Shown here piece by piece: positions 1 through 64,000 of a stretch of DNA of 64,000 nt. The notes beneath the pieces were generated by a model that worked only from the letters and a program-made list of their open reading frames with translations, was not told where the DNA came from and did not search any database. The translations under genes and the position numbers were made by a program. The stretch's first letter is position 1, and each line of letters opens with the position of its first letter. The DNA is taken from assembly GCF_034522235.1 (NCBI RefSeq), contig NZ_JAXHLN010000003.1:806001-870000 (forward strand), read 5' to 3'. The stretch comes from Thiohalophilus sp. (lineage in GTDB: Bacteria > Pseudomonadota > Gammaproteobacteria > UBA6429 > Thiohalophilaceae).

Positions 1-25
1 GGAGAATAGCACGGATGCCCCCGAG

Positions 26-2242
26 ATGGCTGCAGCAGGCTTGCCGGTTGTGCATCTATCACATACAGTTAGTGCTGGAAACCAGGACCTTACGGCGATA
101 GTGGTGTTAAATCTGAAGCCCCGTTTTATTCTGTCCGAACAGCTGGTGTGGCCGGGTTCGCTCAAAAGCGCGGTGATCATCCTCGCGTTCGGCTTCGCCT
201 ATTTTCTGCTGGGCGAAGCAGGGCTGGGTATCGATTCGGGTTACGACGGCGTTACCCCGTTCTGGCCGGCTTCCGGACTGGCCCTGCTGGTCTTCATCCT
301 GTATGGGCCCCGCTACTGGCCCGGAATATTTATCGGTATCGGGTTGCTGGCCTATCGTCATGAAATGCCGCTGGTCGTGGCTTTTCTGGCGGCCTGCGGT
401 CATGTCCTGGAAGCCCTGGTCGGGTGGTATCTTGTGAAGCGGTTTCGGGTGAAACTGGGTTTTCGCCGGGTCACCGATGTGCTTCACTTCGCCGTGATCG
501 CCTTCAGCGCGCCGCTGGTTTCGAGTCTGTTCGGCGGTATCGCCATGGTGATTTCCAATCTGATCGATTGGTCGGATTTTGGGCTTATCTGGAGTATGTG
601 GTGGCTGGGTGACGGGACTGGTATTTTATTGCTGGTTCCATTCATTATGGTCTGGCGGAACCTGTTCTATTATCGCGGCGGTCCCGAGGACAGCGCGCTG
701 GATCCGGATATCGGCGAGGATTGTCAGTATATTATCAAGTCCAATCGGATCGGCCAGCTTTCGACCTATTTGCTATTGCTTGCACTGGCGGCGCTATACA
801 GTTTTTCCGGTGCTGAAATGCATACAACCGGCAGATTGGGACTGTTTTATCTGATTTTGCCCCTGACCGTGTTCATCGCCATCAGTTTTGAGCAATTCGG
901 TGCCACGCTGGCATCGATTCTGGTCAGCGTCATCCTGCTGTTTTCCTATCATCCGGACTGGGGCCCCTACCTGGGGTCGAAAGACGTGCTCAATCTTTTG
1001 ATTGTGGTGATCTTTATCTGTATTACCGCAATCACGGCGATGGTTGTGGCCGCCCTGTTTACCGAACGGCGCCAGTCGGAAAAAGCCTTGCGCAAATCCC
1101 ACAAGCGGCTCCAGGAAAGTGAGCTGCGCTTGCGACAATTGTCCGAGAATATTAACGAGGTGTTCTGGCTGGCTGACGTAAATGATAATCATGTGATTTA
1201 TATCAGTCCCTCCTGCCGGGATACCTGGGGAAGGGAGCCCGAAACATTCTACGAGAATCCGGGAGAGTGGGAAGCCTCGCTGCATCCGGAGGATAAAAAG
1301 CGGGTGTTTGATGAGTTTGAAAACTTCAAACGCAACGGCCGATTTGAACTGAAATACCGAATTATTCGTCCGGATGGCGATGTGCGCTGGGTGCGTGACA
1401 AGGGTTTCCCGGTCTATGATGAAACCGGTCGCATCTATCGTCTGGCCGGTATTGCCGAGGATATTACCGAGAAGAAACTGGCTGACGAACAGAAAATTCA
1501 ACAGGAAGAAGAGCGTACCAGATTGTCGCGCTATATTTCTGTCGGTGAGCTGGGGACCAGTCTGGCGCACGAAATCAATCAGCCGCTGACCTCGATTATG
1601 TGTTATGCCAAAGGCGGGTTGAACCGTTCAAGAGAGGGCAGGCTCAGTGAGACAGATGTGCAGGATGTCTTCGGGCGTCTGAGCGACGAGGCGGAACGCG
1701 CCGGTCGTATTATTAACAAGTTGCGTGACTTTGTGAATCGCAAGGACATCAAGTTTTCCTCGGTGGATATCAATGAAGTGTTGCAGGATTCATTACGGCT
1801 GGTGGAAAACAAGATAAAAACCAATAACGTTCAGGTCGTTTATGTGCTTGGCAAGTCCCTGCCCCTGATTCTGGTCGACTCGGTACTGACACAACAGGTG
1901 ATATTGAATCTGGTGATCAATGCAATCGAGTCGATGCAGGAGGTCAAGATTGATCGCATCCTGACGATCATGACGGAGCAGCAGGGCGACTATATTAAAG
2001 TCTCGTTTCGCGATACCGGCGCCGGTGTGCCGCCGGAGCTGCGGGAAGAGATTTTTACCCCCCTCGTTACCACGAAAAAACAGGGGATAGGGCTCGGACT
2101 GTCCATCGCCAGCAGTATCATAGAAAACATGGGCGGTGAACTGCGCGCCTATCCGGGGGGCGGGCCGGGTTACGTGTTTGAGTTCTCCCTGCCCATCAAG
2201 CAGAAACATGTCAGGAGTAACGATGCGTTATCGAATTGGTAG
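26..2242 (+). CDS. MASE1-PAS sensor histidine kinase
   Basis: Membrane sensor kinase of a two-component system. Roughly residues 45-340 are a run of about eight hydrophobic segments of MASE1 type. A PAS/PAC domain follows near 370-480, then a short charged linker and the kinase core. The H-box reads SLAHEINQPL with phospho-acceptor His near 515; the N-box NLVINAIESM, DTGAGVP and GIGLGLS follow. The HEINQPL form is seen in FixL/DctB-like kinases. No response regulator lies downstream, so the partner is upstream or elsewhere. The frame is open to the left edge, so the true start may lie before the window or further inside. The signal sensed is unknown. Confidence 0.85.
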   Translation: MAAAGLPVVHLSHTVSAGNQDLTAIVVLNLKPRFILSEQLVWPGSLKSAVIILAFGFAYFLLGEAGLGIDSGYDGVTPFWPASGLALLVFILYGPRYWPGIFIGIGLLAYRHEMPLVVAFLAACGHVLEALVGWYLVKRFRVKLGFRRVTDVLHFAVIAFSAPLVSSLFGGIAMVISNLIDWSDFGLIWSMWWLGDGTGILLLVPFIMVWRNLFYYRGGPEDSALDPDIGEDCQYIIKSNRIGQLSTYLLLLALAALYSFSGAEMHTTGRLGLFYLILPLTVFIAISFEQFGATLASILVSVILLFSYHPDWGPYLGSKDVLNLLIVVIFICITAITAMVVAALFTERRQSEKALRKSHKRLQESELRLRQLSENINEVFWLADVNDNHVIYISPSCRDTWGREPETFYENPGEWEASLHPEDKKRVFDEFENFKRNGRFELKYRIIRPDGDVRWVRDKGFPVYDETGRIYRLAGIAEDITEKKLADEQKIQQEEERTRLSRYISVGELGTSLAHEINQPLTSIMCYAKGGLNRSREGRLSETDVQDVFGRLSDEAERAGRIINKLRDFVNRKDIKFSSVDINEVLQDSLRLVENKIKTNNVQVVYVLGKSLPLILVDSVLTQQVILNLVINAIESMQEVKIDRILTIMTEQQGDYIKVSFRDTGAGVPPELREEIFTPLVTTKKQGIGLGLSIASSIIENMGGELRAYPGGGPGYVFEFSLPIKQKHVRSNDALSNW

Positions 2243-2426
2243 CGATCCCCGGCAAGCACAGGAGCAGGTGGACGGTATGATCGTCGGCTCCGCCATCTTC
2301 GGGCTGTTTACCGGGGTGGTCTTTGTGGCTGCCGGTATTCGGGCGCGTCAATTCTGGCTGGCTTTCTGGGGCGCCGGGCTGGTTCTGGCCAGCTGCGCCT
2401 ACCTGATCTACACCTTCTTCAAATAG
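2223..2426 (+). CDS. small two-helix membrane protein
   Basis: A 67-residue protein of unknown function. After a polar N-terminus (MRYRIGSD) it has two hydrophobic segments at about residues 20-40 and 43-64, so it should be an inner-membrane hairpin. ATG 2223 is preceded by AGGAG at 2213-2217, which decides this start over two upstream in-frame ATGs. It overlaps the last 20 bases of the kinase gene and ends 5 bases before the hydrolase gene, so the three are probably cotranscribed. I do not recognise the family. Confidence 0.6.
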   Translation: MRYRIGSDPRQAQEQVDGMIVGSAIFGLFTGVVFVAAGIRARQFWLAFWGAGLVLASCAYLIYTFFK

Positions 2427-2431
2427 CGTTT

Positions 2432-3058
2432 ATGTCTGACGTCGTTGTCCTGATTCACGGCATCTGGATGACCACGCTGGAGCTGCGCCCGCTCGCCTGG
2501 CGTCTGCGACGTTGCGGCTATAGCTGTCGTTATTTCTATTATCCCAGTCTGCGTCACCGTCCCGCGGACAATGCCCGCCGCCTGGCGGCTTACCTGCAGC
2601 AGCTTGATGTCCCCCGGGTTCATCTGGTGGCGCACAGCCTGGGGGGGATTGTCCTGTCGCATCTGTTCGAGCAGGGCGCGCCGGCGCGAGTCGGCCGTGT
2701 GGTGATGCTGGGGACACCCTTGCAGGGCAGCGTGGTGGCCCGGCATCTGTACCAGCGACGGCTTTCGCGGGTGTTGCTCGGGCGCGCCAGCGAGGCCGGG
2801 TTACTGGGCGATGCGCCTGTCTGGCGGGGTGAAACCGAGTCGGGCATGATCGCCGGAACCCGCTCTTTCGGTATCGGTCAGTTTCTGGCGCCGGGAAAAC
2901 TCGTCCCGCCGCACGACGGGACCGTGGCCGTGAGTGAAACCCGTTCCCCGGGGCTGCATCAGCACCGGACGGTTCACTGCAGTCACCTGAGCATGCTCGT
3001 CTCCCGCGAAGCGGCCGCACTGGTCTGCCGTTTCCTGCAGCAGGGCCGTTTTACATAA
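2432..3058 (+). CDS. alpha/beta hydrolase (lipase/esterase-like)
   Basis: A 208-residue alpha/beta-hydrolase-fold protein. It opens with VVVLIHGIW (oxyanion-hole HG motif). The nucleophile elbow is AHSLGG with Ser near residue 70, followed by HPLQ/GTPLQGS-type sequence common in triacylglycerol lipase-like and PGAP1-like hydrolases. The candidate acid (HDGTVAV, near 162) and His (CSHLSML, near 188) come late, in the expected order. There is no signal peptide, so it is likely cytoplasmic. The substrate cannot be told. It follows the small membrane protein closely. Confidence 0.75.
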   Translation: MSDVVVLIHGIWMTTLELRPLAWRLRRCGYSCRYFYYPSLRHRPADNARRLAAYLQQLDVPRVHLVAHSLGGIVLSHLFEQGAPARVGRVVMLGTPLQGSVVARHLYQRRLSRVLLGRASEAGLLGDAPVWRGETESGMIAGTRSFGIGQFLAPGKLVPPHDGTVAVSETRSPGLHQHRTVHCSHLSMLVSREAAALVCRFLQQGRFT

Positions 3059-3178
3059 ACCTCTTCCAGGGTGTTCGCAGCAGGCGAACGCTTGATATAC
3101 TGGATATCCGCGTCGGGATTCGGCGACTGGCCGCGTCGCCGTTCTCAAGGCAATCAATTCAACCAGGATCCGCCAATC

Positions 3179-3847
3179 ATGTCATTACCCAGACTCAAGT
3201 TAATCAGTTTTGCACTCTGTCCCTTTGTTCAGCGATCGATCATCACGTTGCTGGAAAAAGAGGTTCCCTATGAGATCGAATATATCGATCTGGATAATCC
3301 ACCGGCCTGGTTTCACGAGGTCTCGCCACTGGAGAAAGTGCCGGTTCTGCTGGTGGATGATGAGCCGTTGTTCGAATCCATGGCAATTTGCGAGTTTCTG
3401 GATGAGATTACGCCCGGCAGCCTGTATCCCGAGGATCCGTTTGCCCGGGCCAAAAACCGCGCCTGGATCGAGTTTGGTAATGAATTGCTGGGCGCGGTCT
3501 ATACCTACTCGATCACCGGTGAGGAGATGGGTTACAAACAGAACCTGATGACAGTCAGGGACCGGCTTGAAACCCTGGATGAGTTCTTCGCCGGCGGTCC
3601 TTATTTCAACGGCGAGGAGTTCTCGCTGGTCGATGCCGTCTATGCGCCGATCTTCCGTATGCTGCGTTGTCTGGAAGATATGCAGAAGCAGGATGTCTAT
3701 GAAGATGCGCCAGAGATTGCGCGCTGGGCAGAGACCCTGTTGCAAAGGCCGTCCGTGATCAATGCCGTACAGGCAAGTTATAACGACGATTATCGTGAGC
3801 GCATCCAGAGCAGCGGCTCGATATTTGCACAAAAAGCCGATATTTAA
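3179..3847 (+). CDS. glutathione S-transferase family protein
   Basis: A 222-residue protein with the thioredoxin-like GST N-terminal domain (KLISFALCPFVQRS, a CPF motif resembling Omega-class and SspA-like proteins). The glutathione-binding segment has KVPVLLVDD (cis-Pro) and ES at about residue 64. An all-helical C-terminal domain completes it. The start at ATG 3179 is chosen because the family N-terminus begins just there; an upstream in-frame ATG at 3071 would add 36 unrelated residues. Likely a cytosolic glutathione-dependent transferase or reductase; substrate unknown. The next gene starts 18 bases later. Confidence 0.8.
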   Translation: MSLPRLKLISFALCPFVQRSIITLLEKEVPYEIEYIDLDNPPAWFHEVSPLEKVPVLLVDDEPLFESMAICEFLDEITPGSLYPEDPFARAKNRAWIEFGNELLGAVYTYSITGEEMGYKQNLMTVRDRLETLDEFFAGGPYFNGEEFSLVDAVYAPIFRMLRCLEDMQKQDVYEDAPEIARWAETLLQRPSVINAVQASYNDDYRERIQSSGSIFAQKADI

Positions 3848-3864
3848 TCCGATTCAGACCACAG

Positions 3865-5064
3865 ATGCGCATGGCGCCAGTGGAAATCGAACTCGGTTGG
3901 GACAGTCCTCATGCCCGCCACCGCGATCGCTATTACTTCGAGCATGTCGATCTGGCCAATGATCGTTTCCCGGCCGATCTGGGCTCGCAGCTGCAAGATC
4001 GGTCTGCCGGCGAAAGCGCACAGCTGGATATTCTGTTCGACGACTGGCAGGAGCAATACCAGCAAAATCTGATCAGGACCCTGCCCCGGGAACAGTTTCG
4101 ACGCCGGAGCAAGCACCCGCTGCCTCCGGTGATCCCCCGCACCGGCCGGTTTTATCCGCGTCGCTTTGTCAGCGAGGCGATCGAGATGGATAGGGATGCG
4201 AACTGGCCGTTGCGTTGCCTGCAGGCCGGCGAGCGGGAACTGCGCATCGATCTCAACCATCCGCTGGCAGGCCGGCATTTGAATGTGCAGGCGACTCTGT
4301 TGGGGGAAACACAGCCCGGCAGGGATCAGGGCGACACACCCGGGGATATCCTGGCGGCCTGTACCGGTAACGGTCCGGGCATGCAGGCCAGCCTGGCGGA
4401 TACCGATACCGATTTTTTCAGTGCAGAGGCCTTTCGGCGAATCGATGAAGCCGGGGATAGTGAATTCTATACCAGCCCCCGGCTGGTGCAGCATCTTGAC
4501 GCCACCTGTCGTGAACATATTCAGATGTTCTATGGTCGTTTCCTGCAGCCGGGTATGCGGGTGCTGGATCTGATGTCGAGCTGGGTCTCGCATCTGCCGG
4601 CGGAGCCGACGGATATTGATGTCCATGGACTGGGCCTGAATGCACAGGAATTACAGGCCAATCCCCGGATCAACGACTCTACATTGCAGGACCTGAACCA
4701 GGACAGCCGTTTACCGTTTGATGATGCCGCCTTCGATGCGGTGATCTGTACCGCCTCGATCGAATACCTGATTCAGCCCCTGGCAGTGGTTAAGGAGGTG
4801 TCGCGGATACTCAAGCCCGGCGCACCCTTTGTCATTACCTTCTCCGATCGCTGGTTTCCAACCAAGGCGATTCAATTGTGGAGCGAGCTGTATGCCTTCG
4901 AACGCATGCAGCTGGTACTCGATTACCTGCGCCTGGGCGGCCGGTTTGAACAACTGGCGTCCGAATCCCTGCGCGGTTGGCCCCGCCCGGCCGACGATCC
5001 CTATATTGAGCAGCTCGATGACGCCGATCCGCTGTTTGCCGTCTGGGGTACAAAAAAGTGCTGA
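3865..5064 (+). CDS. SlyD-like FKBP domain fused to class I methyltransferase
   Basis: A 399-residue two-domain protein. Residues 31-145 align by eye with SlyD-type prolyl isomerases: LGSQLQDRSAGES-LDILFDD matches the region around the SlyD insert, RTLPREQF matches the VPKDVF-type segment, and DLNHPLAG matches the DGNHxLAG signature. Residues 215-399 are a class I SAM methyltransferase fold, but motif I reads LDLMSSWVSHLP instead of the usual LDxGxGxG. Post-motif sequence FDAVICTASIEYL and the ILKPG loop are normal for methyltransferase type 11. No clear ribosome site precedes ATG 3865; ATG 3871 is possible. The substrate is unknown. The isomerase part may hold or fold a protein substrate. 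Confidence 0.75.
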   Translation: MRMAPVEIELGWDSPHARHRDRYYFEHVDLANDRFPADLGSQLQDRSAGESAQLDILFDDWQEQYQQNLIRTLPREQFRRRSKHPLPPVIPRTGRFYPRRFVSEAIEMDRDANWPLRCLQAGERELRIDLNHPLAGRHLNVQATLLGETQPGRDQGDTPGDILAACTGNGPGMQASLADTDTDFFSAEAFRRIDEAGDSEFYTSPRLVQHLDATCREHIQMFYGRFLQPGMRVLDLMSSWVSHLPAEPTDIDVHGLGLNAQELQANPRINDSTLQDLNQDSRLPFDDAAFDAVICTASIEYLIQPLAVVKEVSRILKPGAPFVITFSDRWFPTKAIQLWSELYAFERMQLVLDYLRLGGRFEQLASESLRGWPRPADDPYIEQLDDADPLFAVWGTKKC

Positions 5065-5091
5065 GTTCTGAAGGGAAAGTTGGCAGTCGGT

Positions 5092-5262
5092 AGCTGTAGG
5101 AGCGGCTGCGCCGCGATGGTGTCTGAAGAGAAAGTTGGCGGTTGCAGTTTGCAGTTTGCAGCTGTAGGAGCGGCTGCGCCGCGATGGTGTCTGAAGAGAA
5201 AGTTGGCAGTCGCAGTTTGCAGTCGGCAGCTGTAGGAGCGGCTACGCCGCGATGATGTCGTA
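5092..5262. repeat. 68-bp tandem repeat, about 2.5 units
   Basis: Units begin AGCTGTAGGAGCGGC at 5092, 5160 and 5228, exactly 68 bases apart. Each carries a small palindrome (AGCGGCTGCGCCGC) and a tail containing GAGAAAGTTGGC and GCAGTTTGCAG. The third unit is cut short. Copies differ by a few bases. It lies just after the SlyD-methyltransferase gene and before the heptamer tracts. Confidence 0.85.
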
Positions 5263-5305
5263 GCCCGGTAGGGTGCGTCCCACGCGAATAAAGTAGGCAG
5301 TCATC

Positions 5306-5638
5306 AGTTGGCAGTTGACAGCAAAATACCTGAATCAGAATTTTCTGCCATCTGCCATCTGCCATCTGCCATCTGCCATCTGCCATCTGCCAACTTCTAT
5401 TTGTGGGAGCGGGCTTCGACCGCGGCGGTGCCGGATTCGGCAGTCGCGCCCGTGGGGCGCTCCTACAGAATCACTATTCAGCCATAGGTCACATTGGCGA
5501 AGCCTATGTGACGATTCCCCCGGTCGATTGTCAGGTAGCGCTGCGCGCAACCTGGCCTACACAATTTTTGCCAACTGCCAACTGCCAACTGCCAACTGCC
5601 AACTGCCAACTGCCAACTGCCAACTGCCAACTGTCAAC
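5306..5638. repeat. composite palindrome/heptamer element, copy 1
   Basis: The gap 5065-5720 has no convincing gene. From 5306 it holds AGTTGGCAG, then six TGCCATC units and one TGCCAAC (5346-5394). A 66-bp palindrome-ended block follows (GTGGGAGCGG at 5403 to CGCTCCTAC near 5466), then a CAGGTAGCGC/GCAACCTG hairpin (5532-5554) and nine TGCCAAC units plus TGTCAAC (5569-5638). The same order recurs near 9.5 and 12 kb. The right arm runs directly into a PHO-box-like site. Confidence 0.8.
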
Positions 5639-5655
5639 TGTCTTTATTCTGTCAT
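5638..5655 (+). promoter_or_regulatory. candidate PHO box upstream of plcP-agt
   Basis: CTGTCTT-TATT-CTGTCAT: two 7-base half-sites separated by a 4-base AT-rich spacer, the geometry of the PhoB box consensus (CTGTCAT-N4-CTGTCAT). It lies 65 bases before the plcP start. A further CTGTCAA lies directly upstream, but in 7-base rather than 11-base phase, because it belongs to the heptamer tract. No good -10 element is obvious. Confidence 0.6.
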
Positions 5656-5720
5656 CGGCGTTTCGCGGCATTGTCACACTGACCCCCTAGGCTTGTTAAA
5701 AACCAGCCGAGGTCAGGATA

Positions 5721-6533
5721 ATGAATTCCGTCCACCAGCTCCGTCCCCTCCGGTACCGCAGTGTCTGGTTGTCCGATATCCATCTGGGTTATCGTGGCTG
5801 CAAGGCCGAGTATCTGATTGATTTTCTCGACTCTGTGCAGTGTGAGTATCTGTTTCTGGTCGGTGACATTTTCGACTTGTGGTATATGCGCCGTAAAGGA
5901 CTCTATTGGCCGCAAAGTCATAATGATGTCATGCGCAAGATACTGGGCAAGGCCAAACACGGCACCAGGGTGGTGTATATCCCCGGTAATCACGATGAAG
6001 ATTTCCGGGAGCTGGATGGAATGGTATTTGGTAACATTTCAATCCATAACCGCTACATCCATGAAACGGCGGACAACAAGCGCCTGCTGATACTGCACGG
6101 GGATGAATTCGATAATGCCATCCGCTGTAGCAAACTCGTCGGGTATCTGGGTGAGAAGTCCTATGATGTGCTGCTGTATACCAACCGCTGTCTGAATGCC
6201 TTTCGTCGTCGTCTGGGGTTCCCGTACTGGTCTATTTCCACGTTTCTTAAAAGCAACGTCAAAAACGCGGTTAATGTGATTCACGATTTCGAGCAGGCCG
6301 TCGCCAACGAGGCCCGGCGCGCCGGGGTGGATGGCCTGGTTTGCGGTCACATTCATCATGCCGAGATTCGCCAGATCGGTGAGGTGCTGTACTGTAATGA
6401 TGGCGACTGGGTGGAAAACTGTACGGCGATGGTCGAGCATCGGGACGGCATGCTGGAGATCCTGCACTGGTCCGATGTGGTCAGGCCCATCAAGCAACAT
6501 CCGGTCACGGATGCGGACAAGAAGATCGCATGA
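5721..6533 (+). CDS. plcP: PlcP-type metallophosphoesterase (phospholipase C for lipid remodelling)
   Basis: A 270-residue calcineurin-like phosphoesterase with SDIHLG (about 18-23), GDIFDLW, YIPGNHDE, HGDEFD and GHIHHAEI near 215, giving a complete two-metal site. General annotation would be UDP-2,3-diacylglucosamine diphosphatase-like. The fuller sequence (YRGCKAEYLIDFL, YWPQSHNDV, GDWVENCTA) instead resembles the PlcP enzymes that cleave phospholipids to diacylglycerol under phosphate limitation. Its stop overlaps the glycosyltransferase start by 4 bases, the known plcP-agt arrangement. A PHO-box-like site lies upstream. AGGtcAGGA precedes ATG 5721. An LpxH role remains the alternative. 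Confidence 0.75.
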   Translation: MNSVHQLRPLRYRSVWLSDIHLGYRGCKAEYLIDFLDSVQCEYLFLVGDIFDLWYMRRKGLYWPQSHNDVMRKILGKAKHGTRVVYIPGNHDEDFRELDGMVFGNISIHNRYIHETADNKRLLILHGDEFDNAIRCSKLVGYLGEKSYDVLLYTNRCLNAFRRRLGFPYWSISTFLKSNVKNAVNVIHDFEQAVANEARRAGVDGLVCGHIHHAEIRQIGEVLYCNDGDWVENCTAMVEHRDGMLEILHWSDVVRPIKQHPVTDADKKIA

Positions 6534-7570
6534 GAATTGTCATCGCGACTGACGCCTGGGCGCCACAAACCAATGGCGTGGTGACAACACTGAAAACGAC
6601 CCGGCGTATCCTGGAACAATCGGGTCATGAAGTGGCCATGATTACCCCCGAACCGTTCAAAACCGTGTCGTTGCCGACCTATCCGGATATCCGGCTGGCG
6701 CTGTTTCCCTATCGGCGGATCGCCGCCATGCTGGATGCGTATGCCCTGGAGGCGATCCATATCGCGACCGAAGGTCCGGTGGGGATGGCGGTGCGGCGTT
6801 ATTGCCGGCGGCGGAAACTCAAATTCACGACGTCCTATCATACCCAGTTTCCCGAGTATCTGCGCCTGCGCCTGCCGGTTCCCCTGCGTCTCAGCTATGC
6901 CTTTTTTAAATGGTTTCACGGTCCAGCCGAGCGTACCCTGGTGCCAACGCCGTCCATGCAGCAGCGTTTGCTGGAGCACGGTTTCACGCATGTCGAGGTG
7001 TGGGGACGGGGGGTGGACGTGAATCTGTTTCGACCCTATGGCAAGGATTACCTGCACGAGGCGCGGCCTGTTTTCGTCTATGTCGGCCGGGTGGCGGTGG
7101 AAAAGAATATCGAGGCCTTCCTGTCGCTGGATCTGCCGGGTACGCAATACGTCGTGGGCGATGGACCGGACAGGGCAATGCTGGAGGAAAAATACCCGCA
7201 AGTCGTCTTCACCGGCTTTCGTTATGGCGAGGAACTGGCGCGAACCATCGCCGCCAGTGACGTGTTTGTCTTCCCCAGCCTGACCGATACGTTCGGTCTG
7301 GTGATGCTGGAGGCGATGGCCTGCGGCGTACCGGTGGCCGCCTATCCGGTGACCGGACCGAAGGATGTGGTGATCGACGGAGTCACCGGTTGTCTGGACG
7401 AGGATCTTGGTCGGGCCGCGAAGCGGGCACTGGCGATCAACCCGGAAAATCCCCGCGATTACAGTTTATCCCATTCCTGGCATCAGGCCACGGATCAGTT
7501 TTATGCCAATCTGGCGCCCAATACCGGGGCGGAACCCGCGGTACAAAAAACGGCTTCGAGCCTGAAGTAA
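6530..7570 (+). CDS. agt: GT4 glycosyltransferase, Agt-like diacylglycerol glycosyltransferase
   Basis: A 346-residue GT-B fold glycosyltransferase of family 4. The N-terminus MRIVIATDAWAPQTNGVV and the C-terminal donor-site segment SLTDTFGLVMLEAMACGVPV are characteristic. No membrane span is seen, so it is probably peripheral. Translationally coupled (ATGA overlap) to plcP, it should act on the diacylglycerol that PlcP releases and make a glycolipid that replaces phospholipid. The sugar (glucose, galactose or glucuronate) cannot be read from sequence. It ends 20 bases from the convergent GT4 gene. Agt is inferred from context; the GT4 call is firm. Confidence 0.75.
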   Translation: MRIVIATDAWAPQTNGVVTTLKTTRRILEQSGHEVAMITPEPFKTVSLPTYPDIRLALFPYRRIAAMLDAYALEAIHIATEGPVGMAVRRYCRRRKLKFTTSYHTQFPEYLRLRLPVPLRLSYAFFKWFHGPAERTLVPTPSMQQRLLEHGFTHVEVWGRGVDVNLFRPYGKDYLHEARPVFVYVGRVAVEKNIEAFLSLDLPGTQYVVGDGPDRAMLEEKYPQVVFTGFRYGEELARTIAASDVFVFPSLTDTFGLVMLEAMACGVPVAAYPVTGPKDVVIDGVTGCLDEDLGRAAKRALAINPENPRDYSLSHSWHQATDQFYANLAPNTGAEPAVQKTASSLK

Positions 7571-7590
7571 TTTCTCTCACGCCGGTTTGT

Positions 7591-8793
7591 TCAGGTGGTC
7601 GAACGTTCGGTTTGCGCAGAATCGGCGGCTGATGTGGCAAAGGTGTCGATCGTGTGCCGATAGAGATCCGCCAGGGAGTGTGCCAGGGCACTGTGCGACC
7701 ATTCGTGCACATAGTCCTGACCTTCGCGGCTCATGCGCCGTTGCAGCTCGGGCAACGCCAGTACCTGTTGTACCGTGGCGGCAAACTGATCCACGTCCTC
7801 CTTGACGACCAGCGCGCCACGCTGGGGCAGGAGAATATCCCGCGTCCCCAGTTCAGCGGTCGAGACCACCGGTATGCCGCAGGCCATTGCCTCAAGCAGT
7901 ACCAGCCCCTGGGTTTCCGTGCGCGAAGAGAACACGAATACATTGCCGGCACGGTAACAGTCAACCAGCGTCGTGTTGCGATCCAGGTAGCCGACAAAGC
8001 GGATATTATCCCGGGTCCCCAGTTTGTCGCTCAGTTGTTTTAAATGCTCGAGCGCGGGCCCTTCCCCGGCAATCACGAGCAGGGTCTTTGGCAATTGTTG
8101 TAATACCCGGTGGTGTACGTGCAGCAGAAAGTCGATGTTTTTCTCGTGGCCGATGCGCCCGATATGCACCATCACCGGACGGTCCGGTTCGATATGATGG
8201 CGCTTGCGAAAGGCGTGTCCGTCACCGCGCGAGAAACGTTCGGGATCGATGCCCGTGGGCAGGATCCGGGTTGGGAGTTGAATGTGATAGTCGCGAATTA
8301 CCTTGAGCATGGCGCTGGAGGGGACGATCAACCCCTGCAGGTTATGGCACTGCCGGCGGGTTATAAAGCGGATCAGGGGACGAAATATCCGGCGGGGAAT
8401 CAACGGCACATAGTTGTGCATGTATTCCTCGAAATGGGTGTGATAGGTCTCGATACAGGGGATGCCCAGTCGGCGAGCCATGCGCTTACCACTGCGGTGG
8501 GCGGCAAACGGCGTCTGGATATGGATCAGATCGATCGGCTTTTCCCGATGCAGTCTGGCAATTTCCCGATCCACGGCGGTAACGGACATCAACCGGTCCT
8601 CGGGATCAAACGGTACCGGGCGCGCCTGGATACGCGAAATACCTGCCTGGGCGGGATCCTCAGCGCTGTAACGGGGGGCAATCAGCCGGATATCGTGTCC
8701 CAATGCCTGCAGGCTGTCACGAAAAGTCTGTATGGAAGTGGAGACGCCGTTGATGCGGGGAAAATACACATCGGAAACCATCACTATCCGCAT
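7591..8793 (-). CDS. second GT4 glycosyltransferase, probable glycolipid synthesis
   Basis: A 400-residue GT-B enzyme starting MRIVMVSDVYFPRINGVST, with SSRTETQGLVLLEAMACG near residue 295 as the nucleotide-sugar site. It resembles GDP-mannose-type and diacylglycerol glycosyltransferases. It follows the PAP2 gene by 12 bases on the same strand, so the two form an operon, and it converges on the Agt-like gene. With a PHO-box array ahead of the operon, I infer a role in making or extending non-phosphorus glycolipids. It is clearly distinct from its neighbour in length and sequence, so this is not a recent duplication. Confidence 0.75.
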   Translation of the reverse strand: MRIVMVSDVYFPRINGVSTSIQTFRDSLQALGHDIRLIAPRYSAEDPAQAGISRIQARPVPFDPEDRLMSVTAVDREIARLHREKPIDLIHIQTPFAAHRSGKRMARRLGIPCIETYHTHFEEYMHNYVPLIPRRIFRPLIRFITRRQCHNLQGLIVPSSAMLKVIRDYHIQLPTRILPTGIDPERFSRGDGHAFRKRHHIEPDRPVMVHIGRIGHEKNIDFLLHVHHRVLQQLPKTLLVIAGEGPALEHLKQLSDKLGTRDNIRFVGYLDRNTTLVDCYRAGNVFVFSSRTETQGLVLLEAMACGIPVVSTAELGTRDILLPQRGALVVKEDVDQFAATVQQVLALPELQRRMSREGQDYVHEWSHSALAHSLADLYRHTIDTFATSAADSAQTERSTT

Positions 8794-8805
8794 ACCACCG
8801 CCCGC

Positions 8806-9348
8806 TTAGCCGCTTATGGTGAATGAGAGCAGGGCAAGGCCGCCGCCGAGCAGGGCGCCGCACAACACGTCAGTCGGATAGTGCAGGGCAAGGACCACCC
8901 GGGACAGGGCCACCAGTGCAGTAAACGGCAGCAGGACGATGGCCAGTTCGGGGTAATAATGCAGGGCCACCAGGGTAAAGGAGACCGCATGCATGGTGTG
9001 TCCGGAGGGGAAGCTGTACTGATCCAGCGGGGCCGTTCCCAGCAGCAGGTCCTGTTTGACCACACAGGGCCGAGGCCGTTCGGTGACGGATTTGATGGCC
9101 TTGTACAGGGCCAGTGCCAGTGCCCCGACGATTGACATATGCAGCGCTGCCCCCAGTGCCTGGCTGCCATAGATCAACGGTAACAACGCGATCAGCGTGT
9201 ACCAGAAAACCCCGTCACCTAGCCGACTGATAAAGGCAAACAGCGACTTGATGACCCGGATATGGCTGGCACGGTTGAACTGGCTGCACAGGGCCAGCTC
9301 ATATGCCACCATGCGTTTGATAAACAGACTGTGGCGTATGGCATTCAT
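8806..9348 (-). CDS. PAP2-family membrane phosphatase
   Basis: Integral-membrane phosphatase of the PAP2 superfamily, about 180 residues with several hydrophobic helices. All three signature motifs are present: KSVTERPRP, SFPSGH and SRVVLALHYPTD. Likely substrates are phosphatidate or other lipid phosphates, giving diacylglycerol. I place the start at ATG 9348 rather than the upstream GTG at 9393, because the PHO-box array ends 5 bases from that GTG and a promoter there would leave the GTG outside the transcript. First gene of an operon with the GT4 at 7591-8793. Confidence 0.75.
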   Translation of the reverse strand: MNAIRHSLFIKRMVAYELALCSQFNRASHIRVIKSLFAFISRLGDGVFWYTLIALLPLIYGSQALGAALHMSIVGALALALYKAIKSVTERPRPCVVKQDLLLGTAPLDQYSFPSGHTMHAVSFTLVALHYYPELAIVLLPFTALVALSRVVLALHYPTDVLCGALLGGGLALLSFTISG

Positions 9349-9397
9349 AATCAGGATACTCTTTATATAATCCTGCCAGTAAGGATGGGACACGCAG

Positions 9398-9437
9398 ATG
9401 ACAAAACCCTGACAGCCCGATGAACGTTTTATGACCG
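9398..9437 (-). promoter_or_regulatory. array of four PHO half-sites upstream of PAP2-GT4 operon
   Basis: On the minus strand the sequence reads CGGTCAT-AAAA-CGTTCAT, CGGG, CTGTCAG-GGTT-TTGTCAT. That is four 7-base elements at a strict 11-base spacing, the geometry of tandem PhoB binding. The two promoter-proximal elements fit the consensus best. It lies 50-90 bases before the preferred PAP2 start, with AT-rich TTATATAAA between that could supply a -10. Confidence 0.65.
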
Positions 9438-9469
9438 CCGGATAAAGAAATTCCGGGTGATGAAGAAAA

Positions 9470-9768
9470 AGTTGGCAGCTGTAGGAGCGGGCTTCGACCG
9501 CGACCGGTGCCAGATTCGGCAGTCGCGCCCGTGGGGCGCTCCCACAGGCTCGCTATTTTGGTACGAAAGATATCTGACTCTCGCAGAGACGCAGAGTCCG
9601 CTGAGGATTAAAAAGCGGGTGTTTCTCAGCGCCCTGGCGCCTCTGCGAGAGATAACAGGCACATTGTCGACATGTGGAATGCCAGATAGCGCTGCGCGCA
9701 ACCTGGCCTACAATGGTTCTGCCAACTGCCAACTGCCAACTGCCAACTGCCAACTGCCAACTGCCAAC
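9470..9768. repeat. composite palindrome/heptamer element, copy 2
   Basis: Fills the gap between the PHO array and the next gene. It begins AGTTGGCAG (9470), then the palindrome-ended block GTAGGAGCGG...CGCTCCCAC (9481-9546). A hairpin CTCTCGCAGAGACGCAGAG with its inverted partner CTCTGCGAGAG follows (about 9578-9652), then CCAGATAGCGC...GCAACCTGG (9682-9706) and seven TGCCAAC units (9720-9768). Same order as copies 1 and 3. Confidence 0.8.
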
Positions 9769-9849
9769 TGCAACGTACAGTGCTAGAATACCCCAATACA
9801 TATGAAATCCTGAACCACGATCAGGAGAGCGGGATGCGAAGAGGACACT

Positions 9850-10098
9850 ATGCGTATTGATCTGGATCCGGACAGCGATGTTGTCCGCGAACAGTTTGCC
9901 GTGATCTATTGCCCGCGTCGCAAGCGGGATCGCTTTCCCGAAGGCAGCGTCGAGGTGGTGGACAGTGCCGAGGCGGCACTGGCCGGCGCCAATGCGCAAA
10001 AGAACCTCTATGCCGCGATGGTGGTGGGACCCTCCCGTTCCTCCGAGGGCGCCCGGCTTTATTATCTGGTTGAATGGCTCGATCAGGACGCGCCATGA
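9850..10098 (+). CDS. conserved hypothetical small protein
   Basis: An 82-residue soluble protein (MRIDLDPDSDVVREQFAVIY) with no membrane segment and no motif I recognise. The middle is Ala-rich (VVDSAEAALAGANAQKN). AGAGGA stands 6 bases before ATG 9850. Its stop overlaps the cmoM start (ATGA at 10095-10098), so the two are translationally coupled, and a role linked to tRNA modification is possible but unproven. Confidence 0.6.
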   Translation: MRIDLDPDSDVVREQFAVIYCPRRKRDRFPEGSVEVVDSAEAALAGANAQKNLYAAMVVGPSRSSEGARLYYLVEWLDQDAP

Positions 10099-10874
10099 GC
10101 CGGGATCGGGACCACAATTTCGATCACTTCCATCAACGGTTCAAACAGAATATCTATGCCTCGCTAAAGGGTCGCCTGCGGCTGGCGATCCTGTGGCAGG
10201 ATGTCCAGCAACATATTCTACCGCTGGCGGCGGGGAGGCCATTGCGGGTCCTGGATGCCGGTTCCGGAATGGGGAATTTCAGTCAGCGCCTGCACGAGCA
10301 GGGCCATCAGCTGTTGTTGTGCGATATTTCCGGCAAACAGCTGGAAGACGCCCGACTGAATTTTTCCGCTGCGCAAGCCTCCGACAGCGTTCGTTTTGTC
10401 CAGCAACCGTTTCAGCAACTTGCCGATGACAGTGATCAGCAGTTTGATCTGGTATTGTCCCATGCGGTGCTGGAATGGCTGACTGACCCGCAACAGGGCA
10501 TTGGCGCACTGCAGCAGTTGATCAGCCCCGGCGGCTGGTTGTCCCTGCTGTTTTTCAACCGCCACAGCCTCATTTACCGGCATCTGCTGAACGGTAACTT
10601 CAAACGAGTACGCAGCGGCGATCTGGCAGGCGAAGGCAAATACCTGACCCCGGATAATCCGCTGATACCGGAGCAGGTCTATGACTGGCTCGAGGATAGC
10701 GGCTTGCAGATCGTGGCCTGTTCCGGCGTGCGCACTTTCACGGACTTTATGGATCGCGGCATGCGTGACAAGCTACCCTTTGAAGAGTTGCTGGAAATGG
10801 AGTTACGCTACAGTTCTCAGGAGCCGTTTCGATCCCTGGCGCGTTATATACACGTGATCTGCCACAAACCCTGA
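10095..10874 (+). CDS. cmoM: tRNA 5-carboxymethoxyuridine methyltransferase CmoM
   Basis: A 259-residue SAM-dependent methyltransferase that matches E. coli CmoM (formerly SmtA) along its length. Shared features are the N-terminal FNIY-type sequence (FKQNIYASLKGRLRLAILWQD), motif I LRVLDAGSGMGNFS, LSHAVLEWLTDP, and the C-terminal ELRYSSQEPFRSLARYIHV. CmoM methylates cmo5U34 to mcmo5U in tRNAs for several four-codon boxes. ATG 10095 overlaps the stop of the small upstream gene; an in-frame upstream ATG at 10074 is less likely. The solute-binding-like gene follows after 13 bases. Confidence 0.9.
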   Translation: MSRDRDHNFDHFHQRFKQNIYASLKGRLRLAILWQDVQQHILPLAAGRPLRVLDAGSGMGNFSQRLHEQGHQLLLCDISGKQLEDARLNFSAAQASDSVRFVQQPFQQLADDSDQQFDLVLSHAVLEWLTDPQQGIGALQQLISPGGWLSLLFFNRHSLIYRHLLNGNFKRVRSGDLAGEGKYLTPDNPLIPEQVYDWLEDSGLQIVACSGVRTFTDFMDRGMRDKLPFEELLEMELRYSSQEPFRSLARYIHVICHKP

Positions 10875-10887
10875 CAGGATAACGATC

Positions 10888-11772
10888 ATGCAAACGATTC
10901 ATATCCGGGTCTTGCGACACTCCGCCTTTTACAGCCCCTTGCTGGCAACCATGAGTGCCGGATTCCTGAAAGCGGAGGGACTGCAGGCCGAATACACGGT
11001 TGTCGACGCCGATCATCCGCTGGAGGCGGGTATCCGCGATGGTACGGTACAGGTGGCACAGGCGGCGCCGGCGGCCAGCTTTGCCTATCTGGAAAGAGGC
11101 GAATCGCCGCCGTATACCCATTTCGCCCAGATCAACGAACGCGACGGCTTCTTTCTGGCTGCCCGCCAATCCGAACCGGATTTCAACTGGTCTTACCTGC
11201 AAGGCAAGCGGGTGCTGGTGGATCATCTGTTTCAGCCCATTGCCATGTTCCGTTACGCTCTGCAACAACAGGGCATTAAGCCGGCGGCGATCGGAATCAT
11301 CGACGCCGGCGATGTGGCGGCGATGGACAAGGCCTTTCGTGACGGGGAAGGCGATTATATTCACCAGCAGGGCCCGGCCCCCCAGCAGCTGGAACACGAG
11401 GGGCTTGCCCACGTGGTCGCCTCGGTCGGCGAGGTGATCGGCCCGGTGGCGTTCAGCAGCCTGTGTGCCAGTGAAAAGTGGTTGCAAAGTGATATGGCGC
11501 GGACCTTCATGCGGGCCTACCGTCGCGCCCAGCGCCATGTCATCGAGACACCGGCAGAACAACTGGCTAGAGAAGAACAACACTTTTTTCCCGGTATCGA
11601 CCCCGAGGTGCTGACCCAAACCATCGCCGCTTACCAGAAGCTCGGCTGCTGGCAGGATTCACCGCACATTTCCCCGGCCAGCTATCAGACCCTGCTGGAT
11701 GTGTTCGAAGCCGACGGCCAGATCAGCCGGCGTCATCCCTACGAGACCGTAATTACTTCACCGCCTGCATAA
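10888..11772 (+). CDS. NMT1/SsuA-like substrate-binding protein without signal peptide
   Basis: A 294-residue protein of the periplasmic-binding type II fold resembling NMT1/THI5 and sulfonate-binding proteins (AFYSPLLATMSAGFLKAEGL near residue 12; GIRDGTVQVAQAAPAASF). Odd point: there is no signal peptide or lipobox, and no ABC permease or ATPase adjoins it. It therefore either works in the cytosol, as ligand carrier or enzyme of the THI5 type, or lost its leader. ATG 10888 follows AGGATAACGATC. It sits close behind cmoM and is probably cotranscribed. Confidence 0.65.
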   Translation: MQTIHIRVLRHSAFYSPLLATMSAGFLKAEGLQAEYTVVDADHPLEAGIRDGTVQVAQAAPAASFAYLERGESPPYTHFAQINERDGFFLAARQSEPDFNWSYLQGKRVLVDHLFQPIAMFRYALQQQGIKPAAIGIIDAGDVAAMDKAFRDGEGDYIHQQGPAPQQLEHEGLAHVVASVGEVIGPVAFSSLCASEKWLQSDMARTFMRAYRRAQRHVIETPAEQLAREEQHFFPGIDPEVLTQTIAAYQKLGCWQDSPHISPASYQTLLDVFEADGQISRRHPYETVITSPPA

Positions 11773-11878
11773 TATCGGAGTTTTATAAAAGCATTATCAC
11801 GAAGGCGCGAAGACACGAAGATCAAATTCGTGAGTTCTTAGTTCTGAGTGGCGTAGGTCACGCTGGCGACAGCTACAA

Positions 11879-12130
11879 AGTTGGCAGTTGGCAGTTGGCA
11901 GAAATTCTAACCCGGGTTTTTACTGTCAACTGCCATCTGATGACTGCAAACTTTCTTTTCTGCCATCTGCCAACTGCCAACTTCTATTTGTGGGAGCGGG
12001 CTTCGACCGCGACGGTGCCAGATTCGGCAGTCGCGCTCGCGGGGCGCTCCTACAGACTCACTATTCAGGTCGATAGGGGAAATGCCAGGTAGCGCTGCGC
12101 GCAACCTGGCCTACACGATTTTTGCCAACT
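11879..12130. repeat. composite palindrome/heptamer element, copy 3
   Basis: The gap 11773-12157 contains no gene. Three AGTTGGC units (11879-11899) form the left arm. Inside lie CTGCCATC/TGCCAAC units (about 11959-11981), the palindrome-ended block GTGGGAGCGG...CGCTCCTAC (11990-12053), the hairpin CCAGGTAGCGC...GCAACCTGG (12085-12109) and TGCCAACT as right arm (12123-12130). An AACTTAG/CACTCAG heptamer tract continues to 12175. Confidence 0.8.
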
Positions 12131-12175
12131 TAGAACTTAGCACTCAGAACTTAGCACTCAGCACTCAGCACTGAT
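12127..12175. repeat. heptamer tract AACTTAG/CACTCAG entering the UDG gene
   Basis: Seven consecutive 7-base units: AACTTAG twice, CACTCAG, AACTTAG, CACTCAG twice, then CACTGAT. The last 18 bases are the 3' end of the uracil-DNA glycosylase gene and encode its final residues and stop. Confidence 0.85.
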
Positions 12176-12772
12176 CTTTTTCCACGCCGGATGGCGTTTG
12201 ATCGCCTGCAGGGCCTTGTTTAACAGAGTGATGCCCGGTTCGGTACGGTGCCAGGTGGAGGCGCCGGAGGGGTGCGGAAGAGGGATGATGTCCCGCATCT
12301 TGCCCTCCACGGCGATTCGATGTCGTCGGCCGATGATCTCATCCAGTTTGTTCACGGCCATAAACTGGCTGATCGCCAGTTTGCCGATCGGAATCAACAG
12401 CTGCGGTTGCAGCAGTTCGACTTCGGCTTCCATCCAGCTTCGGCAATTGGCGATTTCTTCTTTGCCCGGGACCCGATCCCCGCCTCTGGCGAGTTTTCCC
12501 GGAAAGCAGCGACACACCGCGGCCATGTAAACCCGTTGCCGAAACGCCTCTTCGTCCAGGCCGATCCGTTCAAACCAGCCAAACAGGGTCTTGCCGGCGG
12601 TCCAGGCGAAGGGGCGATGCAGTTCGATCTCGCGATTGCCCGGTGCCTGACCGATTAACATCACCGGCGAAGCGACTGGCTCACCGGTGACCGGCGGGCC
12701 GTGCATTTGGGGACAACGCCGGCAGCGACGCAGGCGGCGCTGATGTTGTTGCAAGGTCTCGAAAACGGTCAT
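12158..12772 (-). CDS. uracil-DNA glycosylase superfamily protein (family 4-like, Fe-S)
   Basis: A 204-residue DNA-repair glycosylase. Motif A is GQAPGNREIE and motif B is HPSGAST. Four cysteines (CRRC near 17-20, one in AAVCRCF near 86 and one in IANCRSW near 105) have the spacing of the 4Fe-4S cluster ligands of family 4 enzymes. It should remove uracil from DNA. GQAPG in place of GEAPG is a mild deviation. The last residues (SAEC) are encoded in a heptamer repeat, so the C-terminus may be recent. Confidence 0.75.
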   Translation of the reverse strand: MTVFETLQQHQRRLRRCRRCPQMHGPPVTGEPVASPVMLIGQAPGNREIELHRPFAWTAGKTLFGWFERIGLDEEAFRQRVYMAAVCRCFPGKLARGGDRVPGKEEIANCRSWMEAEVELLQPQLLIPIGKLAISQFMAVNKLDEIIGRRHRIAVEGKMRDIIPLPHPSGASTWHRTEPGITLLNKALQAIKRHPAWKKISAEC

Positions 12773-12858
12773 GAAGTTCTCACCAAAATGTCACAAGCCG
12801 GACATATTGCCACTCTACAGTTTTCCCGTAACTTCACAACATCGGTAAGGAGAGTGTT

Positions 12859-13119
12859 ATGTCCCGCTATGCATTGGTTTCGATTGAAAAAAGCCCGCCG
12901 CCGCAAGGCCAAAGTGGTGACAACTGGTACCGCTATGAGATTACCGGCGGTGCCGCGACGATTGTCGGATACCGGCGGGGAACGCTGGGCGAAACGCGGG
13001 TGGTGGCGCGGGAATGTGTCATGCACCTTAACAGTCAGCTGGCTGGTATGCCCTCCAGTGAATTTGTTCGCCGCGCCGCCAATCCGGTGGCGGATGTGGA
13101 CCCGCTGGTGGCCGCCTGA
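12859..13119 (+). CDS. conserved hypothetical small protein
   Basis: An 86-residue soluble protein (MSRYALVSIEKSPPPQGQ) with no recognised domain. A good ribosome site AAGGAGAG precedes ATG 12859. It faces the quinone reductase gene and ends 10 bases from it. An 8-bp-stem hairpin (GCCTGATC/GATCAGGC, 13114-13135) spans both stop codons but lacks a T-run on either strand. Confidence 0.55.
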   Translation: MSRYALVSIEKSPPPQGQSGDNWYRYEITGGAATIVGYRRGTLGETRVVARECVMHLNSQLAGMPSSEFVRRAANPVADVDPLVAA

Positions 13120-13129
13120 TCGGGCCTGA

Positions 13130-14131
13130 TCAGGCGCCGGTCTGCAGGACGATCTTGCCGCGGGTGTGACCCTGCTCGATGAGCTGATGCGCCTGTGCGG
13201 CTTCGGCCAGCGGCAGGGTCTTGCTGACGTGCAGCTTTAACTGTTCGCTGTGCAGATAGCCGGCACAGCGATCCAGAATCTCGCCCTGGTGGGCGCGGGC
13301 CTGCGGCAGATCTTCCAGCATCGGTGTGAGCATCAACTCAAAGCTGATACCGAGGTTACGCTGGCGCGCCACGCTCCAGTCGACCTCCTTGCCGGGATCG
13401 AGCAGGGTCACCAGCTGGCCGTAGTAGGCGATGGTCGGCAGGGTTTGATTGAATACCGCGGCACCGACCGTATCAAAGGCGACATCGACGCCGTAGCCTT
13501 TGGAGAGATCCATGACCGCCTCGACCAGATTCTCTTTTTTATAGTTAATGACCTTGTCGGCGCCCAGCTGGCGAACAAACTCGGCCTTGTCGTCGTCACT
13601 GATCGTGGTGATGACCCGGGCGCCGGCCAGTTTGGCGAGCTGGATGGCCACATGGCCCACTCCGCCGGCGCCGGCATGGATCAACACGCTCTGGCCGTTG
13701 CGTAGCCGGGCACGGTCGTAGAGGGCTTCCCAGGCGGTGATCAACACCAGCGGTCCGGCGGCGGCCGTGGTGAAGTCGATGGCATCGGGCAGCGGTCGGG
13801 CCACTGCCTCGGGCACCACGGTGTATTCGGCATAGTTGCCCGGTTCCCGGCCCAGTCCGCCATGACAGAACCAGACCCGATCACCGATCTTGAGGCGCGT
13901 GGTTTGCTCTCCGGTCTCGACCACCGTCCCGGCGCCGTCACAACCGAGTATCGCCGGCAGCGCATCCTCGAAAAACACGCCCCGCTGACGCAGCTTGGTG
14001 TCGACGGGATTGACCCCGGCGGCATGCAATTGCACCTTGATATCGGTGGGCTGCTGCAATTGCGGCTCATCCTGCTCCACTACCTGCAATACGGACGGAT
14101 CACCCGCCCCGGTCATGACTACAGCCTTCAT
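13130..14131 (-). CDS. NADPH:quinone reductase, zinc-independent MDR family
   Basis: A 333-residue medium-chain dehydrogenase/reductase. The N-terminus MKAVVMTGAGDPSVLQV is typical of quinone oxidoreductases, and the Rossmann site reads AGAGGVGHVAIQLAKLAGA. The catalytic-zinc and structural-zinc cysteines of alcohol dehydrogenases are absent, so it is the quinone/enone reductase branch. ATG 14131 with GGAG 8 bases upstream is preferred over an upstream in-frame ATG at 14200. Likely a cytosolic NADPH-dependent reductase of quinones or reactive enals. Confidence 0.85.
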   Translation of the reverse strand: MKAVVMTGAGDPSVLQVVEQDEPQLQQPTDIKVQLHAAGVNPVDTKLRQRGVFFEDALPAILGCDGAGTVVETGEQTTRLKIGDRVWFCHGGLGREPGNYAEYTVVPEAVARPLPDAIDFTTAAAGPLVLITAWEALYDRARLRNGQSVLIHAGAGGVGHVAIQLAKLAGARVITTISDDDKAEFVRQLGADKVINYKKENLVEAVMDLSKGYGVDVAFDTVGAAVFNQTLPTIAYYGQLVTLLDPGKEVDWSVARQRNLGISFELMLTPMLEDLPQARAHQGEILDRCAGYLHSEQLKLHVSKTLPLAEAAQAHQLIEQGHTRGKIVLQTGA

Positions 14132-14348
14132 GCTTGTGGCTCCCCGGTCGTCGTTCGAATGAATTACTGGAATGAAACGTGGCACAGTTGCGCCGGGCAA
14201 ATAGTGTCAGTTGCGGTTGTGATGATCAAGTGAAGATGCCCATAATAACCCCGTTGCCGGTCCACGGTTATTTTGCAGGGCAGGGCGGAATAACCACCGC
14301 ATACACCGAAAACGCCGAAACCGGTAGCGAAGAAGAATAACGCAGGGG

Positions 14349-15857
14349 ATGGGGTTGTCTGAATCAACGATTACCGCGCTGGTCTTTGTCGTTTATTTGT
14401 TAATCATGCTGTGGCTGGGCGCACTGGCCTATCGACAGACCGCAAACCTGTCCGATTATATTCTGGGCGGTCGACGTCTGGGGCATTGGGTCAGCGCATT
14501 GAGTGCCGGGGCCTCGGACATGAGCGGCTGGTTGTTGCTGGGCTTGCCCGGTTACGCCTATCTGGCCGGTTACGAGGCGGCCTGGATTGCCCTGGGTTTG
14601 TTGACCGGCACGTATCTGAACTGGCGCATCATGGCCGTCCGCCTGCGCTGTTATTCCCAGCTGGCCGATAACAGTCTGACCCTGCCCGACTATCTGGAAA
14701 AACGCTTTGCCGATCCCTCGCACCTGTTACGCCTGTTGTCGGCGTTTTTCATTCTGCTGTTCTTTTTGTTTTATACCGCCGCCGGACTGGTCGCCGGGGC
14801 CAAGTTGTTCACCAGTGTGTTCGGCATCGATTATCACGCCGCGCTGGTGCTGGGAGTCGGCGCGATATTGATCTACACCTTTATCGGCGGTTTTCTTGCG
14901 GTCTCCTGGACCGATGTGATTCAGGGGTTATTGATGGCGGTGGCGCTGGTGGCCGTTCCGTTGCTGGCGGTCCTTTCCCTCGGTGGCTGGGAGGCCATGC
15001 AGGCCGGGATGCAACAGCAGAATCCGGCCCGTCTCTCGGCATGGACCGACCGGCAGGGCGAACCGCTGGGCACGCTGGCAATCCTCTCGCTGCTCGGCTG
15101 GGGATTGGGCTATTTCGGTCAGCCGCATATCCTGGCGCGCTTTGCCGCCATGCGCACCCCGGCGGTCGCCGACAAGGCGCGACGCATCGCCACCAGCTGG
15201 AGCGCGCTGGGGCTAATCGGGGCGCTGCTGGTCGGCTTTGCCGGGGCCGGTTACCTGCCCGGGCCGCTGCAAGCTAGTGATTCCGAAAAAGTCTTTATTG
15301 AGATGGTGCAACAGATGCTGCCGACGGTGCTGGCGGCGATCTGTCTGGCGGCGATCCTCGCCGCGATCATGAGTACCGCCGACTCCCAGTTGCTGGTCTC
15401 CGCCTCGGTGTTGATCCAGGATTTTTATCAGGGCCTGTGGCGCAAAGGCGCCGGTCAGGCGGAACTGGTCTGGGCCGGGCGCGGTGCCGTGGTGGCGACC
15501 ACGGTGATTGCCGCCTGGCTGGCCTGGGAGCCGGGACGCAGTGTGCTCAATCTGGTGGCCTATGCCTGGGCCGGTTTCGGCGCGGCCTTCGGGCCGGTGT
15601 TGCTGTTCTCGTTATACTGGCGGCGCATGACCCGTTGGGCGGCGCTGGGCGGGCTGCTGGGCGGCGGCATCACCGTGGTCTGGTGGAAACCCCTGCAAGG
15701 CGGTATGTTTGACCTGTATGAGATCGTCCCCGGCGTGCTGGTCGCCTCGCTTCTGATTGTGGTGATCACCCTGTTCGGGCGGGCGCCGCCGCGGGTCGCT
15801 GAGCTGTTCGATCAGATGCAGGCCGAAGTGCGCACATACCGCCAGGCAATCGATTAA
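14349..15857 (+). CDS. putP: sodium/proline symporter PutP
   Basis: A 502-residue sodium:solute symporter family transporter with about 13 hydrophobic segments. Recognisable PutP sequence includes YILGGRRLGHWVSALSAGASDMSGWLL, FLAVSWTDVIQG and MSTADSQLLVSASVL. It imports proline with sodium, for nutrition or osmoprotection. The length equals that of characterised PutP. No putA adjoins, so osmotic use is possible. ATG 14349 has only a weak ribosome site (GCAGGGG). Confidence 0.88.
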   Translation: MGLSESTITALVFVVYLLIMLWLGALAYRQTANLSDYILGGRRLGHWVSALSAGASDMSGWLLLGLPGYAYLAGYEAAWIALGLLTGTYLNWRIMAVRLRCYSQLADNSLTLPDYLEKRFADPSHLLRLLSAFFILLFFLFYTAAGLVAGAKLFTSVFGIDYHAALVLGVGAILIYTFIGGFLAVSWTDVIQGLLMAVALVAVPLLAVLSLGGWEAMQAGMQQQNPARLSAWTDRQGEPLGTLAILSLLGWGLGYFGQPHILARFAAMRTPAVADKARRIATSWSALGLIGALLVGFAGAGYLPGPLQASDSEKVFIEMVQQMLPTVLAAICLAAILAAIMSTADSQLLVSASVLIQDFYQGLWRKGAGQAELVWAGRGAVVATTVIAAWLAWEPGRSVLNLVAYAWAGFGAAFGPVLLFSLYWRRMTRWAALGGLLGGGITVVWWKPLQGGMFDLYEIVPGVLVASLLIVVITLFGRAPPRVAELFDQMQAEVRTYRQAID

Positions 15858-15987
15858 AGAATAAACGCCTGGCGACTTGGCGACTGGTCCTGTGCTGCTA
15901 GACTGAACAGAAGCGCCAGGTAATTTTCATGCTCGATAATAATAAATAACGGGCCTTCGCCCGCATCAGCCAACCAGGAGTCCGCGG

Positions 15988-16371
15988 ATGAATCTTGAGA
16001 AAGTCATTTTTGCTTTTTTTATTGTGCTTGCCCTGACCATCAACTTCGGGTTTTTTATCGGCGATATCGACAACCCCGACCATCATAATGTTTACGAGCT
16101 GTTTGCGGCACTGGTCATCAGCCTGATCGCCACCGTGCTCAAGTTCGGCGATCGCACCCATATCGGCGCGGTACTGCTGGCCACCAGTCTGGTGGCGGAT
16201 GTGCAGTTGATTATTGCCGCGGTCATCTGGGGAATGGTGGAACATGTTACCCAGACCGGGATGAACCCCCATGTCATGGCGGCCATCGTCTCTCTGTCCG
16301 GCGGGGCGCTGCTGGCCAATATTACCTCGGTGGTGCTGTTTGTAATCGAAACAGCGATGATGCGTCGCTGA
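15988..16371 (+). CDS. conserved membrane protein next to K+ channel (DUF6394-like)
   Basis: A 127-residue inner-membrane protein with three to four hydrophobic segments (ALTINFGFFIG; LFAALVISLIATVL; LLATSLVADVQLIIAAVIWG; ITSVVLFVIET). AGGAG stands before ATG 15988. It ends 12 bases before the channel gene and is surely cotranscribed with it, so it may be a channel partner or regulator. It resembles a gammaproteobacterial family of unknown function that I recall as DUF6394; that name is not checked. Confidence 0.65.
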   Translation: MNLEKVIFAFFIVLALTINFGFFIGDIDNPDHHNVYELFAALVISLIATVLKFGDRTHIGAVLLATSLVADVQLIIAAVIWGMVEHVTQTGMNPHVMAAIVSLSGGALLANITSVVLFVIETAMMRR

Positions 16372-16383
16372 CGGGCCGGGTTG

Positions 16384-18123
16384 ATGAACGCTATTCTGTT
16401 CGTTTTTCTGCGTCGTCTGCATGTTCCGCTGATCGTGCTGATCTCCGTCTACGCGATCTCCGTTCTCGGTTTTGTGCTGATCCCCGGGGTGGACGACCAG
16501 GGCAACCCCTGGCGTATGGATTTTTTCCATGCATTCTATTTTGTCAGCTATATGGGCAGTACTATCGGGTTTGGCGAAATTCCCTATGCCTTTACCGGCG
16601 CCCAGCGCATGTGGGCAACTTTCAGTATCTATGCCACGGTTATCAGCTGGTTGTATGCCATCGGCTATTTGCTGACCATCGTTCAGGACCCGGCGCTGCG
16701 GAACTTGCTGACAGAACATCGTTTTCGCCGCGGTGTACGCCGCATTAGCGAACCGTTTTACCTGATTTGCGGTTACGGCGATACCGGCAACTTTCTGGTA
16801 CGGGCGCTGAATGAAGCCGGCATACGCGCGGTGGTGGTCGAGATCGATCAGGGTCGGGTCAATCAGCTCGAACTGGAGGGCTATAATACCTATGTACCGG
16901 GCCTGTGTGCCGATGCTTCCGTGCCCGGCAATCTGATCAAGGCGGGACTACAGAACCTTGATTGCGCCGGCGTGGTAGCCCTGACCAACCATGACGCGGT
17001 CAATCTCAAGATCGCCATTACCAGCAAGCTGCTCAATTCGGGCCTGCGCACCATTGCCCGGGCCGAAACCCACGACGTGGAAAAGAACATCGCCTCGTTC
17101 GGCACGGATCATATTATCAACCCGTTCGACACCTTCGCCGGGCGTCTCGCTTTGGCGCTGCATTCACCGGGTATGTATCTGTTGTATGAGTGGATGACCA
17201 GCGTGCCGCACGAACCGTTACGCGAGCCGGTGTTTCCGCCAACTGGCCGCTGGATCCTGTGCGGTTACGGCCGGTTTGGCAAGGCCGTCCATGAACGGCT
17301 CAAAGCCGAAGGAATCACCACCACGGTTATCGAAGCCACGCCGGAGCGAACCGGCACACCGAGTGACGGCGTGGTAGTGGGACGGGGTACCGAAGCGGAT
17401 ACATTGCATGAAGCGGATATTCAGCATGCCGTGGGGCTGGTGGCCGGCACCGATGATGACGCCAACAATTTGTCCATTGTGATGACCGCCAGGAGCCTGA
17501 ATCCCGATCTGTTTACCGTCTTGCGCCAGAACGGCCGGGCCAATGATGTCATTTTCAATGCCGTGCAAAGTGATTTGATCATGCAGCGTGGCAGTATTAT
17601 TGCGCACAAGATCTTTGCCGTGATTACCTATCCGTTACTGACCGTCTTCCTGCGTCTGGCCCGTCGCCATGATGACGACTGGGCCAATCAGCTGATCAGC
17701 CGGATCGGCGGCATCGCCGGTGACGAGGCGCCGCATGTCTGGATGTTGACCCTGGATGAGAAAAACGCCCCGGCGGTCCATACGGTGTTGGAATCCGGCG
17801 AGGTGTTGACGGTACAGAATATTATTACCGATCCGCACGATTTTCCCCGCACCTTGCCGCTGATCGTCTTGCTGATAAAACGTCCCGGTAACGAGGCGGA
17901 GCAGGAGATACTGCTGCCCGCGGGACAGGAGCCACTACAGTCCGGGGATCAGTTGTTGCTGTGCGGCCGTTTCGGCAGTCAGTCGTCCGTGGAGTGGCTG
18001 GTGGCCAATCTCAATGTGCTTGAATATGCCCTGTACGGTGAAGACCGTCCGGCCGGGACGATCTGGCGTCGTTGGGCGCGGCGCAACGGACCTCCTGAAA
18101 ACTCAACCGGGAAACCCGTCTGA
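16384..18123 (+). CDS. K+ channel with two RCK/TrkA-N domains
   Basis: A 579-residue protein with a short pore module: hydrophobic segments near 10-32 and 70-95 flank SYMGSTIGFGE, a potassium selectivity filter variant of TVGYG. Two NAD-binding RCK domains follow, with CGYGDTGNFL near 130 and CGYGRFGKAV near 295, plus TrkA-C-like sequence at the end. It should be a ligand-gated K+ channel in the inner membrane, with both RCK domains in one chain. ATG 16384 is used; TTG 16381 is directly before it. It is second in an operon with the small membrane protein. Confidence 0.82.
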   Translation: MNAILFVFLRRLHVPLIVLISVYAISVLGFVLIPGVDDQGNPWRMDFFHAFYFVSYMGSTIGFGEIPYAFTGAQRMWATFSIYATVISWLYAIGYLLTIVQDPALRNLLTEHRFRRGVRRISEPFYLICGYGDTGNFLVRALNEAGIRAVVVEIDQGRVNQLELEGYNTYVPGLCADASVPGNLIKAGLQNLDCAGVVALTNHDAVNLKIAITSKLLNSGLRTIARAETHDVEKNIASFGTDHIINPFDTFAGRLALALHSPGMYLLYEWMTSVPHEPLREPVFPPTGRWILCGYGRFGKAVHERLKAEGITTTVIEATPERTGTPSDGVVVGRGTEADTLHEADIQHAVGLVAGTDDDANNLSIVMTARSLNPDLFTVLRQNGRANDVIFNAVQSDLIMQRGSIIAHKIFAVITYPLLTVFLRLARRHDDDWANQLISRIGGIAGDEAPHVWMLTLDEKNAPAVHTVLESGEVLTVQNIITDPHDFPRTLPLIVLLIKRPGNEAEQEILLPAGQEPLQSGDQLLLCGRFGSQSSVEWLVANLNVLEYALYGEDRPAGTIWRRWARRNGPPENSTGKPV

Positions 18124-18139
18124 GCGGTTGTGCGCGGAC

Positions 18140-19150
18140 TCAGTAATGCCTCAGTGAATCGATAAACAGCCGGTTTTGTGGTAATCGATGTCGGATAAGC
18201 CGCCCGGTCAGGGCGGCATAGCGATCCGCCGGGCCGTTCATGTATACGTCATACTCTTCCAGGTCGGGATAGTCCGTGATTATCTGTTCGGCCAGTTCTC
18301 CCACGGTCTCGTCGAAGCCGAGCGGTTCGCTGCTCAGTTCATCCTGGAATATCGGCGTATAGGCAAAGTTGTCCAGGGCATCCTCCAGAGAGCGGACATA
18401 GTTGGCCAGATAGTACTCGTTGCTGTTTTTAACCAGCCAGTATAAATGCATCGGTTGCGAACTTTCCAGCGCGATGCAATGTTCGATCAGGCTTTTCATC
18501 GGCGCGATGCCGGTATCGTTGGCGATAAAGATCATGGGTCGACGGGAACTTTCATCGAGGGTGAAATCGCCGTGCGGGCCGGCGATGCGCATGGAAGAAC
18601 GCGGTGTGATGTTATTGAAAATGTACCGGGCGAAGGGATCATCCTGCGAGTATCGCACATGAAACTGCAGATACATGCCGTTGCAGGGACAACTGGCGAC
18701 GGACTTGCTGCGCGGGGCCAGGCCATCGATATGCAGGGTCACATACTGACCGGCCAGAAAGCGCAGGGTCTGACTGCGCGGCGTGCGTAGCTGTAATACG
18801 CGCACATTGCCCGCCACGTCATCCACTTTGTAGACTTTGGCGTCGATCTCCTGATGGGGTACATCCTCGGCACTGCCGATGGTACGGCTTTCGATGACCA
18901 TGTCGGAGCCGGGGGTAGCGGAGCACATCAAAAACAGCCCCTGATCCTTTTCATGTTGCCGGAAGGCGTAATCATGGGGTAAATGTTTTCCAATCTCGCC
19001 GCTGAGCAGGCGGGCGGCACATTGTCCGCAACTGCCGTTGTTGCAGTTGTAGGGCACATTCATGCCGGCGCGCAGGGCGGCTTCCAGCACGGTTTCACCG
19101 CTGGCGGCTTCAAATGTTCGTCCGGACGGTTCGATACAAATTCTGGACAT
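18140..19150 (-). CDS. 2Fe-2S ferredoxin-FAD/NAD(P)H reductase
   Basis: A 336-residue electron-transfer protein. Residues 1-90 are a plant-type ferredoxin with NCNNGSCGQCAARLLSG and a fourth Cys in FLMCSA. A flavodoxin-reductase FAD domain (RSKSVAS, an RxxS-like motif) and an NAD-binding domain (IANDTGIAPMKSLIEH) follow. It resembles reductase parts of ring-hydroxylating oxygenases and CDP-6-deoxy-glucoseen reductase, but no oxygenase adjoins. The partner is unknown. ATG 19150 places the ferredoxin motif at the usual distance. It converges with the K+ channel gene. Confidence 0.82.
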   Translation of the reverse strand: MSRICIEPSGRTFEAASGETVLEAALRAGMNVPYNCNNGSCGQCAARLLSGEIGKHLPHDYAFRQHEKDQGLFLMCSATPGSDMVIESRTIGSAEDVPHQEIDAKVYKVDDVAGNVRVLQLRTPRSQTLRFLAGQYVTLHIDGLAPRSKSVASCPCNGMYLQFHVRYSQDDPFARYIFNNITPRSSMRIAGPHGDFTLDESSRRPMIFIANDTGIAPMKSLIEHCIALESSQPMHLYWLVKNSNEYYLANYVRSLEDALDNFAYTPIFQDELSSEPLGFDETVGELAEQIITDYPDLEEYDVYMNGPADRYAALTGRLIRHRLPQNRLFIDSLRHY

Positions 19151-19336
19151 GATGCTTTCAACTTGTGGTCATGCTAAAGAGATCACAGCATACTATGTTA
19201 TGCTCAATGATCTAAATGGGTACCATGCCGGTTTAAAACAAGGTCATGTATGAATCAAGGATAACCCCATGGTTTGCAGGCTTGCGTTGTTCCTTGGTGG
19301 GTAGCAGACTTTATCCTGTCACCAGGAGGAAGTGCC

Positions 19337-19984
19337 ATGTTTGCCGCCATAAAAAACACCGCCATGCCCGATCCCGCAGAAGCCCCGCCGGGGCGGGAGG
19401 AACCGATGCCGGTTCCCGATGCACACTTTGTCAATGGCGCTCCCTTGTTACCCCCGTATCCGGCGGGGTTGCAAATGGCGCTGTTCGGCATGGGCTGTTT
19501 CTGGGGCGTGGAGCGGATTTTCTGGCAACTGCCGGGGGTCTATACCACCGCGGTCGGCTATGCCGGCGGGTACACCCCCAACCCCACTTATCAGGAAGTT
19601 TGCAGCGGCATGACCGGGCATAATGAAGTGGTGCGTGTGGTATTCGATCCGCAGCGGATCGGTTACGGACAACTGTTGCAGACGTTCTGGGAAGGACACG
19701 ATCCCACCCAGGGAATGCGTCAGGGCAACGATGTCGGCACCCAGTACCGCTCCGGCATTTACACCTACAGTACAGAACAACGTGAGTCGGCCGAAGAGAG
19801 CCGGCACCGTTATCAACAGTGTTTGCAGGAGGCGGGCCGCTCAGCCATTACCACCGAGATCCGTGAGGCACCGGAATTTTATTACGCCGAGCATTATCAC
19901 CAGCAATATCTGGCCAAAAATCCCGGTGGTTATTGCGGGCTGGGAGGCACGGGAGTGCGCTGTCCGGCGTTGACGTCCGTCTGA
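19337..19984 (+). CDS. msrA: peptide methionine-S-sulfoxide reductase MsrA
   Basis: A 215-residue MsrA, close to the E. coli length. The catalytic motif GCFWGVER carries the nucleophilic Cys near residue 56, followed by [31 protein letters not shown] and a C-terminal [13 protein letters not shown] with two resolving-type cysteines. It reduces Met-S-sulfoxide in proteins and free Met, using thioredoxin. AGGAGGAA 6 bases before ATG 19337 selects this start over an upstream in-frame ATG. Confidence 0.92.
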
Positions 19985-20005
19985 AGATTGTCGCGCTGCG
20001 GCCCT

Positions 20006-20212
20006 TTAAAAGCCGGTGGCTTGTCGGACGTTGTTGCAGTTTTCGATATACCGGGAGAGGGCCCGCTCGGCCATCTGCCGGGTGCTGAAGGGTCCGCGAT
20101 CCATCCCTTCCCGGCAGGCGAAATACCATTGGCTGCCGATATTAAAAAAACGCCCGCTACGAAAGGGAACCGGCCGGGTTTCCCCGTGGCGTGGTGTACG
20201 GATTTCGCTCAT
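20006..20212 (-). CDS. DUF6316-like small protein, paralogue 1
   Basis: A 68-residue soluble protein. The core pattern is RFFNIGSQWYFACREGMDRGPFSTR followed by a helix with AERALSRYIE, written here in two parts: RSGRFFNIGSQWYFACREG and MDRGPFSTRQMAERA. Two further copies of the pattern lie at 37392-37652 and 37639-37866. GGAGGAG stands about 10 bases before ATG 20212. The W/F-rich REG..GPF core recalls GYF-like or WYL-like ligand-binding folds, but no function is known to me. The family name is from memory. Confidence 0.6.
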   Translation of the reverse strand: MSEIRTPRHGETRPVPFRSGRFFNIGSQWYFACREGMDRGPFSTRQMAERALSRYIENCNNVRQATGF

Positions 20213-20353
20213 ACCTGTCTCCTCCTCGAATGGTGCGTGATGCAAACTCTATAGAGTACCTATAGCCAACAGCTGGTGAAAAATCAATCAGTGGGAAATC
20301 AGGCCGGACGGGTGGTGCTATCCCGGTGACCAGCGGTCAAACACCCGGTTTTT

Positions 20354-20554
20354 TTAACAGAAGGTTTCCAGATCCCGGCGCACCGCCGGCTCGGCGTTCT
20401 CGCACAAAATCAGCGAGGCGCTGGTGTGATGCACAAATATATGGCACAACCCGGTCTCGATGCCGGCGTTCTCGACCACCTTGCGCACACTGGCGGTAAT
20501 GTCATAGGTCCCCCGGCCACGGGTGGAAACCGAAAACTGCTCTTGTGCCAACAT
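20354..20554 (-). pseudogene. truncated YjbQ/UPF0047 (secondary thiamine-phosphate synthase) remnant
   Basis: 66 codons matching the N-terminal half of YjbQ proteins: RGRGTYDITASV, GLCHIFVHHTSASL with the conserved HTSAS, and VRRDLETF. The stop comes right after DLETFC, whereas the family continues for about 70 more residues with the DMPAH-IKS and GTWQGI motifs. I find none of that sequence in any frame between 20220 and 20354. The remnant is probably non-functional. The ribosome site and start are intact. Confidence 0.65.
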
Positions 20555-20741
20555 GGGCTGTTTATCCGTATGAATGTCGAGCCATTATAAGTGAGCCGGG
20601 TGGCGGATTGAACCACTCCTCACCGGGCGAGCCGCCTGCTCCCGCGCAGGATCTTTTTCCCAGGTCGCCTTGTGGTTCCCTGCTCGATTGCCTATACCTT
20701 GTAACAAGAGGTGCGTTAATCGGCATTGCCGGGAGGTAGTT

Positions 20742-20963
20742 ATGCGCGCAATCCAGATTCATTTTCACGATACACTGGACAATCAACAACGGGATCAGCT
20801 TCGCAACGAGCTGATGGCACTGCCCCATGTCAGCAATGTCGAAGTCGAGGCAAGCAAGGAGCATGATATGCTGATCGAGTTCGAGGAGCGGCACAATATG
20901 CCCATGAGCATCATGGATGTGTTGCATAATCAGGGGCTGCACCCGGATATTACCGCCTGTTGA
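20742..20963 (+). CDS. small ferredoxin-like-fold (HMA-like) protein
   Basis: A 73-residue protein (MRAIQIHFHDTLDNQQRDQL) whose alternating strand-helix pattern (LPHVSNVEVEASKEHDMLIEFEE) looks like a heavy-metal-associated beta-alpha-beta fold. It lacks the CxxC metal site; several His and a terminal Cys are present instead. GGGAGG lies 5 bases before ATG 20742. A strong rho-independent terminator follows, so it is probably monocistronic. Function unknown. Confidence 0.65.
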   Translation: MRAIQIHFHDTLDNQQRDQLRNELMALPHVSNVEVEASKEHDMLIEFEERHNMPMSIMDVLHNQGLHPDITAC

Positions 20964-20988
20964 ATTCAAACCCCCGCGTCGTTGTCAG

Positions 20989-21015
20989 AAAACGCGCCGA
21001 ACGGCGCGTTTTTTG
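20989..21015 (+). terminator. rho-independent terminator
   Basis: AAACGCGCC-GAAC-GGCGCGTTT followed by TTTG: a 9-bp GC-rich stem with a 4-base loop and a T-run, 26 bases after the HMA-like gene. Confidence 0.85.
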
Positions 21016-21134
21016 TTTCGGCGCTGTTTGAATGGGTTGCTCGGCGGTTTTCCGCGCCGCTAATTCATGCTAAAAAATATGAATTGGAAAGAAGGGCAGG
21101 GCAATGAATACAAGGAGCTCCCGGCAGGTTTACC

Positions 21135-22088
21135 ATGTCCGATGAGGTGATTGTCTATAGCGGCGAACAACTGGCCCGTTATCATTTCGGCGCCGATCAT
21201 CCCTTCGGCCCGAAACGCCATGACGCCTTTGTCGAGCGCTTCAAACAGAAACAGCTGGATCGACAGGTGAGTCATGGCGAACCGGCCGCTGCCAGCCGGA
21301 AGGATATCGAACGTTTCCACATCCATGAGTATGTGGAGGAGGTCAGAACCGCCTCCGAGATCGGCGGCGGCATGCTCGACCCGGATACCCCGGCGGTCAG
21401 GGGCATTTACGACGCCGCCGCTACCGTGGTCGGCACCGGCCTGGCGGCGCTCGACCAACTTATGCAAGGTAACTACAAACGCGCCTTCGTTCCTATCGCC
21501 GGCTTGCACCACTCCTATCGGGATCGCGCTGCCGGCTTCTGCGTGTTCAACGACTGCGGCGTGCTCATCGAAACCCTGCGTGAGGTCTATGGTATCCAGC
21601 GGATCGCCTATGTCGATATCGACGCCCATCACGGCGACGGGGTGTTCTACAGCTTCGAATACGATCCGAACGTATTTATCGTCGACGTGCATGAGGATGG
21701 CCGTTACCTTTATCCCGGCAGTGGCTCCTCGAATGAAACCGGCAAGGGCGATGCCGGGGGCACCAAGCTGAACATCCCCATGCCGATGCAGGCCGATGAT
21801 GAGACGTTTCTCGATGTCTGGCCCGAGGCGGAAAACTTCCTGGCGCAGAAAAAGCCCGAGATGATCCTGCTGCAATGCGGCGCCGACAGCCTCAAGGGCG
21901 ATCCCATCACCCATCTGCACTACAGCGAAGCCACTCACGCCCACGTGACCCGGCGCCTGTGTGAACTGGCCGATCGTCACAGCCAGGGCCGCCTGCTGGC
22001 CCTGGGCGGTGGCGGTTATAACCTGGATAATCTGGCCACGGCCTGGAGCGGGGTAGTCGAAGCGATGATCAACTGTTCAGGGGAGTGA
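21135..22088 (+). CDS. histone-deacetylase-fold amidohydrolase (AcuC-like)
   Basis: A 317-residue arginase/deacetylase-fold enzyme. Diagnostic motifs are HHSYRDRAAGFCVFND, with the paired catalytic His and zinc-channel residues, and YVDIDAHHGDGVFYSF, with the Asp/His zinc ligands. GADSLKGDPITHLH near 250 contains the second Asp, and LGGGGYN follows. It should deacetylate acyl-lysine or acylpolyamine substrates in the cytosol with Zn2+. The cupin gene follows after 1 base. ATG 21135 is preceded by GCAGG at moderate distance. Confidence 0.85.
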   Translation: MSDEVIVYSGEQLARYHFGADHPFGPKRHDAFVERFKQKQLDRQVSHGEPAAASRKDIERFHIHEYVEEVRTASEIGGGMLDPDTPAVRGIYDAAATVVGTGLAALDQLMQGNYKRAFVPIAGLHHSYRDRAAGFCVFNDCGVLIETLREVYGIQRIAYVDIDAHHGDGVFYSFEYDPNVFIVDVHEDGRYLYPGSGSSNETGKGDAGGTKLNIPMPMQADDETFLDVWPEAENFLAQKKPEMILLQCGADSLKGDPITHLHYSEATHAHVTRRLCELADRHSQGRLLALGGGGYNLDNLATAWSGVVEAMINCSGE

Positions 22089-22089
22089 C

Positions 22090-22404
22090 ATGCCACAGCT
22101 GCAACACTGGAACGAGACCGAAGACGGCCCGCTCAGCGAAGCGGCCCTGATCGACAAACTCGAACGCCAGGGTTACAGCGTCAATCGCTATGTCTATGCC
22201 CCCGGCACCGTCTTCCCGCCGCACACCCACGCCGTGGACAAGATCGATGCCGTCCTGAGCGGCCGCTTTCGATTGGAGATGGAAGGGCAGCGCCTCATCC
22301 TCGAACCCGGCGACAGCCTGGCCGTGCCTCGCGGTGTCGTGCACAGCGCCGAAGTCGTCGGCGACGACCCCGTCGTCAGCCTCGACGCCGTGCGGCCCTG
22401 GTAA
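22090..22404 (+). CDS. cupin-domain protein
   Basis: A 104-residue single-domain cupin. Motif 1 is PPHTHAVDKIDAVLSGRFRL (His-x-His and a distal acid), motif 2 is PGDSLAVPRGVVHSAEV. This is a beta-barrel that usually binds one metal and acts as a small oxygenase, isomerase or sensor. It starts immediately after the deacetylase stop, so the two are coupled. The ligand is unknown. Confidence 0.8.
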   Translation: MPQLQHWNETEDGPLSEAALIDKLERQGYSVNRYVYAPGTVFPPHTHAVDKIDAVLSGRFRLEMEGQRLILEPGDSLAVPRGVVHSAEVVGDDPVVSLDAVRPW

Positions 22405-22452
22405 AACCCTCTTTTTTCAAGGGTTGGGAGCAGCCAGCGGGATGATCATTTT

Positions 22453-22777
22453 TCTATGTTTGTGAAAATAACGCGGAGAACGCGGAGACGTTTATGCCCG
22501 TTGTGTGGGTGCAAAGAACGCAGAGTTAATACTCTTGACTGGTAAGATAGTATGTCGAATCTTGAATCCATGTTGATCATTGTAAGTAGATTGATATGTC
22601 GTAAAAAATAAACATCTTTGCGTCCTCCGCGTCCTCCGCGTCCTTGGCGTTATTAACAGCACCCCTGAAAAAAGGTTTTCCGAGGATAGTCAATGGGGCA
22701 CTTGTCCATGTTTGTGGAAATAATACGGAGAACGCGGGGACGTTTATGCCCGTTGTGTGGGTGTAAATAACACAGAG
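22453..22777. repeat. pair of 72-bp direct repeats in gene-free gap
   Basis: The 506-base gap 22405-22910 has no gene. Copies at 22453-22526 and 22706-22777 share ATGTTTGTG, AACGCGG and CGTTTATGCCCGTTGTGTGG with about 85-90% identity by eye. Between them is CGTCCTCCG repeated twice (22619-22640), complementary in type to the CGCGGAGAACGCGGAG inside the copies. Confidence 0.75.
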
Positions 22778-22795
22778 GATATAAAATATGCTTTG

Positions 22796-22837
22796 TCCCT
22801 CGTAACTCGTAACTCGTAACTCGTAACTCGTCCCTCG
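22796..22837. repeat. heptamer tract TAACTCG/TCCCTCG
   Basis: Six 7-base units: TCCCTCG, four TAACTCG, then TCCCTCG. A second short heptamer run of TTCAACA/TTCAAAA type (22869-22896) stands directly before the next gene. Confidence 0.85.
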
Positions 22838-22910
22838 GCACTGCGCTCTAAGTGCGCGCCTGGTATAATTCAACATTCAAAATTCAAAACTCAACATTGC
22901 ATTAATAATT

Positions 22911-23264
22911 ATGGCTGATCTGTTCACCATCACCGCCCCGCTGATGATCCGCACGCCCGACGGCGAGGAGAAGGTCATCGCCCGCCACTTTCCGCATCCG
23001 AAGGGATTGCTGTATTTCGATCTCTACTGGCACGAAGGCCAGCCCTGGGAACAGGCTCACGTCGTTGAAGGTGAGATACAAGGTGACGGCCCTTGGAAAA
23101 TCGGTGACCATGTCATCAACCTGCCGGGCTGCCAGGGAACCAATCCCGATCTCGCCATGCAGTTCGAACAGTGGCAGACCTATATACAAAGTGCCGACGC
23201 GGACTATCCCCCCGAACCGTTAATTGCCGCCATCGCCAGAAAAATGGGCGCCACTCCCGATTAA
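22911..23264 (+). CDS. conserved hypothetical protein
   Basis: A 117-residue soluble acidic protein (MADLFTITAPLMIRTPDGEEKVIARHF) without membrane segments or a motif I know. The pattern of strands with GDHVINLPGCQGTNPDL suggests a small beta-rich fold. No clear ribosome site: the start region is TTCAACA-type repeat plus AT-rich sequence. It stands alone between repeat blocks. Function unknown. Confidence 0.5.
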   Translation: MADLFTITAPLMIRTPDGEEKVIARHFPHPKGLLYFDLYWHEGQPWEQAHVVEGEIQGDGPWKIGDHVINLPGCQGTNPDLAMQFEQWQTYIQSADADYPPEPLIAAIARKMGATPD

Positions 23265-23640
23265 TATAATCTCCTCTCCCCTCAGGGGAGAGGGCCAGAG
23301 CCTGCCCCGCACTAGATGCGGGGTAGAGGGGCGTCAAAACAAGCCCTGATAACATCAGGTCGTCACTCGCCCCTGCCAGCCAGTAGGCCCGATATAGCAA
23401 AGCGGTATCGGGCAGCACCATCTAATTGTCATACCGGCAGAAGTTGGCATCTAGTTTATCTAAATGGATCGTCCTTCAACCGATCTGAATTTCGCAATCG
23501 GGCTTCAGCGAGATATCATCCAGCCAGGATCAGGTTAAACCCTGATACCCGGGTAAAATTCCGGCCGGGAGAAGTCGAAAAAACGATAAATGCTTGCCAG
23601 GATTAAGGGTGAATTCTGTAATAGCAGGACCGGGTCCGAA
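23265..23640. repeat. gene-free gap with two palindromes
   Basis: Contains a perfect CCTCTCCCCT/AGGGGAGAGG-type palindrome at about 23273-23293 and a GCCCGATA...TATCGGGC hairpin at 23387-23413. The latter belongs to a family found again at 32725, 51314 and 51354. No ORF here has a ribosome site or recognisable protein. Confidence 0.6.
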
Positions 23641-23641
23641 A

Positions 23642-23657
23642 TTGACAGATGTCTGTC
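23642..23657 (+). promoter_or_regulatory. candidate autoregulated promoter of the toxin-antitoxin pair
   Basis: TTGACA (23642-23647) overlaps the inverted repeat GACAGA-TG-TCTGTC (23644-23657). A loose -10 (CGTTAT/TTATGT) lies 18-20 bases on. A palindrome over the -35 is what an antitoxin-bound operator would look like. It is 42 bases upstream of the antitoxin start. Confidence 0.4.
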
Positions 23658-23698
23658 TAACTAACCGTTATGTTTTATGAAAATCGGAGGTAAAGACA

Positions 23699-23905
23699 AT
23701 GAGCACGAAAGAGCTGTTAGATGAGGCAATGAAACTGAAGCCAGAGGAGCGGTTCATCCTGGTTGAGGGTCTGATAAAGAGCCTGGATGAGCCGGACAAA
23801 AAGCTCGATGAAATATGGGCTGAAGAATCGGAAAAGAGACTCAAGGCATACCGGGAAGGAAAACTCGAAGGCATCCCGATGGAGGAAATATTTAAGGAAG
23901 AATGA
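23699..23905 (+). CDS. addiction-module antitoxin (unstable antitoxin family)
   Basis: A 68-residue acidic and basic helical protein: MSTKELLDEAMKLKPEERF, then LVEGLIKSLDEPD, DEIWAEESEKRLKAYREGKL and GIPMEEIF. This is the pattern of the addiction-module/CHP02574 antitoxins that pair with ParE/RelE toxins. CGGAGG stands 9 bases before ATG 23699. Its stop overlaps the toxin start (ATGATG), the usual TA coupling. The frame is intact. Confidence 0.85.
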   Translation: MSTKELLDEAMKLKPEERFILVEGLIKSLDEPDKKLDEIWAEESEKRLKAYREGKLEGIPMEEIFKEE

Positions 23906-24202
23906 TGCAGGTCATATTCACCAGAATAGCGAGGCAGGAACTGGAAGATGCGGCCCGTTACTATGAGCTCGAATATTCAGGACTTGGGCGCAGATTCAAT
24001 GAAGAAGTGAGAAAGGCTGCATTACGAATTGCCGCGTATCCTAAAGTGTGGTCCATAGAGCCGGGGTGAAGTACGGAAGTGCCTCCTGCACAAGTTTCCG
24101 TATAAATTGATGTACTCCGTGGAAGAAGATCATATTCTTATCATTGCGGTAGCCCACCAACATTGGAAGCCGGACTACCGGGTAGGTAGAGATGAAACAT
24201 AA
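23902..24202 (+). pseudogene. ParE/RelE-type toxin, frameshifted
   Basis: The first frame reads MMQVIFTRIARQELEDAARYY...GRRFNEEVRKAALRIAAYP and stops at TGA 24067-24069 after EPG. The next frame resumes at 24071 with VRKCLLHKFPYKLMYSVEED, HILIIAVAHQHWKPDYR and ends at TAA 24200-24202. The two halves join into a full ParE-like toxin of about 99 residues if one base near 24064-24069 is removed. This is a single-base insertion; the toxin is presumably dead. Confidence 0.8.
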
Positions 24203-24325
24203 CAAGCCCATCCATCGACGCCAAAATGTAAAAAGTGGTCGGTGAAAAACAATAACCAATTGCATTAATATCTTCATCCAATCATCATAAGTTTCCTCTA
24301 ATCGCCACCACAGCCGGGTTTATTG

Positions 24326-25357
24326 ATGAAGTTTGTCTGTTACGCTGACTGGGGCGAGCTGCCAGCGAGTGCGAATGCGCTTTTCGCGCAGGGGGAGAAG
24401 GAGAGCATCTTTCTCTCGCGAGTGTGGTTTGAGAATCTGGCGGCCTTCGGGCTGGATGCGGATCAGACCATGCTGCTGGCCTGCGTGATGGACGGGGAGC
24501 GGGTGATGGCCATTCTGCCGCTGGCCAAATGTGCCGGCAATACCTGGTACGCCCTCAGTCATCGTTACACGCCATTTTACAGTCTGCTGTTGGCGGATAC
24601 TGATCAGCCGCAAGTTCTCGATTGCCTGGCCCGGGGGCTGGCGCAGCTGCCGGTCGATTCATTGCTTCTGAAGCCGGTGGCCGACGATGATGGCCGGTTG
24701 CAGGATCTGCAACGGGCCATGGCAGCGGTCGGATTCAGCTTTTATCGTCGATTTCGGCTGTATAACTGGATTTATCGCGTACAGGGCCAGTCCTATCAGG
24801 ACTATATCGCGTCACGCCCGGCCCGGCTGCGCAATACGATTGCCCGCAAGCAGCGGAAACTCGAACGCGAGCACGGTTATGACATTCGCCTTTTTTGTGG
24901 CGACGAGGTGCCCGACGCCATGGCCGACTACTATGCGGTCTACGACGCCAGCTGGAAGGCGAATGAGCAATATACGGATCTGGTTGACGGGATGGTGGCC
25001 GGCTTTTCCGGGCCGGGCTGGACCCGACTTGCGGTGCTGTATGTCGTGGGCAAGCCTGTCGCCGCGCAGTTGTGGTTTGTATTGCACGGCAAGGCGAGCA
25101 TCTTCCGACTGTCCTATGACGAGGCCTGGAAGCCCTGGTCACCGGGCTCCATCCTGACCGCGTTTTTGATGGCGTATGTGATCGACATCGACCGGGTCGA
25201 GGAAATCGACTTTCTGACAGGCAATGATGCCTACAAACCGGACTGGATGTCCGAACGCCGGGAGCGGTTCGCGTTGAGTTGTGTCAAAAGTGTGAAACCG
25301 GCAGGGCGGTATGAACAGTTTGTTGCCCGGTTGAAAAACATGTTCAGAGGTCGCTGA
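24326..25357 (+). CDS. FemAB/BioF2-like GNAT-fold protein
   Basis: A 343-residue protein of the GNAT superfamily, FemAB-like branch. The C-terminal half has SRPARLRNTIARKQRKLE, AVYDASWKANE, GKPVAAQLWFVLHGKASIFRLSYDE and the ending DFLTGNDAYKPDW, all typical of the acetyltransferase-6 type domain. Such proteins transfer acyl or aminoacyl groups in envelope or polysaccharide assembly. It stands upstream of, and converges on, the senB gene. ATG 24326 is preceded by TTG 24323; no strong ribosome site. Substrate unknown. Confidence 0.75.
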   Translation: MKFVCYADWGELPASANALFAQGEKESIFLSRVWFENLAAFGLDADQTMLLACVMDGERVMAILPLAKCAGNTWYALSHRYTPFYSLLLADTDQPQVLDCLARGLAQLPVDSLLLKPVADDDGRLQDLQRAMAAVGFSFYRRFRLYNWIYRVQGQSYQDYIASRPARLRNTIARKQRKLEREHGYDIRLFCGDEVPDAMADYYAVYDASWKANEQYTDLVDGMVAGFSGPGWTRLAVLYVVGKPVAAQLWFVLHGKASIFRLSYDEAWKPWSPGSILTAFLMAYVIDIDRVEEIDFLTGNDAYKPDWMSERRERFALSCVKSVKPAGRYEQFVARLKNMFRGR

Positions 25358-25383
25358 CACATTCCATCGTCGGGCCGCGCTGC

Positions 25384-26331
25384 TCAGAGTTCGCTTAAAA
25401 GGTGTTTCCATCCCCGGGTCTCGTTTTCGGGGGTAAACAACGGCTGTTTGGCAATGCAGGCCTGTTCGAGTCTTTTGTAGAAGGGGCTGTCGGTTTCCGC
25501 CCTGTGCAGGCGTTCGGCCAGGGCCTGCTCGTTTTCCACCGGGTAATAACCGGGGTAATCTTCACCCAGCAGTCCGATCGACCCTTCGATGTCCGAGGCG
25601 ATGACCGGGACGCCGGCCACAACGGCTTCGGAAATGACATTGGCCCCGCCTTCCATGCGCGAAGGTAACACCAGCAGATGGGTGCGCTGGTAGACCTGTC
25701 GGATTCGATAGTGGGGAATTTCGTCGTGCCATGTATAGCGGGAGTTGGCCTGCATCTCGGCGCGCGCCTGTACAGCCCAGTCGTCACTGTGCGCCTTACC
25801 GTACTGATGCACCTGGATGCGGCTGTCGGTTGGAAGGAGATGGGCGGCGAGCGCCGGTCGCAGGGGATCCTTTTCCTCACGTAAATGCCCCATTACCGAG
25901 ACATGAAAAAACCGCCTGTATGGCTGGCGCCGGGGTACGGGTTTTGCCGACTGGTAAATGACGTGCAGCTTGTTGCGCTGATCCTGTGGCAGTGTATTGC
26001 CGATCAGATCATGCAGGCCGACCAGGTGGCTGGCCAGGCGGATCGATTGCAGGGTGGTATCGGGGTGAGTATGTATAAAACGGTAGGCATCGGTCCCGGT
26101 GATGGCCACAACAAGGGGGCGTTGGGGGAATGCTTCGGCAAACTGCCGGATGGGTTCGGCGCTGCGCCAGGCATGTAATGCGATCATCATATCCGCGTTC
26201 TGGCCGCTGAAGTCGGTGCTGATCGCCACATGATGACCGAGCGCGGTCAGGATCACGGCCCAGCGGGCGGCGGTGGCCCGGTTGCCGGCTCGGGATTTCG
26301 GCGGTGCGGGGGTGACCAGAAGGATGCGCAT
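25384..26331 (-). CDS. senB: selenosugar synthase SenB (GT-B glycosyltransferase)
   Basis: A 315-residue GT-B enzyme beginning MRILLVTPAPPKSRAGNR, of the glycosyltransferase type I recall as TIGR04348. The donor-site region is LVLPSRMEGGANVISEAVVAGVPVIAS. In the selenoneine pathway SenB joins selenophosphate and a UDP-sugar to give a selenosugar. The divergent senA-like gene and the SelD fusion next to it give the full three-gene set, which makes this call much stronger than the glycosyltransferase fold alone. The start MRILLV is canonical. Confidence 0.82.
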   Translation of the reverse strand: MRILLVTPAPPKSRAGNRATAARWAVILTALGHHVAISTDFSGQNADMMIALHAWRSAEPIRQFAEAFPQRPLVVAITGTDAYRFIHTHPDTTLQSIRLASHLVGLHDLIGNTLPQDQRNKLHVIYQSAKPVPRRQPYRRFFHVSVMGHLREEKDPLRPALAAHLLPTDSRIQVHQYGKAHSDDWAVQARAEMQANSRYTWHDEIPHYRIRQVYQRTHLLVLPSRMEGGANVISEAVVAGVPVIASDIEGSIGLLGEDYPGYYPVENEQALAERLHRAETDSPFYKRLEQACIAKQPLFTPENETRGWKHLLSEL

Positions 26332-26399
26332 AAGTTTGTTACGTCAAGACGCTAGAAAAATAATTGTTTTCAGGCCACAGCGTTGTCTTTGACAGGGCA

Positions 26400-26428
26400 T
26401 TGCGGGCCCGGTCTTGCAACTTTATACT
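26400..26428 (+). promoter_or_regulatory. candidate sigma-70 promoter for senA
   Basis: TTGCGG at 26400-26405, a 17-base spacer and TATACT at 26423-26428, in the divergent senB-senA intergenic region, 87 bases before the chosen senA start. I see no clear repressor palindrome or riboswitch. Confidence 0.35.
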
Positions 26429-26514
26429 AAATTTATTCATGCAAAAAATCGTGTCTTGCTTGTTGTGCATGGATTTGCTTGCTGATCAAAGATGATAACC
26501 CGAGTCACTCAGGC

Positions 26515-27813
26515 ATGTATAAACTTAATCCGGATCAAATCGCAAAGCAAATCGATGACGCCCACGCGCGCACCCTGGCACTGATTGACGGCCTCTCGGC
26601 GGAACAATTGATGGGGCCCCGGCTGTCCACCGTTAACCCGCTGCGCTGGGAGATTGGCCATGCGGCCTATTTTTATGAATTCTGGGTCTTGCGAGAGCAC
26701 CTGAAAAAATCACCGATCCGCGAGGATGCCGATCGGCTGTACGACTCGATTTCGATCGGGCATGACGATCGCTGGGATCTGCCGCTGCCGGGCATGCCGC
26801 AGACACTGGACTATATCCAGACGGTCCGGGAACAGGTAAAAGCCTCTCTGGCCAGCGGCGAGGATGCGCAGCGGGATTACCTCGCCCAATATGCGGTTTT
26901 TCATCATGACATGCACAATGAGGCCTATACCTATACCCGCCAGACACTGAATTATCCCGAACCCGCCATCGGCCGGCCGGGCTACCGTGTCCTGGATGCC
27001 GGCGGTCTGGAAGGCGACGCCAGAATACCCGGTGGTGAATTCATGCTCGGGGCAAGACCCGCCGAGGGCTTTGTCTTTGATAATGAGAAATGGGCGCATC
27101 CTGTCGAGCTCGAACCCTTTGCCATCGCCAGGGCGGCGGTGAGCAACGGCGATTTTCTGCGCTTTGTCGAAGCCGATGGTTACAACAAACGTGAATACTG
27201 GGACGACGAAGGCTGGCAATGGCGTAACCAGGTTCGGCTCGAACATCCCGTCTACTGGCGTCTTGATGCCGACGGCTGGAAGATCAAACAATTCGATCAG
27301 TGGCAGCCGATGCCCATGAATGCCGCGTTGATCCACGTCTGCTGGCATGAAGCGCAGGCCTATTGTCGCTGGGCCGGCCGGCGTCTGCCGACAGAAGCCG
27401 AGTGGGAAGCGGCGGCTGCGGCCGAGCCTTCACAGGACGGCCGCAGCTTGTCAGCGGTCAAGCGCCGCTTTCCCTGGGGCGATGAACCGCCGCGCCCGGA
27501 TCAGGCCAATCTGGATGGCTATGCCCTGGGCACGGTGGACGTTGGCGCGCATGCCGCAGGCGACAGTGCCTTCGGCTGCCGGCAAATGATCGGCAACGTC
27601 TGGGAATGGACCGGGGACGCGTTTGGACCCTATCCCGGTTTTGAACCCGATATGTACGGGGACTACTCGCAGCCGTTGTTCGGGATAACCCGGGTCCTGC
27701 GCGGCGGCGCCTGGCCGACCCGCGGACGGCTGATTCGCAATACCTGGCGGACCTACTACGGTCCTGAACGCAACGATGTTTTCGCCGGTTTTCGGACCTG
27801 CGCCAAACGCTGA
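26515..27813 (+). CDS. senA: selenoneine synthase SenA (EgtB-like)
   Basis: A 432-residue non-haem iron enzyme with EgtB architecture. The N-terminal DinB-like domain carries an early His (WEIGHAAYFYEF) and FHHDMHNEAY, equivalent to the EgtB HxxxH-E iron site. A C-terminal formylglycine-synthase-like domain (GGEFMLG, WHEAQAYCRWAGRRLPTEAE, MIGNVWEWTGDAFGPYPGF, VLRGGAWPTR, GFRTC) completes it. SenA couples a selenosugar to trimethylhistidine (hercynine). Plain ergothioneine synthesis is the alternative, but the senB and selD neighbours argue for selenium. ATG 26515 is chosen; TTG 26479 would add 12 residues. No egtD is in view. Confidence 0.82.
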   Translation: MYKLNPDQIAKQIDDAHARTLALIDGLSAEQLMGPRLSTVNPLRWEIGHAAYFYEFWVLREHLKKSPIREDADRLYDSISIGHDDRWDLPLPGMPQTLDYIQTVREQVKASLASGEDAQRDYLAQYAVFHHDMHNEAYTYTRQTLNYPEPAIGRPGYRVLDAGGLEGDARIPGGEFMLGARPAEGFVFDNEKWAHPVELEPFAIARAAVSNGDFLRFVEADGYNKREYWDDEGWQWRNQVRLEHPVYWRLDADGWKIKQFDQWQPMPMNAALIHVCWHEAQAYCRWAGRRLPTEAEWEAAAAAEPSQDGRSLSAVKRRFPWGDEPPRPDQANLDGYALGTVDVGAHAAGDSAFGCRQMIGNVWEWTGDAFGPYPGFEPDMYGDYSQPLFGITRVLRGGAWPTRGRLIRNTWRTYYGPERNDVFAGFRTCAKR

Positions 27814-27831
27814 CAGAGCTGTTGAATCGTT

Positions 27832-30093
27832 ATGCATAAGACGCAAGCGCCGGTTGTTAAAGACCTGCTCCTCATCGGCGGGGGGCACTCCCACGTTACA
27901 GTTTTAAGGCGGCTCGGTATGCGGCCGGTTCCGGGTTTGCGGGTTACCCTGCTTACACGGGATATTCATACGCCCTATTCAGGCATGCTGCCGGGTTTCA
28001 TCGCCGGCCATTATGACTATGACGAGTGTCATATCGACCTGGGGCCGCTGGCCCGCTTTGCCGGTGCGCGCCTTTATCATGCCGAGGTCGAATCGCTGGA
28101 TCTGGATAACAAGCTGGTACATGCCCGCGGGCGTCCACCGATTGCGTACGATATTTTGTCGATCAATACCGGCTCACGACCGGTCAGCACAGATATCCCG
28201 GGGGTGGATGAATTCGCGTTGCCCGTGAAACCCATCGATGTCTTTCTGGATAAATGGGAGCAGCTGATCGAGCGTGTCCGCGTGAGCAAGGGGCCGTTTC
28301 GCATCGTGGTCGTCGGCGGCGGGGCCGGGGGCGTGGAGCTGGCGTTATCCACGCAGCTGCGTTTGCAGACAATACTCAAAGCAGCCGGCAAGGATCCCGA
28401 AAACGTGGTTTACACGTTGCTGAGTGCCAGCGATGACATTATGTACCTGCACAATGCCGGGGTGCGGCACCGTTTCGAGCGGATTCTGCGGCAACGCCAT
28501 ATCACGGTCAAAACCGGGGCACGGGTGACCGAGGTCAGGGCGGACAAGGTGCTTACCGCCGAGGGCGGGGCGTATGATGCGGACGCCGTACTCTGGGTAA
28601 CTTCGGCCTCCGCGCCGACGTGGCCGGCCAAAGCCGGTCTTGCAGTGGATGAAGCCGGTTTTATCAGGGTGGATGAGCATCTGCAGTCACTGTCTCATCA
28701 GGATGTGTTTGCGGCGGGGGATGTCGCCTCATTACCCGACTCACGGCCCAAGTCCGGGGTGTTTGCCGTGCGCCAGGGACCCGTACTCGCGCATAATCTT
28801 CCCGCCGCCGCGACAGGCCGGCGCCTGCGTCGTTACCGGCCCCAAAAGAATTTCCTCGGGCTGATCAGCACCGGCGATCAATACGCCGTGGCATCGCGCG
28901 GGAATGGGTCCTATGCGTCGGCCTGGTTATGGACGGCCAAGGACTGGATCGATCGTCGCTTCATGCTCAAGTATAACGAGCTGCCCGAGATGGACGAGGA
29001 AGACAGCCCTGAACTGGCCAGTGGTATCGCCGATGCAGAAGCGATAAAAGAACTGTCCACGCTGGCCATGCGTTGTGGTGGCTGTGGCGCAAAGGTGGGC
29101 GCCACGGTGCTGTCCCGGGTGATGCAGCGTCTGCCCGACACTCAACGTGACGATGTATTGATCGGCCGGGATTCCCCCGATGATTGCGCCATGCTGACCC
29201 TGCCCAAAGACAAGGTGATGGTGCAGAGCGTTGATTATTTTCGTGCCTTTATCGATGACAACTACACGTTCGGCGCCATTGCCGCGAACCATGCCCTGGG
29301 GGATGTTTTTGCCATGGGGGCCGAACCGCAATCGGCGCTGGCGATCGCCACCGTCCCTTACGGACGTGAACGTATTGTGGAAGAAACGCTGTATGATGTA
29401 CTGGCCGGGGCCATACAGGTTCTTGAAACTTCCGGCGCCGTGCTGGCCGGCGGACACTCCAGCGAGGGCGCGGAACTGGCTTTTGGATTGACCGTCAACG
29501 GCCTGCTTGATCCCGATACCGCCTTGCGCAAGCAGGGTTTGCAGCCGGGTGATGCGCTTGTCTTGACCAAACCCATCGGCACAGGAACGCTGTTGGCCGC
29601 AGAAATGCGCGCGAAAGCCAAAGGGCGCTGGATCGACGCGGCCATCCAGTCGATGCTGGTCTCCAGTCAACAGGCTGCACGGTGTTTGCTGCAACACGGG
29701 GCAACGTCATGTACCGACCTCACCGGATTCGGTCTCGTCGGGCATTTGATCGAGATGACCCGGGCTTCGGACGTTGATGCCACGCTGTATATGGATGCAT
29801 TACCCATACTGGATGGCGCCCTGCAAACCGTTGAGGCGGGTATCCTCTCATCCCTTCAGCCGCAAAACCTGCGCCTGCGGCGTGCCATTGACGATGTCGA
29901 GCGGGTTTCACATCACCCGGCCTATCCTCTGTTATACGATCCGCAAACCGCCGGGGGCCTGCTCGCCGGCATCCCTCAGGAAAAGGTAAGTGCCTGCATT
30001 GAAGCGCTGCACAGCATGGGCTATCCGACGGCGGTAATCATCGGTAAAGTTGAACCCCGTTCGGACAGGGACGCCTCCATTCGCATCCAGTAG
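27832..30093 (+). CDS. selD: selenophosphate synthetase fused to FAD/NAD(P) oxidoreductase (SenC/SelD)
   Basis: A 753-residue fusion. Residues 1-390 are an NDH-2-like pyridine-nucleotide oxidoreductase: LLLIGGGHSHVTVL, VVVGGGAGGVELAL and FAAGDVASLP. From about 410 it is selenide, water dikinase, with catalytic Cys418 and Lys421 (CGGCGAKVGATVL), DDCAMLTLP, QSVDYFRAF and GGHSSEGAELAFGLTVNG. The active position is Cys, not selenocysteine. It makes selenophosphate from selenide and ATP and here supplies SenB. It starts 18 bases after senA, so the two are an operon. It could also serve selenocysteine or selenouridine synthesis. The flavoprotein half may reduce or channel selenium. Confidence 0.9.
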   Translation: MHKTQAPVVKDLLLIGGGHSHVTVLRRLGMRPVPGLRVTLLTRDIHTPYSGMLPGFIAGHYDYDECHIDLGPLARFAGARLYHAEVESLDLDNKLVHARGRPPIAYDILSINTGSRPVSTDIPGVDEFALPVKPIDVFLDKWEQLIERVRVSKGPFRIVVVGGGAGGVELALSTQLRLQTILKAAGKDPENVVYTLLSASDDIMYLHNAGVRHRFERILRQRHITVKTGARVTEVRADKVLTAEGGAYDADAVLWVTSASAPTWPAKAGLAVDEAGFIRVDEHLQSLSHQDVFAAGDVASLPDSRPKSGVFAVRQGPVLAHNLPAAATGRRLRRYRPQKNFLGLISTGDQYAVASRGNGSYASAWLWTAKDWIDRRFMLKYNELPEMDEEDSPELASGIADAEAIKELSTLAMRCGGCGAKVGATVLSRVMQRLPDTQRDDVLIGRDSPDDCAMLTLPKDKVMVQSVDYFRAFIDDNYTFGAIAANHALGDVFAMGAEPQSALAIATVPYGRERIVEETLYDVLAGAIQVLETSGAVLAGGHSSEGAELAFGLTVNGLLDPDTALRKQGLQPGDALVLTKPIGTGTLLAAEMRAKAKGRWIDAAIQSMLVSSQQAARCLLQHGATSCTDLTGFGLVGHLIEMTRASDVDATLYMDALPILDGALQTVEAGILSSLQPQNLRLRRAIDDVERVSHHPAYPLLYDPQTAGGLLAGIPQEKVSACIEALHSMGYPTAVIIGKVEPRSDRDASIRIQ

Positions 30094-30146
30094 CCTACGG
30101 ATTGTACTGAATAACGCGATTCCTGGAAGGTGCGCAGAGGCGCAGG

Positions 30147-30171
30147 TCAGGTTGTGCGCAGCGCTACCTGA
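30147..30171. repeat. dispersed palindrome TCAGGT/ACCTGA
   Basis: TCAGGTTGTGCGC-AGCGCTACCTGA hairpin between selD and the next gene. It has the same core as the hairpins at 5532, 9682, 12085 and 35813. Confidence 0.7.
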
Positions 30172-30261
30172 CATTTTCAAAAGGTCCGGGGCCGGTGACA
30201 AACGCGAACGGTTTGCATTATCATGCCTGGCGGCCCTTCATCGACGAGCAATCACACTGCC

Positions 30262-30900
30262 ATGACCATGAAACTTGTCCAGAAACGCTTTTTAAAAGGC
30301 ACCCGGGAATTTGAGATTATTAATGACGTCATCCATGTGCGAATAAAGACGCCATTCAAAGAAGAGAAGATCACGCTTGGTTTGTCGGTGCTGGATCCCG
30401 AGCCCATTATCAACAATGCCTGTATCGAGTTTTATGGCCGTGCCGAACCCGAACCATTGCTGTCGTTATTGATGGATAACCCCAGCGCCGATGAATTTAA
30501 CCAGTTTGTCGTGGCGCTGCAGCAACAGATAGTGCAGGTATCCAATGGCTTTACTGATTCCGAGGCAGATACTCAACCGGCCGGGATCGCCGGCAATGTT
30601 TTTGACAAGCCGCCGGAATTCGACGAGCCAGAGACAACAAGATCAAAATACCTCGGTAAATCCATTCGTCCCGCCCGGCTTGAAGAGGCCATCCAGATGC
30701 TCGAGCAATATGTGGCTGACGAGGAGATCAAGCCGTTGCTCGCTGCCCTGAAAGCACTGAAGGATGATCCGGAGAATGAATCCTGTATGGAACAGGTGGT
30801 GGACGCATTCAATGACCTGGGGATCGTGCAGGGCGCGGTATTGACCTACGCCCCCTATCTCAGCGTCTTGCTAATGGATGATCCCTACGGGGAAAATTAA
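30262..30900 (+). CDS. conserved hypothetical protein
   Basis: A 212-residue soluble protein (MTMKLVQKRFLKGTREFEII). The N-terminal 90 residues look beta-rich (VIHVRIKTPFKEEKITLGLS). A low-complexity acidic linker follows, and a helical C-terminal half with EEAIQMLEQYVADEEIKPLLAALKA. No catalytic motif seen. The start could be ATG 30262 or 30268. It lies 168 bases after selD, separated by a palindrome, so it is likely its own unit. Function unknown. Confidence 0.6.
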   Translation: MTMKLVQKRFLKGTREFEIINDVIHVRIKTPFKEEKITLGLSVLDPEPIINNACIEFYGRAEPEPLLSLLMDNPSADEFNQFVVALQQQIVQVSNGFTDSEADTQPAGIAGNVFDKPPEFDEPETTRSKYLGKSIRPARLEEAIQMLEQYVADEEIKPLLAALKALKDDPENESCMEQVVDAFNDLGIVQGAVLTYAPYLSVLLMDDPYGEN

Positions 30901-31238
30901 CAATTTTTTGACGAGCAAACTGGCAGACCGGCCACAGCACCCTGCGGGCCTGCACGATCGGCTTTTACTCGTCCCTCGTACCTCGTCACTCGTCCCTGCA
31001 CCCGAAGGGTGCATTGATTGATAATTATCAACTGCCACAATTTTTATCGCTATTGATGCGCTCGCCCGGGTTGTAAGCGGGCCATCTCATCCTCACAGCA
31101 TTTCCTATACTCAAGCTGACCGTTGCGGCGCGTATGACCATATGACTCGAAAGGATATCGTTATCTGGCCGTGCTGTTGATACTGCAATTACCGGTCAGG
31201 TTACTGGTTGGCGAGAGAAAACGTAAAAGGAGATGCAT
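30901..31238. other. gene-free gap with a short heptamer tract
   Basis: Holds a degenerate 7-base tract (CTCGTCC, CTCGTAC, CTCGTCA, CTCGTCC at 30968-30995). The rest is unremarkable apart from the ribosome site AGGAG (31228-31232) that selects the next start. Confidence 0.6.
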
Positions 31239-32594
31239 ATGTTTCTGGAAAAAATCAAATCCCCCGGATTGGCTCATTTGTCTTATGTCATCGGCGCCGA
31301 CGGCCAGGCGGCCGTGATTGACCCGCGCCGGGATATCGAAGTCTATGAAGAAATTGCCGCGGCGAATAACGCCCGCATCACCTGCGTATTTGAAACCCAT
31401 CGCAACGAGGATCTGGTCTCCGGCGCCGGCCTGCTGGCCGAACGCACCGGGGCGACGGTTTATCATGGCCCCAATGCGGCCGGCGAGGTGCGCTATGCGC
31501 AAACCGTTCGCGATGGCAAGGCGGTGCAGCTGGGCGATCTGCGTCTGAAGGTGATGGAAACCCCCGGTCATACCGACGACAGTATTTCCATTGCGGTCTA
31601 TGACGATGCCAGTGGCAAGGACGCTGTTGCCGTATTCACCGGCGACGCCCTGTTCATCGGTGATGTCGGGCGGACCGACTTTTATCCCGAGCGGGCCGAG
31701 GAGGTCGCCGGACTGCTGTACGACAGCCTGCAACGGATTCTGGCGCTGGGCGATCAGGCGATCGTGCTGCCGGCGCACGGGGCCGGATCGGTGTGCGGCA
31801 GTGGCATGGCGGATCGTGAGTTCTCTACGCTGGGGCACGAGCGGCAGAACAATCCCCGCCTGCAGATCGCCGATCGCAATAAATTTATCAAGGTGAAGGT
31901 GGCCGAACATCATTATCAGCCGCCGTATTTCCGGGTTATGGAGCAATTGAATCTGAGCGGTACAGGCCCGATGCATCCGGAACCGGCCGCGCTGGGTGTC
32001 GACGATATCAAGAGCCTGGGCGATCAGGTAACCCGGATCGACGTGCGCACTGTCGAAGCCTATGCCTCGGCGCACCTGCCGGGTTCCCTCTGCGTGCCTG
32101 AAGCTATGATCCCGGCATTTGCCGGCTGGTTAATCAAACCGGAACAGCGACTGGTCCTGATTGCCGAGAATGCCGATCAGGCCTGGCAGGCCGCCCGTCA
32201 TCTCGGTCGCATCGGTCTGGATCGGGTCGAGGGGTACGTGGCCGGTATCATGGACTGGGTAACCGCCGGCGAGCCATTCGAGTCAATCGACTTTGTTGAC
32301 ACGGCCACCGTCGAACAGCGGCTGAACAGGCAACCCGCCGACTGGCAGTTACTGGATGTTCGCGGTATCGATGAAGTCGAGGCGAGTCGCATGCAAGAAG
32401 CAGTACATACCTATGTCGGTGAACTGCCCGATAAACTGAACGAGCTGGACAGCGAGAAGGCCTACACCGTCATGTGTGCCAGTGGCCAGCGCGCCGCCAT
32501 CGCGGCAAGTGTGCTGGAGCGCGCCGGGTACAAAAACGTGGATGTGTACCTGGGCTCCATGGCGGCGTGGCAGCAACAGAAAAGCGCGGCATGA
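31239..32594 (+). CDS. MBL-fold hydrolase with rhodanese domains (persulfide-related)
   Basis: A 451-residue protein. Residues 1-240 are a metallo-beta-lactamase fold close to persulfide dioxygenases: the metal motif reads ETHRNEDLVSG instead of THxHxDH, with ETPGHTDDSIS and FTGDALFIGDVGR downstream. Two rhodanese-like domains follow; the first (IDVRTVEAYASAHLPGS) lacks an active-site Cys, while the last has VMCASGQRAAIAAS with Cys near 408. It is probably involved in sulfane-sulfur or persulfide handling in the cytosol. AGGAG 6 bases before ATG 31239 makes this the start, not ATG 31233. Confidence 0.8.
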   Translation: MFLEKIKSPGLAHLSYVIGADGQAAVIDPRRDIEVYEEIAAANNARITCVFETHRNEDLVSGAGLLAERTGATVYHGPNAAGEVRYAQTVRDGKAVQLGDLRLKVMETPGHTDDSISIAVYDDASGKDAVAVFTGDALFIGDVGRTDFYPERAEEVAGLLYDSLQRILALGDQAIVLPAHGAGSVCGSGMADREFSTLGHERQNNPRLQIADRNKFIKVKVAEHHYQPPYFRVMEQLNLSGTGPMHPEPAALGVDDIKSLGDQVTRIDVRTVEAYASAHLPGSLCVPEAMIPAFAGWLIKPEQRLVLIAENADQAWQAARHLGRIGLDRVEGYVAGIMDWVTAGEPFESIDFVDTATVEQRLNRQPADWQLLDVRGIDEVEASRMQEAVHTYVGELPDKLNELDSEKAYTVMCASGQRAAIAASVLERAGYKNVDVYLGSMAAWQQQKSAA

Positions 32595-32724
32595 AATCGT
32601 CGCGTTGATGGTTGAACCCGCCGGGCGAAGTCAGGATAGCGAGCAGATCCTCGCCGACTGGCGTGCCCGACTTGGCCGGGAAGCCGAAACGATTTACTGG
32701 CAACTGGGGCTGTAGGGAAGAGGT

Positions 32725-32751
32725 GCCCGATACCGCTGCGCTATATCGGGC
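32725..32751. repeat. GCCCGATA/TATCGGGC palindrome, copy 2
   Basis: GCCCGATACCGC-TGC-GCTATATCGGGC hairpin in the gap after the MBL-rhodanese gene. Same family as 23387-23413 and 51354-51381. Confidence 0.75.
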
Positions 32752-32904
32752 CTACTTAATAACTGTTTCTAAAAGGTGCGCATGAATTTGGAACAGTTAT
32801 TTAGAACTTTCAGGAGCGGGCCGGAGTCTGACCCACACTTGATGCGGGTGAGAGATGATTAAAATCAGTGCCGGCATATCCCGCTGGTTCCTCGACCCTC
32901 GTCA

Positions 32905-34080
32905 CTATTTTTTTGATGCCATCTGCTGAATCATGCGATCGACTTCCAGAAACTGCATCAGCTCGTGCTTTTTGTTCATGGTGTCCTGGTAACCCAGGTC
33001 AATCAGCCGACGGGTATAGGCGCGTTCGAACAGCAGGTAGCTGACCAGATCCGAACCGTCCGAGCGGTAGGCGCCGATGCCGCGCAGCAGCAGACGCATG
33101 CTGCGCGGCAACTGGTCGATGTATTCCTCGGCCAGATCGCCGATATCCTGGCTGGGCGAGATTACCAGCGTGTCGACATGGCGCAGAGGAAAGTCGTGTT
33201 TGTCACGCTGCTTTTGCGGGATCAATCCTACCGTATCATTGATACGTTCCAGGCGTTCGATATCGGCATCCAGTGAATCGAGAAAGATGCTGTCCAGCAC
33301 ATGCCCGGCGATCTGGCCGATGGTAGGCGGGCGACTCTCGCGGGTGCGTTGCGGTTCCTGATTCTCCATGTGGTTGCCGATGATCATGATCTTGTCGGCC
33401 CCCAGATGCAGGGCGGGGCTGATCGGTGCCATCTGGCGCATGGAGCCGTCGCCGAAATATTCCCGGTTGATTTTCTGCGGGGGAAATACAAACGGGATGG
33501 CCGAGGAGGCCATCAGATGCTCGACATTGATATCGGTACTTATCCCGATACGCCGGAAACGGTTCCAGGATTCGAGTTCAGGCTGGCCATGGAAGAAGGA
33601 TACTGACTGATGCGAGGTATAGCCGGACGCGGTGACACTCAATGCATCCAGATACCCCTTGTCGATGGAGTGCTGAATGTCTTCCGTGCGAATGTACTGT
33701 TCGAGCAGGTGCTGCAGGGGGGAACGGTCCAGCAGGGAGAGCGCGCGGCTGTGGTGGCTCATGCCCAGTGACATCAGTGCCATGAACCAGTTGAAGCTGG
33801 TGCGCAGGATGCCCGGGACATCGGTGCGAAAAACCTGTTCGGCATGAAAGTTGGACCAGATGATCGCGATGCGCTGTACCGACTTGCGAAAGTCGTAGGC
33901 ATGGGTGGCCAGTGCACAGGCATTGATGGCGCCGGCCGAGGTGCCGCAAAGAATCTGGAACGGACTGCTGGCCCGACGGGGCAAAATGTCGGCGACGGCT
34001 TTGAGCACCCCGACCTGATAGGCGGCACGGGCGCCGCCACCGGTCATGATCAGGCCGGTTTTTGGTTTATCGGACTGCAT
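32905..34080 (-). CDS. patatin-like phospholipase
   Basis: A 391-residue patatin-domain acyl hydrolase. It has the oxyanion motif GGGARAAYQVG (about 14-24), the nucleophile elbow GTSAG with Ser near 48, and the catalytic Asp in YFGDGSMRQ (DGS rather than the usual DGG/A). The C-terminal 150 residues carry no known domain. It is likely a cytosolic or membrane-associated phospholipase or lysophospholipase. It is divergent from the DMT exporter gene. No signal peptide. The start MQSDKPKTGLIMTGGG is convincing. Confidence 0.82.
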   Translation of the reverse strand: MQSDKPKTGLIMTGGGARAAYQVGVLKAVADILPRRASSPFQILCGTSAGAINACALATHAYDFRKSVQRIAIIWSNFHAEQVFRTDVPGILRTSFNWFMALMSLGMSHHSRALSLLDRSPLQHLLEQYIRTEDIQHSIDKGYLDALSVTASGYTSHQSVSFFHGQPELESWNRFRRIGISTDINVEHLMASSAIPFVFPPQKINREYFGDGSMRQMAPISPALHLGADKIMIIGNHMENQEPQRTRESRPPTIGQIAGHVLDSIFLDSLDADIERLERINDTVGLIPQKQRDKHDFPLRHVDTLVISPSQDIGDLAEEYIDQLPRSMRLLLRGIGAYRSDGSDLVSYLLFERAYTRRLIDLGYQDTMNKKHELMQFLEVDRMIQQMASKK

Positions 34081-34229
34081 GGGTGCTGCCTGTCGGGTTA
34101 TTGCTGTTATACAATCAGGCTCTCCTGCTCACACTGTATAGAATAGTCAGAGATTGTCATGCCGCCAACCGGTTCGTCTGTTATTTGCTCAACCATTATT
34201 CCGGGAGTGGTCGCTCGCGCCGATATGCC

Positions 34230-35129
34230 ATGAACAGTATGTTGTATCGCCAGAGTCTGATTCTGGGCAGTCTGTTTATTGTCCTCTCCGAACTGATGTT
34301 CGCCTCGATGGGCGCAGCGGTCAAGGCGGTCTCCGCCGACATGCCCAACGAAATGATCGTCTTCATGCGCAACCTGTTCGGTGCCCTGGTGCTGTTGCCG
34401 CTGCTGTGGCGTTACGGCTGGCGGCATTTGCAAACCCGTATCTGGTATTTGCATGTGATGCGCGCTGGCTTCGGCGTGGCGGCCATGTACTGTTTTTTCT
34501 ACGCCCTGGCCAACATGCCGCTGGCCAGCGGCATGCTGCTGAAGATGACCTCGCCACTGTTTATCCCGCTGGTGGCGATTGCCTGGCTTGGCGAGGGGAT
34601 CACCCGCCGCGCCTTGCTGGCCGTGGTGCTCGGTTTTATCGGCGTGATCCTGGTGCTGCAACCGCAGGGCGGGTTTGAGGCGGTGGCGTTGATCGGTTTG
34701 CTGGGCGGTGCGCTGGCGGCGGTGGCCAAGGTGACCGTGCGGCGGCTGGGACGCAGTGAACCCACCACCCGCATTGTGTTCTATTTTGCCCTGGTGGCCA
34801 CCCTGGTGTCGGCCGTGCCGCTGAGCTGGAGCTGGCAAACGCCGGATACCGACAGCTGGTTATTGCTGCTGTTGATTGGCATAGTGGGCACATTGGGGCA
34901 ACTGCTGTTGACCCGGGGCTACAGCATCGCACCGCCGTCGCAGGTGGGCGCCTTTACCTATACCTCGGTGGTGTTTGCGGCGTTGTTCGGCTATCTGTTC
35001 TGGGACGAGATGGTCGGTTACCTGTTTGTGATCGGCGCGCTGATCATCGCCGGCGCCGGCATACTGGTCTTGCAGGAGCGCCAGAACGTGAGTCTCAACA
35101 AGGCCCGTTTTGATAACGAGCCGTTGTGA
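34230..35129 (+). CDS. EamA/DMT-family exporter
   Basis: A 299-residue inner-membrane transporter with ten hydrophobic segments arranged as two EamA repeats (LSELMFASMGAAVKAVS in the first, GGALAAVAKVTVRRLGRSEPT opening the second). The family exports amino acids, nucleotide-like or other small metabolites; the substrate cannot be told. ATG 34230 is used, with 34239 as an alternative. The longer in-frame extension upstream to 34062 overlaps the patatin gene start and is unlikely to be coding. sixA follows after 34 bases. Confidence 0.8.
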   Translation: MNSMLYRQSLILGSLFIVLSELMFASMGAAVKAVSADMPNEMIVFMRNLFGALVLLPLLWRYGWRHLQTRIWYLHVMRAGFGVAAMYCFFYALANMPLASGMLLKMTSPLFIPLVAIAWLGEGITRRALLAVVLGFIGVILVLQPQGGFEAVALIGLLGGALAAVAKVTVRRLGRSEPTTRIVFYFALVATLVSAVPLSWSWQTPDTDSWLLLLLIGIVGTLGQLLLTRGYSIAPPSQVGAFTYTSVVFAALFGYLFWDEMVGYLFVIGALIIAGAGILVLQERQNVSLNKARFDNEPL

Positions 35130-35163
35130 TCCGATACACGAGAGTATTTACAGGAGAATCAAT

Positions 35164-35676
35164 ATGACGGACCAACAACTCTGGCTGCTACGCCACGCCA
35201 GGGCGGATGCAGGCGACAAGGGCATGGACGATATCGATCGTCCGCTAAGCCACAGCGGACGAGAGCAGGCGACGCGATTGGGGCAGTGGCTTGCGCAGCA
35301 GGATTTGCGCCCCGGCTTGATTGTCAGTTCTCCGGCTGTTCGCGCCCGGCAAACCATAGAGCTAGCCTGTCAGGCCCTCGGTGTTGACCTCAACCATATT
35401 CATTATGATCCCGGCCTGTATCTGGCCTCGCGGGGCGATCTGCTGCGGATTATTGAAGATAGGAGAGAGCCCCACGGGCCGCTCATGCTGGTTGGGCACA
35501 ACCCTGGATTGGAAGAGCTGCTGGGCTGGCTGTGTGCCGAACCGTTGCCCCGGACGCAGGAAGGCCAGTTGCTGACTACCGCGAATCTGGTCCGGATCCG
35601 GCTCGAGGACAACGACGCGCTTGACGAAGGCCGCAGCCAGTTGATCGATCTGACCCGGGCGGATGAACTGACGTGA
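35164..35676 (+). CDS. sixA: phosphohistidine phosphatase SixA
   Basis: A 170-residue histidine-phosphatase family protein. LWLLRHARADAG carries the RHG-type motif in SixA form (LRHA), SSPAVRARQT contains the second Arg, and LVGHNPGLEELLG has the second catalytic His. SixA removes phosphate from His of phosphotransfer proteins, classically ArcB and PTS-Ntr NPr. AGGAG 8 bases before ATG 35164 selects this start. It is likely cotranscribed with the DMT exporter. Confidence 0.85.
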   Translation: MTDQQLWLLRHARADAGDKGMDDIDRPLSHSGREQATRLGQWLAQQDLRPGLIVSSPAVRARQTIELACQALGVDLNHIHYDPGLYLASRGDLLRIIEDRREPHGPLMLVGHNPGLEELLGWLCAEPLPRTQEGQLLTTANLVRIRLEDNDALDEGRSQLIDLTRADELT

Positions 35677-36286
35677 GATGGAACAACAGAAGCAGAAGTG
35701 CGAATTGTGCGGCCGGCTTCAAGCCGCACTCATCCCGTTAGCGTCGGTCACGGAGCAGAATGTTACAGTGCAGTCGCTAAATAACTGTTCCCAAAAGTTG
35801 CGCAAGGCGTAGGTCAGGCTGCGCACCGCGCTGCCTGACATTTTGGCTATTCCCGGAGATCGATGTGGTTGCCCTGTTCTTAGAGTCACGTAGGCTTCGC
35901 CAACGTGACCTGCAAGATTCGTCAGAGTATGGAGTATGCAGGAATTTGGATCAGTGAGTCCTGCGGCGGCATAGCAGCACCACTGAAAACACCGAAGTCA
36001 CCGAAGTCACCGAAACGGAACAGTCATTATGTTTTTTTTAGTGCTATTCGGTGTCTTCAGTGTTTCGGTGGTCAACATTTCCCTTGCATTATCTCCCGAT
36101 TCGGTTAAAGGCCTGTTCGAACTGGGGACATGGCGTTGGTATTTCGGCCCGCACCTGCTAAAACTAATTCAAGGCCTGCCGTTACAGACAAGCAAGCATC
36201 AACGATGCAGGATATCCCCGCAGGGTTTGCGGGGTGACGAAACGATCAGCGGCCGCGCATGGACAGGTTCTCGGCGGGGAGGGGCG
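35677..36286. repeat. gene-free gap with hairpin repeats
   Basis: 610 bases without a supported gene. It contains GTCAGGCTGCGC...GCGCTGCCTGAC (35813-35839), a short CACGTAGGC/GCCAACGTG hairpin (about 35887-35910) and a large imperfect inverted repeat 35980-36072: CACTGAAAACACCGAAGTCA against TTCGGTGTCTTCAGTGTTTC. The latter recurs at 62728-62817. Confidence 0.7.
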
Positions 36287-36631
36287 ATGAATTCAACCGA
36301 GTTGATTTGCGGGACAGGCCTGGAACCGGCCGAACCCTTGTATGCCCGGGTGCCGATTCGGGATGAAAACGGGCAATACCTTACAGATTTCATGATGATT
36401 ATTCCCGGTCTGCACCTGCGATCCGCACGGATACGTCAGGAGGTGATCGGAAGGATTGATTATGTTCTGCAACTGTACAAGCGCACCGTCGTCTTTGCCG
36501 ATTTTAATATAAAAACCAGCGTGTTGTGGGTCTCGGTCAAACCGGTGCCGGGGATATGCCTGGAGTTACCGGCAGTCATCAAGTTTCACGTCCCCGAGGC
36601 CCTGCTGGTCAGCCACCGCGTGCCGGGCTGA
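36287..36631 (+). CDS. conserved hypothetical protein
   Basis: A 114-residue soluble protein (MNSTELICGTGLEPAEPLYA) with a beta-rich look and a conserved-looking C-terminus (WVSVKPVPGICLELPAVIK). GGGGAGGGG immediately upstream selects ATG 36287 within a longer open frame. No recognised domain. It stands alone between repeats and the RutE-like gene. Confidence 0.55.
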   Translation: MNSTELICGTGLEPAEPLYARVPIRDENGQYLTDFMMIIPGLHLRSARIRQEVIGRIDYVLQLYKRTVVFADFNIKTSVLWVSVKPVPGICLELPAVIKFHVPEALLVSHRVPG

Positions 36632-36730
36632 AGGATGTTAATGATTTGTTGAAAGAATAACCACGCATTTGTCAGGGTAGGGGGGTGGCCTTCATAATGG
36701 TTGTCAAACTGATAATCAACGGAGAAGGTC

Positions 36731-37321
36731 ATGGCAGAAGCCCTGAATGCTGAAGCACTCGACACCCTGTTTCGCAAGGCACGCAGTCACAACGGCTGGC
36801 AGGACCGGCCGGTCAGTGATGATCTGCTGCAACAGCTCTATGATCTGATGAAATGGGGACCGACCAGCGCCAACTCCTGCCCCGCCCGTATCGTGTTCGT
36901 CAAATCCGACGAGGCCAAGGCCCGGATGAAACCGGCGCTGGCCGAAGGCAACGTGGAAAAATCGATGACGGCCCCGGTGGTGGCGATTGTTGGTATGGAC
37001 CTGGAGTTTTACGAAAAGCTGCCCACGCTGTTCCCGCATACTGATGCCAAAACCTGGTTCGAAGGCAAACCGCAGAAAATTCAGGACAGTGCGCACCGCG
37101 ACGCTTCTCTCCAGGGGGCCTATATGATGCTGGCGGCGCGCAGCCTGGGACTGGATTGTGGTCCGATGTCGGGTTTCGACAATGCCAAAATGGATGAAGC
37201 GTTTTTCCCCGACGGCAAGATCAAGTCCATCTTTATCTGCGCCATGGGCTATGGGGATGAGTCGAAGCTCTATCCGCGTGGACCACGGCTGGATTTCGAT
37301 GAAGCCTGTCGTATCGAGTAG
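36731..37321 (+). CDS. rutE: RutE-family nitroreductase (malonic semialdehyde reductase type)
   Basis: A 196-residue FMN-dependent nitroreductase, the same length as E. coli RutE. It shares [63 protein letters not shown] and the ending PRLDFDEAC. RutE reduces malonic semialdehyde in the Rut pyrimidine pathway, but no other rut genes are nearby. It may therefore act on another enal or nitro compound. GGAG lies 6 bases before ATG 36731. Confidence 0.85.
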
Positions 37322-37342
37322 AATATGACAGCAGCAGAAAAT

Positions 37343-37370
37343 ACAACGGCCACCTTCGGGTGGCCGTTGT
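37343..37370. terminator. bidirectional-type hairpin between convergent genes
   Basis: ACAACGGCCACC-TTCG-GGTGGCCGTTGT: a perfect 12-bp stem with a stable TTCG loop. On the minus strand it is followed by TATTTTC, so it should stop the DUF6316-like operon. On the plus strand the T-run is missing, but the stem may still shield the rutE message. Confidence 0.75.
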
Positions 37371-37391
37371 GGTTGCGCAGGAGGAAAATTG

Positions 37392-37652
37392 TTATCGCGG
37401 GATGCGGGATTCCTGTTCGTAGTGCACAATGCCGCAGCGACGCAGATACAACTTCAGGTTTTGCTCGGCCTCACGAAAAGTATCGTACGGTCCGAAAGTG
37501 ATGCGCTCGCGGGTACAAAAGAACCCGTGTCGGCCATTAAAATGAAAGCGGCGACTCCGTGGTGGTAGGGGGCCGCTCTCACCATTGCGAGAGGGGCCCT
37601 GGTCGTCGATGCGGGTTTTCGCAAGGGCCGTCCCGGATTCATTTATTTGCAT
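37392..37652 (-). CDS. DUF6316-like small protein, paralogue 2
   Basis: An 86-residue protein whose core (SRRFHFNGRHGFFCTRERI, then TFGPYDTFREAEQNLKLYL) matches the pattern of the proteins at 20006-20212 and 37639-37866: aromatic strand, R-E, GPF/Y, and an acidic helix with A-E. GAGG stands 8 bases before ATG 37652, and the gene overlaps the end of its upstream paralogue by 14 bases, so both are in one transcript. Function unknown. Confidence 0.6.
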   Translation of the reverse strand: MQINESGTALAKTRIDDQGPSRNGESGPLPPRSRRFHFNGRHGFFCTRERITFGPYDTFREAEQNLKLYLRRCGIVHYEQESRIPR

Positions 37653-37866
37653 GATTGGTATCCTCGGACTCCGGCTGAATTTTCCCTGCTATGACCTTGG
37701 CGACAAATTCTTCGGCATCCCGCTTATTATGAAACGGGCCCTGGATACCTTCGCGAGTCAGGGCATACCAGCCCTGATTCATGACATGAAAATAGCGATC
37801 GCTGTTGATACGATCATGGCGGCCTGAACGAGGAGCACTTCCTCCTAAAGTTCGGACATAATCCAT
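37639..37866 (-). CDS. DUF6316-like small protein, paralogue 3
   Basis: A 75-residue protein with core INSDRYFHVMNQGWYALTREG and IQGPFHNKRDAEEFVAKVI, the clearest form of the family in this window. AGAGGAGT 7 bases before ATG 37866 selects the start over an upstream in-frame ATG at 37941. First gene of a two-gene operon with paralogue 2. Function unknown. Confidence 0.6.
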   Translation of the reverse strand: MDYVRTLGGSAPRSGRHDRINSDRYFHVMNQGWYALTREGIQGPFHNKRDAEEFVAKVIAGKIQPESEDTNHANK

Positions 37867-38120
37867 TTGTGACTCCTCTGCTCTCACCAAAAACGTGGTA
37901 GAGGATATGTTGGCGGGAAGAACATGTCTGTCAGTTAACACGGACTCTTGGTATCAGTTTAGGCTGAATCTTATGTAGGAATTGACAGACACCCCTGTAG
38001 GAAAAGCCTGACAAGCTGGGCGTGATGGGTGACTGTTTCATTGAGAGGCTTGCGCAAAGCCGGGGGCTAGAAAAGAGCCGTCCGGGCGCACAGGGAGAGC
38101 CGGGCAGTGCGCGACCGGTG

Positions 38121-38789
38121 CTATTTGCCCTGGATATAGCGCGCGTCGTCGAAGGTCTCGATCCATTCAGGCCGCATGGCGACCAGAATGCTGGTGAACA
38201 TGCCGGTAATAAAGGCCTCGGGAAACATCATCAGCGGCATATAAGGGAAGTAGTCGTAGGCAAGCTGGCCGGGGCTGTAGGCGCCGGCGATCAGCAGCAG
38301 TGTCGCGGCAAGACTGGCGGCACCGGCCATGGCCAGGGCCGCGCCAAAAAAACCGTTAATGAAAATATAGATGAAGACATGATGGGGCAGCCTGGCTTCG
38401 GCCAGGCGCAGGATGCCGGTGGTGATCAGGATCGGGGTCAAGCCCATTACCAGGACATTGAGCGGGTAGGTCTGCCAGTCGCTGCTGCCGTTATAAACGA
38501 GCCCCAGCAACACCAGGCTGATAACGATCAGCGCCCGCTGCCAGCCGAACATCAGGGTCATCAGGGTGGCGCCCAGATAGTGGTATTCCAGCCCCGGCAG
38601 GCGGGTGGTGGTGATTTGCCACAGCAGGATGAGAGCGACGCTGCCGCCGAGAAAAACATGGGCCTTGTGCGGTTGCTCCAGATACTGGCGCCAGGGGACC
38701 TGCCGGATGGCAAGCAGCAGAATCACGGCATAGAGGATCCCGGCGATCCACAACCAGCTTTGGGGTACCATGTCGGCGGGGTAGTTCAC
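38121..38789 (-). CDS. CbiM-like energy-coupling-factor permease homologue
   Basis: A 222-residue inner-membrane protein with about seven hydrophobic segments. It has the look of CbiM/NikM substrate-capture proteins (PGLEYHYLGATLMTLMFGW; FIYIFINGFFGAALAM; PYMPLMMFPEAFITGMFTS). CbiM normally binds Co2+ or Ni2+ through an N-terminal Met-His segment. Here the N-terminus is MNYPADMVPQSW, so the metal site is not evident. No ECF ATPase or CbiQ adjoins. Its start overlaps the phosphatase stop by 4 bases, so the two are coupled. Confidence 0.65.
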   Translation of the reverse strand: MNYPADMVPQSWLWIAGILYAVILLLAIRQVPWRQYLEQPHKAHVFLGGSVALILLWQITTTRLPGLEYHYLGATLMTLMFGWQRALIVISLVLLGLVYNGSSDWQTYPLNVLVMGLTPILITTGILRLAEARLPHHVFIYIFINGFFGAALAMAGAASLAATLLLIAGAYSPGQLAYDYFPYMPLMMFPEAFITGMFTSILVAMRPEWIETFDDARYIQGK

Positions 38790-39316
38790 CAGGCAAACTC
38801 CACGATCTGGCCGTTGGCGAAATGCAGTTGTGTCATCTGCTGATCGGTCAGTCCGTTCAAGAGTGCGCTCAACGCGCGCAGTGTCTCCTCATGGACTACC
38901 AACAGAATAGACCGTTCGGGCTGCTGGCGCAGCCAATCGAGAAAGCGCGCGATGCGCTGTTTGTGCTCCAGCAGCGATTCACCACCGGGTGGACGGGTGT
39001 GCAGCGGATCGGCGCCGATGGCGGCAAAATAGTCGGCGACCGGCCGGCCGTCGAAGCCCGAACGGATATCATTGAGGTCGGGGTGCGCGCTGACCGGTAT
39101 CTGATGATGGCGATTGACGATATCGGCGCTCTGTCGGGTGCGGGGCAATTCGGAAGTGATAATCCGCTGCAGGGGTATATCGCGGAGGTATCCGGCGGCG
39201 GCCTCGATCTGGGCGATACCGGTGTCCGTCAGGTGGACGTCGCGCTTCGGGTCATCGTTACACAGGCCCTGATCATTGAAATTGGTGCGGCCGTGACGCA
39301 TGGCGTAAAAAGGCAT
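38786..39316 (-). CDS. histidine phosphatase superfamily protein (CobC-like)
   Basis: A 176-residue phosphoglycerate-mutase-fold phosphatase: YAMRHGRTNFNDQG (catalytic RHG), TSELPRTRQSADIV, GGESLLEHKQRI and LLVVHEETLRAL with the second His. It could be an alpha-ribazole phosphatase, a sugar-phosphate phosphatase or a housekeeping enzyme. Coupling to a CbiM-like permease makes a cobalamin-related role attractive but unproven. ATG 39316 gives the canonical N-terminus; the long upstream extension in the same frame is not coding. Confidence 0.75.
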   Translation of the reverse strand: MPFYAMRHGRTNFNDQGLCNDDPKRDVHLTDTGIAQIEAAAGYLRDIPLQRIITSELPRTRQSADIVNRHHQIPVSAHPDLNDIRSGFDGRPVADYFAAIGADPLHTRPPGGESLLEHKQRIARFLDWLRQQPERSILLVVHEETLRALSALLNGLTDQQMTQLHFANGQIVEFAW

Positions 39317-39411
39317 GAGCTTCACCGTAGCATAGCAATCACTGTTTATAATATCATGGCAAAGCGGCCTGACGGCAGTGATACTCCGATACTGACAGAG
39401 AAGGAGAGCAT

Positions 39412-39828
39412 TTGAGCCAGTCCAATATTTTGACCGTTCGCCCCAATGGGCCGTTGCAATTCGAAGGCGATTTGACTTTGCAGGATGCCAACGGCAATGT
39501 CCTGCTGCAGGGTAACGAAGCCTGGCTCTGCCGTTGCGGCCAGTCAAGGGACAAGCCCTATTGCGATGGCACGCACAAGCATTGCGGGTTTGCAGACCCG
39601 GCGGTGTTTGAGGATGCCCGCAGTGAACCTCTGGAGAGCGATAGAGGACGTCTGACGCTAATCGTCAAACAGAACGCCATGTTGCTTGTAAAAGGTCCGT
39701 TGATGCTGGTGAGTCGCGATGGCCGGTCAAGTTCCACCCGCAACCGTACTGCCCTGTGCCGTTGCGGCGAGTCGAAAAACAAGCCGTTTTGCGATGCCAG
39801 CCATAATGCCTGTGGCTTTCGCGGCTAA
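39412..39828 (+). CDS. double CDGSH iron-sulfur protein
   Basis: A 138-residue protein with two CDGSH-type 2Fe-2S motifs: CRCGQSRDKPYCDGTH near residue 40 and CRCGESKNKPFCDASH near 117, each with the three-Cys, one-His ligand set. Between them is a beta-strand segment (LTLIVKQNAMLLVKGPLML). Likely a soluble redox or cluster-transfer protein. Translation starts at TTG 39412, supported by AAGGAG 6 bases upstream. It is divergent from the CobC-like gene. Confidence 0.82.
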   Translation: MSQSNILTVRPNGPLQFEGDLTLQDANGNVLLQGNEAWLCRCGQSRDKPYCDGTHKHCGFADPAVFEDARSEPLESDRGRLTLIVKQNAMLLVKGPLMLVSRDGRSSSTRNRTALCRCGESKNKPFCDASHNACGFRG

Positions 39829-40031
39829 AGAAGGCAAACAGTCAAACCCAGTAACTGACCCCAGCAGCCAATCCGGGAGAAAACGTATGGTCACATCGAT
39901 TATTCTCATCAATGTCGAGCGCACGAAAATCAATGACCATACTCGCATTCCAGGCCTTTTCCCGGCATGATCTTGAGGCCCTGTTTTCCATTGGCGTCTG
40001 ATCTCTTTTTTTTTACCGGTTTATTGCCGGT

Positions 40032-40604
40032 TTATTGCCGGCCATACAGTTCGCGGATGAACGGCAGGGCCTCAGGCAGATGTTGAAAAGCATGATCCCC
40101 GCCGTTGAATAGCCTGATTTCTGCACAAGCCTGGTAACGCTCGGCCGCCGTATGGTAATCGAGCACCTCGTCGTCCTTGTCGAGCAACAGCAGAGTCGGC
40201 ACCGGCTCGATACAAGGGGTCGGCATACCCAGGGCCCGCAGCGCGTCAAGATGCCGTTCTTTCAGTTCGTAACGCTCCCCTGTATAGAAATTAACGTTTT
40301 CACCCAGATAGTTATCCAGGGTGGACATGGGCATCAGGGCGGGGTTGATAAGAACCTGTTTGAGTCTGTAATAATGCGCAAGATACTGGGCGTAGTAACC
40401 GCCAAGGGAGGAGCCTGCCAGCATAATGTTGCTGTCCAATGACAAAAAGGCTTCGATGAGATGCTGTAGCATGTCGATGGCGCGGGCGGGGTCGTAATGG
40501 TACGAGGGAATCAGGACCGTGATATCGTCCAATTGCTGCTTGAGATACTGACCCTTGGCGGAGGCGCCGCTGCTGTTAAATCCATGCAGGTAGATAATCA
40601 TCAC
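40032..40604 (-). CDS. yqiA: YqiA-family esterase
   Basis: A 190-residue alpha/beta hydrolase that follows E. coli YqiA closely: MIIYLHGFNSSGASAKGQYL, LAGSSLGGYYAQYLA (nucleophile Ser near 67), VLINPALMP, DNYLGENVNFYTG, LLLLDKDDEVLDY (acid) and GGDHAF (His). It hydrolyses short acyl esters; the physiological role is unknown. It is divergent from zapE. Confidence 0.85.
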   Translation of the reverse strand: MMIIYLHGFNSSGASAKGQYLKQQLDDITVLIPSYHYDPARAIDMLQHLIEAFLSLDSNIMLAGSSLGGYYAQYLAHYYRLKQVLINPALMPMSTLDNYLGENVNFYTGERYELKERHLDALRALGMPTPCIEPVPTLLLLDKDDEVLDYHTAAERYQACAEIRLFNGGDHAFQHLPEALPFIRELYGRQ

Positions 40605-40724
40605 AACTGGTATCGTGTCTGGGGGTCCGGACGATTTGCACCGTGGAACTTATGTATCAGGTTTTGTCATAATATTACAATACCTTTTAAAAGGACGCCA
40701 GAACAGGGGTGACGGCAAGGTAAC

Positions 40725-41831
40725 ATGACCACACCGATTGAGCGCTATCAGGCCGATCTTAAAAAAGCGGGGTTTTACCACGACCCGCTGCAGGAGCATG
40801 CGGTTCAACACACCCAGCGTTTGTATGAGGAACTGGTTCGTGCGGCCGATACCCCGCCGCGCTGGCGGGATCGATTGTGGCGCAGGCGGCCAGTTGAAGT
40901 GAAAGGTCTGTATTTGTGGGGTGGCACCGGTCGCGGCAAGACCTATCTGGTGGACAGCTTCTACGATTGTCTGCCGTTGCGTGATAAACATCGGGTCCAT
41001 TACCACCGCTTCATGGTTGATATTCATGCTCGCCTGCGTGACCTGCCCAAATCCCCGGATCCTTTGGTGGTAATTGCCAATGAGATTGCCGATCAACTCA
41101 AGGTATTATGTCTGGATGAGTTTCATGTTCAGGATATTGCCGACGCGATGCTCCTTGGCGGACTGCTCAGGGCCCTGTTCGACAAGGGAGTGACCCTGGT
41201 GGCGACCTCCAACAGCTCGATTGATGAGCTGTACAAGAACGGGCTTCAAAGAGAGCGTTTTCTGTTTGCCATTGAATTGCTCAAGGCGCATACCGTTCAG
41301 ATCAATCTGCAATCCGGTACGGATTATCGGTTTCGGTTGCTGGAGGCCAGTCGGAATTTTTATGTGGCAGAAGCGGATGAAGGCGAGAAAATCATCCATA
41401 CAGCCATCGAACGGATGGCGCCTGATACTCTCAAGCACGATCGGCAACTGACGGTCAACCAGCGGTCGATCGCGTATCGAGCTCTGGCCGATGATGTGGT
41501 CTGGTTTGAATTTGATGCGCTGTGCAATACGCCACGTTCGGCCAATGACTATATTCAGATCGCCCAGCAATTTCACACAGTATATATAAGTAATATTTTT
41601 CGCATGAACGAGGCCCATGATAATGTCGCCAAACGCTTCGTTCACTTGATTGATGCGTTATATGATCATAATGTCAAGCTTGTGGCGACGGGTGAGGCAG
41701 CCGTCGATGAGCTTTATGTCGGCAAACGCGTGGCGTTCGGTTTTGAACGCGCCATCAGCCGGATTCGGGAGATGGGTAGTAACGCGTATCTGGCCTTGCC
41801 GCATAAACTTCGTACCAATCGTATCGCATGA
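40725..41831 (+). CDS. zapE: cell division ATPase ZapE (AFG1-like)
   Basis: A 368-residue AFG1/ZapE ATPase. Walker A is LWGGTGRGKTYLVD (near 65), Walker B LCLDEFHVQDIADAMLLGGLL, followed by TSNSSIDELYKNGLQRERF and the ending RAISRIREMGSNAYL. ZapE binds FtsZ and modulates the Z-ring, notably under stress and low oxygen. ATG 40725 has a weak upstream AAGG. The lipoprotein gene follows after 10 bases. Confidence 0.92.
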   Translation: MTTPIERYQADLKKAGFYHDPLQEHAVQHTQRLYEELVRAADTPPRWRDRLWRRRPVEVKGLYLWGGTGRGKTYLVDSFYDCLPLRDKHRVHYHRFMVDIHARLRDLPKSPDPLVVIANEIADQLKVLCLDEFHVQDIADAMLLGGLLRALFDKGVTLVATSNSSIDELYKNGLQRERFLFAIELLKAHTVQINLQSGTDYRFRLLEASRNFYVAEADEGEKIIHTAIERMAPDTLKHDRQLTVNQRSIAYRALADDVVWFEFDALCNTPRSANDYIQIAQQFHTVYISNIFRMNEAHDNVAKRFVHLIDALYDHNVKLVATGEAAVDELYVGKRVAFGFERAISRIREMGSNAYLALPHKLRTNRIA

Positions 41832-41841
41832 GGAGATGGCT

Positions 41842-42756
41842 ATGTGGCGTCGGATGATTTTATTACTGGTTCTCGGGGCTGTCTCCCTGGCAGGTTGTCA
41901 GTCAGTGTCGCAACCGGAGCGGCCGCCGTTTGCCGATATCCATCTGCATTACAACTGGGATCAGGATGAAATCTACACGCCGGAACAGGCAATTAACGAT
42001 CTCAGGGAACATAATGTGGTGCTGGCAGTGGTTTCCAGTGTGCCCTCCGACTTTGCGCTTAAACTGTCGGAGCTGGGAGAGGACTGGATCGTGCCGTTTT
42101 ACACGCCTTATTACGATGCAGGCAATCGCCTGAACTGGTTCTACGACGAGAAAGTGGTGGACAAGGCCCGGGAAGCGCTGGCCAGCGGCAAATTTTATGG
42201 ACTTGGTGAAATCCATCTGGTGGCAGGTGCCGGGCCGCGACGCGACAATTCGGTTTTCCTCGGGCTATTGTCGCTTGCCAAAGAGTATAACGTGCCCGTG
42301 AATATCCACACCGACTCCTCGCGCTACGAGTACATGTTGTCGATTTGCGAGCAACATCCGGAGGTGAGGTTCCAGTGGGCACACGTCGGCGGCATCCTGC
42401 AGCCGGAGGCGATCACCCCGGTGATGGAGGCCTGTCCCAATGTCTGGGCGGATATGTCCGCCCGGGATCCCTGGCATTATGGCGATTTTGTCAAAAGTAA
42501 CGAGTCGATTCCGGATGACTGGCGTGAATGGATACACCGTTTTCAGGATCGGATCATGGTCGGTACCGATCCGGTCTCGGGCGGTCACGAGGTCTATATC
42601 TGGCACGAGGCGGATGACGGCTGGGATCATTATGCCCGGTTATACAATTACCATCGTCACTGGCTGGATCAGTTGTCGCCTGAAGTGGAAAAGAAGATCC
42701 GCCTGACCAATGCCCGGCATTTTTTTGATTACGCATTGCAAAAGATGAATCAGTGA
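41842..42756 (+). CDS. amidohydrolase-fold lipoprotein
   Basis: A 304-residue exported lipoprotein: MWRRMILLLVLGAVSLAGC gives a signal peptide and lipobox LAGC (lipidated Cys near 19). The body is an amidohydrolase-2/TIM-barrel-like domain: FADIHLHYNWD (HxH metal motif), GLGEIHLVA, NIHTDSS, WAHVGG and MVGTDPVSGG (late Asp). It is a periplasm-facing metal hydrolase or lactonase of unknown substrate. AGGAG 6 bases before ATG 41842 selects this over ATG 41836. The trmO start overlaps its stop. Confidence 0.78.
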   Translation: MWRRMILLLVLGAVSLAGCQSVSQPERPPFADIHLHYNWDQDEIYTPEQAINDLREHNVVLAVVSSVPSDFALKLSELGEDWIVPFYTPYYDAGNRLNWFYDEKVVDKAREALASGKFYGLGEIHLVAGAGPRRDNSVFLGLLSLAKEYNVPVNIHTDSSRYEYMLSICEQHPEVRFQWAHVGGILQPEAITPVMEACPNVWADMSARDPWHYGDFVKSNESIPDDWREWIHRFQDRIMVGTDPVSGGHEVYIWHEADDGWDHYARLYNYHRHWLDQLSPEVEKKIRLTNARHFFDYALQKMNQ

Positions 42757-43463
42757 ATTATTCGTTTACGCCGATCGGCATTGTCCATTCCTGTTTCCCT
42801 GATAAGTTCGGTGTGCCGCGCCAGCCGCAACTGGTGCCGGCAGCGACCGGTCGCATTGAACTGCTGGCGCCCTATAATCGCGAGGAAGCGGTACGGGAAC
42901 TGGACGGATTCTCCCATATCTGGGTGGTATTTGTGTTTCATGATGTCAAACGTGAAGCATGGAAACCGACCGTGCGCCCCCCACGACTGGGCGGGAATCG
43001 GCGAGTCGGCGTCTTCGCCAGCCGCTCGCCGGAACGGCCCAACCCGATCGGTCTCTCCCTGGTGAGACTCGATGGTGTGCACACCGGCAAAGGCGGGGTC
43101 GTACTGCAGGTGAGTAATCTGGATATGATCGATGGCACGCCGGTATTGGACATCAAGCCCTATGTGCCCTACGCCGATTGTGTTGCCGATGCCCGGGCGG
43201 GATTCGCACCGCGGACGCCGGACAGCCATTTACCGGTTCGCTTAAGTGACACGGCGCAACAACAGCTTCAACAGTTTACGATACAGTACCCCGGGCTTGA
43301 GGCGCTGATTGTGCAGGTATTGCAACAGGATCCGCGTCCGGCTTATCAGGACAAAGCTGGCGACAGCGAGCGAGTGTTCGGCATGCGCCTCTATGATCTG
43401 GAGATCAAATGGCAACTGCAAAACGGCGTGATGCAGGTGCTCGCCATGGAGAGGGCGGAGTGA
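42753..43463 (+). CDS. trmO: tRNA (adenine37-N6)-methyltransferase TrmO
   Basis: A 236-residue protein of the TsaA/YaeB family: FTPIGIVHSCFPDKFGVPRQPQL, DGFSHIWVVFVFHD, VRPPRLGGNRRVGVFASRSPERPNPIGLS and YDLEIKWQL at the end. TrmO N6-methylates t6A37 in tRNA-Thr(GGU). Start codon GTG 42753 overlaps the upstream stop (GTGA). The length equals the E. coli enzyme. Confidence 0.9.
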   Translation: MNYSFTPIGIVHSCFPDKFGVPRQPQLVPAATGRIELLAPYNREEAVRELDGFSHIWVVFVFHDVKREAWKPTVRPPRLGGNRRVGVFASRSPERPNPIGLSLVRLDGVHTGKGGVVLQVSNLDMIDGTPVLDIKPYVPYADCVADARAGFAPRTPDSHLPVRLSDTAQQQLQQFTIQYPGLEALIVQVLQQDPRPAYQDKAGDSERVFGMRLYDLEIKWQLQNGVMQVLAMERAE

Positions 43464-43675
43464 ATATTCAGATCTTGCCAGAAGGCGATGTACATGCAGC
43501 GGAAGCATATTTTCCTTTGCGGGCCCAGCGCCGGTACTACGGGCATGAACAGCTCTGCGAGAACATCAAGCACCGGCCTGTTTACCCGGAATGGCATACG
43601 ATCCGGCAGAAGCGCCGGTCAGTGAACCACCGGCCGGGGATCTTTTTCCTGCGAGATATCCCGCGGCATGGGTGA
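43460..43675 (+). CDS. possible small ORF coupled to trmO
   Basis: A 71-codon ORF from GTG 43460 (overlapping the trmO stop) with GAGGG just upstream: NIQILPEGDVHAAEAYFPLR and so on. It has no recognised motif and its last 57 bases overlap the convergent NTF2-like gene. The coupling-like start is the only support; it may not be translated. Confidence 0.2.
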   Translation: MNIQILPEGDVHAAEAYFPLRAQRRYYGHEQLCENIKHRPVYPEWHTIRQKRRSVNHRPGIFFLRDIPRHG

Positions 43676-44047
43676 GGCGTGATGCAGGATCATTTTCCAG
43701 CCGGCGGAGGTCTGTTCATAGACATTGGTGGTGATAAACTGAAACACTTTCTCGGTTTCGTCCTGAACGTGGATGTTCTCGATCAGGGTATGAATGGCGG
43801 TCCGGGGGCCTTGATGGACCGAGAGATTCGACAATTCGATGATCACATCGCCGGTATTTTTAAGGATGGTTTCCCAGCTTTTGAGAATCGCCGGGGTGCC
43901 GAGCAGCCGGTCGCCCATCGGGTGTACACAGCTGGTATGTGAGGCATCCAGCCATATCTCGCGCATAGCCGCCAGATCGCCCCGACTGAAAGCGGCATAA
44001 AAGGCGTTTTCGGCGTCGCTCGAGGTTGCAAAACCGGTCGATGTCAT
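43619..44047 (-). CDS. NTF2/SnoaL-like protein
   Basis: A 142-residue SnoaL-fold protein (DUF4440/ketosteroid isomerase-like): SSDAENAFYAAFSRGDLAAM, WLDASHTSCVHPMGDRLLGT, ILKSWETILKN and WKMILHHASPMP. The HTSCVHP segment is common in a bacterial subfamily of unknown role. GAGGG 6 bases before ATG 44047 sets the start; an in-frame ATG at 44107 is less likely. It converges with trmO. Probably a small-molecule-binding cytosolic protein. Confidence 0.75.
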   Translation of the reverse strand: MTSTGFATSSDAENAFYAAFSRGDLAAMREIWLDASHTSCVHPMGDRLLGTPAILKSWETILKNTGDVIIELSNLSVHQGPRTAIHTLIENIHVQDETEKVFQFITTNVYEQTSAGWKMILHHASPMPRDISQEKDPRPVVH

Positions 44048-44340
44048 CGTGTTCCCTCGGGTCCCGAACCCTTTGGCGAATTTAGTGAATATTGCCTGTC
44101 GATGCACGGCGATACAACGGGCGATTGTTGGCCAACACCGTGTTGCAGGTCAATGGAATATTTTCGTTGGGTATTCTGTCTGAACAATAAGGGAATTGTT
44201 GATTTCCCTGTTAATCGCAAGGGCGTTATTTGTTTTGATGGGTGTGGCCTGGCTGGAACCCGACGTCTGTTGTTCTGTCTGAGGTAGTAGCATGCGGATA
44301 TTGCGCGGCTGTCATTATCAAGTTCAAGGATTATAAATTT

Positions 44341-44859
44341 ATGCTGTTACGTTTTTCCGGTTTGTGTCGTCTGCTCGTGTTGTGTCTTGCCTTTATCCCG
44401 ACTCTGTCTGCGGCCGAAACGGTACTCAAGGACATGTCCGGGGAGCCCCGAAAGGTCGAGGAATTCACCGGTAATGGCAAATGGACGGTAGTCATGATCT
44501 GGGCGTCGGATTGTCATGTCTGTAATCGCGAAATCCATAATTATGTCGATTTTCATTTCGTCCATTCGGACCGGGATGCGCGAATGCTCGGCATCTCGAT
44601 CGATGGCTGGGCCGGCAGGAAAGACGCGGCGGATTTCATTGCGCGTCACAAGGTCGAGTTTCCCAACCTGATCGGCAATGCCGAGGCGGTGGCGGACTGG
44701 TTTATGCGCCAGAGCGGCGCCCGCTGGGTCGGGACACCGACCTTTCTGCTCTATAATCCCGCCGGTGAGCTCAAGGCCCAGCAGGTGGGTGCCGTACCGG
44801 TGGAGGTAATCGAAGACTTCATCGGCGATTCCGCCCGGCCGGCCAGGGTTACCGATTGA
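44341..44859 (+). CDS. exported thioredoxin-like (TlpA/redoxin) protein
   Basis: A 172-residue protein with an N-terminal signal peptide (MLLRFSGLCRLLVLCLAF, cleavage near SAAE 24-27) and a redoxin domain. The active site is WASDCHVCNREI (CxxC as CHVC) and the cis-Pro is in GTPTFLLYNP. It is likely a periplasmic thiol-disulfide oxidoreductase for cytochrome maturation or general protein thiols. CHVC rather than CxPC suggests unusual redox tuning. Start ATG 44341 follows AAGGATT. Confidence 0.78.
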   Translation: MLLRFSGLCRLLVLCLAFIPTLSAAETVLKDMSGEPRKVEEFTGNGKWTVVMIWASDCHVCNREIHNYVDFHFVHSDRDARMLGISIDGWAGRKDAADFIARHKVEFPNLIGNAEAVADWFMRQSGARWVGTPTFLLYNPAGELKAQQVGAVPVEVIEDFIGDSARPARVTD

Positions 44860-45052
44860 GCGGTTGTCCCCCCGGCGCTTCCCGGTTGCATGGTGAAGAG
44901 CCTGTATCCCGGGAGACGGGCCTTGCTCGCCGGCCATCTGTTCGAACATCCTGCATTTGTGCTGCACAGACCAAACGGGCCGTATCCGCGGGGCTGGTTC
45001 TGCCATCTCTGCGGCTTTAGAATAGCGGTTTGTTAACCCGAGGGAGTCGAGC

Positions 45053-45448
45053 ATGAGTGACAAGGTCGCCGTGCTGGTCAATGGCCAGGCAGAGATTGAA
45101 TTTGACCGGAACAAACCACTGACCGATCTGCAAAAAACGTATCTGGACAAGATGGATCAGGAGATGGACAAGGGCATCCATCTGTCCGGCGAGGCGATCG
45201 CCCGGCCGGATCAGATCCAGCGGGCCAAATTTGTGGCCAATGCCCTGCTGGAATCGATTCAGAGCGAGGATGAACCGCGTATTGCGGCGACCTGTTCCTG
45301 GCTGGCGGTCCGTCTGCCGGAGCTTAAACAGGTCCGCGCCGATCTCAAGCAAGACAGTTTCAGCATCGATCTGGTCTTTGACCAGGAATACCAGAATCAG
45401 GTCCGGGTCGATTTCGACCCGTCCGCCAGCAAAACCAGTTTTCACTGA
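45053..45448 (+). CDS. conserved hypothetical protein
   Basis: A 131-residue soluble protein (MSDKVAVLVNGQAEIEFDRN). It looks helical in the first half (LTDLQKTYLDKMDQEMDKGI) and beta-rich at the end (SFSIDLVFDQEY). GGGAG lies 8 bases before ATG 45053. No catalytic motif recognised. Its neighbours (a thioredoxin-like protein and a membrane protein) do not clarify the role. Confidence 0.6.
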   Translation: MSDKVAVLVNGQAEIEFDRNKPLTDLQKTYLDKMDQEMDKGIHLSGEAIARPDQIQRAKFVANALLESIQSEDEPRIAATCSWLAVRLPELKQVRADLKQDSFSIDLVFDQEYQNQVRVDFDPSASKTSFH

Positions 45449-45601
45449 AACCGGGTCACGAAACTGTCTTTTCCCCGTTGTCGGCCTCAAACCGATCTGA
45501 AGTCGGATCAATACGTGACGGATTACCGGGCGGGGGAGAGCGGGAACAGTTGACCGGGCCCGAACTGCCGGTTAATTTCTAATAAAGCAGGGCAATTCAA
45601 C

Positions 45602-45922
45602 ATGAAGCAGTTTCTTATCCAACTCAAACCGTTGCGGGTGGTGCTTATCCTCGGCGCCCTGCTGACCATCGTTCTGCAACCGGAGCGTGGCGCGTCACCG
45701 GAATATCATGGCTGGGAGATGGTGTCGACTCTGCTGGTGCCGGTTCTGGCGCCGTTGTTTTTTATGTTGATGATGCTGGATGCTCTGATGGCCTCACTGT
45801 GGCACAGTCAGACAAGCGGCGAGGAACAACTGCGTTATCGGCGCATTCGTAATACGGATCTTGTTGTCGGCGGTTTGTTGTTATTGTCCTGGCTGCCTTA
45901 TTTCATTGCCCTGGTTAACTAA
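45602..45922 (+). CDS. small membrane protein
   Basis: A 106-residue inner-membrane protein with three hydrophobic segments: residues 10-26, 43-66 and 86-104 (VVLILGALLTIVLQ; LLVPVLAPLFFMLMMLDALM; LVVGGLLLLSWLPYFIALV). It ends 12 bases before the FHA-domain gene, so the two are probably cotranscribed. Function unknown. Confidence 0.65.
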   Translation: MKQFLIQLKPLRVVLILGALLTIVLQPERGASPEYHGWEMVSTLLVPVLAPLFFMLMMLDALMASLWHSQTSGEEQLRYRRIRNTDLVVGGLLLLSWLPYFIALVN

Positions 45923-45934
45923 GAGAGATAATAA

Positions 45935-46357
45935 ATGGCGCTTTTGCTACAAAAGACCGACGACGGTGCGGGTATCAAACTACCGATCGACAAGCAACGG
46001 ATCACCATCGGCCGGCACAGCAATAATGATATCAGTCTCGAAGATGAGCTGGTCAGCAAGGAACATGCGGTCGTCGAGGTTATGGAAGCGCCAGATGATA
46101 GCGGGCGGATCGAGTTTGTGATCCAGGATCTGGAATCCACCAACCGCACCTATGTGAACGATCACGCCATCTCGCTGCATAAACTGCGGCATGGCGATAT
46201 TATCCGTATCGGCATCAACCAGTTTATGTTTGTCGACGAGGCCGATGGCGAGATGGACGAAACCGCCGAGCTCTACAAGACCTGGATTCCGGGCGTGTTC
46301 TACACCGGCAAAAAGAAGAAAAAGGCAAAGAAAAAAACGACAAAAAAGAAACGCTGA
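45935..46357 (+). CDS. FHA-domain protein with Lys-rich tail
   Basis: A 140-residue protein. Residues 5-105 are a forkhead-associated phosphothreonine-binding domain: RITIGRHSNNDISLEDELVS (conserved GR and S), KEHAVVE, DLESTNRTYVND and LRHGDIIRIG. The last 20 residues are almost all Lys with Thr and Ala, which could bind nucleic acid or membrane phosphate groups. It should read Ser/Thr kinase signals, but no kinase gene is in view. AGAGAG stands before ATG 45935. Confidence 0.82.
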   Translation: MALLLQKTDDGAGIKLPIDKQRITIGRHSNNDISLEDELVSKEHAVVEVMEAPDDSGRIEFVIQDLESTNRTYVNDHAISLHKLRHGDIIRIGINQFMFVDEADGEMDETAELYKTWIPGVFYTGKKKKKAKKKTTKKKR

Positions 46358-46423
46358 TCTTCGATAGCCCGTTAACCTGCCGGAGAAAAGATCTCAACGC
46401 AGAGGCGCAAAGATATAATTTTG

Positions 46424-46519
46424 AATGCTTAATGCTTAATGCTTAATGCTTAATCCTGAAGTAAATGCGAATTCGTAATTCAAAATTCAAAATTCAACAT
46501 TCAACATTCAACATTCAAC
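46424..46519. repeat. heptamer tracts AATGCTT and ATTCAAC/ATTCAAA
   Basis: Four AATGCTT units (46424-46451), then ATTCGTA, two ATTCAAA and four ATTCAAC units (46471-46519). All have period 7. They lie between the convergent FHA and thioredoxin genes, flanked by CGCAGAGGCGCAAAG and CTCTCTGCGG fragments. Confidence 0.85.
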
Positions 46520-46557
46520 ATTCTCCCTCCTTCTCTCTGCGGTGAGATATTTAATCC

Positions 46558-46902
46558 CTAAAACCCCGCGTGTTGTTCGATGAAGTCCCGGATATAGCCG
46601 GCGCTCTGCGCGCCGCTGAAACGGGCCTGTTCCTCGCCGAGGCGAAACAGGATGATGGTGGGAAAGCCCCGGACCTGATAGCGGCCGGCCAGTTTCATAT
46701 TCTCGCCGTCGTCCACTTCGATCTTGGCCAGTTGCACCCGGCCGGCATACTCACCAATGACCTGTTCCAGTACCGGGGCAATGCTGATACAGGGCGGACA
46801 CCATTCGGCCCACAGATCGATCAGGACCGGCCGGGTGTGGGAGGCGGCCAGTACCTTGTGATCGAAATCGTCCAGATCAACGGTAAAGATATCGGATGGC
46901 AT
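46558..46902 (-). CDS. thioredoxin
   Basis: A 114-residue thioredoxin-fold protein: VLIDLWAEWCPPCISIAPVL with active site WCPPC (Cys near 35 and 38), KIEVDDGENMKLAGRY, and cis-Pro in RGFPTIILFR. WCPPC instead of WCGPC alters the redox potential. Cytosolic, no leader. ATG 46902 is selected by fit to the family; the upstream extension is not coding. Confidence 0.85.
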   Translation of the reverse strand: MPSDIFTVDLDDFDHKVLAASHTRPVLIDLWAEWCPPCISIAPVLEQVIGEYAGRVQLAKIEVDDGENMKLAGRYQVRGFPTIILFRLGEEQARFSGAQSAGYIRDFIEQHAGF

Positions 46903-46981
46903 GTCAGCTATCTCTGGGTTGTGCGGGTCGGCAAAAGGCTGACGATTATAATGAGCCGGGCAGCGCAAGTCACGGTTGCTC

Positions 46982-47473
46982 TTACCAGGGGCGACGACGG
47001 ATGGGCAGACGATACAGCCCGCGCGACACCAGCAAATCAATCAGCATGAACAGCAGTGGGACGAGCAGCATTTCCTGCCAGCCGAGTCCGAGGGGTTGGT
47101 AGAGGATCAGCAGCGGCAGCAGCGCCTCGGGGAGTTGATCCAGCCCGAGTGCCGCTGTCCCCGGCATCAGCTGCCGTCGGCGTTTGATGAAGCTGGCCAG
47201 CAGATCACCGAGCATGCTCAGTGCCCCGAACAGGGCGCCCAGCCAGAGTGGCAGATTCAGCAGCCAGCCCGCCGCGGCGGTCAGCAGTACGGCGACGATC
47301 AGCCCGCGCCAGGTCTTGTGATCCCCGAACAGGCGCCGGCCGTCGGCCAGCTGGCGGTAGGCATCCAGTGGCCGGTTCCAATGGCGTATTCCCGGCAACA
47401 GCCGCGCCAGGATCGGCGCGCCATTGGCCACCAGTAGCAAAAACAGGCAGAGTAGAAGCGTCATCTCAGGCAT
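46982..47473 (-). CDS. CDP-archaeol synthase-like (CarS/DUF46) membrane protein
   Basis: About 163 residues, four to five membrane helices. The family signature is present: LLLVANGAPILARLLPG, GRRLFGDHKTWRGLIVAVL, SMLGDLLASFIKRRR and LDQLPEALLP. CarS homologues are CDP-activating lipid cytidylyltransferases; the archaeal enzyme makes CDP-archaeol. In a bacterium the substrate is more likely a phosphatidate-like lipid. The start is uncertain among 47506, 47473 and 47464; no ribosome site decides it. Confidence 0.72.
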   Translation of the reverse strand: MPEMTLLLCLFLLLVANGAPILARLLPGIRHWNRPLDAYRQLADGRRLFGDHKTWRGLIVAVLLTAAAGWLLNLPLWLGALFGALSMLGDLLASFIKRRRQLMPGTAALGLDQLPEALLPLLILYQPLGLGWQEMLLVPLLFMLIDLLVSRGLYRLPIRRRPW

Positions 47474-47634
47474 GTTAGCGACTGAGGCTATTTCCCACCA
47501 GCGCAATAATTGAGCGCCGGGGGCATTACAAATGACGCGTAACTGACTACGATTATCCTATCAGCCGAAGTGGCGACCGGATTCCCGGCAGCCGTCTGTT
47601 GGGATAAGAGGGTCGTGCCAAGGAGGTATCGAAT

Positions 47635-48045
47635 ATGTCGGAAAACCGTTGCGCCTTCAGTGCGCCGCAGATCGCCGAGCAATATGGCTGCCACCTCGGC
47701 CAGCAGGTCGTGCGCCGTGGCGGGACCGAAGTGGCCTGTTCTGACAATGGGGCCTGTTCCCGTTGCGAGGCGGTACTCGAGTGGCTCAAGCAGGTCAGCT
47801 TGCCGGTGTTCGGTGTGGAGGATGATCTGACCAGCATGCCGCACAGTGTGCTGCAGAAGATCCAGTTCGGGAGCCTGGCTGGCCTGCAGGAACTCCTCAA
47901 TAGCGAACCTGACGGACGTGTGGATATTGATGCCTTGCTGACCCGGGCGGAGAAGGAGTATGGCGGTATAGACAGCTTGCCCTATACCGATTTAGTTGAG
48001 ACCATCACCAATTACAAACTCAAACGACGACAGCACCGCCGATGA
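47635..48045 (+). CDS. conserved hypothetical protein with Cys-rich N-terminus
   Basis: A 136-residue soluble protein. The N-terminus carries several Cys (MSENRCAFSAPQIAEQYGC; VACSDNGACSRCEAVLEWL), possibly for metal or cluster binding. The rest is helical. AGGAGGT 7 bases before ATG 47635 is an excellent ribosome site. It lies 25 bases before the FKBP gene, probably one operon. Function unknown. Confidence 0.6.
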   Translation: MSENRCAFSAPQIAEQYGCHLGQQVVRRGGTEVACSDNGACSRCEAVLEWLKQVSLPVFGVEDDLTSMPHSVLQKIQFGSLAGLQELLNSEPDGRVDIDALLTRAEKEYGGIDSLPYTDLVETITNYKLKRRQHRR

Positions 48046-48070
48046 CGGCGGATGTGGCAGGAGCAAATTG

Positions 48071-48427
48071 ATGTCTTTACCGCAGGAATTACAAGTGATT
48101 GATCAAAAAATCGGCGATGGTGAGGAAGCTGTCAAGGGCAAGCTTGTCGCCGTCCATTATCAGGGCTGGTTGTACGATGACGAGGCGGAGGAGAACAAGG
48201 GCTTTGAGTTTGACAGTTCCCGCTCACGGGAACCGCTGACGATTCCGCTTGGCGCCGAGGTTGTGGTCAAAGGTATGGAAGAAGGTGTGATAGGTATGAA
48301 GACCGGTGGCCTGCGTACCATCATTATCCCGTCGGAGCTGGCCTATGGCGACAAGGGCGCCGGCAACGTTATTCCGCCCGATGCGGCATTGATCTTTGAA
48401 GTCGAGCTGATGGAGGTGCGGGGGTAA
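48071..48427 (+). CDS. FKBP-type peptidyl-prolyl isomerase
   Basis: A 118-residue single-domain FKBP: VAVHYQGWLYDD, FEFDSSRSREPLTIPLG, VVKGMEEGVIGMKTGGLRTIIIPSELAYGDKGAGNVIPPDAALIF, shown here as separate signature pieces GVIGMKTGGLRTI and LAYGDKGAG. It isomerises X-Pro bonds in the cytosol, no leader. GGAG precedes ATG 48071. A strong terminator follows after a heptamer-like hairpin. Confidence 0.9.
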   Translation: MSLPQELQVIDQKIGDGEEAVKGKLVAVHYQGWLYDDEAEENKGFEFDSSRSREPLTIPLGAEVVVKGMEEGVIGMKTGGLRTIIIPSELAYGDKGAGNVIPPDAALIFEVELMEVRG

Positions 48428-48440
48428 GAAAGGAAGGGAT

Positions 48441-48512
48441 AATGTTGAATGTTGAGTTCTGAATTTTGAATTGCGGTTCACGATGAATTCAAAATTCATC
48501 ATTCAGAATTCA
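48441..48512. repeat. inverted heptamer-like hairpin
   Basis: Left arm GTTGAATGTTGAG/TTCTGAATTTTGAATT, right arm AATTCAAAATTCATC/ATTCAGAATTCAAC: TTCAAAA/ATTCAAC-type words in opposite orientation, giving a long imperfect stem after the FKBP gene. Confidence 0.7.
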
Positions 48513-48550
48513 ACATTATTTTTCGCCCTCTGCGTTAATGCTCTTTATGC

Positions 48551-48584
48551 AAAAAAAGGGGAACCCATGGGTTCCCCTTTTTTT
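48551..48584. terminator. perfect-palindrome bidirectional terminator
   Basis: A7-GGGGAACCCA-TGGGTTCCCC-T7, a perfect 34-base palindrome between the convergent FKBP and RRM genes. It has a GC stem and a T-run on both strands, so it should end both transcripts. Confidence 0.9.
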
Positions 48585-48606
48585 GGTGTCACAGACAGAC
48601 AGACTG

Positions 48607-49068
48607 TCAGTCGTCGCTTTTGCGTTCGTTGGCGACATTGACTTTCAGCTCTCGGCCGTAGAACTCCGTGCCGTCCAGCGCCTTGATGGCATTTTTGGCT
48701 TCCTTGCGTTTCATTTCGACAAAGCCGAAGCCGCGCGGGCGGCGGGTGGCGCGGTCGGTCATCAGACGGACGGCGTGGACATCGCCATAGTCTTCAAACA
48801 GTTTGCGCAGGGCATTGGGCGAGGCCTTGAAGGCCAGATTGCCAACAAAAATGGATTCGATTTTGGTGCTGGAAGCCGGATATATCCGGGTGCTGATGAG
48901 CAGCATGCCGAGCAGGGCGCCGGCGAGGATGCCATAGGTGAACAGCCGTTGAGCGGAGACCTGTTCGAACGCGAACAGCGGAAATACAAAATAGGCGACC
49001 ACGGCCAATATCAGACTGATCGGGATGATTTGTATCATCGTTTTGAGTGTCGGGAATTCGAACTTCAT
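48607..49068 (-). CDS. membrane-anchored RRM RNA-binding protein
   Basis: A 153-residue protein. Two hydrophobic helices lie near residues 12-33 and 44-62 (IIPISLILAVVAYFVFPLF; LFTYGILAGALLGMLLIST). An RNA recognition motif follows, with RNP2 IFVGNL near 73 and RNP1 RGFGFVEM near 112. Bacterial RRM proteins are usually soluble; here the domain is tethered, probably facing the cytosol, so it would bind RNA at the membrane. ATG 49068 is chosen over ATG 49083. Confidence 0.82.
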   Translation of the reverse strand: MKFEFPTLKTMIQIIPISLILAVVAYFVFPLFAFEQVSAQRLFTYGILAGALLGMLLISTRIYPASSTKIESIFVGNLAFKASPNALRKLFEDYGDVHAVRLMTDRATRRPRGFGFVEMKRKEAKNAIKALDGTEFYGRELKVNVANERKSDD

Positions 49069-49348
49069 ATCACTCCATCGCATGTTTCAGATTGTTAACG
49101 GGGCTCCGCCGTTGCAGTATGTTCACGGTGAGGCGGAGCACGGATCGGCTTTCCCGAGGGAAGCGGGAGCATTTTACACTTTCCGGACGTGCGCGTCTCG
49201 GACGATGACCGCAGGACAGTGGTGGTATTTTCAGGCTATGCTTTGCAAGGGCGTTGTCAGTGATCACGCAGACAGCAGAATCATGTTTGTTGCGCAGTTG
49301 CGGCTTCGCAATGCGTGGCGGACGATCGATAACCCAACAGGATAATTC

Positions 49349-50089
49349 ATGTCACAAGGCGATCTGGTCGCGCACCGGGGCTATCCCTACCGTTATCCCG
49401 AGAACAGTCTGGCCGGGGTACAGGCGGCACTGGCGGTCGGGGCGCGTTATGTGGAAGTGGACGTGCAACTGAGCCGCGATGGTATCCCGCTGCTGTTTCA
49501 CGATCGCGATCTGCGACGCCTGTGTCACCAGCCCGGTGCCGTCCATGATTACGCGTGGCGTCAACTGCAAAAATTTATCCTGTATGGGGAGGCCGATCAG
49601 CCGTTGCAGCTTGCCCGGGCGCCGCTGGCGGTGCTGAGCGATCTGGTGGCGGTGATCAAAACGGCACCGGCGGCGCGTTTCTTCATCGAGCTCAAGCGGG
49701 TGGCGGTGGCGCAGTTCGGGGCGACGGCAGTGGTGGACGCGGTGCTGCCGATCCTGCAGCCGGTGGCCGGGCAGTGCTGCGTCATCTCCTACAATCTGCC
49801 GGCCCTGCAGCAGGTGCGACAGCGTTGTGAGCTGCCGATCGGGGTGGTGATTGATGAGTGGGCGGGGCGCGCGGATCCGGCCATCGTCGAACTGCAGCCC
49901 GAGTTTCTGTTCTGCAATCTCTCTTCATTGCCGGCCGATGAGCCGGTGCAGTTGCCCGGCGCCAGGTTGGCGGTGTTTGAAACCGTGGATCCCGGGCAGG
50001 CGCGTCGGCTCATGGCACAGGGCGTGGATCTGGTGGAAACCTTCGCCATCGGCGAGATGCGTCGACAACTGGAACCGGCAGGCGTCTGA
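49349..50089 (+). CDS. glycerophosphodiester phosphodiesterase
   Basis: A 246-residue GDPD: LVAHRGYPYRYPENSLAG (catalytic HRG and ENS), VEVDVQLSRDGIPLLFHD (metal-binding E-D and catalytic HD), FFIELKR and the late motif DLVETFA. No signal peptide, so it is cytosolic, GlpQ2/UgpQ-like. It cleaves glycerophosphodiesters to glycerol-3-phosphate and an alcohol. The GlpD-like gene begins 5 bases later; the two form an operon. Confidence 0.88.
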   Translation: MSQGDLVAHRGYPYRYPENSLAGVQAALAVGARYVEVDVQLSRDGIPLLFHDRDLRRLCHQPGAVHDYAWRQLQKFILYGEADQPLQLARAPLAVLSDLVAVIKTAPAARFFIELKRVAVAQFGATAVVDAVLPILQPVAGQCCVISYNLPALQQVRQRCELPIGVVIDEWAGRADPAIVELQPEFLFCNLSSLPADEPVQLPGARLAVFETVDPGQARRLMAQGVDLVETFAIGEMRRQLEPAGV

Positions 50090-50094
50090 GCGCG

Positions 50095-51267
50095 ATGGAT
50101 TACGAGGTGCTGATTGTCGGCGGCGGCATTCAGGGGGTGGGCGTGGCCCAGGCCGCCGCGGCCTGTGGTTACCGGACGCTGCTACTGGAGCAGTCCGCGC
50201 TGGCGGCGGGCACCTCCAGCCGTTCCAGCAAGCTCATCCACGGCGGGCTGCGTTATCTGGAGTCGGGGCAATTTACCCTGGTACGCAAGTCCCTGCGCGA
50301 GCGGCGTATTCTGCTGACAATTGCCCCGTCGCTGGTGCAGCTGACGCCCTTTTATATTCCCGTCTATCGTCAGAGCCGGCGCGGTCCCTGGATCCTGCGC
50401 GCCGGTCTTTCGCTTTATGCCCTGCTCGGCGGCCTGGATCGCCAGGCCCGCTTTGCCCGGGTGCCCCGCGCGCAGTGGTTGCAACTGGACGGCCTGCAGC
50501 AGCAGGAGCTGCGCACGGTCTTCCGCTATCAGGATGCGCAGACCGACGATGCGGCCCTGACCCGCGCGGTGATGACCTCGGCGCAAACCCTCGGCGCGCA
50601 GCTGCAGTGCCCGGCACAGTTTGTCAGCGCTGACCTCGACCCTGAGGGGGCGACTGTCTGTTATCGGCAGGCCGGGCAGGAACAGACGGTTCGCAGCCGG
50701 GTCCTGGTCAACGCGGCCGGTCCCTGGATAGAAAGTGTCCTGGCCGGCGTGCAGCCGGCACCGCGCCGGCAGGCGTTTGATCTGGTGCAGGGGACCCACA
50801 TCGTGGTGGCCGATCCGCCGCCGAGAGGAGTGTTCTATGTGCCGGCGCCGCAGGACGGGCGCGCGGTGTTTGTTATGCCCTGGCAGGGCTGCACCCTGAT
50901 CGGCACCACCGAAACCCCCTATCACGGTGATCCGGCGCAGGTGGCGCCGCTGGCTTCGGAAATCGCGTATCTGCAGCAGGTTTACCGTCACTATTTCCCC
51001 GCCGCCGGGGCCCGGGTGGTGGAGAGCTTCGCCGGGTTGCGGGTACTGCCGCACAGCGACTCGAGCCTGTTCGACCGCCCGCGCGATACCCTCATCGATA
51101 TGTCCCTGCCGCGCCTGCTGACCCTGTACGGCGGCAAACTGACGGGCTACCGGGCTACGGCCCAGGAGGTTATGCAACATTTGCGGCCCTGGTTACCCGA
51201 ACCGGCGGAATGCCAGGACACGGCACGGCTCCCTCTGGAACAGGTACGAGGGACGAGGGACGAGTGA
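50095..51267 (+). CDS. glpD: FAD-dependent glycerol-3-phosphate dehydrogenase, short form
   Basis: A 390-residue GlpD-type flavoprotein: VLIVGGGIQGVGVAQAAAAC (FAD site), GTSSRSSKLIHGGLRYLE, VNAAGPWIES, HIVVADPP, WQGCTLIGTTETPYHGDP, LPRLLTLYGGKLTGYRATA. It oxidises glycerol-3-phosphate to DHAP, feeding quinones. It is about 110 residues shorter than usual GlpD: the C-terminal helical domain is missing. Its last residues (VRGTRDE) are encoded by an ACGAGGG heptamer tract, which may mark where the gene was cut. It directly follows the GDPD gene. Confidence 0.8.
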   Translation: MDYEVLIVGGGIQGVGVAQAAAACGYRTLLLEQSALAAGTSSRSSKLIHGGLRYLESGQFTLVRKSLRERRILLTIAPSLVQLTPFYIPVYRQSRRGPWILRAGLSLYALLGGLDRQARFARVPRAQWLQLDGLQQQELRTVFRYQDAQTDDAALTRAVMTSAQTLGAQLQCPAQFVSADLDPEGATVCYRQAGQEQTVRSRVLVNAAGPWIESVLAGVQPAPRRQAFDLVQGTHIVVADPPPRGVFYVPAPQDGRAVFVMPWQGCTLIGTTETPYHGDPAQVAPLASEIAYLQQVYRHYFPAAGARVVESFAGLRVLPHSDSSLFDRPRDTLIDMSLPRLLTLYGGKLTGYRATAQEVMQHLRPWLPEPAECQDTARLPLEQVRGTRDE

Positions 51268-51430
51268 CGAGGAGGGTTTGTCGGGACTGACAGCACTCAG
51301 TACTCATGAGCAGGCCGGACATAGCAATGCGGTGTCCGGCAACCCGGGGAAATGCCCGATACCGCTATCGCTATATCGGGCCTACCAGATCAGGTCCTAG
51401 GGGCGAGGTCCTGGCCCCTGGCCCCTGCCC
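51246..51430. repeat. heptamer tracts and two palindromes between glpD and FGGY genes
   Basis: Heptamers ACGAGGG x2, ACGAGTG, ACGAGGA (51246-51273) cover the glpD stop. Hairpins GCCGGACA...TGTCCGGC (51314-51340) and GCCCGATA...TATCGGGC (51354-51381) follow. CCTGGCC x2 and CCTGCCC (51410-51430) lie inside the 3' end of the kinase gene. Confidence 0.8.
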
Positions 51431-52869
51431 AGGGCATTGTTCATCGCTGCTTGCCAGTTAGTATAGCGCTGTTGCTGAGCCGGGTTCCGCTGCGGTTCGA
51501 AGTGGTGCCCTGGGCCCGGTTCGGGCCAGTCGGCCGGTTGCCCGGCAAGCAGGAAGGCGCTGCCGCGGGCGGTGGCTTCGCACTCGGCGGGCCGGTAGAC
51601 CGGGATCTGGGCGAGATCGGCCAGCCGCTGGCAGAGGCCATCGAGGTGCGCCAGGCCGCCGGTCAGTTGCAGGCGGCACGCCGGGGCCAGTTGCCGGTGC
51701 ATGTGCGTCAGGTTGGTCTGCAATAAAAACAGGATACTCTCCAGCACCGCGACCGCCTGTTGATCCGGCTCGCCCTCGCCGATGAAACGGGAGCTGAAAT
51801 CGGCCCGCCAGTAGGGTGCCCCCAGCCCCGAGACCCCGTTGAGAAACAGCGGCAAGGTGGCATGCGGCGTGTTCAGCCAGGTGGCCAGTTGCGCGGGGGG
51901 GAAGGCGTCACCACCCTGTTGCCGGGCCAGCCAGTCGAGCGCGCTGCCGGCGCCGTTGACCGTCCCTTCGAGCACATACTCGCAGTGTTCGGTATCCTGC
52001 AGAACCAGGCTGCTCAGCAGGCCGGCATCGGGGAGCGGCTGCGTGCCGGTGGTGCGCGAGACGAAGGCGCCGGTGCCCAGATTGATATAGGCGGTGTCGC
52101 GGCGCAGCGGCCCGTAGGCATAGAGAGCCGCGGCCTGATCGCCGCTGACCAGCTTCAGCGGCAGGGCAACATCGGCTCCGGCCAGCTGGCCGTACGGGGC
52201 GAGATTCGGCACGCAAGGGGGCAGCAGCGTGCGGGGGATCCCGAACAGCGCCAGCAGATCCGGATCCCAGTCGCGTTCCTGCAGGGACCAGAGCTGGGTG
52301 CGCGAGGCATTGACCGGATCGGCGCGGGCTTCGGCCTCGCGGGTCAGTTGCCGGACCAGCCAGGCTGCCATAGGGCCGAGCATCAGGCGTCCGTCCCGCT
52401 GTGCCTGCTGCACGGCGGGCAGGTTATCCAGACACCAGCGCAGTTTGCTGGCGCCGTAGTGGGGCGATAGCGCCAGGCCCGTGCGCTGGTGAATCCAGTC
52501 GGCCCGATCCGCGAACTGCTGCAGCCAGCGGGCATGGCGGCGATCCTGCCAACTGATGACGGGGCTCAACGGCGTCCCGTCGGCCCCGTCCCAGCAGGCG
52601 ATATTGGAGCGCTGGGTGGCCAGCGCCGCCCCGGCCAGCTGCCGGCGCGCCGCCCCGAGTTGTTGCAGGGCATCCTGCAGACAGTGCTGCAGGGAATCGA
52701 TCAGTTCGGCGGCGTCGTACTCGACCCGCTCGTCATCAGTCCGGCTTGCGGTCAGGGGCTGGCGGGTCGCCGCGATCTGTCGTCCCTGTCGATCAAACAC
52801 CAGCGCGCGGCTCGAATGGCCACCCTGATCCAGGCACAGATAAAGCGGCTCGGTGGTCGTGGCTGCCAT
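51397..52869 (-). CDS. FGGY-family carbohydrate kinase, glycerol kinase-like
   Basis: A 490-residue FGGY kinase: LCLDQGGHSSRALVFDRQG (phosphate-binding loop, DQG in place of DQGTT), ATQRSNIACWD, VISWQDRRHARWL, NLGTGAFVS, LEGTVNGAGSALDWL, GLGAPYWRADF and LTGGLAHLDGLCQRL. It resembles glycerol kinase but differs at the substrate loop, so another polyol is possible. Location near GDPD and GlpD supports glycerol. The final residues GRGQGPGPRP are encoded by CCTGGCC repeats. It is divergent from the S41 homologue. Confidence 0.8.
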   Translation of the reverse strand: MAATTTEPLYLCLDQGGHSSRALVFDRQGRQIAATRQPLTASRTDDERVEYDAAELIDSLQHCLQDALQQLGAARRQLAGAALATQRSNIACWDGADGTPLSPVISWQDRRHARWLQQFADRADWIHQRTGLALSPHYGASKLRWCLDNLPAVQQAQRDGRLMLGPMAAWLVRQLTREAEARADPVNASRTQLWSLQERDWDPDLLALFGIPRTLLPPCVPNLAPYGQLAGADVALPLKLVSGDQAAALYAYGPLRRDTAYINLGTGAFVSRTTGTQPLPDAGLLSSLVLQDTEHCEYVLEGTVNGAGSALDWLARQQGGDAFPPAQLATWLNTPHATLPLFLNGVSGLGAPYWRADFSSRFIGEGEPDQQAVAVLESILFLLQTNLTHMHRQLAPACRLQLTGGLAHLDGLCQRLADLAQIPVYRPAECEATARGSAFLLAGQPADWPEPGPGHHFEPQRNPAQQQRYTNWQAAMNNALGRGQGPGPRP

Positions 52870-52977
52870 CAGTTTTGATTCTCCAGGCTCGGGCGGTTCA
52901 GGGGCTCGTCTCCCGCGCGTGCTCCGACGGGCCGGGAGGATGTGCTAGGCTAGCGGTTTTCAGGGGGGTTGCACAGC

Positions 52978-54450
52978 GTGGCCAGGACAGGGAGAGGATA
53001 CATTGGTGCGGGAGGGCGGTGGAGTGCACTGCTTGTCACCGGATGCTTGCTGGCCGCCTGCGCGCGCGCGCCGACACCACCCCCCGACGTGCCAAAACCG
53101 ACGCCGGCCGAGCCGGCGGTCAAGGTCGATCCGCAAGTGGGCATTGCCACACGCCTGGCCGAGACCACCCTGGCCCGAATCGCCCGGCACCATGTGACCC
53201 CGATGCGGATCGAAACGCTCTCCGCACAGTTTGTCGAGCAGCTCGCCGGCCAGCTGGCCGGGGGGCCGTGGCGCGAATCCCGTCCGACACTGCAGGAGGC
53301 CTCGCTGGGCGAGATCGTCAAAACCCTGCAGCAGCACAGGCCCGGGCGCCCGATCTTGCCCGCGGTGGATAAAGCCCTGGCCCAGGTGGTGCGCCAACTC
53401 GACAGCGAGAGCATCTATTTTGATCGCCGCCAGTTCGCGCTGTTGCAGCGCCCGGCGGCCGAGACCGCCGGGATCGGCGTTCTCACCGCCAGGCGGGACG
53501 CCCGGTTGGTGATCAGCGAAGTGATTCCGGGCGGTCCCGCGGAGCGGGCGGGACTCAAGCCGGGGAATGTCCTGCTTGCTCTCGACGGGCAGGCGGTGGC
53601 CGGCCAGCCGCATGATGTGATTATGACCCGCCTGCACGGCCCGGCCGGTTCCACAGTGACGTTGCGGGTGCGTTTCGACCACGGCGATACCCGCACCCTC
53701 CGTCTGCAACGGGAAGCGCTCGATCTGCCCCTGGTGGAAGGCCGCTGGCTGAATCGCGGTATCGCCTACGTGCGTCTGTGGGCACTGTCGCAGACCACGC
53801 TGGACGAGTTCAACGAGACCTTTCTGGGTCTGATCCGCCGGCTGCGTGCGCCGCGCGGACTGGTGCTGGATTTGCGTAACAATCGCGGCGGGGTACTCGA
53901 CAGCGCGGTCCAGCTCACGGACATGTTTCTCGCCGAGGGGACCATTTTGACACTGCGGGGGCGTGCGGAATCGGATTCGACCCACTATGTGGCCCGCCCG
54001 CGTTCCGAGATCCTGGAACAGGGGCTGCCGCTGGCGCTGCTGATCAACGGCGAGACCGCCGCCGGGGCCGAGAGCATCGCCGCCGCCCTGCAGGATCATC
54101 ATCGGGCGGTGATCCTCGGTCAGCGCAGCCGCGGCGCGGGTCGACTCCACGCGGTCTATCAGTTGCCCGGCGGGCGCGGGATCAAGCTGGTCAGTGGGCA
54201 TCTCTATCGACCCGGCGAACGGCCGATTGCCGGGCACGGGGTGATACCGGATATCTGTTTCGATGACGGCCGGCCCCGGCTGATTCCAAACGCGGGCGAC
54301 GTGGCGGCCGCCGGCCAATGCGCCCGTGCGTCGGGACAGTTGGGTGGTGAGGGGGATCCGGTACTCGAGCAGGCGACCGCGCTGCTGGTGGACAGGGCGC
54401 TTTATCGGCAGCTGCTCGACGGCGGGTTGCAGGCACTGCCATCGCCCTGA
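52978..54450 (+). CDS. S41 (C-terminal processing) protease homologue, catalytically dead lipoprotein
   Basis: About 490 residues. A signal peptide with lipobox LLAAC and a Pro-rich linker lead to a PDZ domain (VISEVIPGGPAERAGLKPGNV) and an S41 peptidase fold (YVRLWALSQTTLDEF, LVLDLRNNRGGVLDSAVQLTD). Where active enzymes have TASASE with the Ser nucleophile, this reads TAAGAE (Ala near 362). Where they have GKG with the general-base Lys, it reads RSRGAGR (Ala near 387), and the 25-residue spacing is kept. Hence probably a periplasmic pseudoprotease that binds C-terminal tails. Start GTG 52978 after AGGGGGG; TTG 52969 is possible. Confidence 0.8.
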   Translation: MARTGRGYIGAGGRWSALLVTGCLLAACARAPTPPPDVPKPTPAEPAVKVDPQVGIATRLAETTLARIARHHVTPMRIETLSAQFVEQLAGQLAGGPWRESRPTLQEASLGEIVKTLQQHRPGRPILPAVDKALAQVVRQLDSESIYFDRRQFALLQRPAAETAGIGVLTARRDARLVISEVIPGGPAERAGLKPGNVLLALDGQAVAGQPHDVIMTRLHGPAGSTVTLRVRFDHGDTRTLRLQREALDLPLVEGRWLNRGIAYVRLWALSQTTLDEFNETFLGLIRRLRAPRGLVLDLRNNRGGVLDSAVQLTDMFLAEGTILTLRGRAESDSTHYVARPRSEILEQGLPLALLINGETAAGAESIAAALQDHHRAVILGQRSRGAGRLHAVYQLPGGRGIKLVSGHLYRPGERPIAGHGVIPDICFDDGRPRLIPNAGDVAAAGQCARASGQLGGEGDPVLEQATALLVDRALYRQLLDGGLQALPSP

Positions 54451-54475
54451 GCGAACTTTCCGGGAGGCGCGGTGC

Positions 54476-55831
54476 TCAGGGCTGGTGGTTATAGCGGGCC
54501 AGCAGGGCCTGGTTGTAATCGCCGGCCGGCAGCGCGATGCGGACCTTGTAGCCGCCGCCGGGTGCTTCCTGCATCGGTTCGCCCTGAAGGTTCTCCATGT
54601 GTTCCAGGGTGAGGGTGCGGTTGCCGCCGGGGGCAATCACTTCCAGTTGCTCGCCACAGGCAAACTTGTTTTTCACATCCACACTGGCCAGCCCCCGTGC
54701 ACTATCGAACTCGGTGATCTCGCCGACGAAACGCTGCTGTTCGCTGCTGGAATAGCCGGACAGATAATTCTGATAGGCCTGATCCGGATGGCGCACATAG
54801 AAGCCGTCGGTATAACCGCGATTGGCCAGCCCCTCGAGCTTGCCATAGAGGCTCGGATCGAAAGGGCGTCCGGCGATGGCGTCGTCGATCGCCTGGCGAT
54901 AGAGCTGGGCGGTGCGTGCCACGTAGTAATGGGACTTGGTGCGCCCCTCCACCTTGAACGAGTCGATGCCGATCCGGGTCAGGCGCTCGATGTGCTGGAT
55001 GGCGCGCAGATCCTTGGAGTTCATGATGTAGGTGCCGTGATTATCCTCGAGGATCGGCATCAGCTCGCCCGGGCGGTTGCCCTCCTCGATCAGATAGGCC
55101 CGGTCAGCCAGGGGGTGGCGCTCGACTTTCTCCTCGGGGAACAGTTCGGGATCATTGATCGCGGCCATGGCATCGAACTCGATTTTCTGGATATCCCCGC
55201 TGACATCCTCCTCGGCGTTGTGCATGCCGTAACTCCAGCGGCAGGAGTTGGTGCAGGTGCCCTGGTTGGGATCGCGGTGGTTGAAATAGCCGGAGAGCAG
55301 ACAGCGGCCGGAATAGGCGATGCACAGCGCGCCGTGCACGAACACCTCCAGCTCCATGTCCGGGCACTGCTGACGAATCTCTTCGATCTCGTTGATTGAC
55401 AGTTCGCGCGAGAGGATGATGCGCGACAGGCCCAGCGACTGCCAGAATTTCACCGCGGCGTAGTTGACCGTGTTGGCCTGCACCGACAGATGCACCGGCA
55501 CCTCGGGCCAGCGCTCGCGCACCATCATAATCAGCCCCGGGTCGGCCATGATCAGCGCATCGGGTCCCAGCTCGATGACCGGCGCCATGTCCTTGAGATA
55601 GGTTTTGATCTTGCTGTTGTGCGGCATCAGGTTGCTGGCCACAAAGAACTTCTTGCCCCGGGCGTGGGCCTCGCCGATACCGGTGGCCAGGTTCTGCAAC
55701 GTGAAGTCGTTGTTGCGCACCCGCAGGCTGTAGCGCGGCTGGCCGGCATAAACGGCATCGGCGCCGTAGGCAAAGGCGTAGCGCATGTTGCGCAGAGTTC
55801 CCGCGGGCAGTAACAGTTCCGGATGCGACAT
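54476..55831 (-). CDS. trhP: tRNA hydroxylation protein TrhP (YegQ, U32 family)
   Basis: A 451-residue U32 family protein matching E. coli YegQ/TrhP: ELLLPAGTLRNMRYAFAYGADAVYAG, HLSVQANTVNYAA, VFVHGALCIAYSGRCLLSGY, GTCTNSCRWSY (Cys cluster), FKVEGRTKSHYYVA and GYTDGFYVRHP. It takes part in prephenate-dependent 5-hydroxylation of U34 in tRNAs, the step before cmo5U. cmoM at 10 kb acts later on the same nucleoside. ATG 55831 gives the family N-terminus. Confidence 0.9.
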   Translation of the reverse strand: MSHPELLLPAGTLRNMRYAFAYGADAVYAGQPRYSLRVRNNDFTLQNLATGIGEAHARGKKFFVASNLMPHNSKIKTYLKDMAPVIELGPDALIMADPGLIMMVRERWPEVPVHLSVQANTVNYAAVKFWQSLGLSRIILSRELSINEIEEIRQQCPDMELEVFVHGALCIAYSGRCLLSGYFNHRDPNQGTCTNSCRWSYGMHNAEEDVSGDIQKIEFDAMAAINDPELFPEEKVERHPLADRAYLIEEGNRPGELMPILEDNHGTYIMNSKDLRAIQHIERLTRIGIDSFKVEGRTKSHYYVARTAQLYRQAIDDAIAGRPFDPSLYGKLEGLANRGYTDGFYVRHPDQAYQNYLSGYSSSEQQRFVGEITEFDSARGLASVDVKNKFACGEQLEVIAPGGNRTLTLEHMENLQGEPMQEAPGGGYKVRIALPAGDYNQALLARYNHQP

Positions 55832-55938
55832 GATTGATGAACCAGTCAAGTTGATTAACCGTGTATGGGACTCAATTATAACGGATTTCATCGGGTACAA
55901 TGACACGAATATCATGGGGTTGAGGCAGACATAGCACA

Positions 55939-56670
55939 ATGAATGACGCACCGACATCGACCGGTTTCGATTACCGGGTGCGGGTCAACCGTCGCGCCCG
56001 GCGGGCGCGGATCACGGTCAACCATAACGGCGAGGTGGTGGTGGTGTTGCCCCGGCCGCTGGCCGAGCGGGCGATCCGTGAGCTGGTGGCGGGGCACCAC
56101 GCCTGGATCATCGCGCGACAGGCGGAACTCGCCGAGCGGCTGGCCGGACTGCCCCCGCAACTGGGGCTGCAGCCGCCGCAGATCGATCTCCGGGCGCTCG
56201 ATGAACAGTGGACCGTGGCGTATGCCGTGGACCTGGGACGTCGCCGCTGGCGGGCATGCCGGCAGTCGAAGCACTTGCAACTGCGCACGGCGCCCGGGGA
56301 CCCCGAGACCCGCGCGGGGCTGCAGGCGTGGTTGCAGGAGCGGGCGCGCGCGATCCTGCCGCTTTGGCTGGAACAGATCAGTGAACGGCTCGGTCTGATC
56401 TGTACCGGGGTGAGTATCCGCGCCCAGAAAACCCGCTGGGGCAGTTGCTCGTCCAACGGGCGTATCAACCTCAATCGCAATCTGCTGTTTCTGCCGGCGG
56501 AGCTGGTGGAGTATCTGCTGGTCCACGAGCTGTGCCACCTGCGCGAACCCAATCATTCACCGCGTTACTGGCAACAGGTGGAAAACGTTCTGCCCGATTA
56601 CCGGCAACGGGATCGGGCGTTGCGGGATGCCGTGGCCGAGGTGCCATTGTGGGCACGGCCCGGCGGCTGA
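55939..56670 (+). CDS. YgjP-like (DUF45/SprT-like) metallopeptidase
   Basis: A 243-residue protein with the YgjP pattern: an N-terminal beta-rich region (VNRRARRARITVNHNGEVVV), KTRWGSCSSNGRINLNRNL and the zinc motif VHELCHLREPNHSPRYWQQV (HExxH with a third His after 9 residues). It is a predicted cytosolic zinc metalloprotein of unclear substrate. No good ribosome site before ATG 55939. Confidence 0.8.
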   Translation: MNDAPTSTGFDYRVRVNRRARRARITVNHNGEVVVVLPRPLAERAIRELVAGHHAWIIARQAELAERLAGLPPQLGLQPPQIDLRALDEQWTVAYAVDLGRRRWRACRQSKHLQLRTAPGDPETRAGLQAWLQERARAILPLWLEQISERLGLICTGVSIRAQKTRWGSCSSNGRINLNRNLLFLPAELVEYLLVHELCHLREPNHSPRYWQQVENVLPDYRQRDRALRDAVAEVPLWARPGG

Positions 56671-56750
56671 TCCGTCGGTTATCCCACTTGAACCAGGCGG
56701 ATGCACAGGGCATATTAGATATCCTGGTATGGCTGGATAAGGGGTAAACA

Positions 56751-57197
56751 GTGAGCGTTGAGCAACTCGAAGAACGCCGCCAAACGGTGCGCAACAAGTT
56801 CCATACTTTGCTGGAGACCCGCACCGAGACCCTGGCCCTGTTCAGTACCCTGGTGGGGATGCGGCCTTTCAAACCGGAGACGGAAGTCCAGCTGGTATTA
56901 CAGGAGTTTTGCGAATCGCTGGTCGACTATTCCGCCAGTGCCCATTTTCAGCTTTACTCCTATACCGAATCCGACAGTGAGCAACGCACCGCGGTGCGTG
57001 AGCTGACCGACCAGTATTACCCCCGCATTGTTGAAATCACCCGGCTGATTCTCAAGTTCAACGAAAAATACGACTGCGAGGAGCAGGGCTGCGACAACCT
57101 CGCGGAGCTGGACCAGGATCTCGCCGCGCTGGGCGAGGTCCTGGCCGAGCGTATCCAGTACGAGGACAAGATCATCCGCGCCATGTCCGCCCGCTGA
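56751..57197 (+). CDS. rsd: anti-sigma-70 factor Rsd/AlgQ
   Basis: A 148-residue helical protein of the Rsd/AlgQ family: LVGMRPFKPETEVQLVLQEF, CESLVDYSASAHFQLYSY and ALGEVLAERIQYEDKIIRAM. Rsd binds region 4 of RpoD, freeing RNA polymerase for alternative sigma factors. Start codon GTG 56751 with GGGG 7 bases upstream. It ends in a strong terminator. Confidence 0.88.
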   Translation: MSVEQLEERRQTVRNKFHTLLETRTETLALFSTLVGMRPFKPETEVQLVLQEFCESLVDYSASAHFQLYSYTESDSEQRTAVRELTDQYYPRIVEITRLILKFNEKYDCEEQGCDNLAELDQDLAALGEVLAERIQYEDKIIRAMSAR

Positions 57198-57215
57198 TTG
57201 AGCACGCAAAATGAA

Positions 57216-57254
57216 TAAAAAAGGCCGCACTGTGTATCCCAGCGCGGCCTTTTT
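57216..57254 (+). terminator. rho-independent terminator of rsd
   Basis: AAAAGGCCGC ... GCGGCCTTTTT: a stem of six GC pairs extended by A-T pairs with a T-run, 20 bases after the rsd stop. The A-run on the other side makes it plausible for the minus-strand microprotein gene too. Confidence 0.85.
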
Positions 57255-57308
57255 GCGTATTAGGCTGGGACTTCCCTGCCCCAAGGGGTAAAAATGTCCA
57301 GTCGGGCT

Positions 57309-57449
57309 TCAGGCCACCAGTTCCATAAACCGTTCCGAGGCCCGGGTATAGACGGTTTGCTGTTTTTCCTGCTCCGACGCCAGAGCCAGAATCGCTTCTT
57401 CCAGACTCAGCTCCTCGACCTCATACAGCGGGATCGTTTCGTCATGCAT
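57309..57449 (-). CDS. 46-residue acidic microprotein
   Basis: Short gene: MHDETIPLYEVEELSLEEAI, LALASEQEKQQTVYTRASER, FMELVA. The sequence is amphipathic-helical and acidic, with no motif known to me. Support is strong for its size: CAGGAGGA stands 8 bases before ATG 57449, and a near-consensus promoter lies just upstream. It converges with rsd, sharing the terminator region. Confidence 0.6.
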   Translation of the reverse strand: MHDETIPLYEVEELSLEEAILALASEQEKQQTVYTRASERFMELVA

Positions 57450-57480
57450 GGCCTTTCCTCCTGAAAGAAATCATAGAGAT

Positions 57481-57508
57481 AGTATATATACTTAAAGTAA
57501 AATATCAA
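57481..57508 (-). promoter_or_regulatory. sigma-70-like promoter of the 46-residue gene
   Basis: On the minus strand TTGATA (57508-57503), a 16-base AT-rich spacer, TATACT (57486-57481). The predicted start of transcription leaves about a 25-base leader before ATG 57449. Confidence 0.6.
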
Positions 57509-57525
57509 GTATAAATTATAACTAA

Positions 57526-57643
57526 TTGATATTAATAGAGGGTAGGCCCTTTGGGGAACGCAGCCGGCATGGCGCACGTGGTTTGTCCCGCGTGTTCCCT
57601 CACGGCTGGTTAACGGTATACCTCTATTGAGAAAAAATATCAA
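57526..57643. other. GC-rich island between inverted AT-rich arms
   Basis: The 318-base gap 57450-57767 has no other gene. An arm TTGATATTAATAGAGGGTA (plus strand, from 57527) faces CTTGATATT...CAATAGAGGTATA (minus strand, 57644-57616). They enclose a 60-base GC-rich segment with GGGAACGC/GCGTGTTCCC. The right arm contains TTGATA-17-TATACC on the minus strand, a possible promoter for a short RNA. Confidence 0.4.
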
Positions 57644-57767
57644 GAGTAGGCTATAACTTTATGAATTAACGAGAGTTACATGCGTTATATGTTGCCGCAG
57701 AAGTGACTGCGCAGCGCGGTCGGCACCCTGGGTGGGTAGCGGGTCAATCAGGCAGCGGTCAAAAGAG

Positions 57768-57902
57768 TTACTGGCGGGTCTGCCGGATTTCGGCCAGGTA
57801 GCTGCGGATGTGCTCGGTACGCCCCACCTGGTTGCCGACATAGTAGCCCAACCGGAACATGAGCAGGGCGACCAGCCCCAGCAGCAGAATCATCTCGAAC
57901 AT
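57768..57902 (-). CDS. 44-residue single-span membrane microprotein
   Basis: MFEMILLLGLVALLMFRLGY then YVGNQVGRTEHIRSYLAEIR and QTRQ. One membrane helix at residues 3-20 and a basic, helical cytosolic tail. GGAAGGA lies 6 bases before ATG 57902. I do not recognise a family. It lies between slt and the AT-rich island. Confidence 0.55.
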   Translation of the reverse strand: MFEMILLLGLVALLMFRLGYYVGNQVGRTEHIRSYLAEIRQTRQ

Positions 57903-58005
57903 GGTTTTTCCTTCCGCGTGTTATCTAAAGCCTGTCGGCGTCGACGCAGGGGCCTTGAACAGTAAAACCGTGACCGGTTACCGGTTCCGGCGTTTCGGCG
58001 GGGGA

Positions 58006-59997
58006 TCAGGATTCGCGATCGGGCGGTGCCGATTTCAAGAGCGTGACATCGGGGTTGGTCGAGACCGGTGGCATGCGTTCGAGCATCGGGGCCGGCTGGC
58101 GCCCCAGACGCTGTTCATAGATAACGGTGTAGGTGAGGACCCGTTGCAGATAGTTGCGGGTTTCGTTAAAGGGAACCGTTTCGACCCAGACATCGGCCGG
58201 CAGCACTTTGTCCCGGGGCAGCCAGCGGCGCACATTGGTGCCCCCGGCATTGTAGGCGGCGGTGGCCAGGAGCGGGTTGCCGTGGAAGCGGTCCTTGACC
58301 CGGCGCAGGTAGCGCACGCCCAGCTTGATGTTGTTATTGACGTCGAGGATGTCCCGCTGACCGTGCATCGACAGACTGAGTGAGCGGGCCACATGCCGGG
58401 CGGTACGCGGCAGCAGCTGCATCAGTCCCAGCGCGCCGGCATGGGAGCGGGCGTCGGTGGTGAAGGCGCTTTCCTGACGAATGACCGCAAAGGCCCAGGC
58501 CGGATCGATCTGCTGATTCTGGGCCTGATTGAGTACCGTCTGTTGATAGGCAAGCGGAAAACGCATCTCCAGATCGTCCCAGTGGCGGGCCCGGGCCAGG
58601 GTCATGATGACCCGATCGTGCCAGCCCCATTCGTCGGCCAGTTTGGCGGCCCGCAGCAGCTGGTCCTCGTTCATTTGCGGCAGGACGTGATTCCATTCGC
58701 GCCGGGCGTCGGCCACCCGGCCGAGGGTATACAGTTCGGCGGCCCGTTGCAGGCCCGGGATCTGGTGCAGGCTTTTCAGCTCGTCGCTGCCGAACAACAG
58801 CGGACGGTGAGCGAAATGATACGGATCGCCGGCCCGATCGGCGGCCATGAAACTGTAGTAGCTGCGATCAGTGGCGGTCAGTTGATACAGCGCCCGGGCC
58901 TCGCTCTCGCGGCCGAGCTGCTCCAGCGCCCGGGCACGCCAGTAGCGCCAGCGTTGGCTGTGGGCGACCTCGGGGGATAATTCATCCAGCCATTCCAGGG
59001 CAGTCTGCCAGTCCCGATCCTGGAGCGCGGAGAGGATGTATTCGATCTTGAGCTCGGTGTGCTCGTTGCCCATCTTCAGCCGTGTCAGCCAGGCTTTGGC
59101 CTCGGGCTGTTCGGCGCGGACCAGCGCCAGTGACAGGCGCCGCTCGACCCGTTCCTGTTCCTGCGGGGTGAATTGATACGCCGGCTTGAGATCGACCCAG
59201 TAACGGGCGGCCTGGATGGGATCGCGGTCTGCCAGTCGGGTGAGACCATAGACGGTAATCCAGCGCAGTACCGGGTGATCGATATCATCAAAGTGATTGG
59301 TCACTTCGCTCAAATAGGCCGGATCGCGGCGGATCTTGGACCAGATATTGACCCAATAGCGTTCCGACTGCGGCAGGTAATCGGCCAGAAACAGGGCCAG
59401 GCGAATCCGTCCGGCGCGGATCGCCAGCTGGATCCGCTGCCAGACCAGTTCATTATTCAGCCGGCCGGCCTCGTGCCAGGCGGCGATAGCCGGATCACAA
59501 CTGTCCGGCAGGGAGCGCCCGGTCCGCCACAGGTTTTCCATCAGGGCATGGGCCCGCTCCGGCTGCCTGACCCGGTAGAGGGCATTGGCATAGTGGCACT
59601 GCAGGGTCTTGTCATTGGTGATGGAGTAATTGTCCACCAGGGTCTGCCAGCGTCCCTGACGGGCCAGAGTATAGAGCCAGCGCTGATGCAGCAGGCCGGC
59701 GATCGGCGTGTCGCTGTGGCGCTGCAAAAAGTCCCGGACTTCGGCGGGCTCGGCGCGGCCCAGCCGGCGACGCAGATCGCCGTATTCGAGATACGGATAG
59801 AGCGGATAGTCCTGAAGCTCGGCGGCCAGCTTGCGGTAACGGGCCCTGTCCCCCGCCTTGATCGCCTGCAGGGCCTCCTGGAACTGGTAACGTTGCGCAA
59901 GCCAGTCGTCATCGGGCAGGGCCAGCGCCGGGCTGAGCAACCCGCTGCCTAACAGCAGGGTGGTGATGATCCGCCAGATTGCCCGCTTGTGCCGCAT
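58006..59997 (-). CDS. slt: soluble lytic murein transglycosylase Slt
   Basis: A 663-residue periplasmic enzyme: signal peptide (TTLLLGSGLLSPALA), a long alpha-superhelical U/L-domain of repeated helices, and a C-terminal SLT lysozyme-like domain. The catalytic Glu is in FAVIRQESAF (near 500), followed by SHAGALGLMQLLPRTA and AAYNAGGTNVRRWL. It cleaves peptidoglycan to 1,6-anhydromuropeptides. The length agrees with Slt70. ATG 59997. Confidence 0.9.
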   Translation of the reverse strand: MRHKRAIWRIITTLLLGSGLLSPALALPDDDWLAQRYQFQEALQAIKAGDRARYRKLAAELQDYPLYPYLEYGDLRRRLGRAEPAEVRDFLQRHSDTPIAGLLHQRWLYTLARQGRWQTLVDNYSITNDKTLQCHYANALYRVRQPERAHALMENLWRTGRSLPDSCDPAIAAWHEAGRLNNELVWQRIQLAIRAGRIRLALFLADYLPQSERYWVNIWSKIRRDPAYLSEVTNHFDDIDHPVLRWITVYGLTRLADRDPIQAARYWVDLKPAYQFTPQEQERVERRLSLALVRAEQPEAKAWLTRLKMGNEHTELKIEYILSALQDRDWQTALEWLDELSPEVAHSQRWRYWRARALEQLGRESEARALYQLTATDRSYYSFMAADRAGDPYHFAHRPLLFGSDELKSLHQIPGLQRAAELYTLGRVADARREWNHVLPQMNEDQLLRAAKLADEWGWHDRVIMTLARARHWDDLEMRFPLAYQQTVLNQAQNQQIDPAWAFAVIRQESAFTTDARSHAGALGLMQLLPRTARHVARSLSLSMHGQRDILDVNNNIKLGVRYLRRVKDRFHGNPLLATAAYNAGGTNVRRWLPRDKVLPADVWVETVPFNETRNYLQRVLTYTVIYEQRLGRQPAPMLERMPPVSTNPDVTLLKSAPPDRES

Positions 59998-60267
59998 ACC
60001 TGTTCCCTGATTGTTAAACCTGTTTAAAAGCTTTTCAAGCTAAGTATCTGTAAACCCAGTCTATGGCACTGACAAAGTTTTGGCTATACCGGGCTGATCA
60101 TCAAGCATATCGACTCCCGCGGCGCCGGGTTGATGTTTTTTTGCCGGATTTGTGCGTCCGTGCTCGTTGATTCGGCATGGCCGGGCGGATTGTTTTATAC
60201 TGCGTGCCCCGGGGGGGTACTACTGCCGCGGGAGAGCCACTTGCGGACACGTTCAGGAGCGCATTGC

Positions 60268-61947
60268 ATGTCACAGAAGTTGAATAAATACAGTTCCCGT
60301 ATTACCCAGCCCAAATCCCAGGGGGCGTCACAGGCCATGCTCTATGGCACCGGGCTGACGCCGGAGGATATGAACAAGGCCGAGGTGGGCATCTCCAGTG
60401 TCTGGTGGGAAGGCAATACCTGCAACATGCATCTCAACGATCTGGCCGCCAAGGTCAAAGAAGGGGTGCAGGCCGCCGGCCTGGTCGGCATGCGCTTTAA
60501 TACCATCGGCGTGTCGGATGGCATCTCGATGGGCACCGACGGCATGAGTTATTCGCTGCAGTCGCGCGACATCATTGCCGATTCGATTGAAACCGTGATG
60601 AGCGCGCAATGGTATGACGCCAACATCTCCCTGCCCGGTTGCGACAAGAACATGCCCGGTGTACTGATCGCCATGGGCCGCATCAACCGCCCGTCGCTGA
60701 TGATTTACGGCGGCACCATCAAGCCCGGCCACTCGCATGACAAGACGCTGGATATCGTCTCGGCCTTTCAAAGTTACGGCGAGTTCATCAGTGGCCGCAT
60801 CAATGAAGAAGAACGCGAAGAAGTGGTCGAACACGCCTGTCCCGGTCCCGGCGCCTGCGGCGGCATGTATACCGCCAACACCATGGCCTCGGCCATCGAG
60901 GCGCTGGGCATGAGCCTGCCCTACAGCTCTTCGATTCCCGCGGTGGATCCGGGCAAGCTCGATGAATGTCTGCAGGCCGGTCATGCGATCCGGCATCTGC
61001 TGGAGCAGGACATCAAGCCGCGGGACATCATGACCCGCGCTGCATTCGAGAACGCCATTGTCATGGTAATGGCACTCGGCGGCTCGACCAACGCGGTGCT
61101 GCATCTGCTCGCCATGGCCCGCGCGGTGGACGTGCCGCTGACCATCGACGATTTTCAGACCATCAGCGACAAGGTGCCGTTCCTCGCCGATCTCAAACCC
61201 AGCGGCAAATACGTGATGGAAGATCTGCATAACGTCGGCGGCACCCCGGCGGTGATGAAATACCTGCTCGAACAGGATCTGCTCAACGGGGATTGTCTGA
61301 CCGTGACCGGCAAGACGCTGGCCGAGAACCTGGCCGAACTGCCCGGACTGAAAGCGGAGCAGGACGTATTCATGTCGGTGGACAAACCGATTAAGGCCAG
61401 CGGGCATATCCAGATCCTCAAGGGCAACCTGGCACCGGGCGGCTCGGTGGCCAAGATCACCGGCAAGGAGGGGCTGCGCTTCTCCGGACCGGCACGGGTC
61501 TATGATCGCGAGGAGGCGATGCTGGCCGGGCTGGAGAACAACGAGATTCAAAAGGGCGATGTGGTGGTGATCCGCTACGAAGGCCCCAAGGGGGGACCGG
61601 GCATGCCGGAGATGCTGACCCCGACCTCGGCGATCATGGGGGCCGGGCTGGGCGGCGATGTGGCGTTGATTACCGACGGTCGCTTCTCCGGGGGGTCGCA
61701 CGGTTTTATCATCGGGCACGTGGTGCCCGAGGCGCAGGAAGGCGGCCCGCTGGGACTGATACAAAACGGCGATGTAATTACCATCGATGCCGAAACCCGT
61801 CGGCTGGATGTGGACGTCAGCGATGCGGAGATGGAACAACGGCGCCAGGCGTGGGTAATGCCGCCCTATATCGCCCGGCGCGGCACCCTGTTCAAGTATG
61901 TCAAGACCGTCAAGGACGCTTCGCACGGTTGCGTCACCGACGAATAG
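60268..61947 (+). CDS. ilvD: dihydroxy-acid dehydratase IlvD
   Basis: A 559-residue DHAD of branched-chain amino acid synthesis: [17 protein letters not shown] (cluster Cys), [42 protein letters not shown] and [14 protein letters not shown], with [13 protein letters not shown] near the end. The three Cys of the Fe-S site are present. It converts 2,3-dihydroxyisovalerate and its homologue to 2-oxo acids. AGGAG 9 bases before ATG 60268 sets the start; the upstream extension is non-coding. No leader attenuator is evident. Confidence 0.93.
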
Positions 61948-62047
61948 GTATACCCTCTCGAGAGAGGGAATCAACAGCAGGCTAAAGCGGCAGCCCGGCA
62001 GGGATTAGCGCGGCGCCGTAACGAGTGGACACAAGGGGGAGAGGATA

Positions 62048-62266
62048 ATGGCTATTGCCGAAGATCCGGTCGTGGGGAACTGGTACACCAATCGCAACGG
62101 CGAGTTGCTCAGACTCCGGCTGGCGGTCTATCGCCATGACTATCTGTCAGCCTTGCTGCTGGAATATCTTGATGGCCACCGCGAGATTATCAGTATCAGT
62201 GACTGGTACGCGCTGGAATTACATCGCGATATGATCTCGATCACCCAGCGTCACGTCTCGACCTGA
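62048..62266 (+). CDS. small conserved protein (DUF6763-like)
   Basis: A 72-residue soluble protein: MAIAEDPVVGNWYTNRNGEL, then LRLAVYRHDYLSALLLEYLD and GHREIISISDWYALEL. The opening xDPVVGNWY and the YLDGHREIISISDWY core resemble a gammaproteobacterial family with the pattern VGNWY...VEIQYFDGDxEE. I recall it as DUF6763; not checked. GGGGGAGAGG precedes ATG 62048. Function unknown. Confidence 0.6.
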   Translation: MAIAEDPVVGNWYTNRNGELLRLRLAVYRHDYLSALLLEYLDGHREIISISDWYALELHRDMISITQRHVST

Positions 62267-62338
62267 ATGCCGGGCTTCAAGTCGCACTACGACGGAATAT
62301 GCCACCGTTTATAAAAGCCATCCGGGAAGCTGCCTTCT

Positions 62339-62701
62339 ATGAGTGATACCAGCCTGCAGGAGTTGAAGCACCAGCTCAAAGCCTTTGCCGAAGAGCGCGA
62401 CTGGGAGCAGTATCATTCGCCCAAGAATCTGGCCATGGCCCTGATCGTTGAAGCCGCCGAACTGGTGGAACACTTCCAGTGGCTGCAGCAGTCTGAGAGC
62501 AAAAACCTGTCGCCGGAAAAACATCAGGAAGTCGCCTACGAGATGGCCGACATCCTGGTCTACCTGCTACGCCTGGCCGAACGGTTGGATATCGATTTAC
62601 TGGACGCGGTGCAGCAGAAAATGAAAATCAACGCCGACAAGTACCCGGCTGACAAAGTCCGCGGCAGCAAGAAGAAATATACCGAATACCAGAACGACTG
62701 A
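62339..62701 (+). CDS. MazG-like nucleotide pyrophosphohydrolase
   Basis: A 120-residue all-alpha NTP pyrophosphatase similar to the RS21-C6/dCTPase type: FAEERDWEQYHSPKNLAMAL, IVEAAELVEHFQW (ExxE metal motif) and EMADILVYLLRLAERLDIDL (ExxD). The C-terminal KINADKYPADKVRGSKKKY is typical. It hydrolyses noncanonical or excess dNTPs to NMP and pyrophosphate. ATG 62339. Confidence 0.88.
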   Translation: MSDTSLQELKHQLKAFAEERDWEQYHSPKNLAMALIVEAAELVEHFQWLQQSESKNLSPEKHQEVAYEMADILVYLLRLAERLDIDLLDAVQQKMKINADKYPADKVRGSKKKYTEYQND

Positions 62702-62727
62702 CCTCATCTCTTGTGATCGGAGAAGGA

Positions 62728-62817
62728 TCACCGAAGACACCGAGATCCCCGAATCACACTGAAAGAACGTTGTGTGAAAAATCGGTGTCAGTCGGTGTAT
62801 TCAGTGTTTTCGGTGGT
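62728..62817. repeat. large inverted repeat of ACCGAA type, copy 2
   Basis: TCACCGAAGACACCGAG ... ATTCAGTGTTTTCGGTGG: an imperfect hairpin made of ACCGAA/ACACTGAA words. It matches the structure at 35980-36072. Confidence 0.7.
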
Positions 62818-62855
62818 TATCTTTTCAGGCTTCTACAGGGTGCGCGAATCCAGCT

Positions 62856-63242
62856 TTACTGTTTCGCTCCAATCAATTCGATCGGATAACCATCGGGATC
62901 CTCGACGAAGGCGATGATGGTGGTGCCGGCGTTCATCGGGCCTGCATCGCGCAGGATCTTGCCGCCGCGCTGGCGAATCTCGTCGGTGGCCTGGTAGACA
63001 TCATCCACTTCCAGTGCAATGTGACCGTAGCCATCGCCCAGATCATACTTGTCGGTATCCCAGTTACAGGTCAGCTCGATCACCGCGCCGTCCTCTTCCG
63101 GTTGATAGCCGACAAAGGCGAGAGTGAATTCACCTTCGGGGTATTCTTTCTGGCGTAGCAGTTTCATTCCCAGCACGTTGGTGTAAAAATCGATCGAGCG
63201 TTGCAAATCGCCGACGCGTAGCATGGTGTGCAGTATGCGCAT
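62856..63242 (-). CDS. gloA: lactoylglutathione lyase (glyoxalase I)
   Basis: A 128-residue Glo[21 protein letters not shown] (metal His5), [44 protein letters not shown] (Glu and His ligands) and [13 protein letters not shown] (Glu ligand). It isomerises the methylglyoxal-glutathione hemithioacetal, probably with Ni2+ as in other short bacterial forms. Divergent from the AEC transporter. Confidence 0.93.
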
Positions 63243-63422
63243 AAAACTTCTCCGGTACAGGCTTTGGCTATAAAGTGGATTTCAGACAGGCTCGAAAGTA
63301 TAACATGACCGCCGCCGGGCTATGCCAGAATGGAACAGGTAGGCTGCCCAGGTGAGGGACAACAATGGGCCGGTTTGTTATTGATGGATGACGTGAATAC
63401 GGATCAGCGAGGCGGATAAAGC

Positions 63423-64000
63423 GTGTTAGACACCCTTTTCTCAATGATGATTATCATCCTCTGTGGCGCCGTCTGGCGCTATCTGGCGCCCGGCGGTGTC
63501 GATAGCGAAAAGGCGCGCCAGGTGATCACCGGCCTGGTTTACAACCTGTTGTTGCCGGCGTTGATCCTGGCCATCTTGTGGCAGGCCCCGCTGGGGATCT
63601 CCTCGATCAAGATCAGCCTGTTGGCCGCGCTGGGCATACTGGTCGCTCTGCTGCTCGGCTGGCTGGCCTGTCGCAGCTGCCGGATGCCCCGGGCGGTGAC
63701 CGGGGCGGTGATTCTCGCCGCGGCGTTTCCCAACGCCAATTATCTGGGTCTGCCGGTGCTGGTGTCGGTCTTCGGCGAGTGGGCCGCCAGCGTGGCGATT
63801 CAATATGATCTGTTCGCTTCCACGCCGTTGCTGTTTACCCTGGGCATCTTGTTGGCCCAGCAGTTTGGTCAGAGTGAGGTGCGCGAGTCGATCGGTCATC
63901 GGTTAATGCGCATCCCGCCCTTGTGGGCTGCCCTGTTGGCTGTGGCGTTGAACCTTGGCGGCGTCCCCACACCGGCATTGTTACAAAACACCCTGTCACT
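63423..64000 (+). CDS. AEC-family transporter (auxin efflux carrier), 3' end beyond window
   Basis: An open frame from GTG 63423 to the window edge, 192 codons: MLDTLFSMMIIILCGAVWRY if GTG is read as Met. It shows at least five hydrophobic segments and the AEC hallmark AFPNANYLGLPVLVSVFGEW. The family exports organic acids or other small anions. GAGG precedes the GTG at a suitable distance. The C-terminal part lies outside. Confidence 0.75.
   Translation, partial: MLDTLFSMMIIILCGAVWRYLAPGGVDSEKARQVITGLVYNLLLPALILAILWQAPLGISSIKISLLAALGILVALLLGWLACRSCRMPRAVTGAVILAAAFPNANYLGLPVLVSVFGEWAASVAIQYDLFASTPLLFTLGILLAQQFGQSEVRESIGHRLMRIPPLWAALLAVALNLGGVPTPALLQNTLS

Follow-up and report, generated by a model that had tools for sequence, protein, structure and literature searches.

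Operons that join plcP to agt behind Pho boxes have already been published, as have two phosphate-controlled glycosyltransferases making two glycolipids in one bacterium, P. aeruginosa (PMC8528852). According to the passages of that paper, P. aeruginosa (PA3219-PA3218, PA0842) has an operon for PlcP and Agt with a Pho box and a second phosphate-induced glycosyltransferase, agt2, with a Pho box of its own; MGDG and GADG were demonstrated there. Agt activity and the dependence on plcP-agt were demonstrated in P. aeruginosa as well as in Methylosinus, and the text on Methylosinus and the USC-gamma methanotrophs describes a plcP-agt operon whose knockout loses GADG (PMC9239053). For marine isolates six types of plcP context were distinguished in the text of PMC4796936, type 2 having plcP followed by agt with a predicted Pho box, and types 3 and 5 having other glycosyltransferases. 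The same text states that diacylglycerol (DAG) needs either dephosphorylation of phosphatidate or PlcP, and that phosphatidate phosphatase homologues were apparently absent from two PlcP bacteria. In SAR11, the GT4 enzyme GTcp is described with DAG as acceptor and UDP-Glc, UDP-Gal and UDP-GlcA as donors (PMC8231724); from its description it presumably belongs to the same clade as the agt product of our locus.

Here we analysed a stretch of 64,000 nucleotides of Thiohalophilus sp. DNA (the window), in which the open reading frames and their Pfam domains revealed a plcP-agt operon converging on an operon of a PAP2 phosphatase and a second GT4 glycosyltransferase, called GT2 below (Table 1). The block of four genes is probably induced by phosphate shortage and very likely serves to replace membrane lipids that contain phosphate by sugar lipids. 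Read directly from the sequence, the start of agt overlaps the stop of plcP in ATGA (6530-6533), the gap between PAP2 and GT2 is 12 nt and the converging stops of the two operons lie 20 nt apart, which agrees with the four-base overlap and convergent PAP2-GT4 operon claimed in an earlier sequence-only reading. For PAP2 the ATG at 9348 is more likely the start than the GTG at 9393 of the longest open reading frame, because in three of six aligned orthologues (L044-L046) the matched stretch begins with MN at the position of this ATG, and because the GTG would fall within the PhoB array. Unlike this block, the P. aeruginosa genes are found at two separate loci and the passages of PMC8528852 mention no PAP2; likewise, the text section of PMC4796936, figures and supplements apart, mentions no phosphatase beside plcP.

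Table 1. Genes and predicted regulatory arrays of the four-gene block, in positions of the window.
Feature	Position	Strand	Description
Predicted PhoB-box array before plcP	5638..5677	+	Four half-sites (CTGTCTT/CTGTCAT/GTTTCGC/TTGTCAC), 11-bp phasing
plcP	5721..6533	+	PlcP-type phospholipase C (predicted), calcineurin-like metallophosphoesterase (Pfam Metallophos), 270 aa
agt	6530..7570	+	GT4 glycosyltransferase, putative diacylglycerol glycosyltransferase, 346 aa
Second GT4 (GT2)	7591..8793	-	GT-B fold glycosyltransferase, 400 aa
PAP2	8806..9348	-	PAP2 membrane phosphatase, 180 aa
Predicted PhoB-box array before PAP2-GT4	9387..9437	-	Five half-sites, 11-bp phasing

The sequence-only reading had taken the phosphoesterase for PlcP and not LpxH, and profile scores and a distinct LpxH gene, in place of a full phylogeny, favoured this. 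The two LpxH models scored 35 and 30 bits against cut-offs of 134 and 190, which rejects the LpxH identity, and a true LpxH is encoded elsewhere in the genome (300 bits). The plcP product contains GNHD and GDWVENC, where the genome's own LpxH has GNRD and GDWYEQG. In an alignment with 13 relatives the identity was 49-72%. Together with its linkage to agt and its position behind a predicted Pho box, these data support a PlcP-type enzyme with predicted phospholipase C activity. A plasmid collection searched with PlcP returned 24 records, every one below 60% identity.

The agt product contains GT4 domains, and plcP-linked orthologues reach up to 61-62% identity. In a tree of GT4 proteins it falls into a clade of 17 (support 0.998), five members of which are plcP-linked genes from titled records. 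The proposed Agt partner of PlcP was borne out by domains and orthology, and a DAG glycosyltransferase activity is predicted. A genome titled USCg_Taylor has plcP and agt 58% and 60% identical to those of the window, and in the 9.3 kb around that locus no PAP2, GT2 or agtL, a further GT4 family, was found by tblastn. GT2 is 30% identical to the window agt and belongs to another branch, whereas PMC8528852 describes identities to one Agt of 41% for P. aeruginosa Agt1 and of 35% for Agt2. The best NCBIfam profile for GT2 was the alpha-monoglucosyl-DAG synthase Mgs, at 143 bits against a cut-off of 400. A reading in which GT2 simply replaces Agt was set aside, since in the surveyed loci many GT2 or PAP2 genes without agt have agtL next to them.

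In the PAP2 protein the catalytic motifs are complete, with K86, R93, P94, PSGH 114-117, S149, R150, H156 and D160 invariant in the orthologue alignment; we take these to be the motifs named KX6RP, PSGH and SRX5HX3D. Profile and Foldseek searches gave two lipid phosphatases as nearest relatives, LpxE and B. subtilis PgpB. LpxE of A. aeolicus was the top PDB profile match and had the top Z of 19.1, and PgpB matched with a Foldseek TM of 0.75 and a Z of 18.6. By Z, human glucose-6-phosphatase G6PC1 was as good, the value of LpxE lying within 1 of those of G6PC1 and PgpB. Its nearest relatives of known structure use lipid A or phosphatidylglycerophosphate (PGP) as substrate. Among NCBIfam models SepP, an undecaprenyl-diphosphatase, scored best with 62 bits (cut-off 250), and the LpxE model reached 23 bits (cut-off 177). 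For both PAP2 and GT2, structure searches found the fold and no substrate. We concluded that the protein is a member of the PAP2 superfamily, with phosphatidic acid as putative substrate.

PHO-like sites upstream of both operons were part of the sequence-only reading, and a PhoB scoring of the two regions had been set beforehand as its test. We used a phased score with half-site weights that we set around the consensus printed in PMC8528852. The array before PAP2 was the best and the array before plcP the second-best in the window on both strands, whether 2, 3 or 4 repeats were scored. At either array the score for three, four or five repeats exceeded that of every one of 3000 dinucleotide shuffles, and the two-repeat score was reached by 0/3000 for plcP and 2/3000 for PAP2. 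Across the whole genome CTGTCATNNNNCTGTCAT matched 32 sites when up to two mismatches were allowed, and the reversed control matched 10. The plcP site has one mismatch, being one of only two such sites genome-wide, and the PAP2 site has two; the pattern also precedes phoB, pstS, pstC, ppk and an OlsF-like gene of the host genome. The distance from the 18-bp site to the start is 65 bp for plcP and 49 bp for PAP2, close to the 72, 76 and 70 bp at phoB, pstS and pstC of this genome. Chance PHO-like sites were ruled out by the shuffles and by the excess over the reversed control, and the result favours the earlier claim. A cruder count compared the best 14-position consensus match within 320 bp upstream with approximate shuffles; its means exceeded those of the shuffles only slightly (plcP 10.3 versus 9.3, PAP2 10.3 versus 9.4) and individual hits were few. 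This count took no account of the 11-bp phasing, and the phased score took its place. PhoB itself is encoded in the genome (350.8 bits, cut-off 296.2). With predicted boxes before both operons, these are candidate members of the Pho regulon, which PhoB would bind and whose induction is predicted.

A scan of genomes with record titles gave at least 586 confirmed relatives, of which 80 were kept. Of the 59 surveyed genomes that have a PAP2 match, 55 carry a GT4 gene of one of three families (agt, agtL, GT2) within 2.5 kb of PAP2. Among 274 genomes plcP was present in 26 of the 30 with GT2 (p=4.7e-12) and 27 of the 40 with PAP2 (p=5e-8), and GT2 and PAP2 occurred together in 19 (p=3e-11). Clusters of plcP, two GT4 genes and PAP2 occur in three layouts, spread over 11 further genomes. 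In Thiohalobacter thiocyanaticus Hrh1, a cultured relative, plcP stands beside GT2 (locus L132). The four-gene unit of the sequence-only reading therefore recurs, but its convergent arrangement is one of several and not a defining feature, because a co-directional agtL-plcP-PAP2-GT4 operon and other orders carry the same functions. In the class sample PAP2 lay within 2.5 kb of plcP in only 8/40, and a PAP2-GT4 pair with no plcP detected occurred in 3/21 order and 10/40 class genomes with PAP2. In the sole other genome of the genus that we compared, no match to plcP, agt or PAP2 was obtained.

At the orthologous operons of the fetched loci, arrays with p<=0.05 were present upstream of plcP in 30/42 (no significant array in the other 12) and before 13/16 PAP2-led operons, with the forward strand scoring above the reverse (p=0.00015 and p=0.0017, respectively). 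At p<=0.01, leaving out the window's own operons, arrays in plcP-bearing genomes preceded 19/23 agtL-led, 11/12 PAP2-led, 6/7 GT2-led and 9/14 plcP-led operons. For the agtL-, PAP2- and GT2-led operons combined this amounts to 36/42, versus 5/16 where plcP was not found. Since the pair occurs in genomes with no plcP detected, where its operons mostly lack an array, the PAP2-GT4 pair may also have a phosphate-independent role. Sequence and genome comparison together show the family-level gene identities, the predicted PhoB sites, the co-conservation and the shared predicted regulation of the block.

The enzyme activities, substrates and products of the block are putative throughout. The reading we prefer, and hold to be rather probable, is a PhoB-controlled lipid-remodelling module in which two DAG sources, PlcP and PAP2, feed two glycolipid synthases. 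Upon phosphate shortage PhoB would bind both arrays and switch on both operons. PlcP would cleave existing phospholipids to DAG and a phospho-head-group, and PAP2 would dephosphorylate phosphatidic acid from de novo synthesis to provide further DAG. Agt and the second GT4 would each add one sugar to DAG, yielding two phosphorus-free glycolipids, e.g. glucosyl- and glucuronosyl-DAG.

Alternatively, the second GT4 could add a second sugar to the Agt product and form a diglycosyl-DAG, in keeping with the recurrent pairing of a GT4 gene from the agt/agtL branch with another from the GT2 branch. We consider this unlikely: in four genomes (G054, G060, G207 and G279) plcP stands beside GT2 and agt gave no match at E<=1e-45, a threshold under which weaker agtL copies may be missed, and the best profile of GT2, below its cut-off, is that of a mono-glucosyl-DAG synthase. 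Somewhat less probable again is that PAP2 is a PGP phosphatase closing a recycling of cardiolipin, whereby PlcP-type cleavage of cardiolipin would give DAG and PGP, and PAP2 would convert PGP to PG and phosphate. By profile and by Foldseek the PGP phosphatase PgpB ranks among the top two matches of PAP2, and co-directional operons place PAP2 directly behind plcP; however, PAP2 more often stands beside a GT4 gene with no plcP nearby, which suits a supply of DAG better than a clean-up of PlcP products, and 10/40 class PAP2 genomes have the pair with no plcP detected. We give slightly less credit still to PAP2 freeing phosphate from another lipid phosphate, such as the 1-phosphate of lipid A, like LpxE, or undecaprenyl diphosphate, like SepP, with regulation as its only link to glycolipids; the leading matches to these two enzymes point this way, but the curated cut-offs were missed by far and the frequent PAP2/GT4 pairing would be left unexplained. 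That an ordinary plcP-agt operon lies by chance beside an unrelated PAP2-GT4 operon is very improbable, for although the pairs are on separate contigs or far apart in many genomes, the four-gene clusters recur and both operons share Pho arrays.

Returning to the module with two DAG sources, the PAP2-GT4 pair seems to be a second arm of the pathway, conserved and so far undescribed. In open-licence PMC text, figures and supplements aside, no PAP2 gene was announced in the PlcP/glycolipid pathway of proteobacteria, and searches for PlcP with PAP2 and glycosyltransferase, or with 'phosphatase PAP2', gave nothing. A more tentative proposal, to which we assign a little under an even chance, is that Gammaproteobacteria possess a second, PlcP-independent and PhoB-controlled DAG source for glycolipids. 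It would consist of a dedicated PAP2 and a GT4 synthase from any of three families that can stand in for one another (agt, agtL, GT2), and would work by itself in some genomes but be tightly joined to plcP in others. If true, pathway maps with PlcP as the main DAG source would be valid only for lineages without the PAP2-GT4 pair. To the bacterial phosphate-saving lipid pathway the block would add a phosphatase that is conserved and shares the predicted regulator, together with another family of glycosyltransferases, and there would be a testable reason why deletion of plcP may abolish phosphorus-free lipids in some bacteria and not in others. PAP2-GT2 and agtL may then serve as markers for predicting glycolipid making in Gammaproteobacteria.

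The four genes lie where the sequence-only reading had placed them, with plcP and agt converging on PAP2 and a second GT4 gene, here called GT2. For PAP2 the ATG at 9348 is the more likely start, because in three of the six aligned orthologues (L044-L046) the matched segment begins with MN at this position, and because the alternative, longer reading frame from GTG would run into the predicted PhoB array. The block is flanked by composite repeats, which comprise a 78-bp element, a 23-bp element (GCGCTGCGCGCAACCTGGCCTAC) and (CAACTGC)7-8 tandem units; the plcP array begins approx. 10 bp past the end of the exact tandem repeat.

Features of the four-gene block and its surroundings (window positions)
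Feature	Position	Strand	Remark
plcP	5721-6533	+	sequence reading and domain search
agt	6530-7570	+	GT4; ATGA overlap with plcP
GT2 (second GT4)	7591-8793	-	stop 20 nt from agt stop
PAP2	8806-9348	-	upstream of GT2, 12-nt gap
Predicted PhoB array before plcP	half-sites 5638, 5649, 5660, 5671	+	phased score
Predicted PhoB array before PAP2	five half-sites, 9437 down to 9387	-	phased score
Composite repeats	5402-5640; 9480-9774		same orientation, flanking the block
Third related composite repeat	11959-12130		shorter copy
Third PhoB-like phased array	12766-12805	+	four-repeat score 22.3
86-codon ORF	12859-13119		good ribosome site AAGGAGAG
204-aa ORF	12158-12772		strand opposite to third array

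The phosphoesterase had been taken for PlcP, with LpxH as the alternative. LpxH was ruled out, as the protein scored 35 bits on one LpxH model (cut-off 134) and 30 bits on another (cut-off 190), and a true LpxH (300 bits) is present elsewhere in the genome. PlcP aligned with 13 relatives at 49-72% identity. In the GT4 tree agt fell in a clade of mostly plcP-linked genes (17 members, support 0.998). Together with agtL, a related GT4 family met beside plcP, PAP2 or GT2 in other genomes, it was split from GT2 with a support of 0.999; monophyly of GT2 against the single outgroup paralogue was weak (0.30). GT2 shares 30% identity with agt and was predicted to adopt a GT-B fold (pLDDT 89), nearest to MshA (Z 42.1), sucrose-phosphate synthase (41.6) and BshA (40.2), with PimB' lower (36.9). 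The orthologue alignment showed a complete set of catalytic motifs in PAP2; its predicted structure is helical (pLDDT 84), with LpxE (Z 19.1) and B. subtilis PgpB (Z 18.6) among the nearest structures and human G6PC1 tying at 18.9.

Predicted regulation was scored as 11-bp-phased half-sites, with weights that we set ourselves around the consensus in the accessible text of PMC8528852. PHO-like sites upstream of both operons, as the sequence-only reading had proposed, were borne out: the two arrays ranked first and second in the 64-kb window with both strands scored, and none of 3000 dinucleotide shuffles matched their 3- to 5-repeat scores. Next after these and their overlapping registers ranked the third array; it precedes the 86-codon ORF, for which a Pfam search gave no match, and the array's first half-site shares bases with the beginning of the 204-aa ORF.

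Across the whole genome an 18-bp Pho pattern with at most two mismatches matched 32 sites, compared with 10 for the reversed control, and two of the 32 are the plcP and PAP2 sites. The surroundings of 23 of the other 30 were inspected (20 stretches). Long genes directly downstream include phoB and those for a PstS-family protein, PstC, polyphosphate kinase and an OlsF-like acyltransferase. Several other sites, within genes or ahead of DabA, FHA, patatin and NTP transferase, where a link to phosphate is not clear, may be chance matches. The distance from site end to gene start was 70-76 bp at phoB, pstS and pstC, 65 bp at plcP and 49 bp at PAP2. The gene for the bifunctional OlsF-like acyltransferase (L244:570-2279, contig 3, start near 50078) is preceded by a Pho box at a distance of 69 bp from its start, and the protein's score of 366 bits falls short of the OlsF cut-off (620); an aminolipid arm may be part of the same phosphate response as the four-gene block. 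A Pho-box-like site also lies 58 bp ahead of the longest-ORF start of a response regulator gene with receiver and Trans_reg_C domains (L201/L214, contig 3:1720780-1721442).

Upstream of orthologous operons in the fetched loci, from a subset of the survey genomes, the array was significant at 30 of 42 plcP and 13 of 16 PAP2-led operons (100 shuffles, p<=0.05), and scores were higher on the forward than on the reverse strand. A second test with more loci, including agtL-led operons, used 300 shuffles and p<=0.01; operons were excluded where the upstream sequence was too short (G007 plcP, G009) or the match began too deep within the gene. In plcP-bearing genomes the array preceded 9/14 plcP-led, 19/23 agtL-led, 11/12 PAP2-led and 6/7 GT2-led operons. 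The comparison of 36/42 in plcP-bearing genomes with 5/16 where plcP was not detected, all operon types pooled, gave a Fisher p of 0.00012.

Among 40 genomes of the order, plcP was present in 19, PAP2 in 21 and GT2 in 20, the last count including one genome with a 31% paralogue only (G038); PAP2 and GT2 were adjacent on the same strand in 19. Matches to agt occurred in 18 of these genomes. Seven were Agt proper, at 58-100%; the other eleven were at 34-40%, and all nine fetched from this second group were nearest to the agtL reference. In a class sample of 274 genomes (E limits 1e-25 for plcP and PAP2, 1e-70 for GT2, 1e-45 for agt) co-occurrence was strong (plcP 80, agt 56, PAP2 40, GT2 30). 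A GT4 gene lay within 2.5 kb of PAP2 in 20/21 order, 37/40 class and 55/59 union genomes, and plcP in 12/21 order and 8/40 class genomes.

The sequence-only reading had not met the four-gene arrangement as a described unit. Clusters of plcP, two GT4 genes and PAP2 were found in 11 further genomes. The convergent layout itself recurs in five (G007, G015, G029, G032, G149); the six others differ, five being co-directional agtL-plcP-PAP2-GT2 (G001, G021, G023, G024, G216) and one plcP-agt-GT2 with PAP2 divergent (G083). Among 80 titled plcP loci kept of at least 586 matches, many from Alpha- and Betaproteobacteria, nine carried GT2, PAP2 or agtL inside the fetched flanks, including Thiohalobacter thiocyanaticus, with plcP next to GT2, and Chromatium okenii, where agtL precedes plcP. 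At least one of the nine, L079, seems to duplicate a contig of the surveyed genome G007. Searches for plcP, agt and PAP2 in G038, the only other surveyed genome of the genus, gave no match, which suggests a gain or loss within the genus.

The plcP-agt pair, Pho control and two glycosyltransferases are already known. In the open-licence main text consulted on this pathway we found neither a conserved PAP2 partner gene preceded by Pho boxes nor the GT2 and agtL families, and literature searches for PlcP together with PAP2 came back empty.

According to the accessible text of PMC8528852 and PMC9239053, PlcP yields diacylglycerol (DAG), which Agt-type GT4 enzymes convert to the glycolipids MGDG and GADG. 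PMC4796936 names two alternative routes to DAG, dephosphorylation of phosphatidate and PlcP, and notes that the first is apparently missing from two PlcP bacteria. In the window plcP, the gene for the PAP2-type phosphatase and both GT4 genes stand side by side behind like promoter sites. The simplest reading is that PlcP and PAP2 would be two DAG sources and the GT4 enzymes two glycolipid synthases; the PAP2 substrate, the GT2 acceptor and both sugars are inferred. The surveyed genomes also include PAP2-GT4 pairs unaccompanied by plcP, and plcP-agt pairs unaccompanied by PAP2, so each arm can stand alone.
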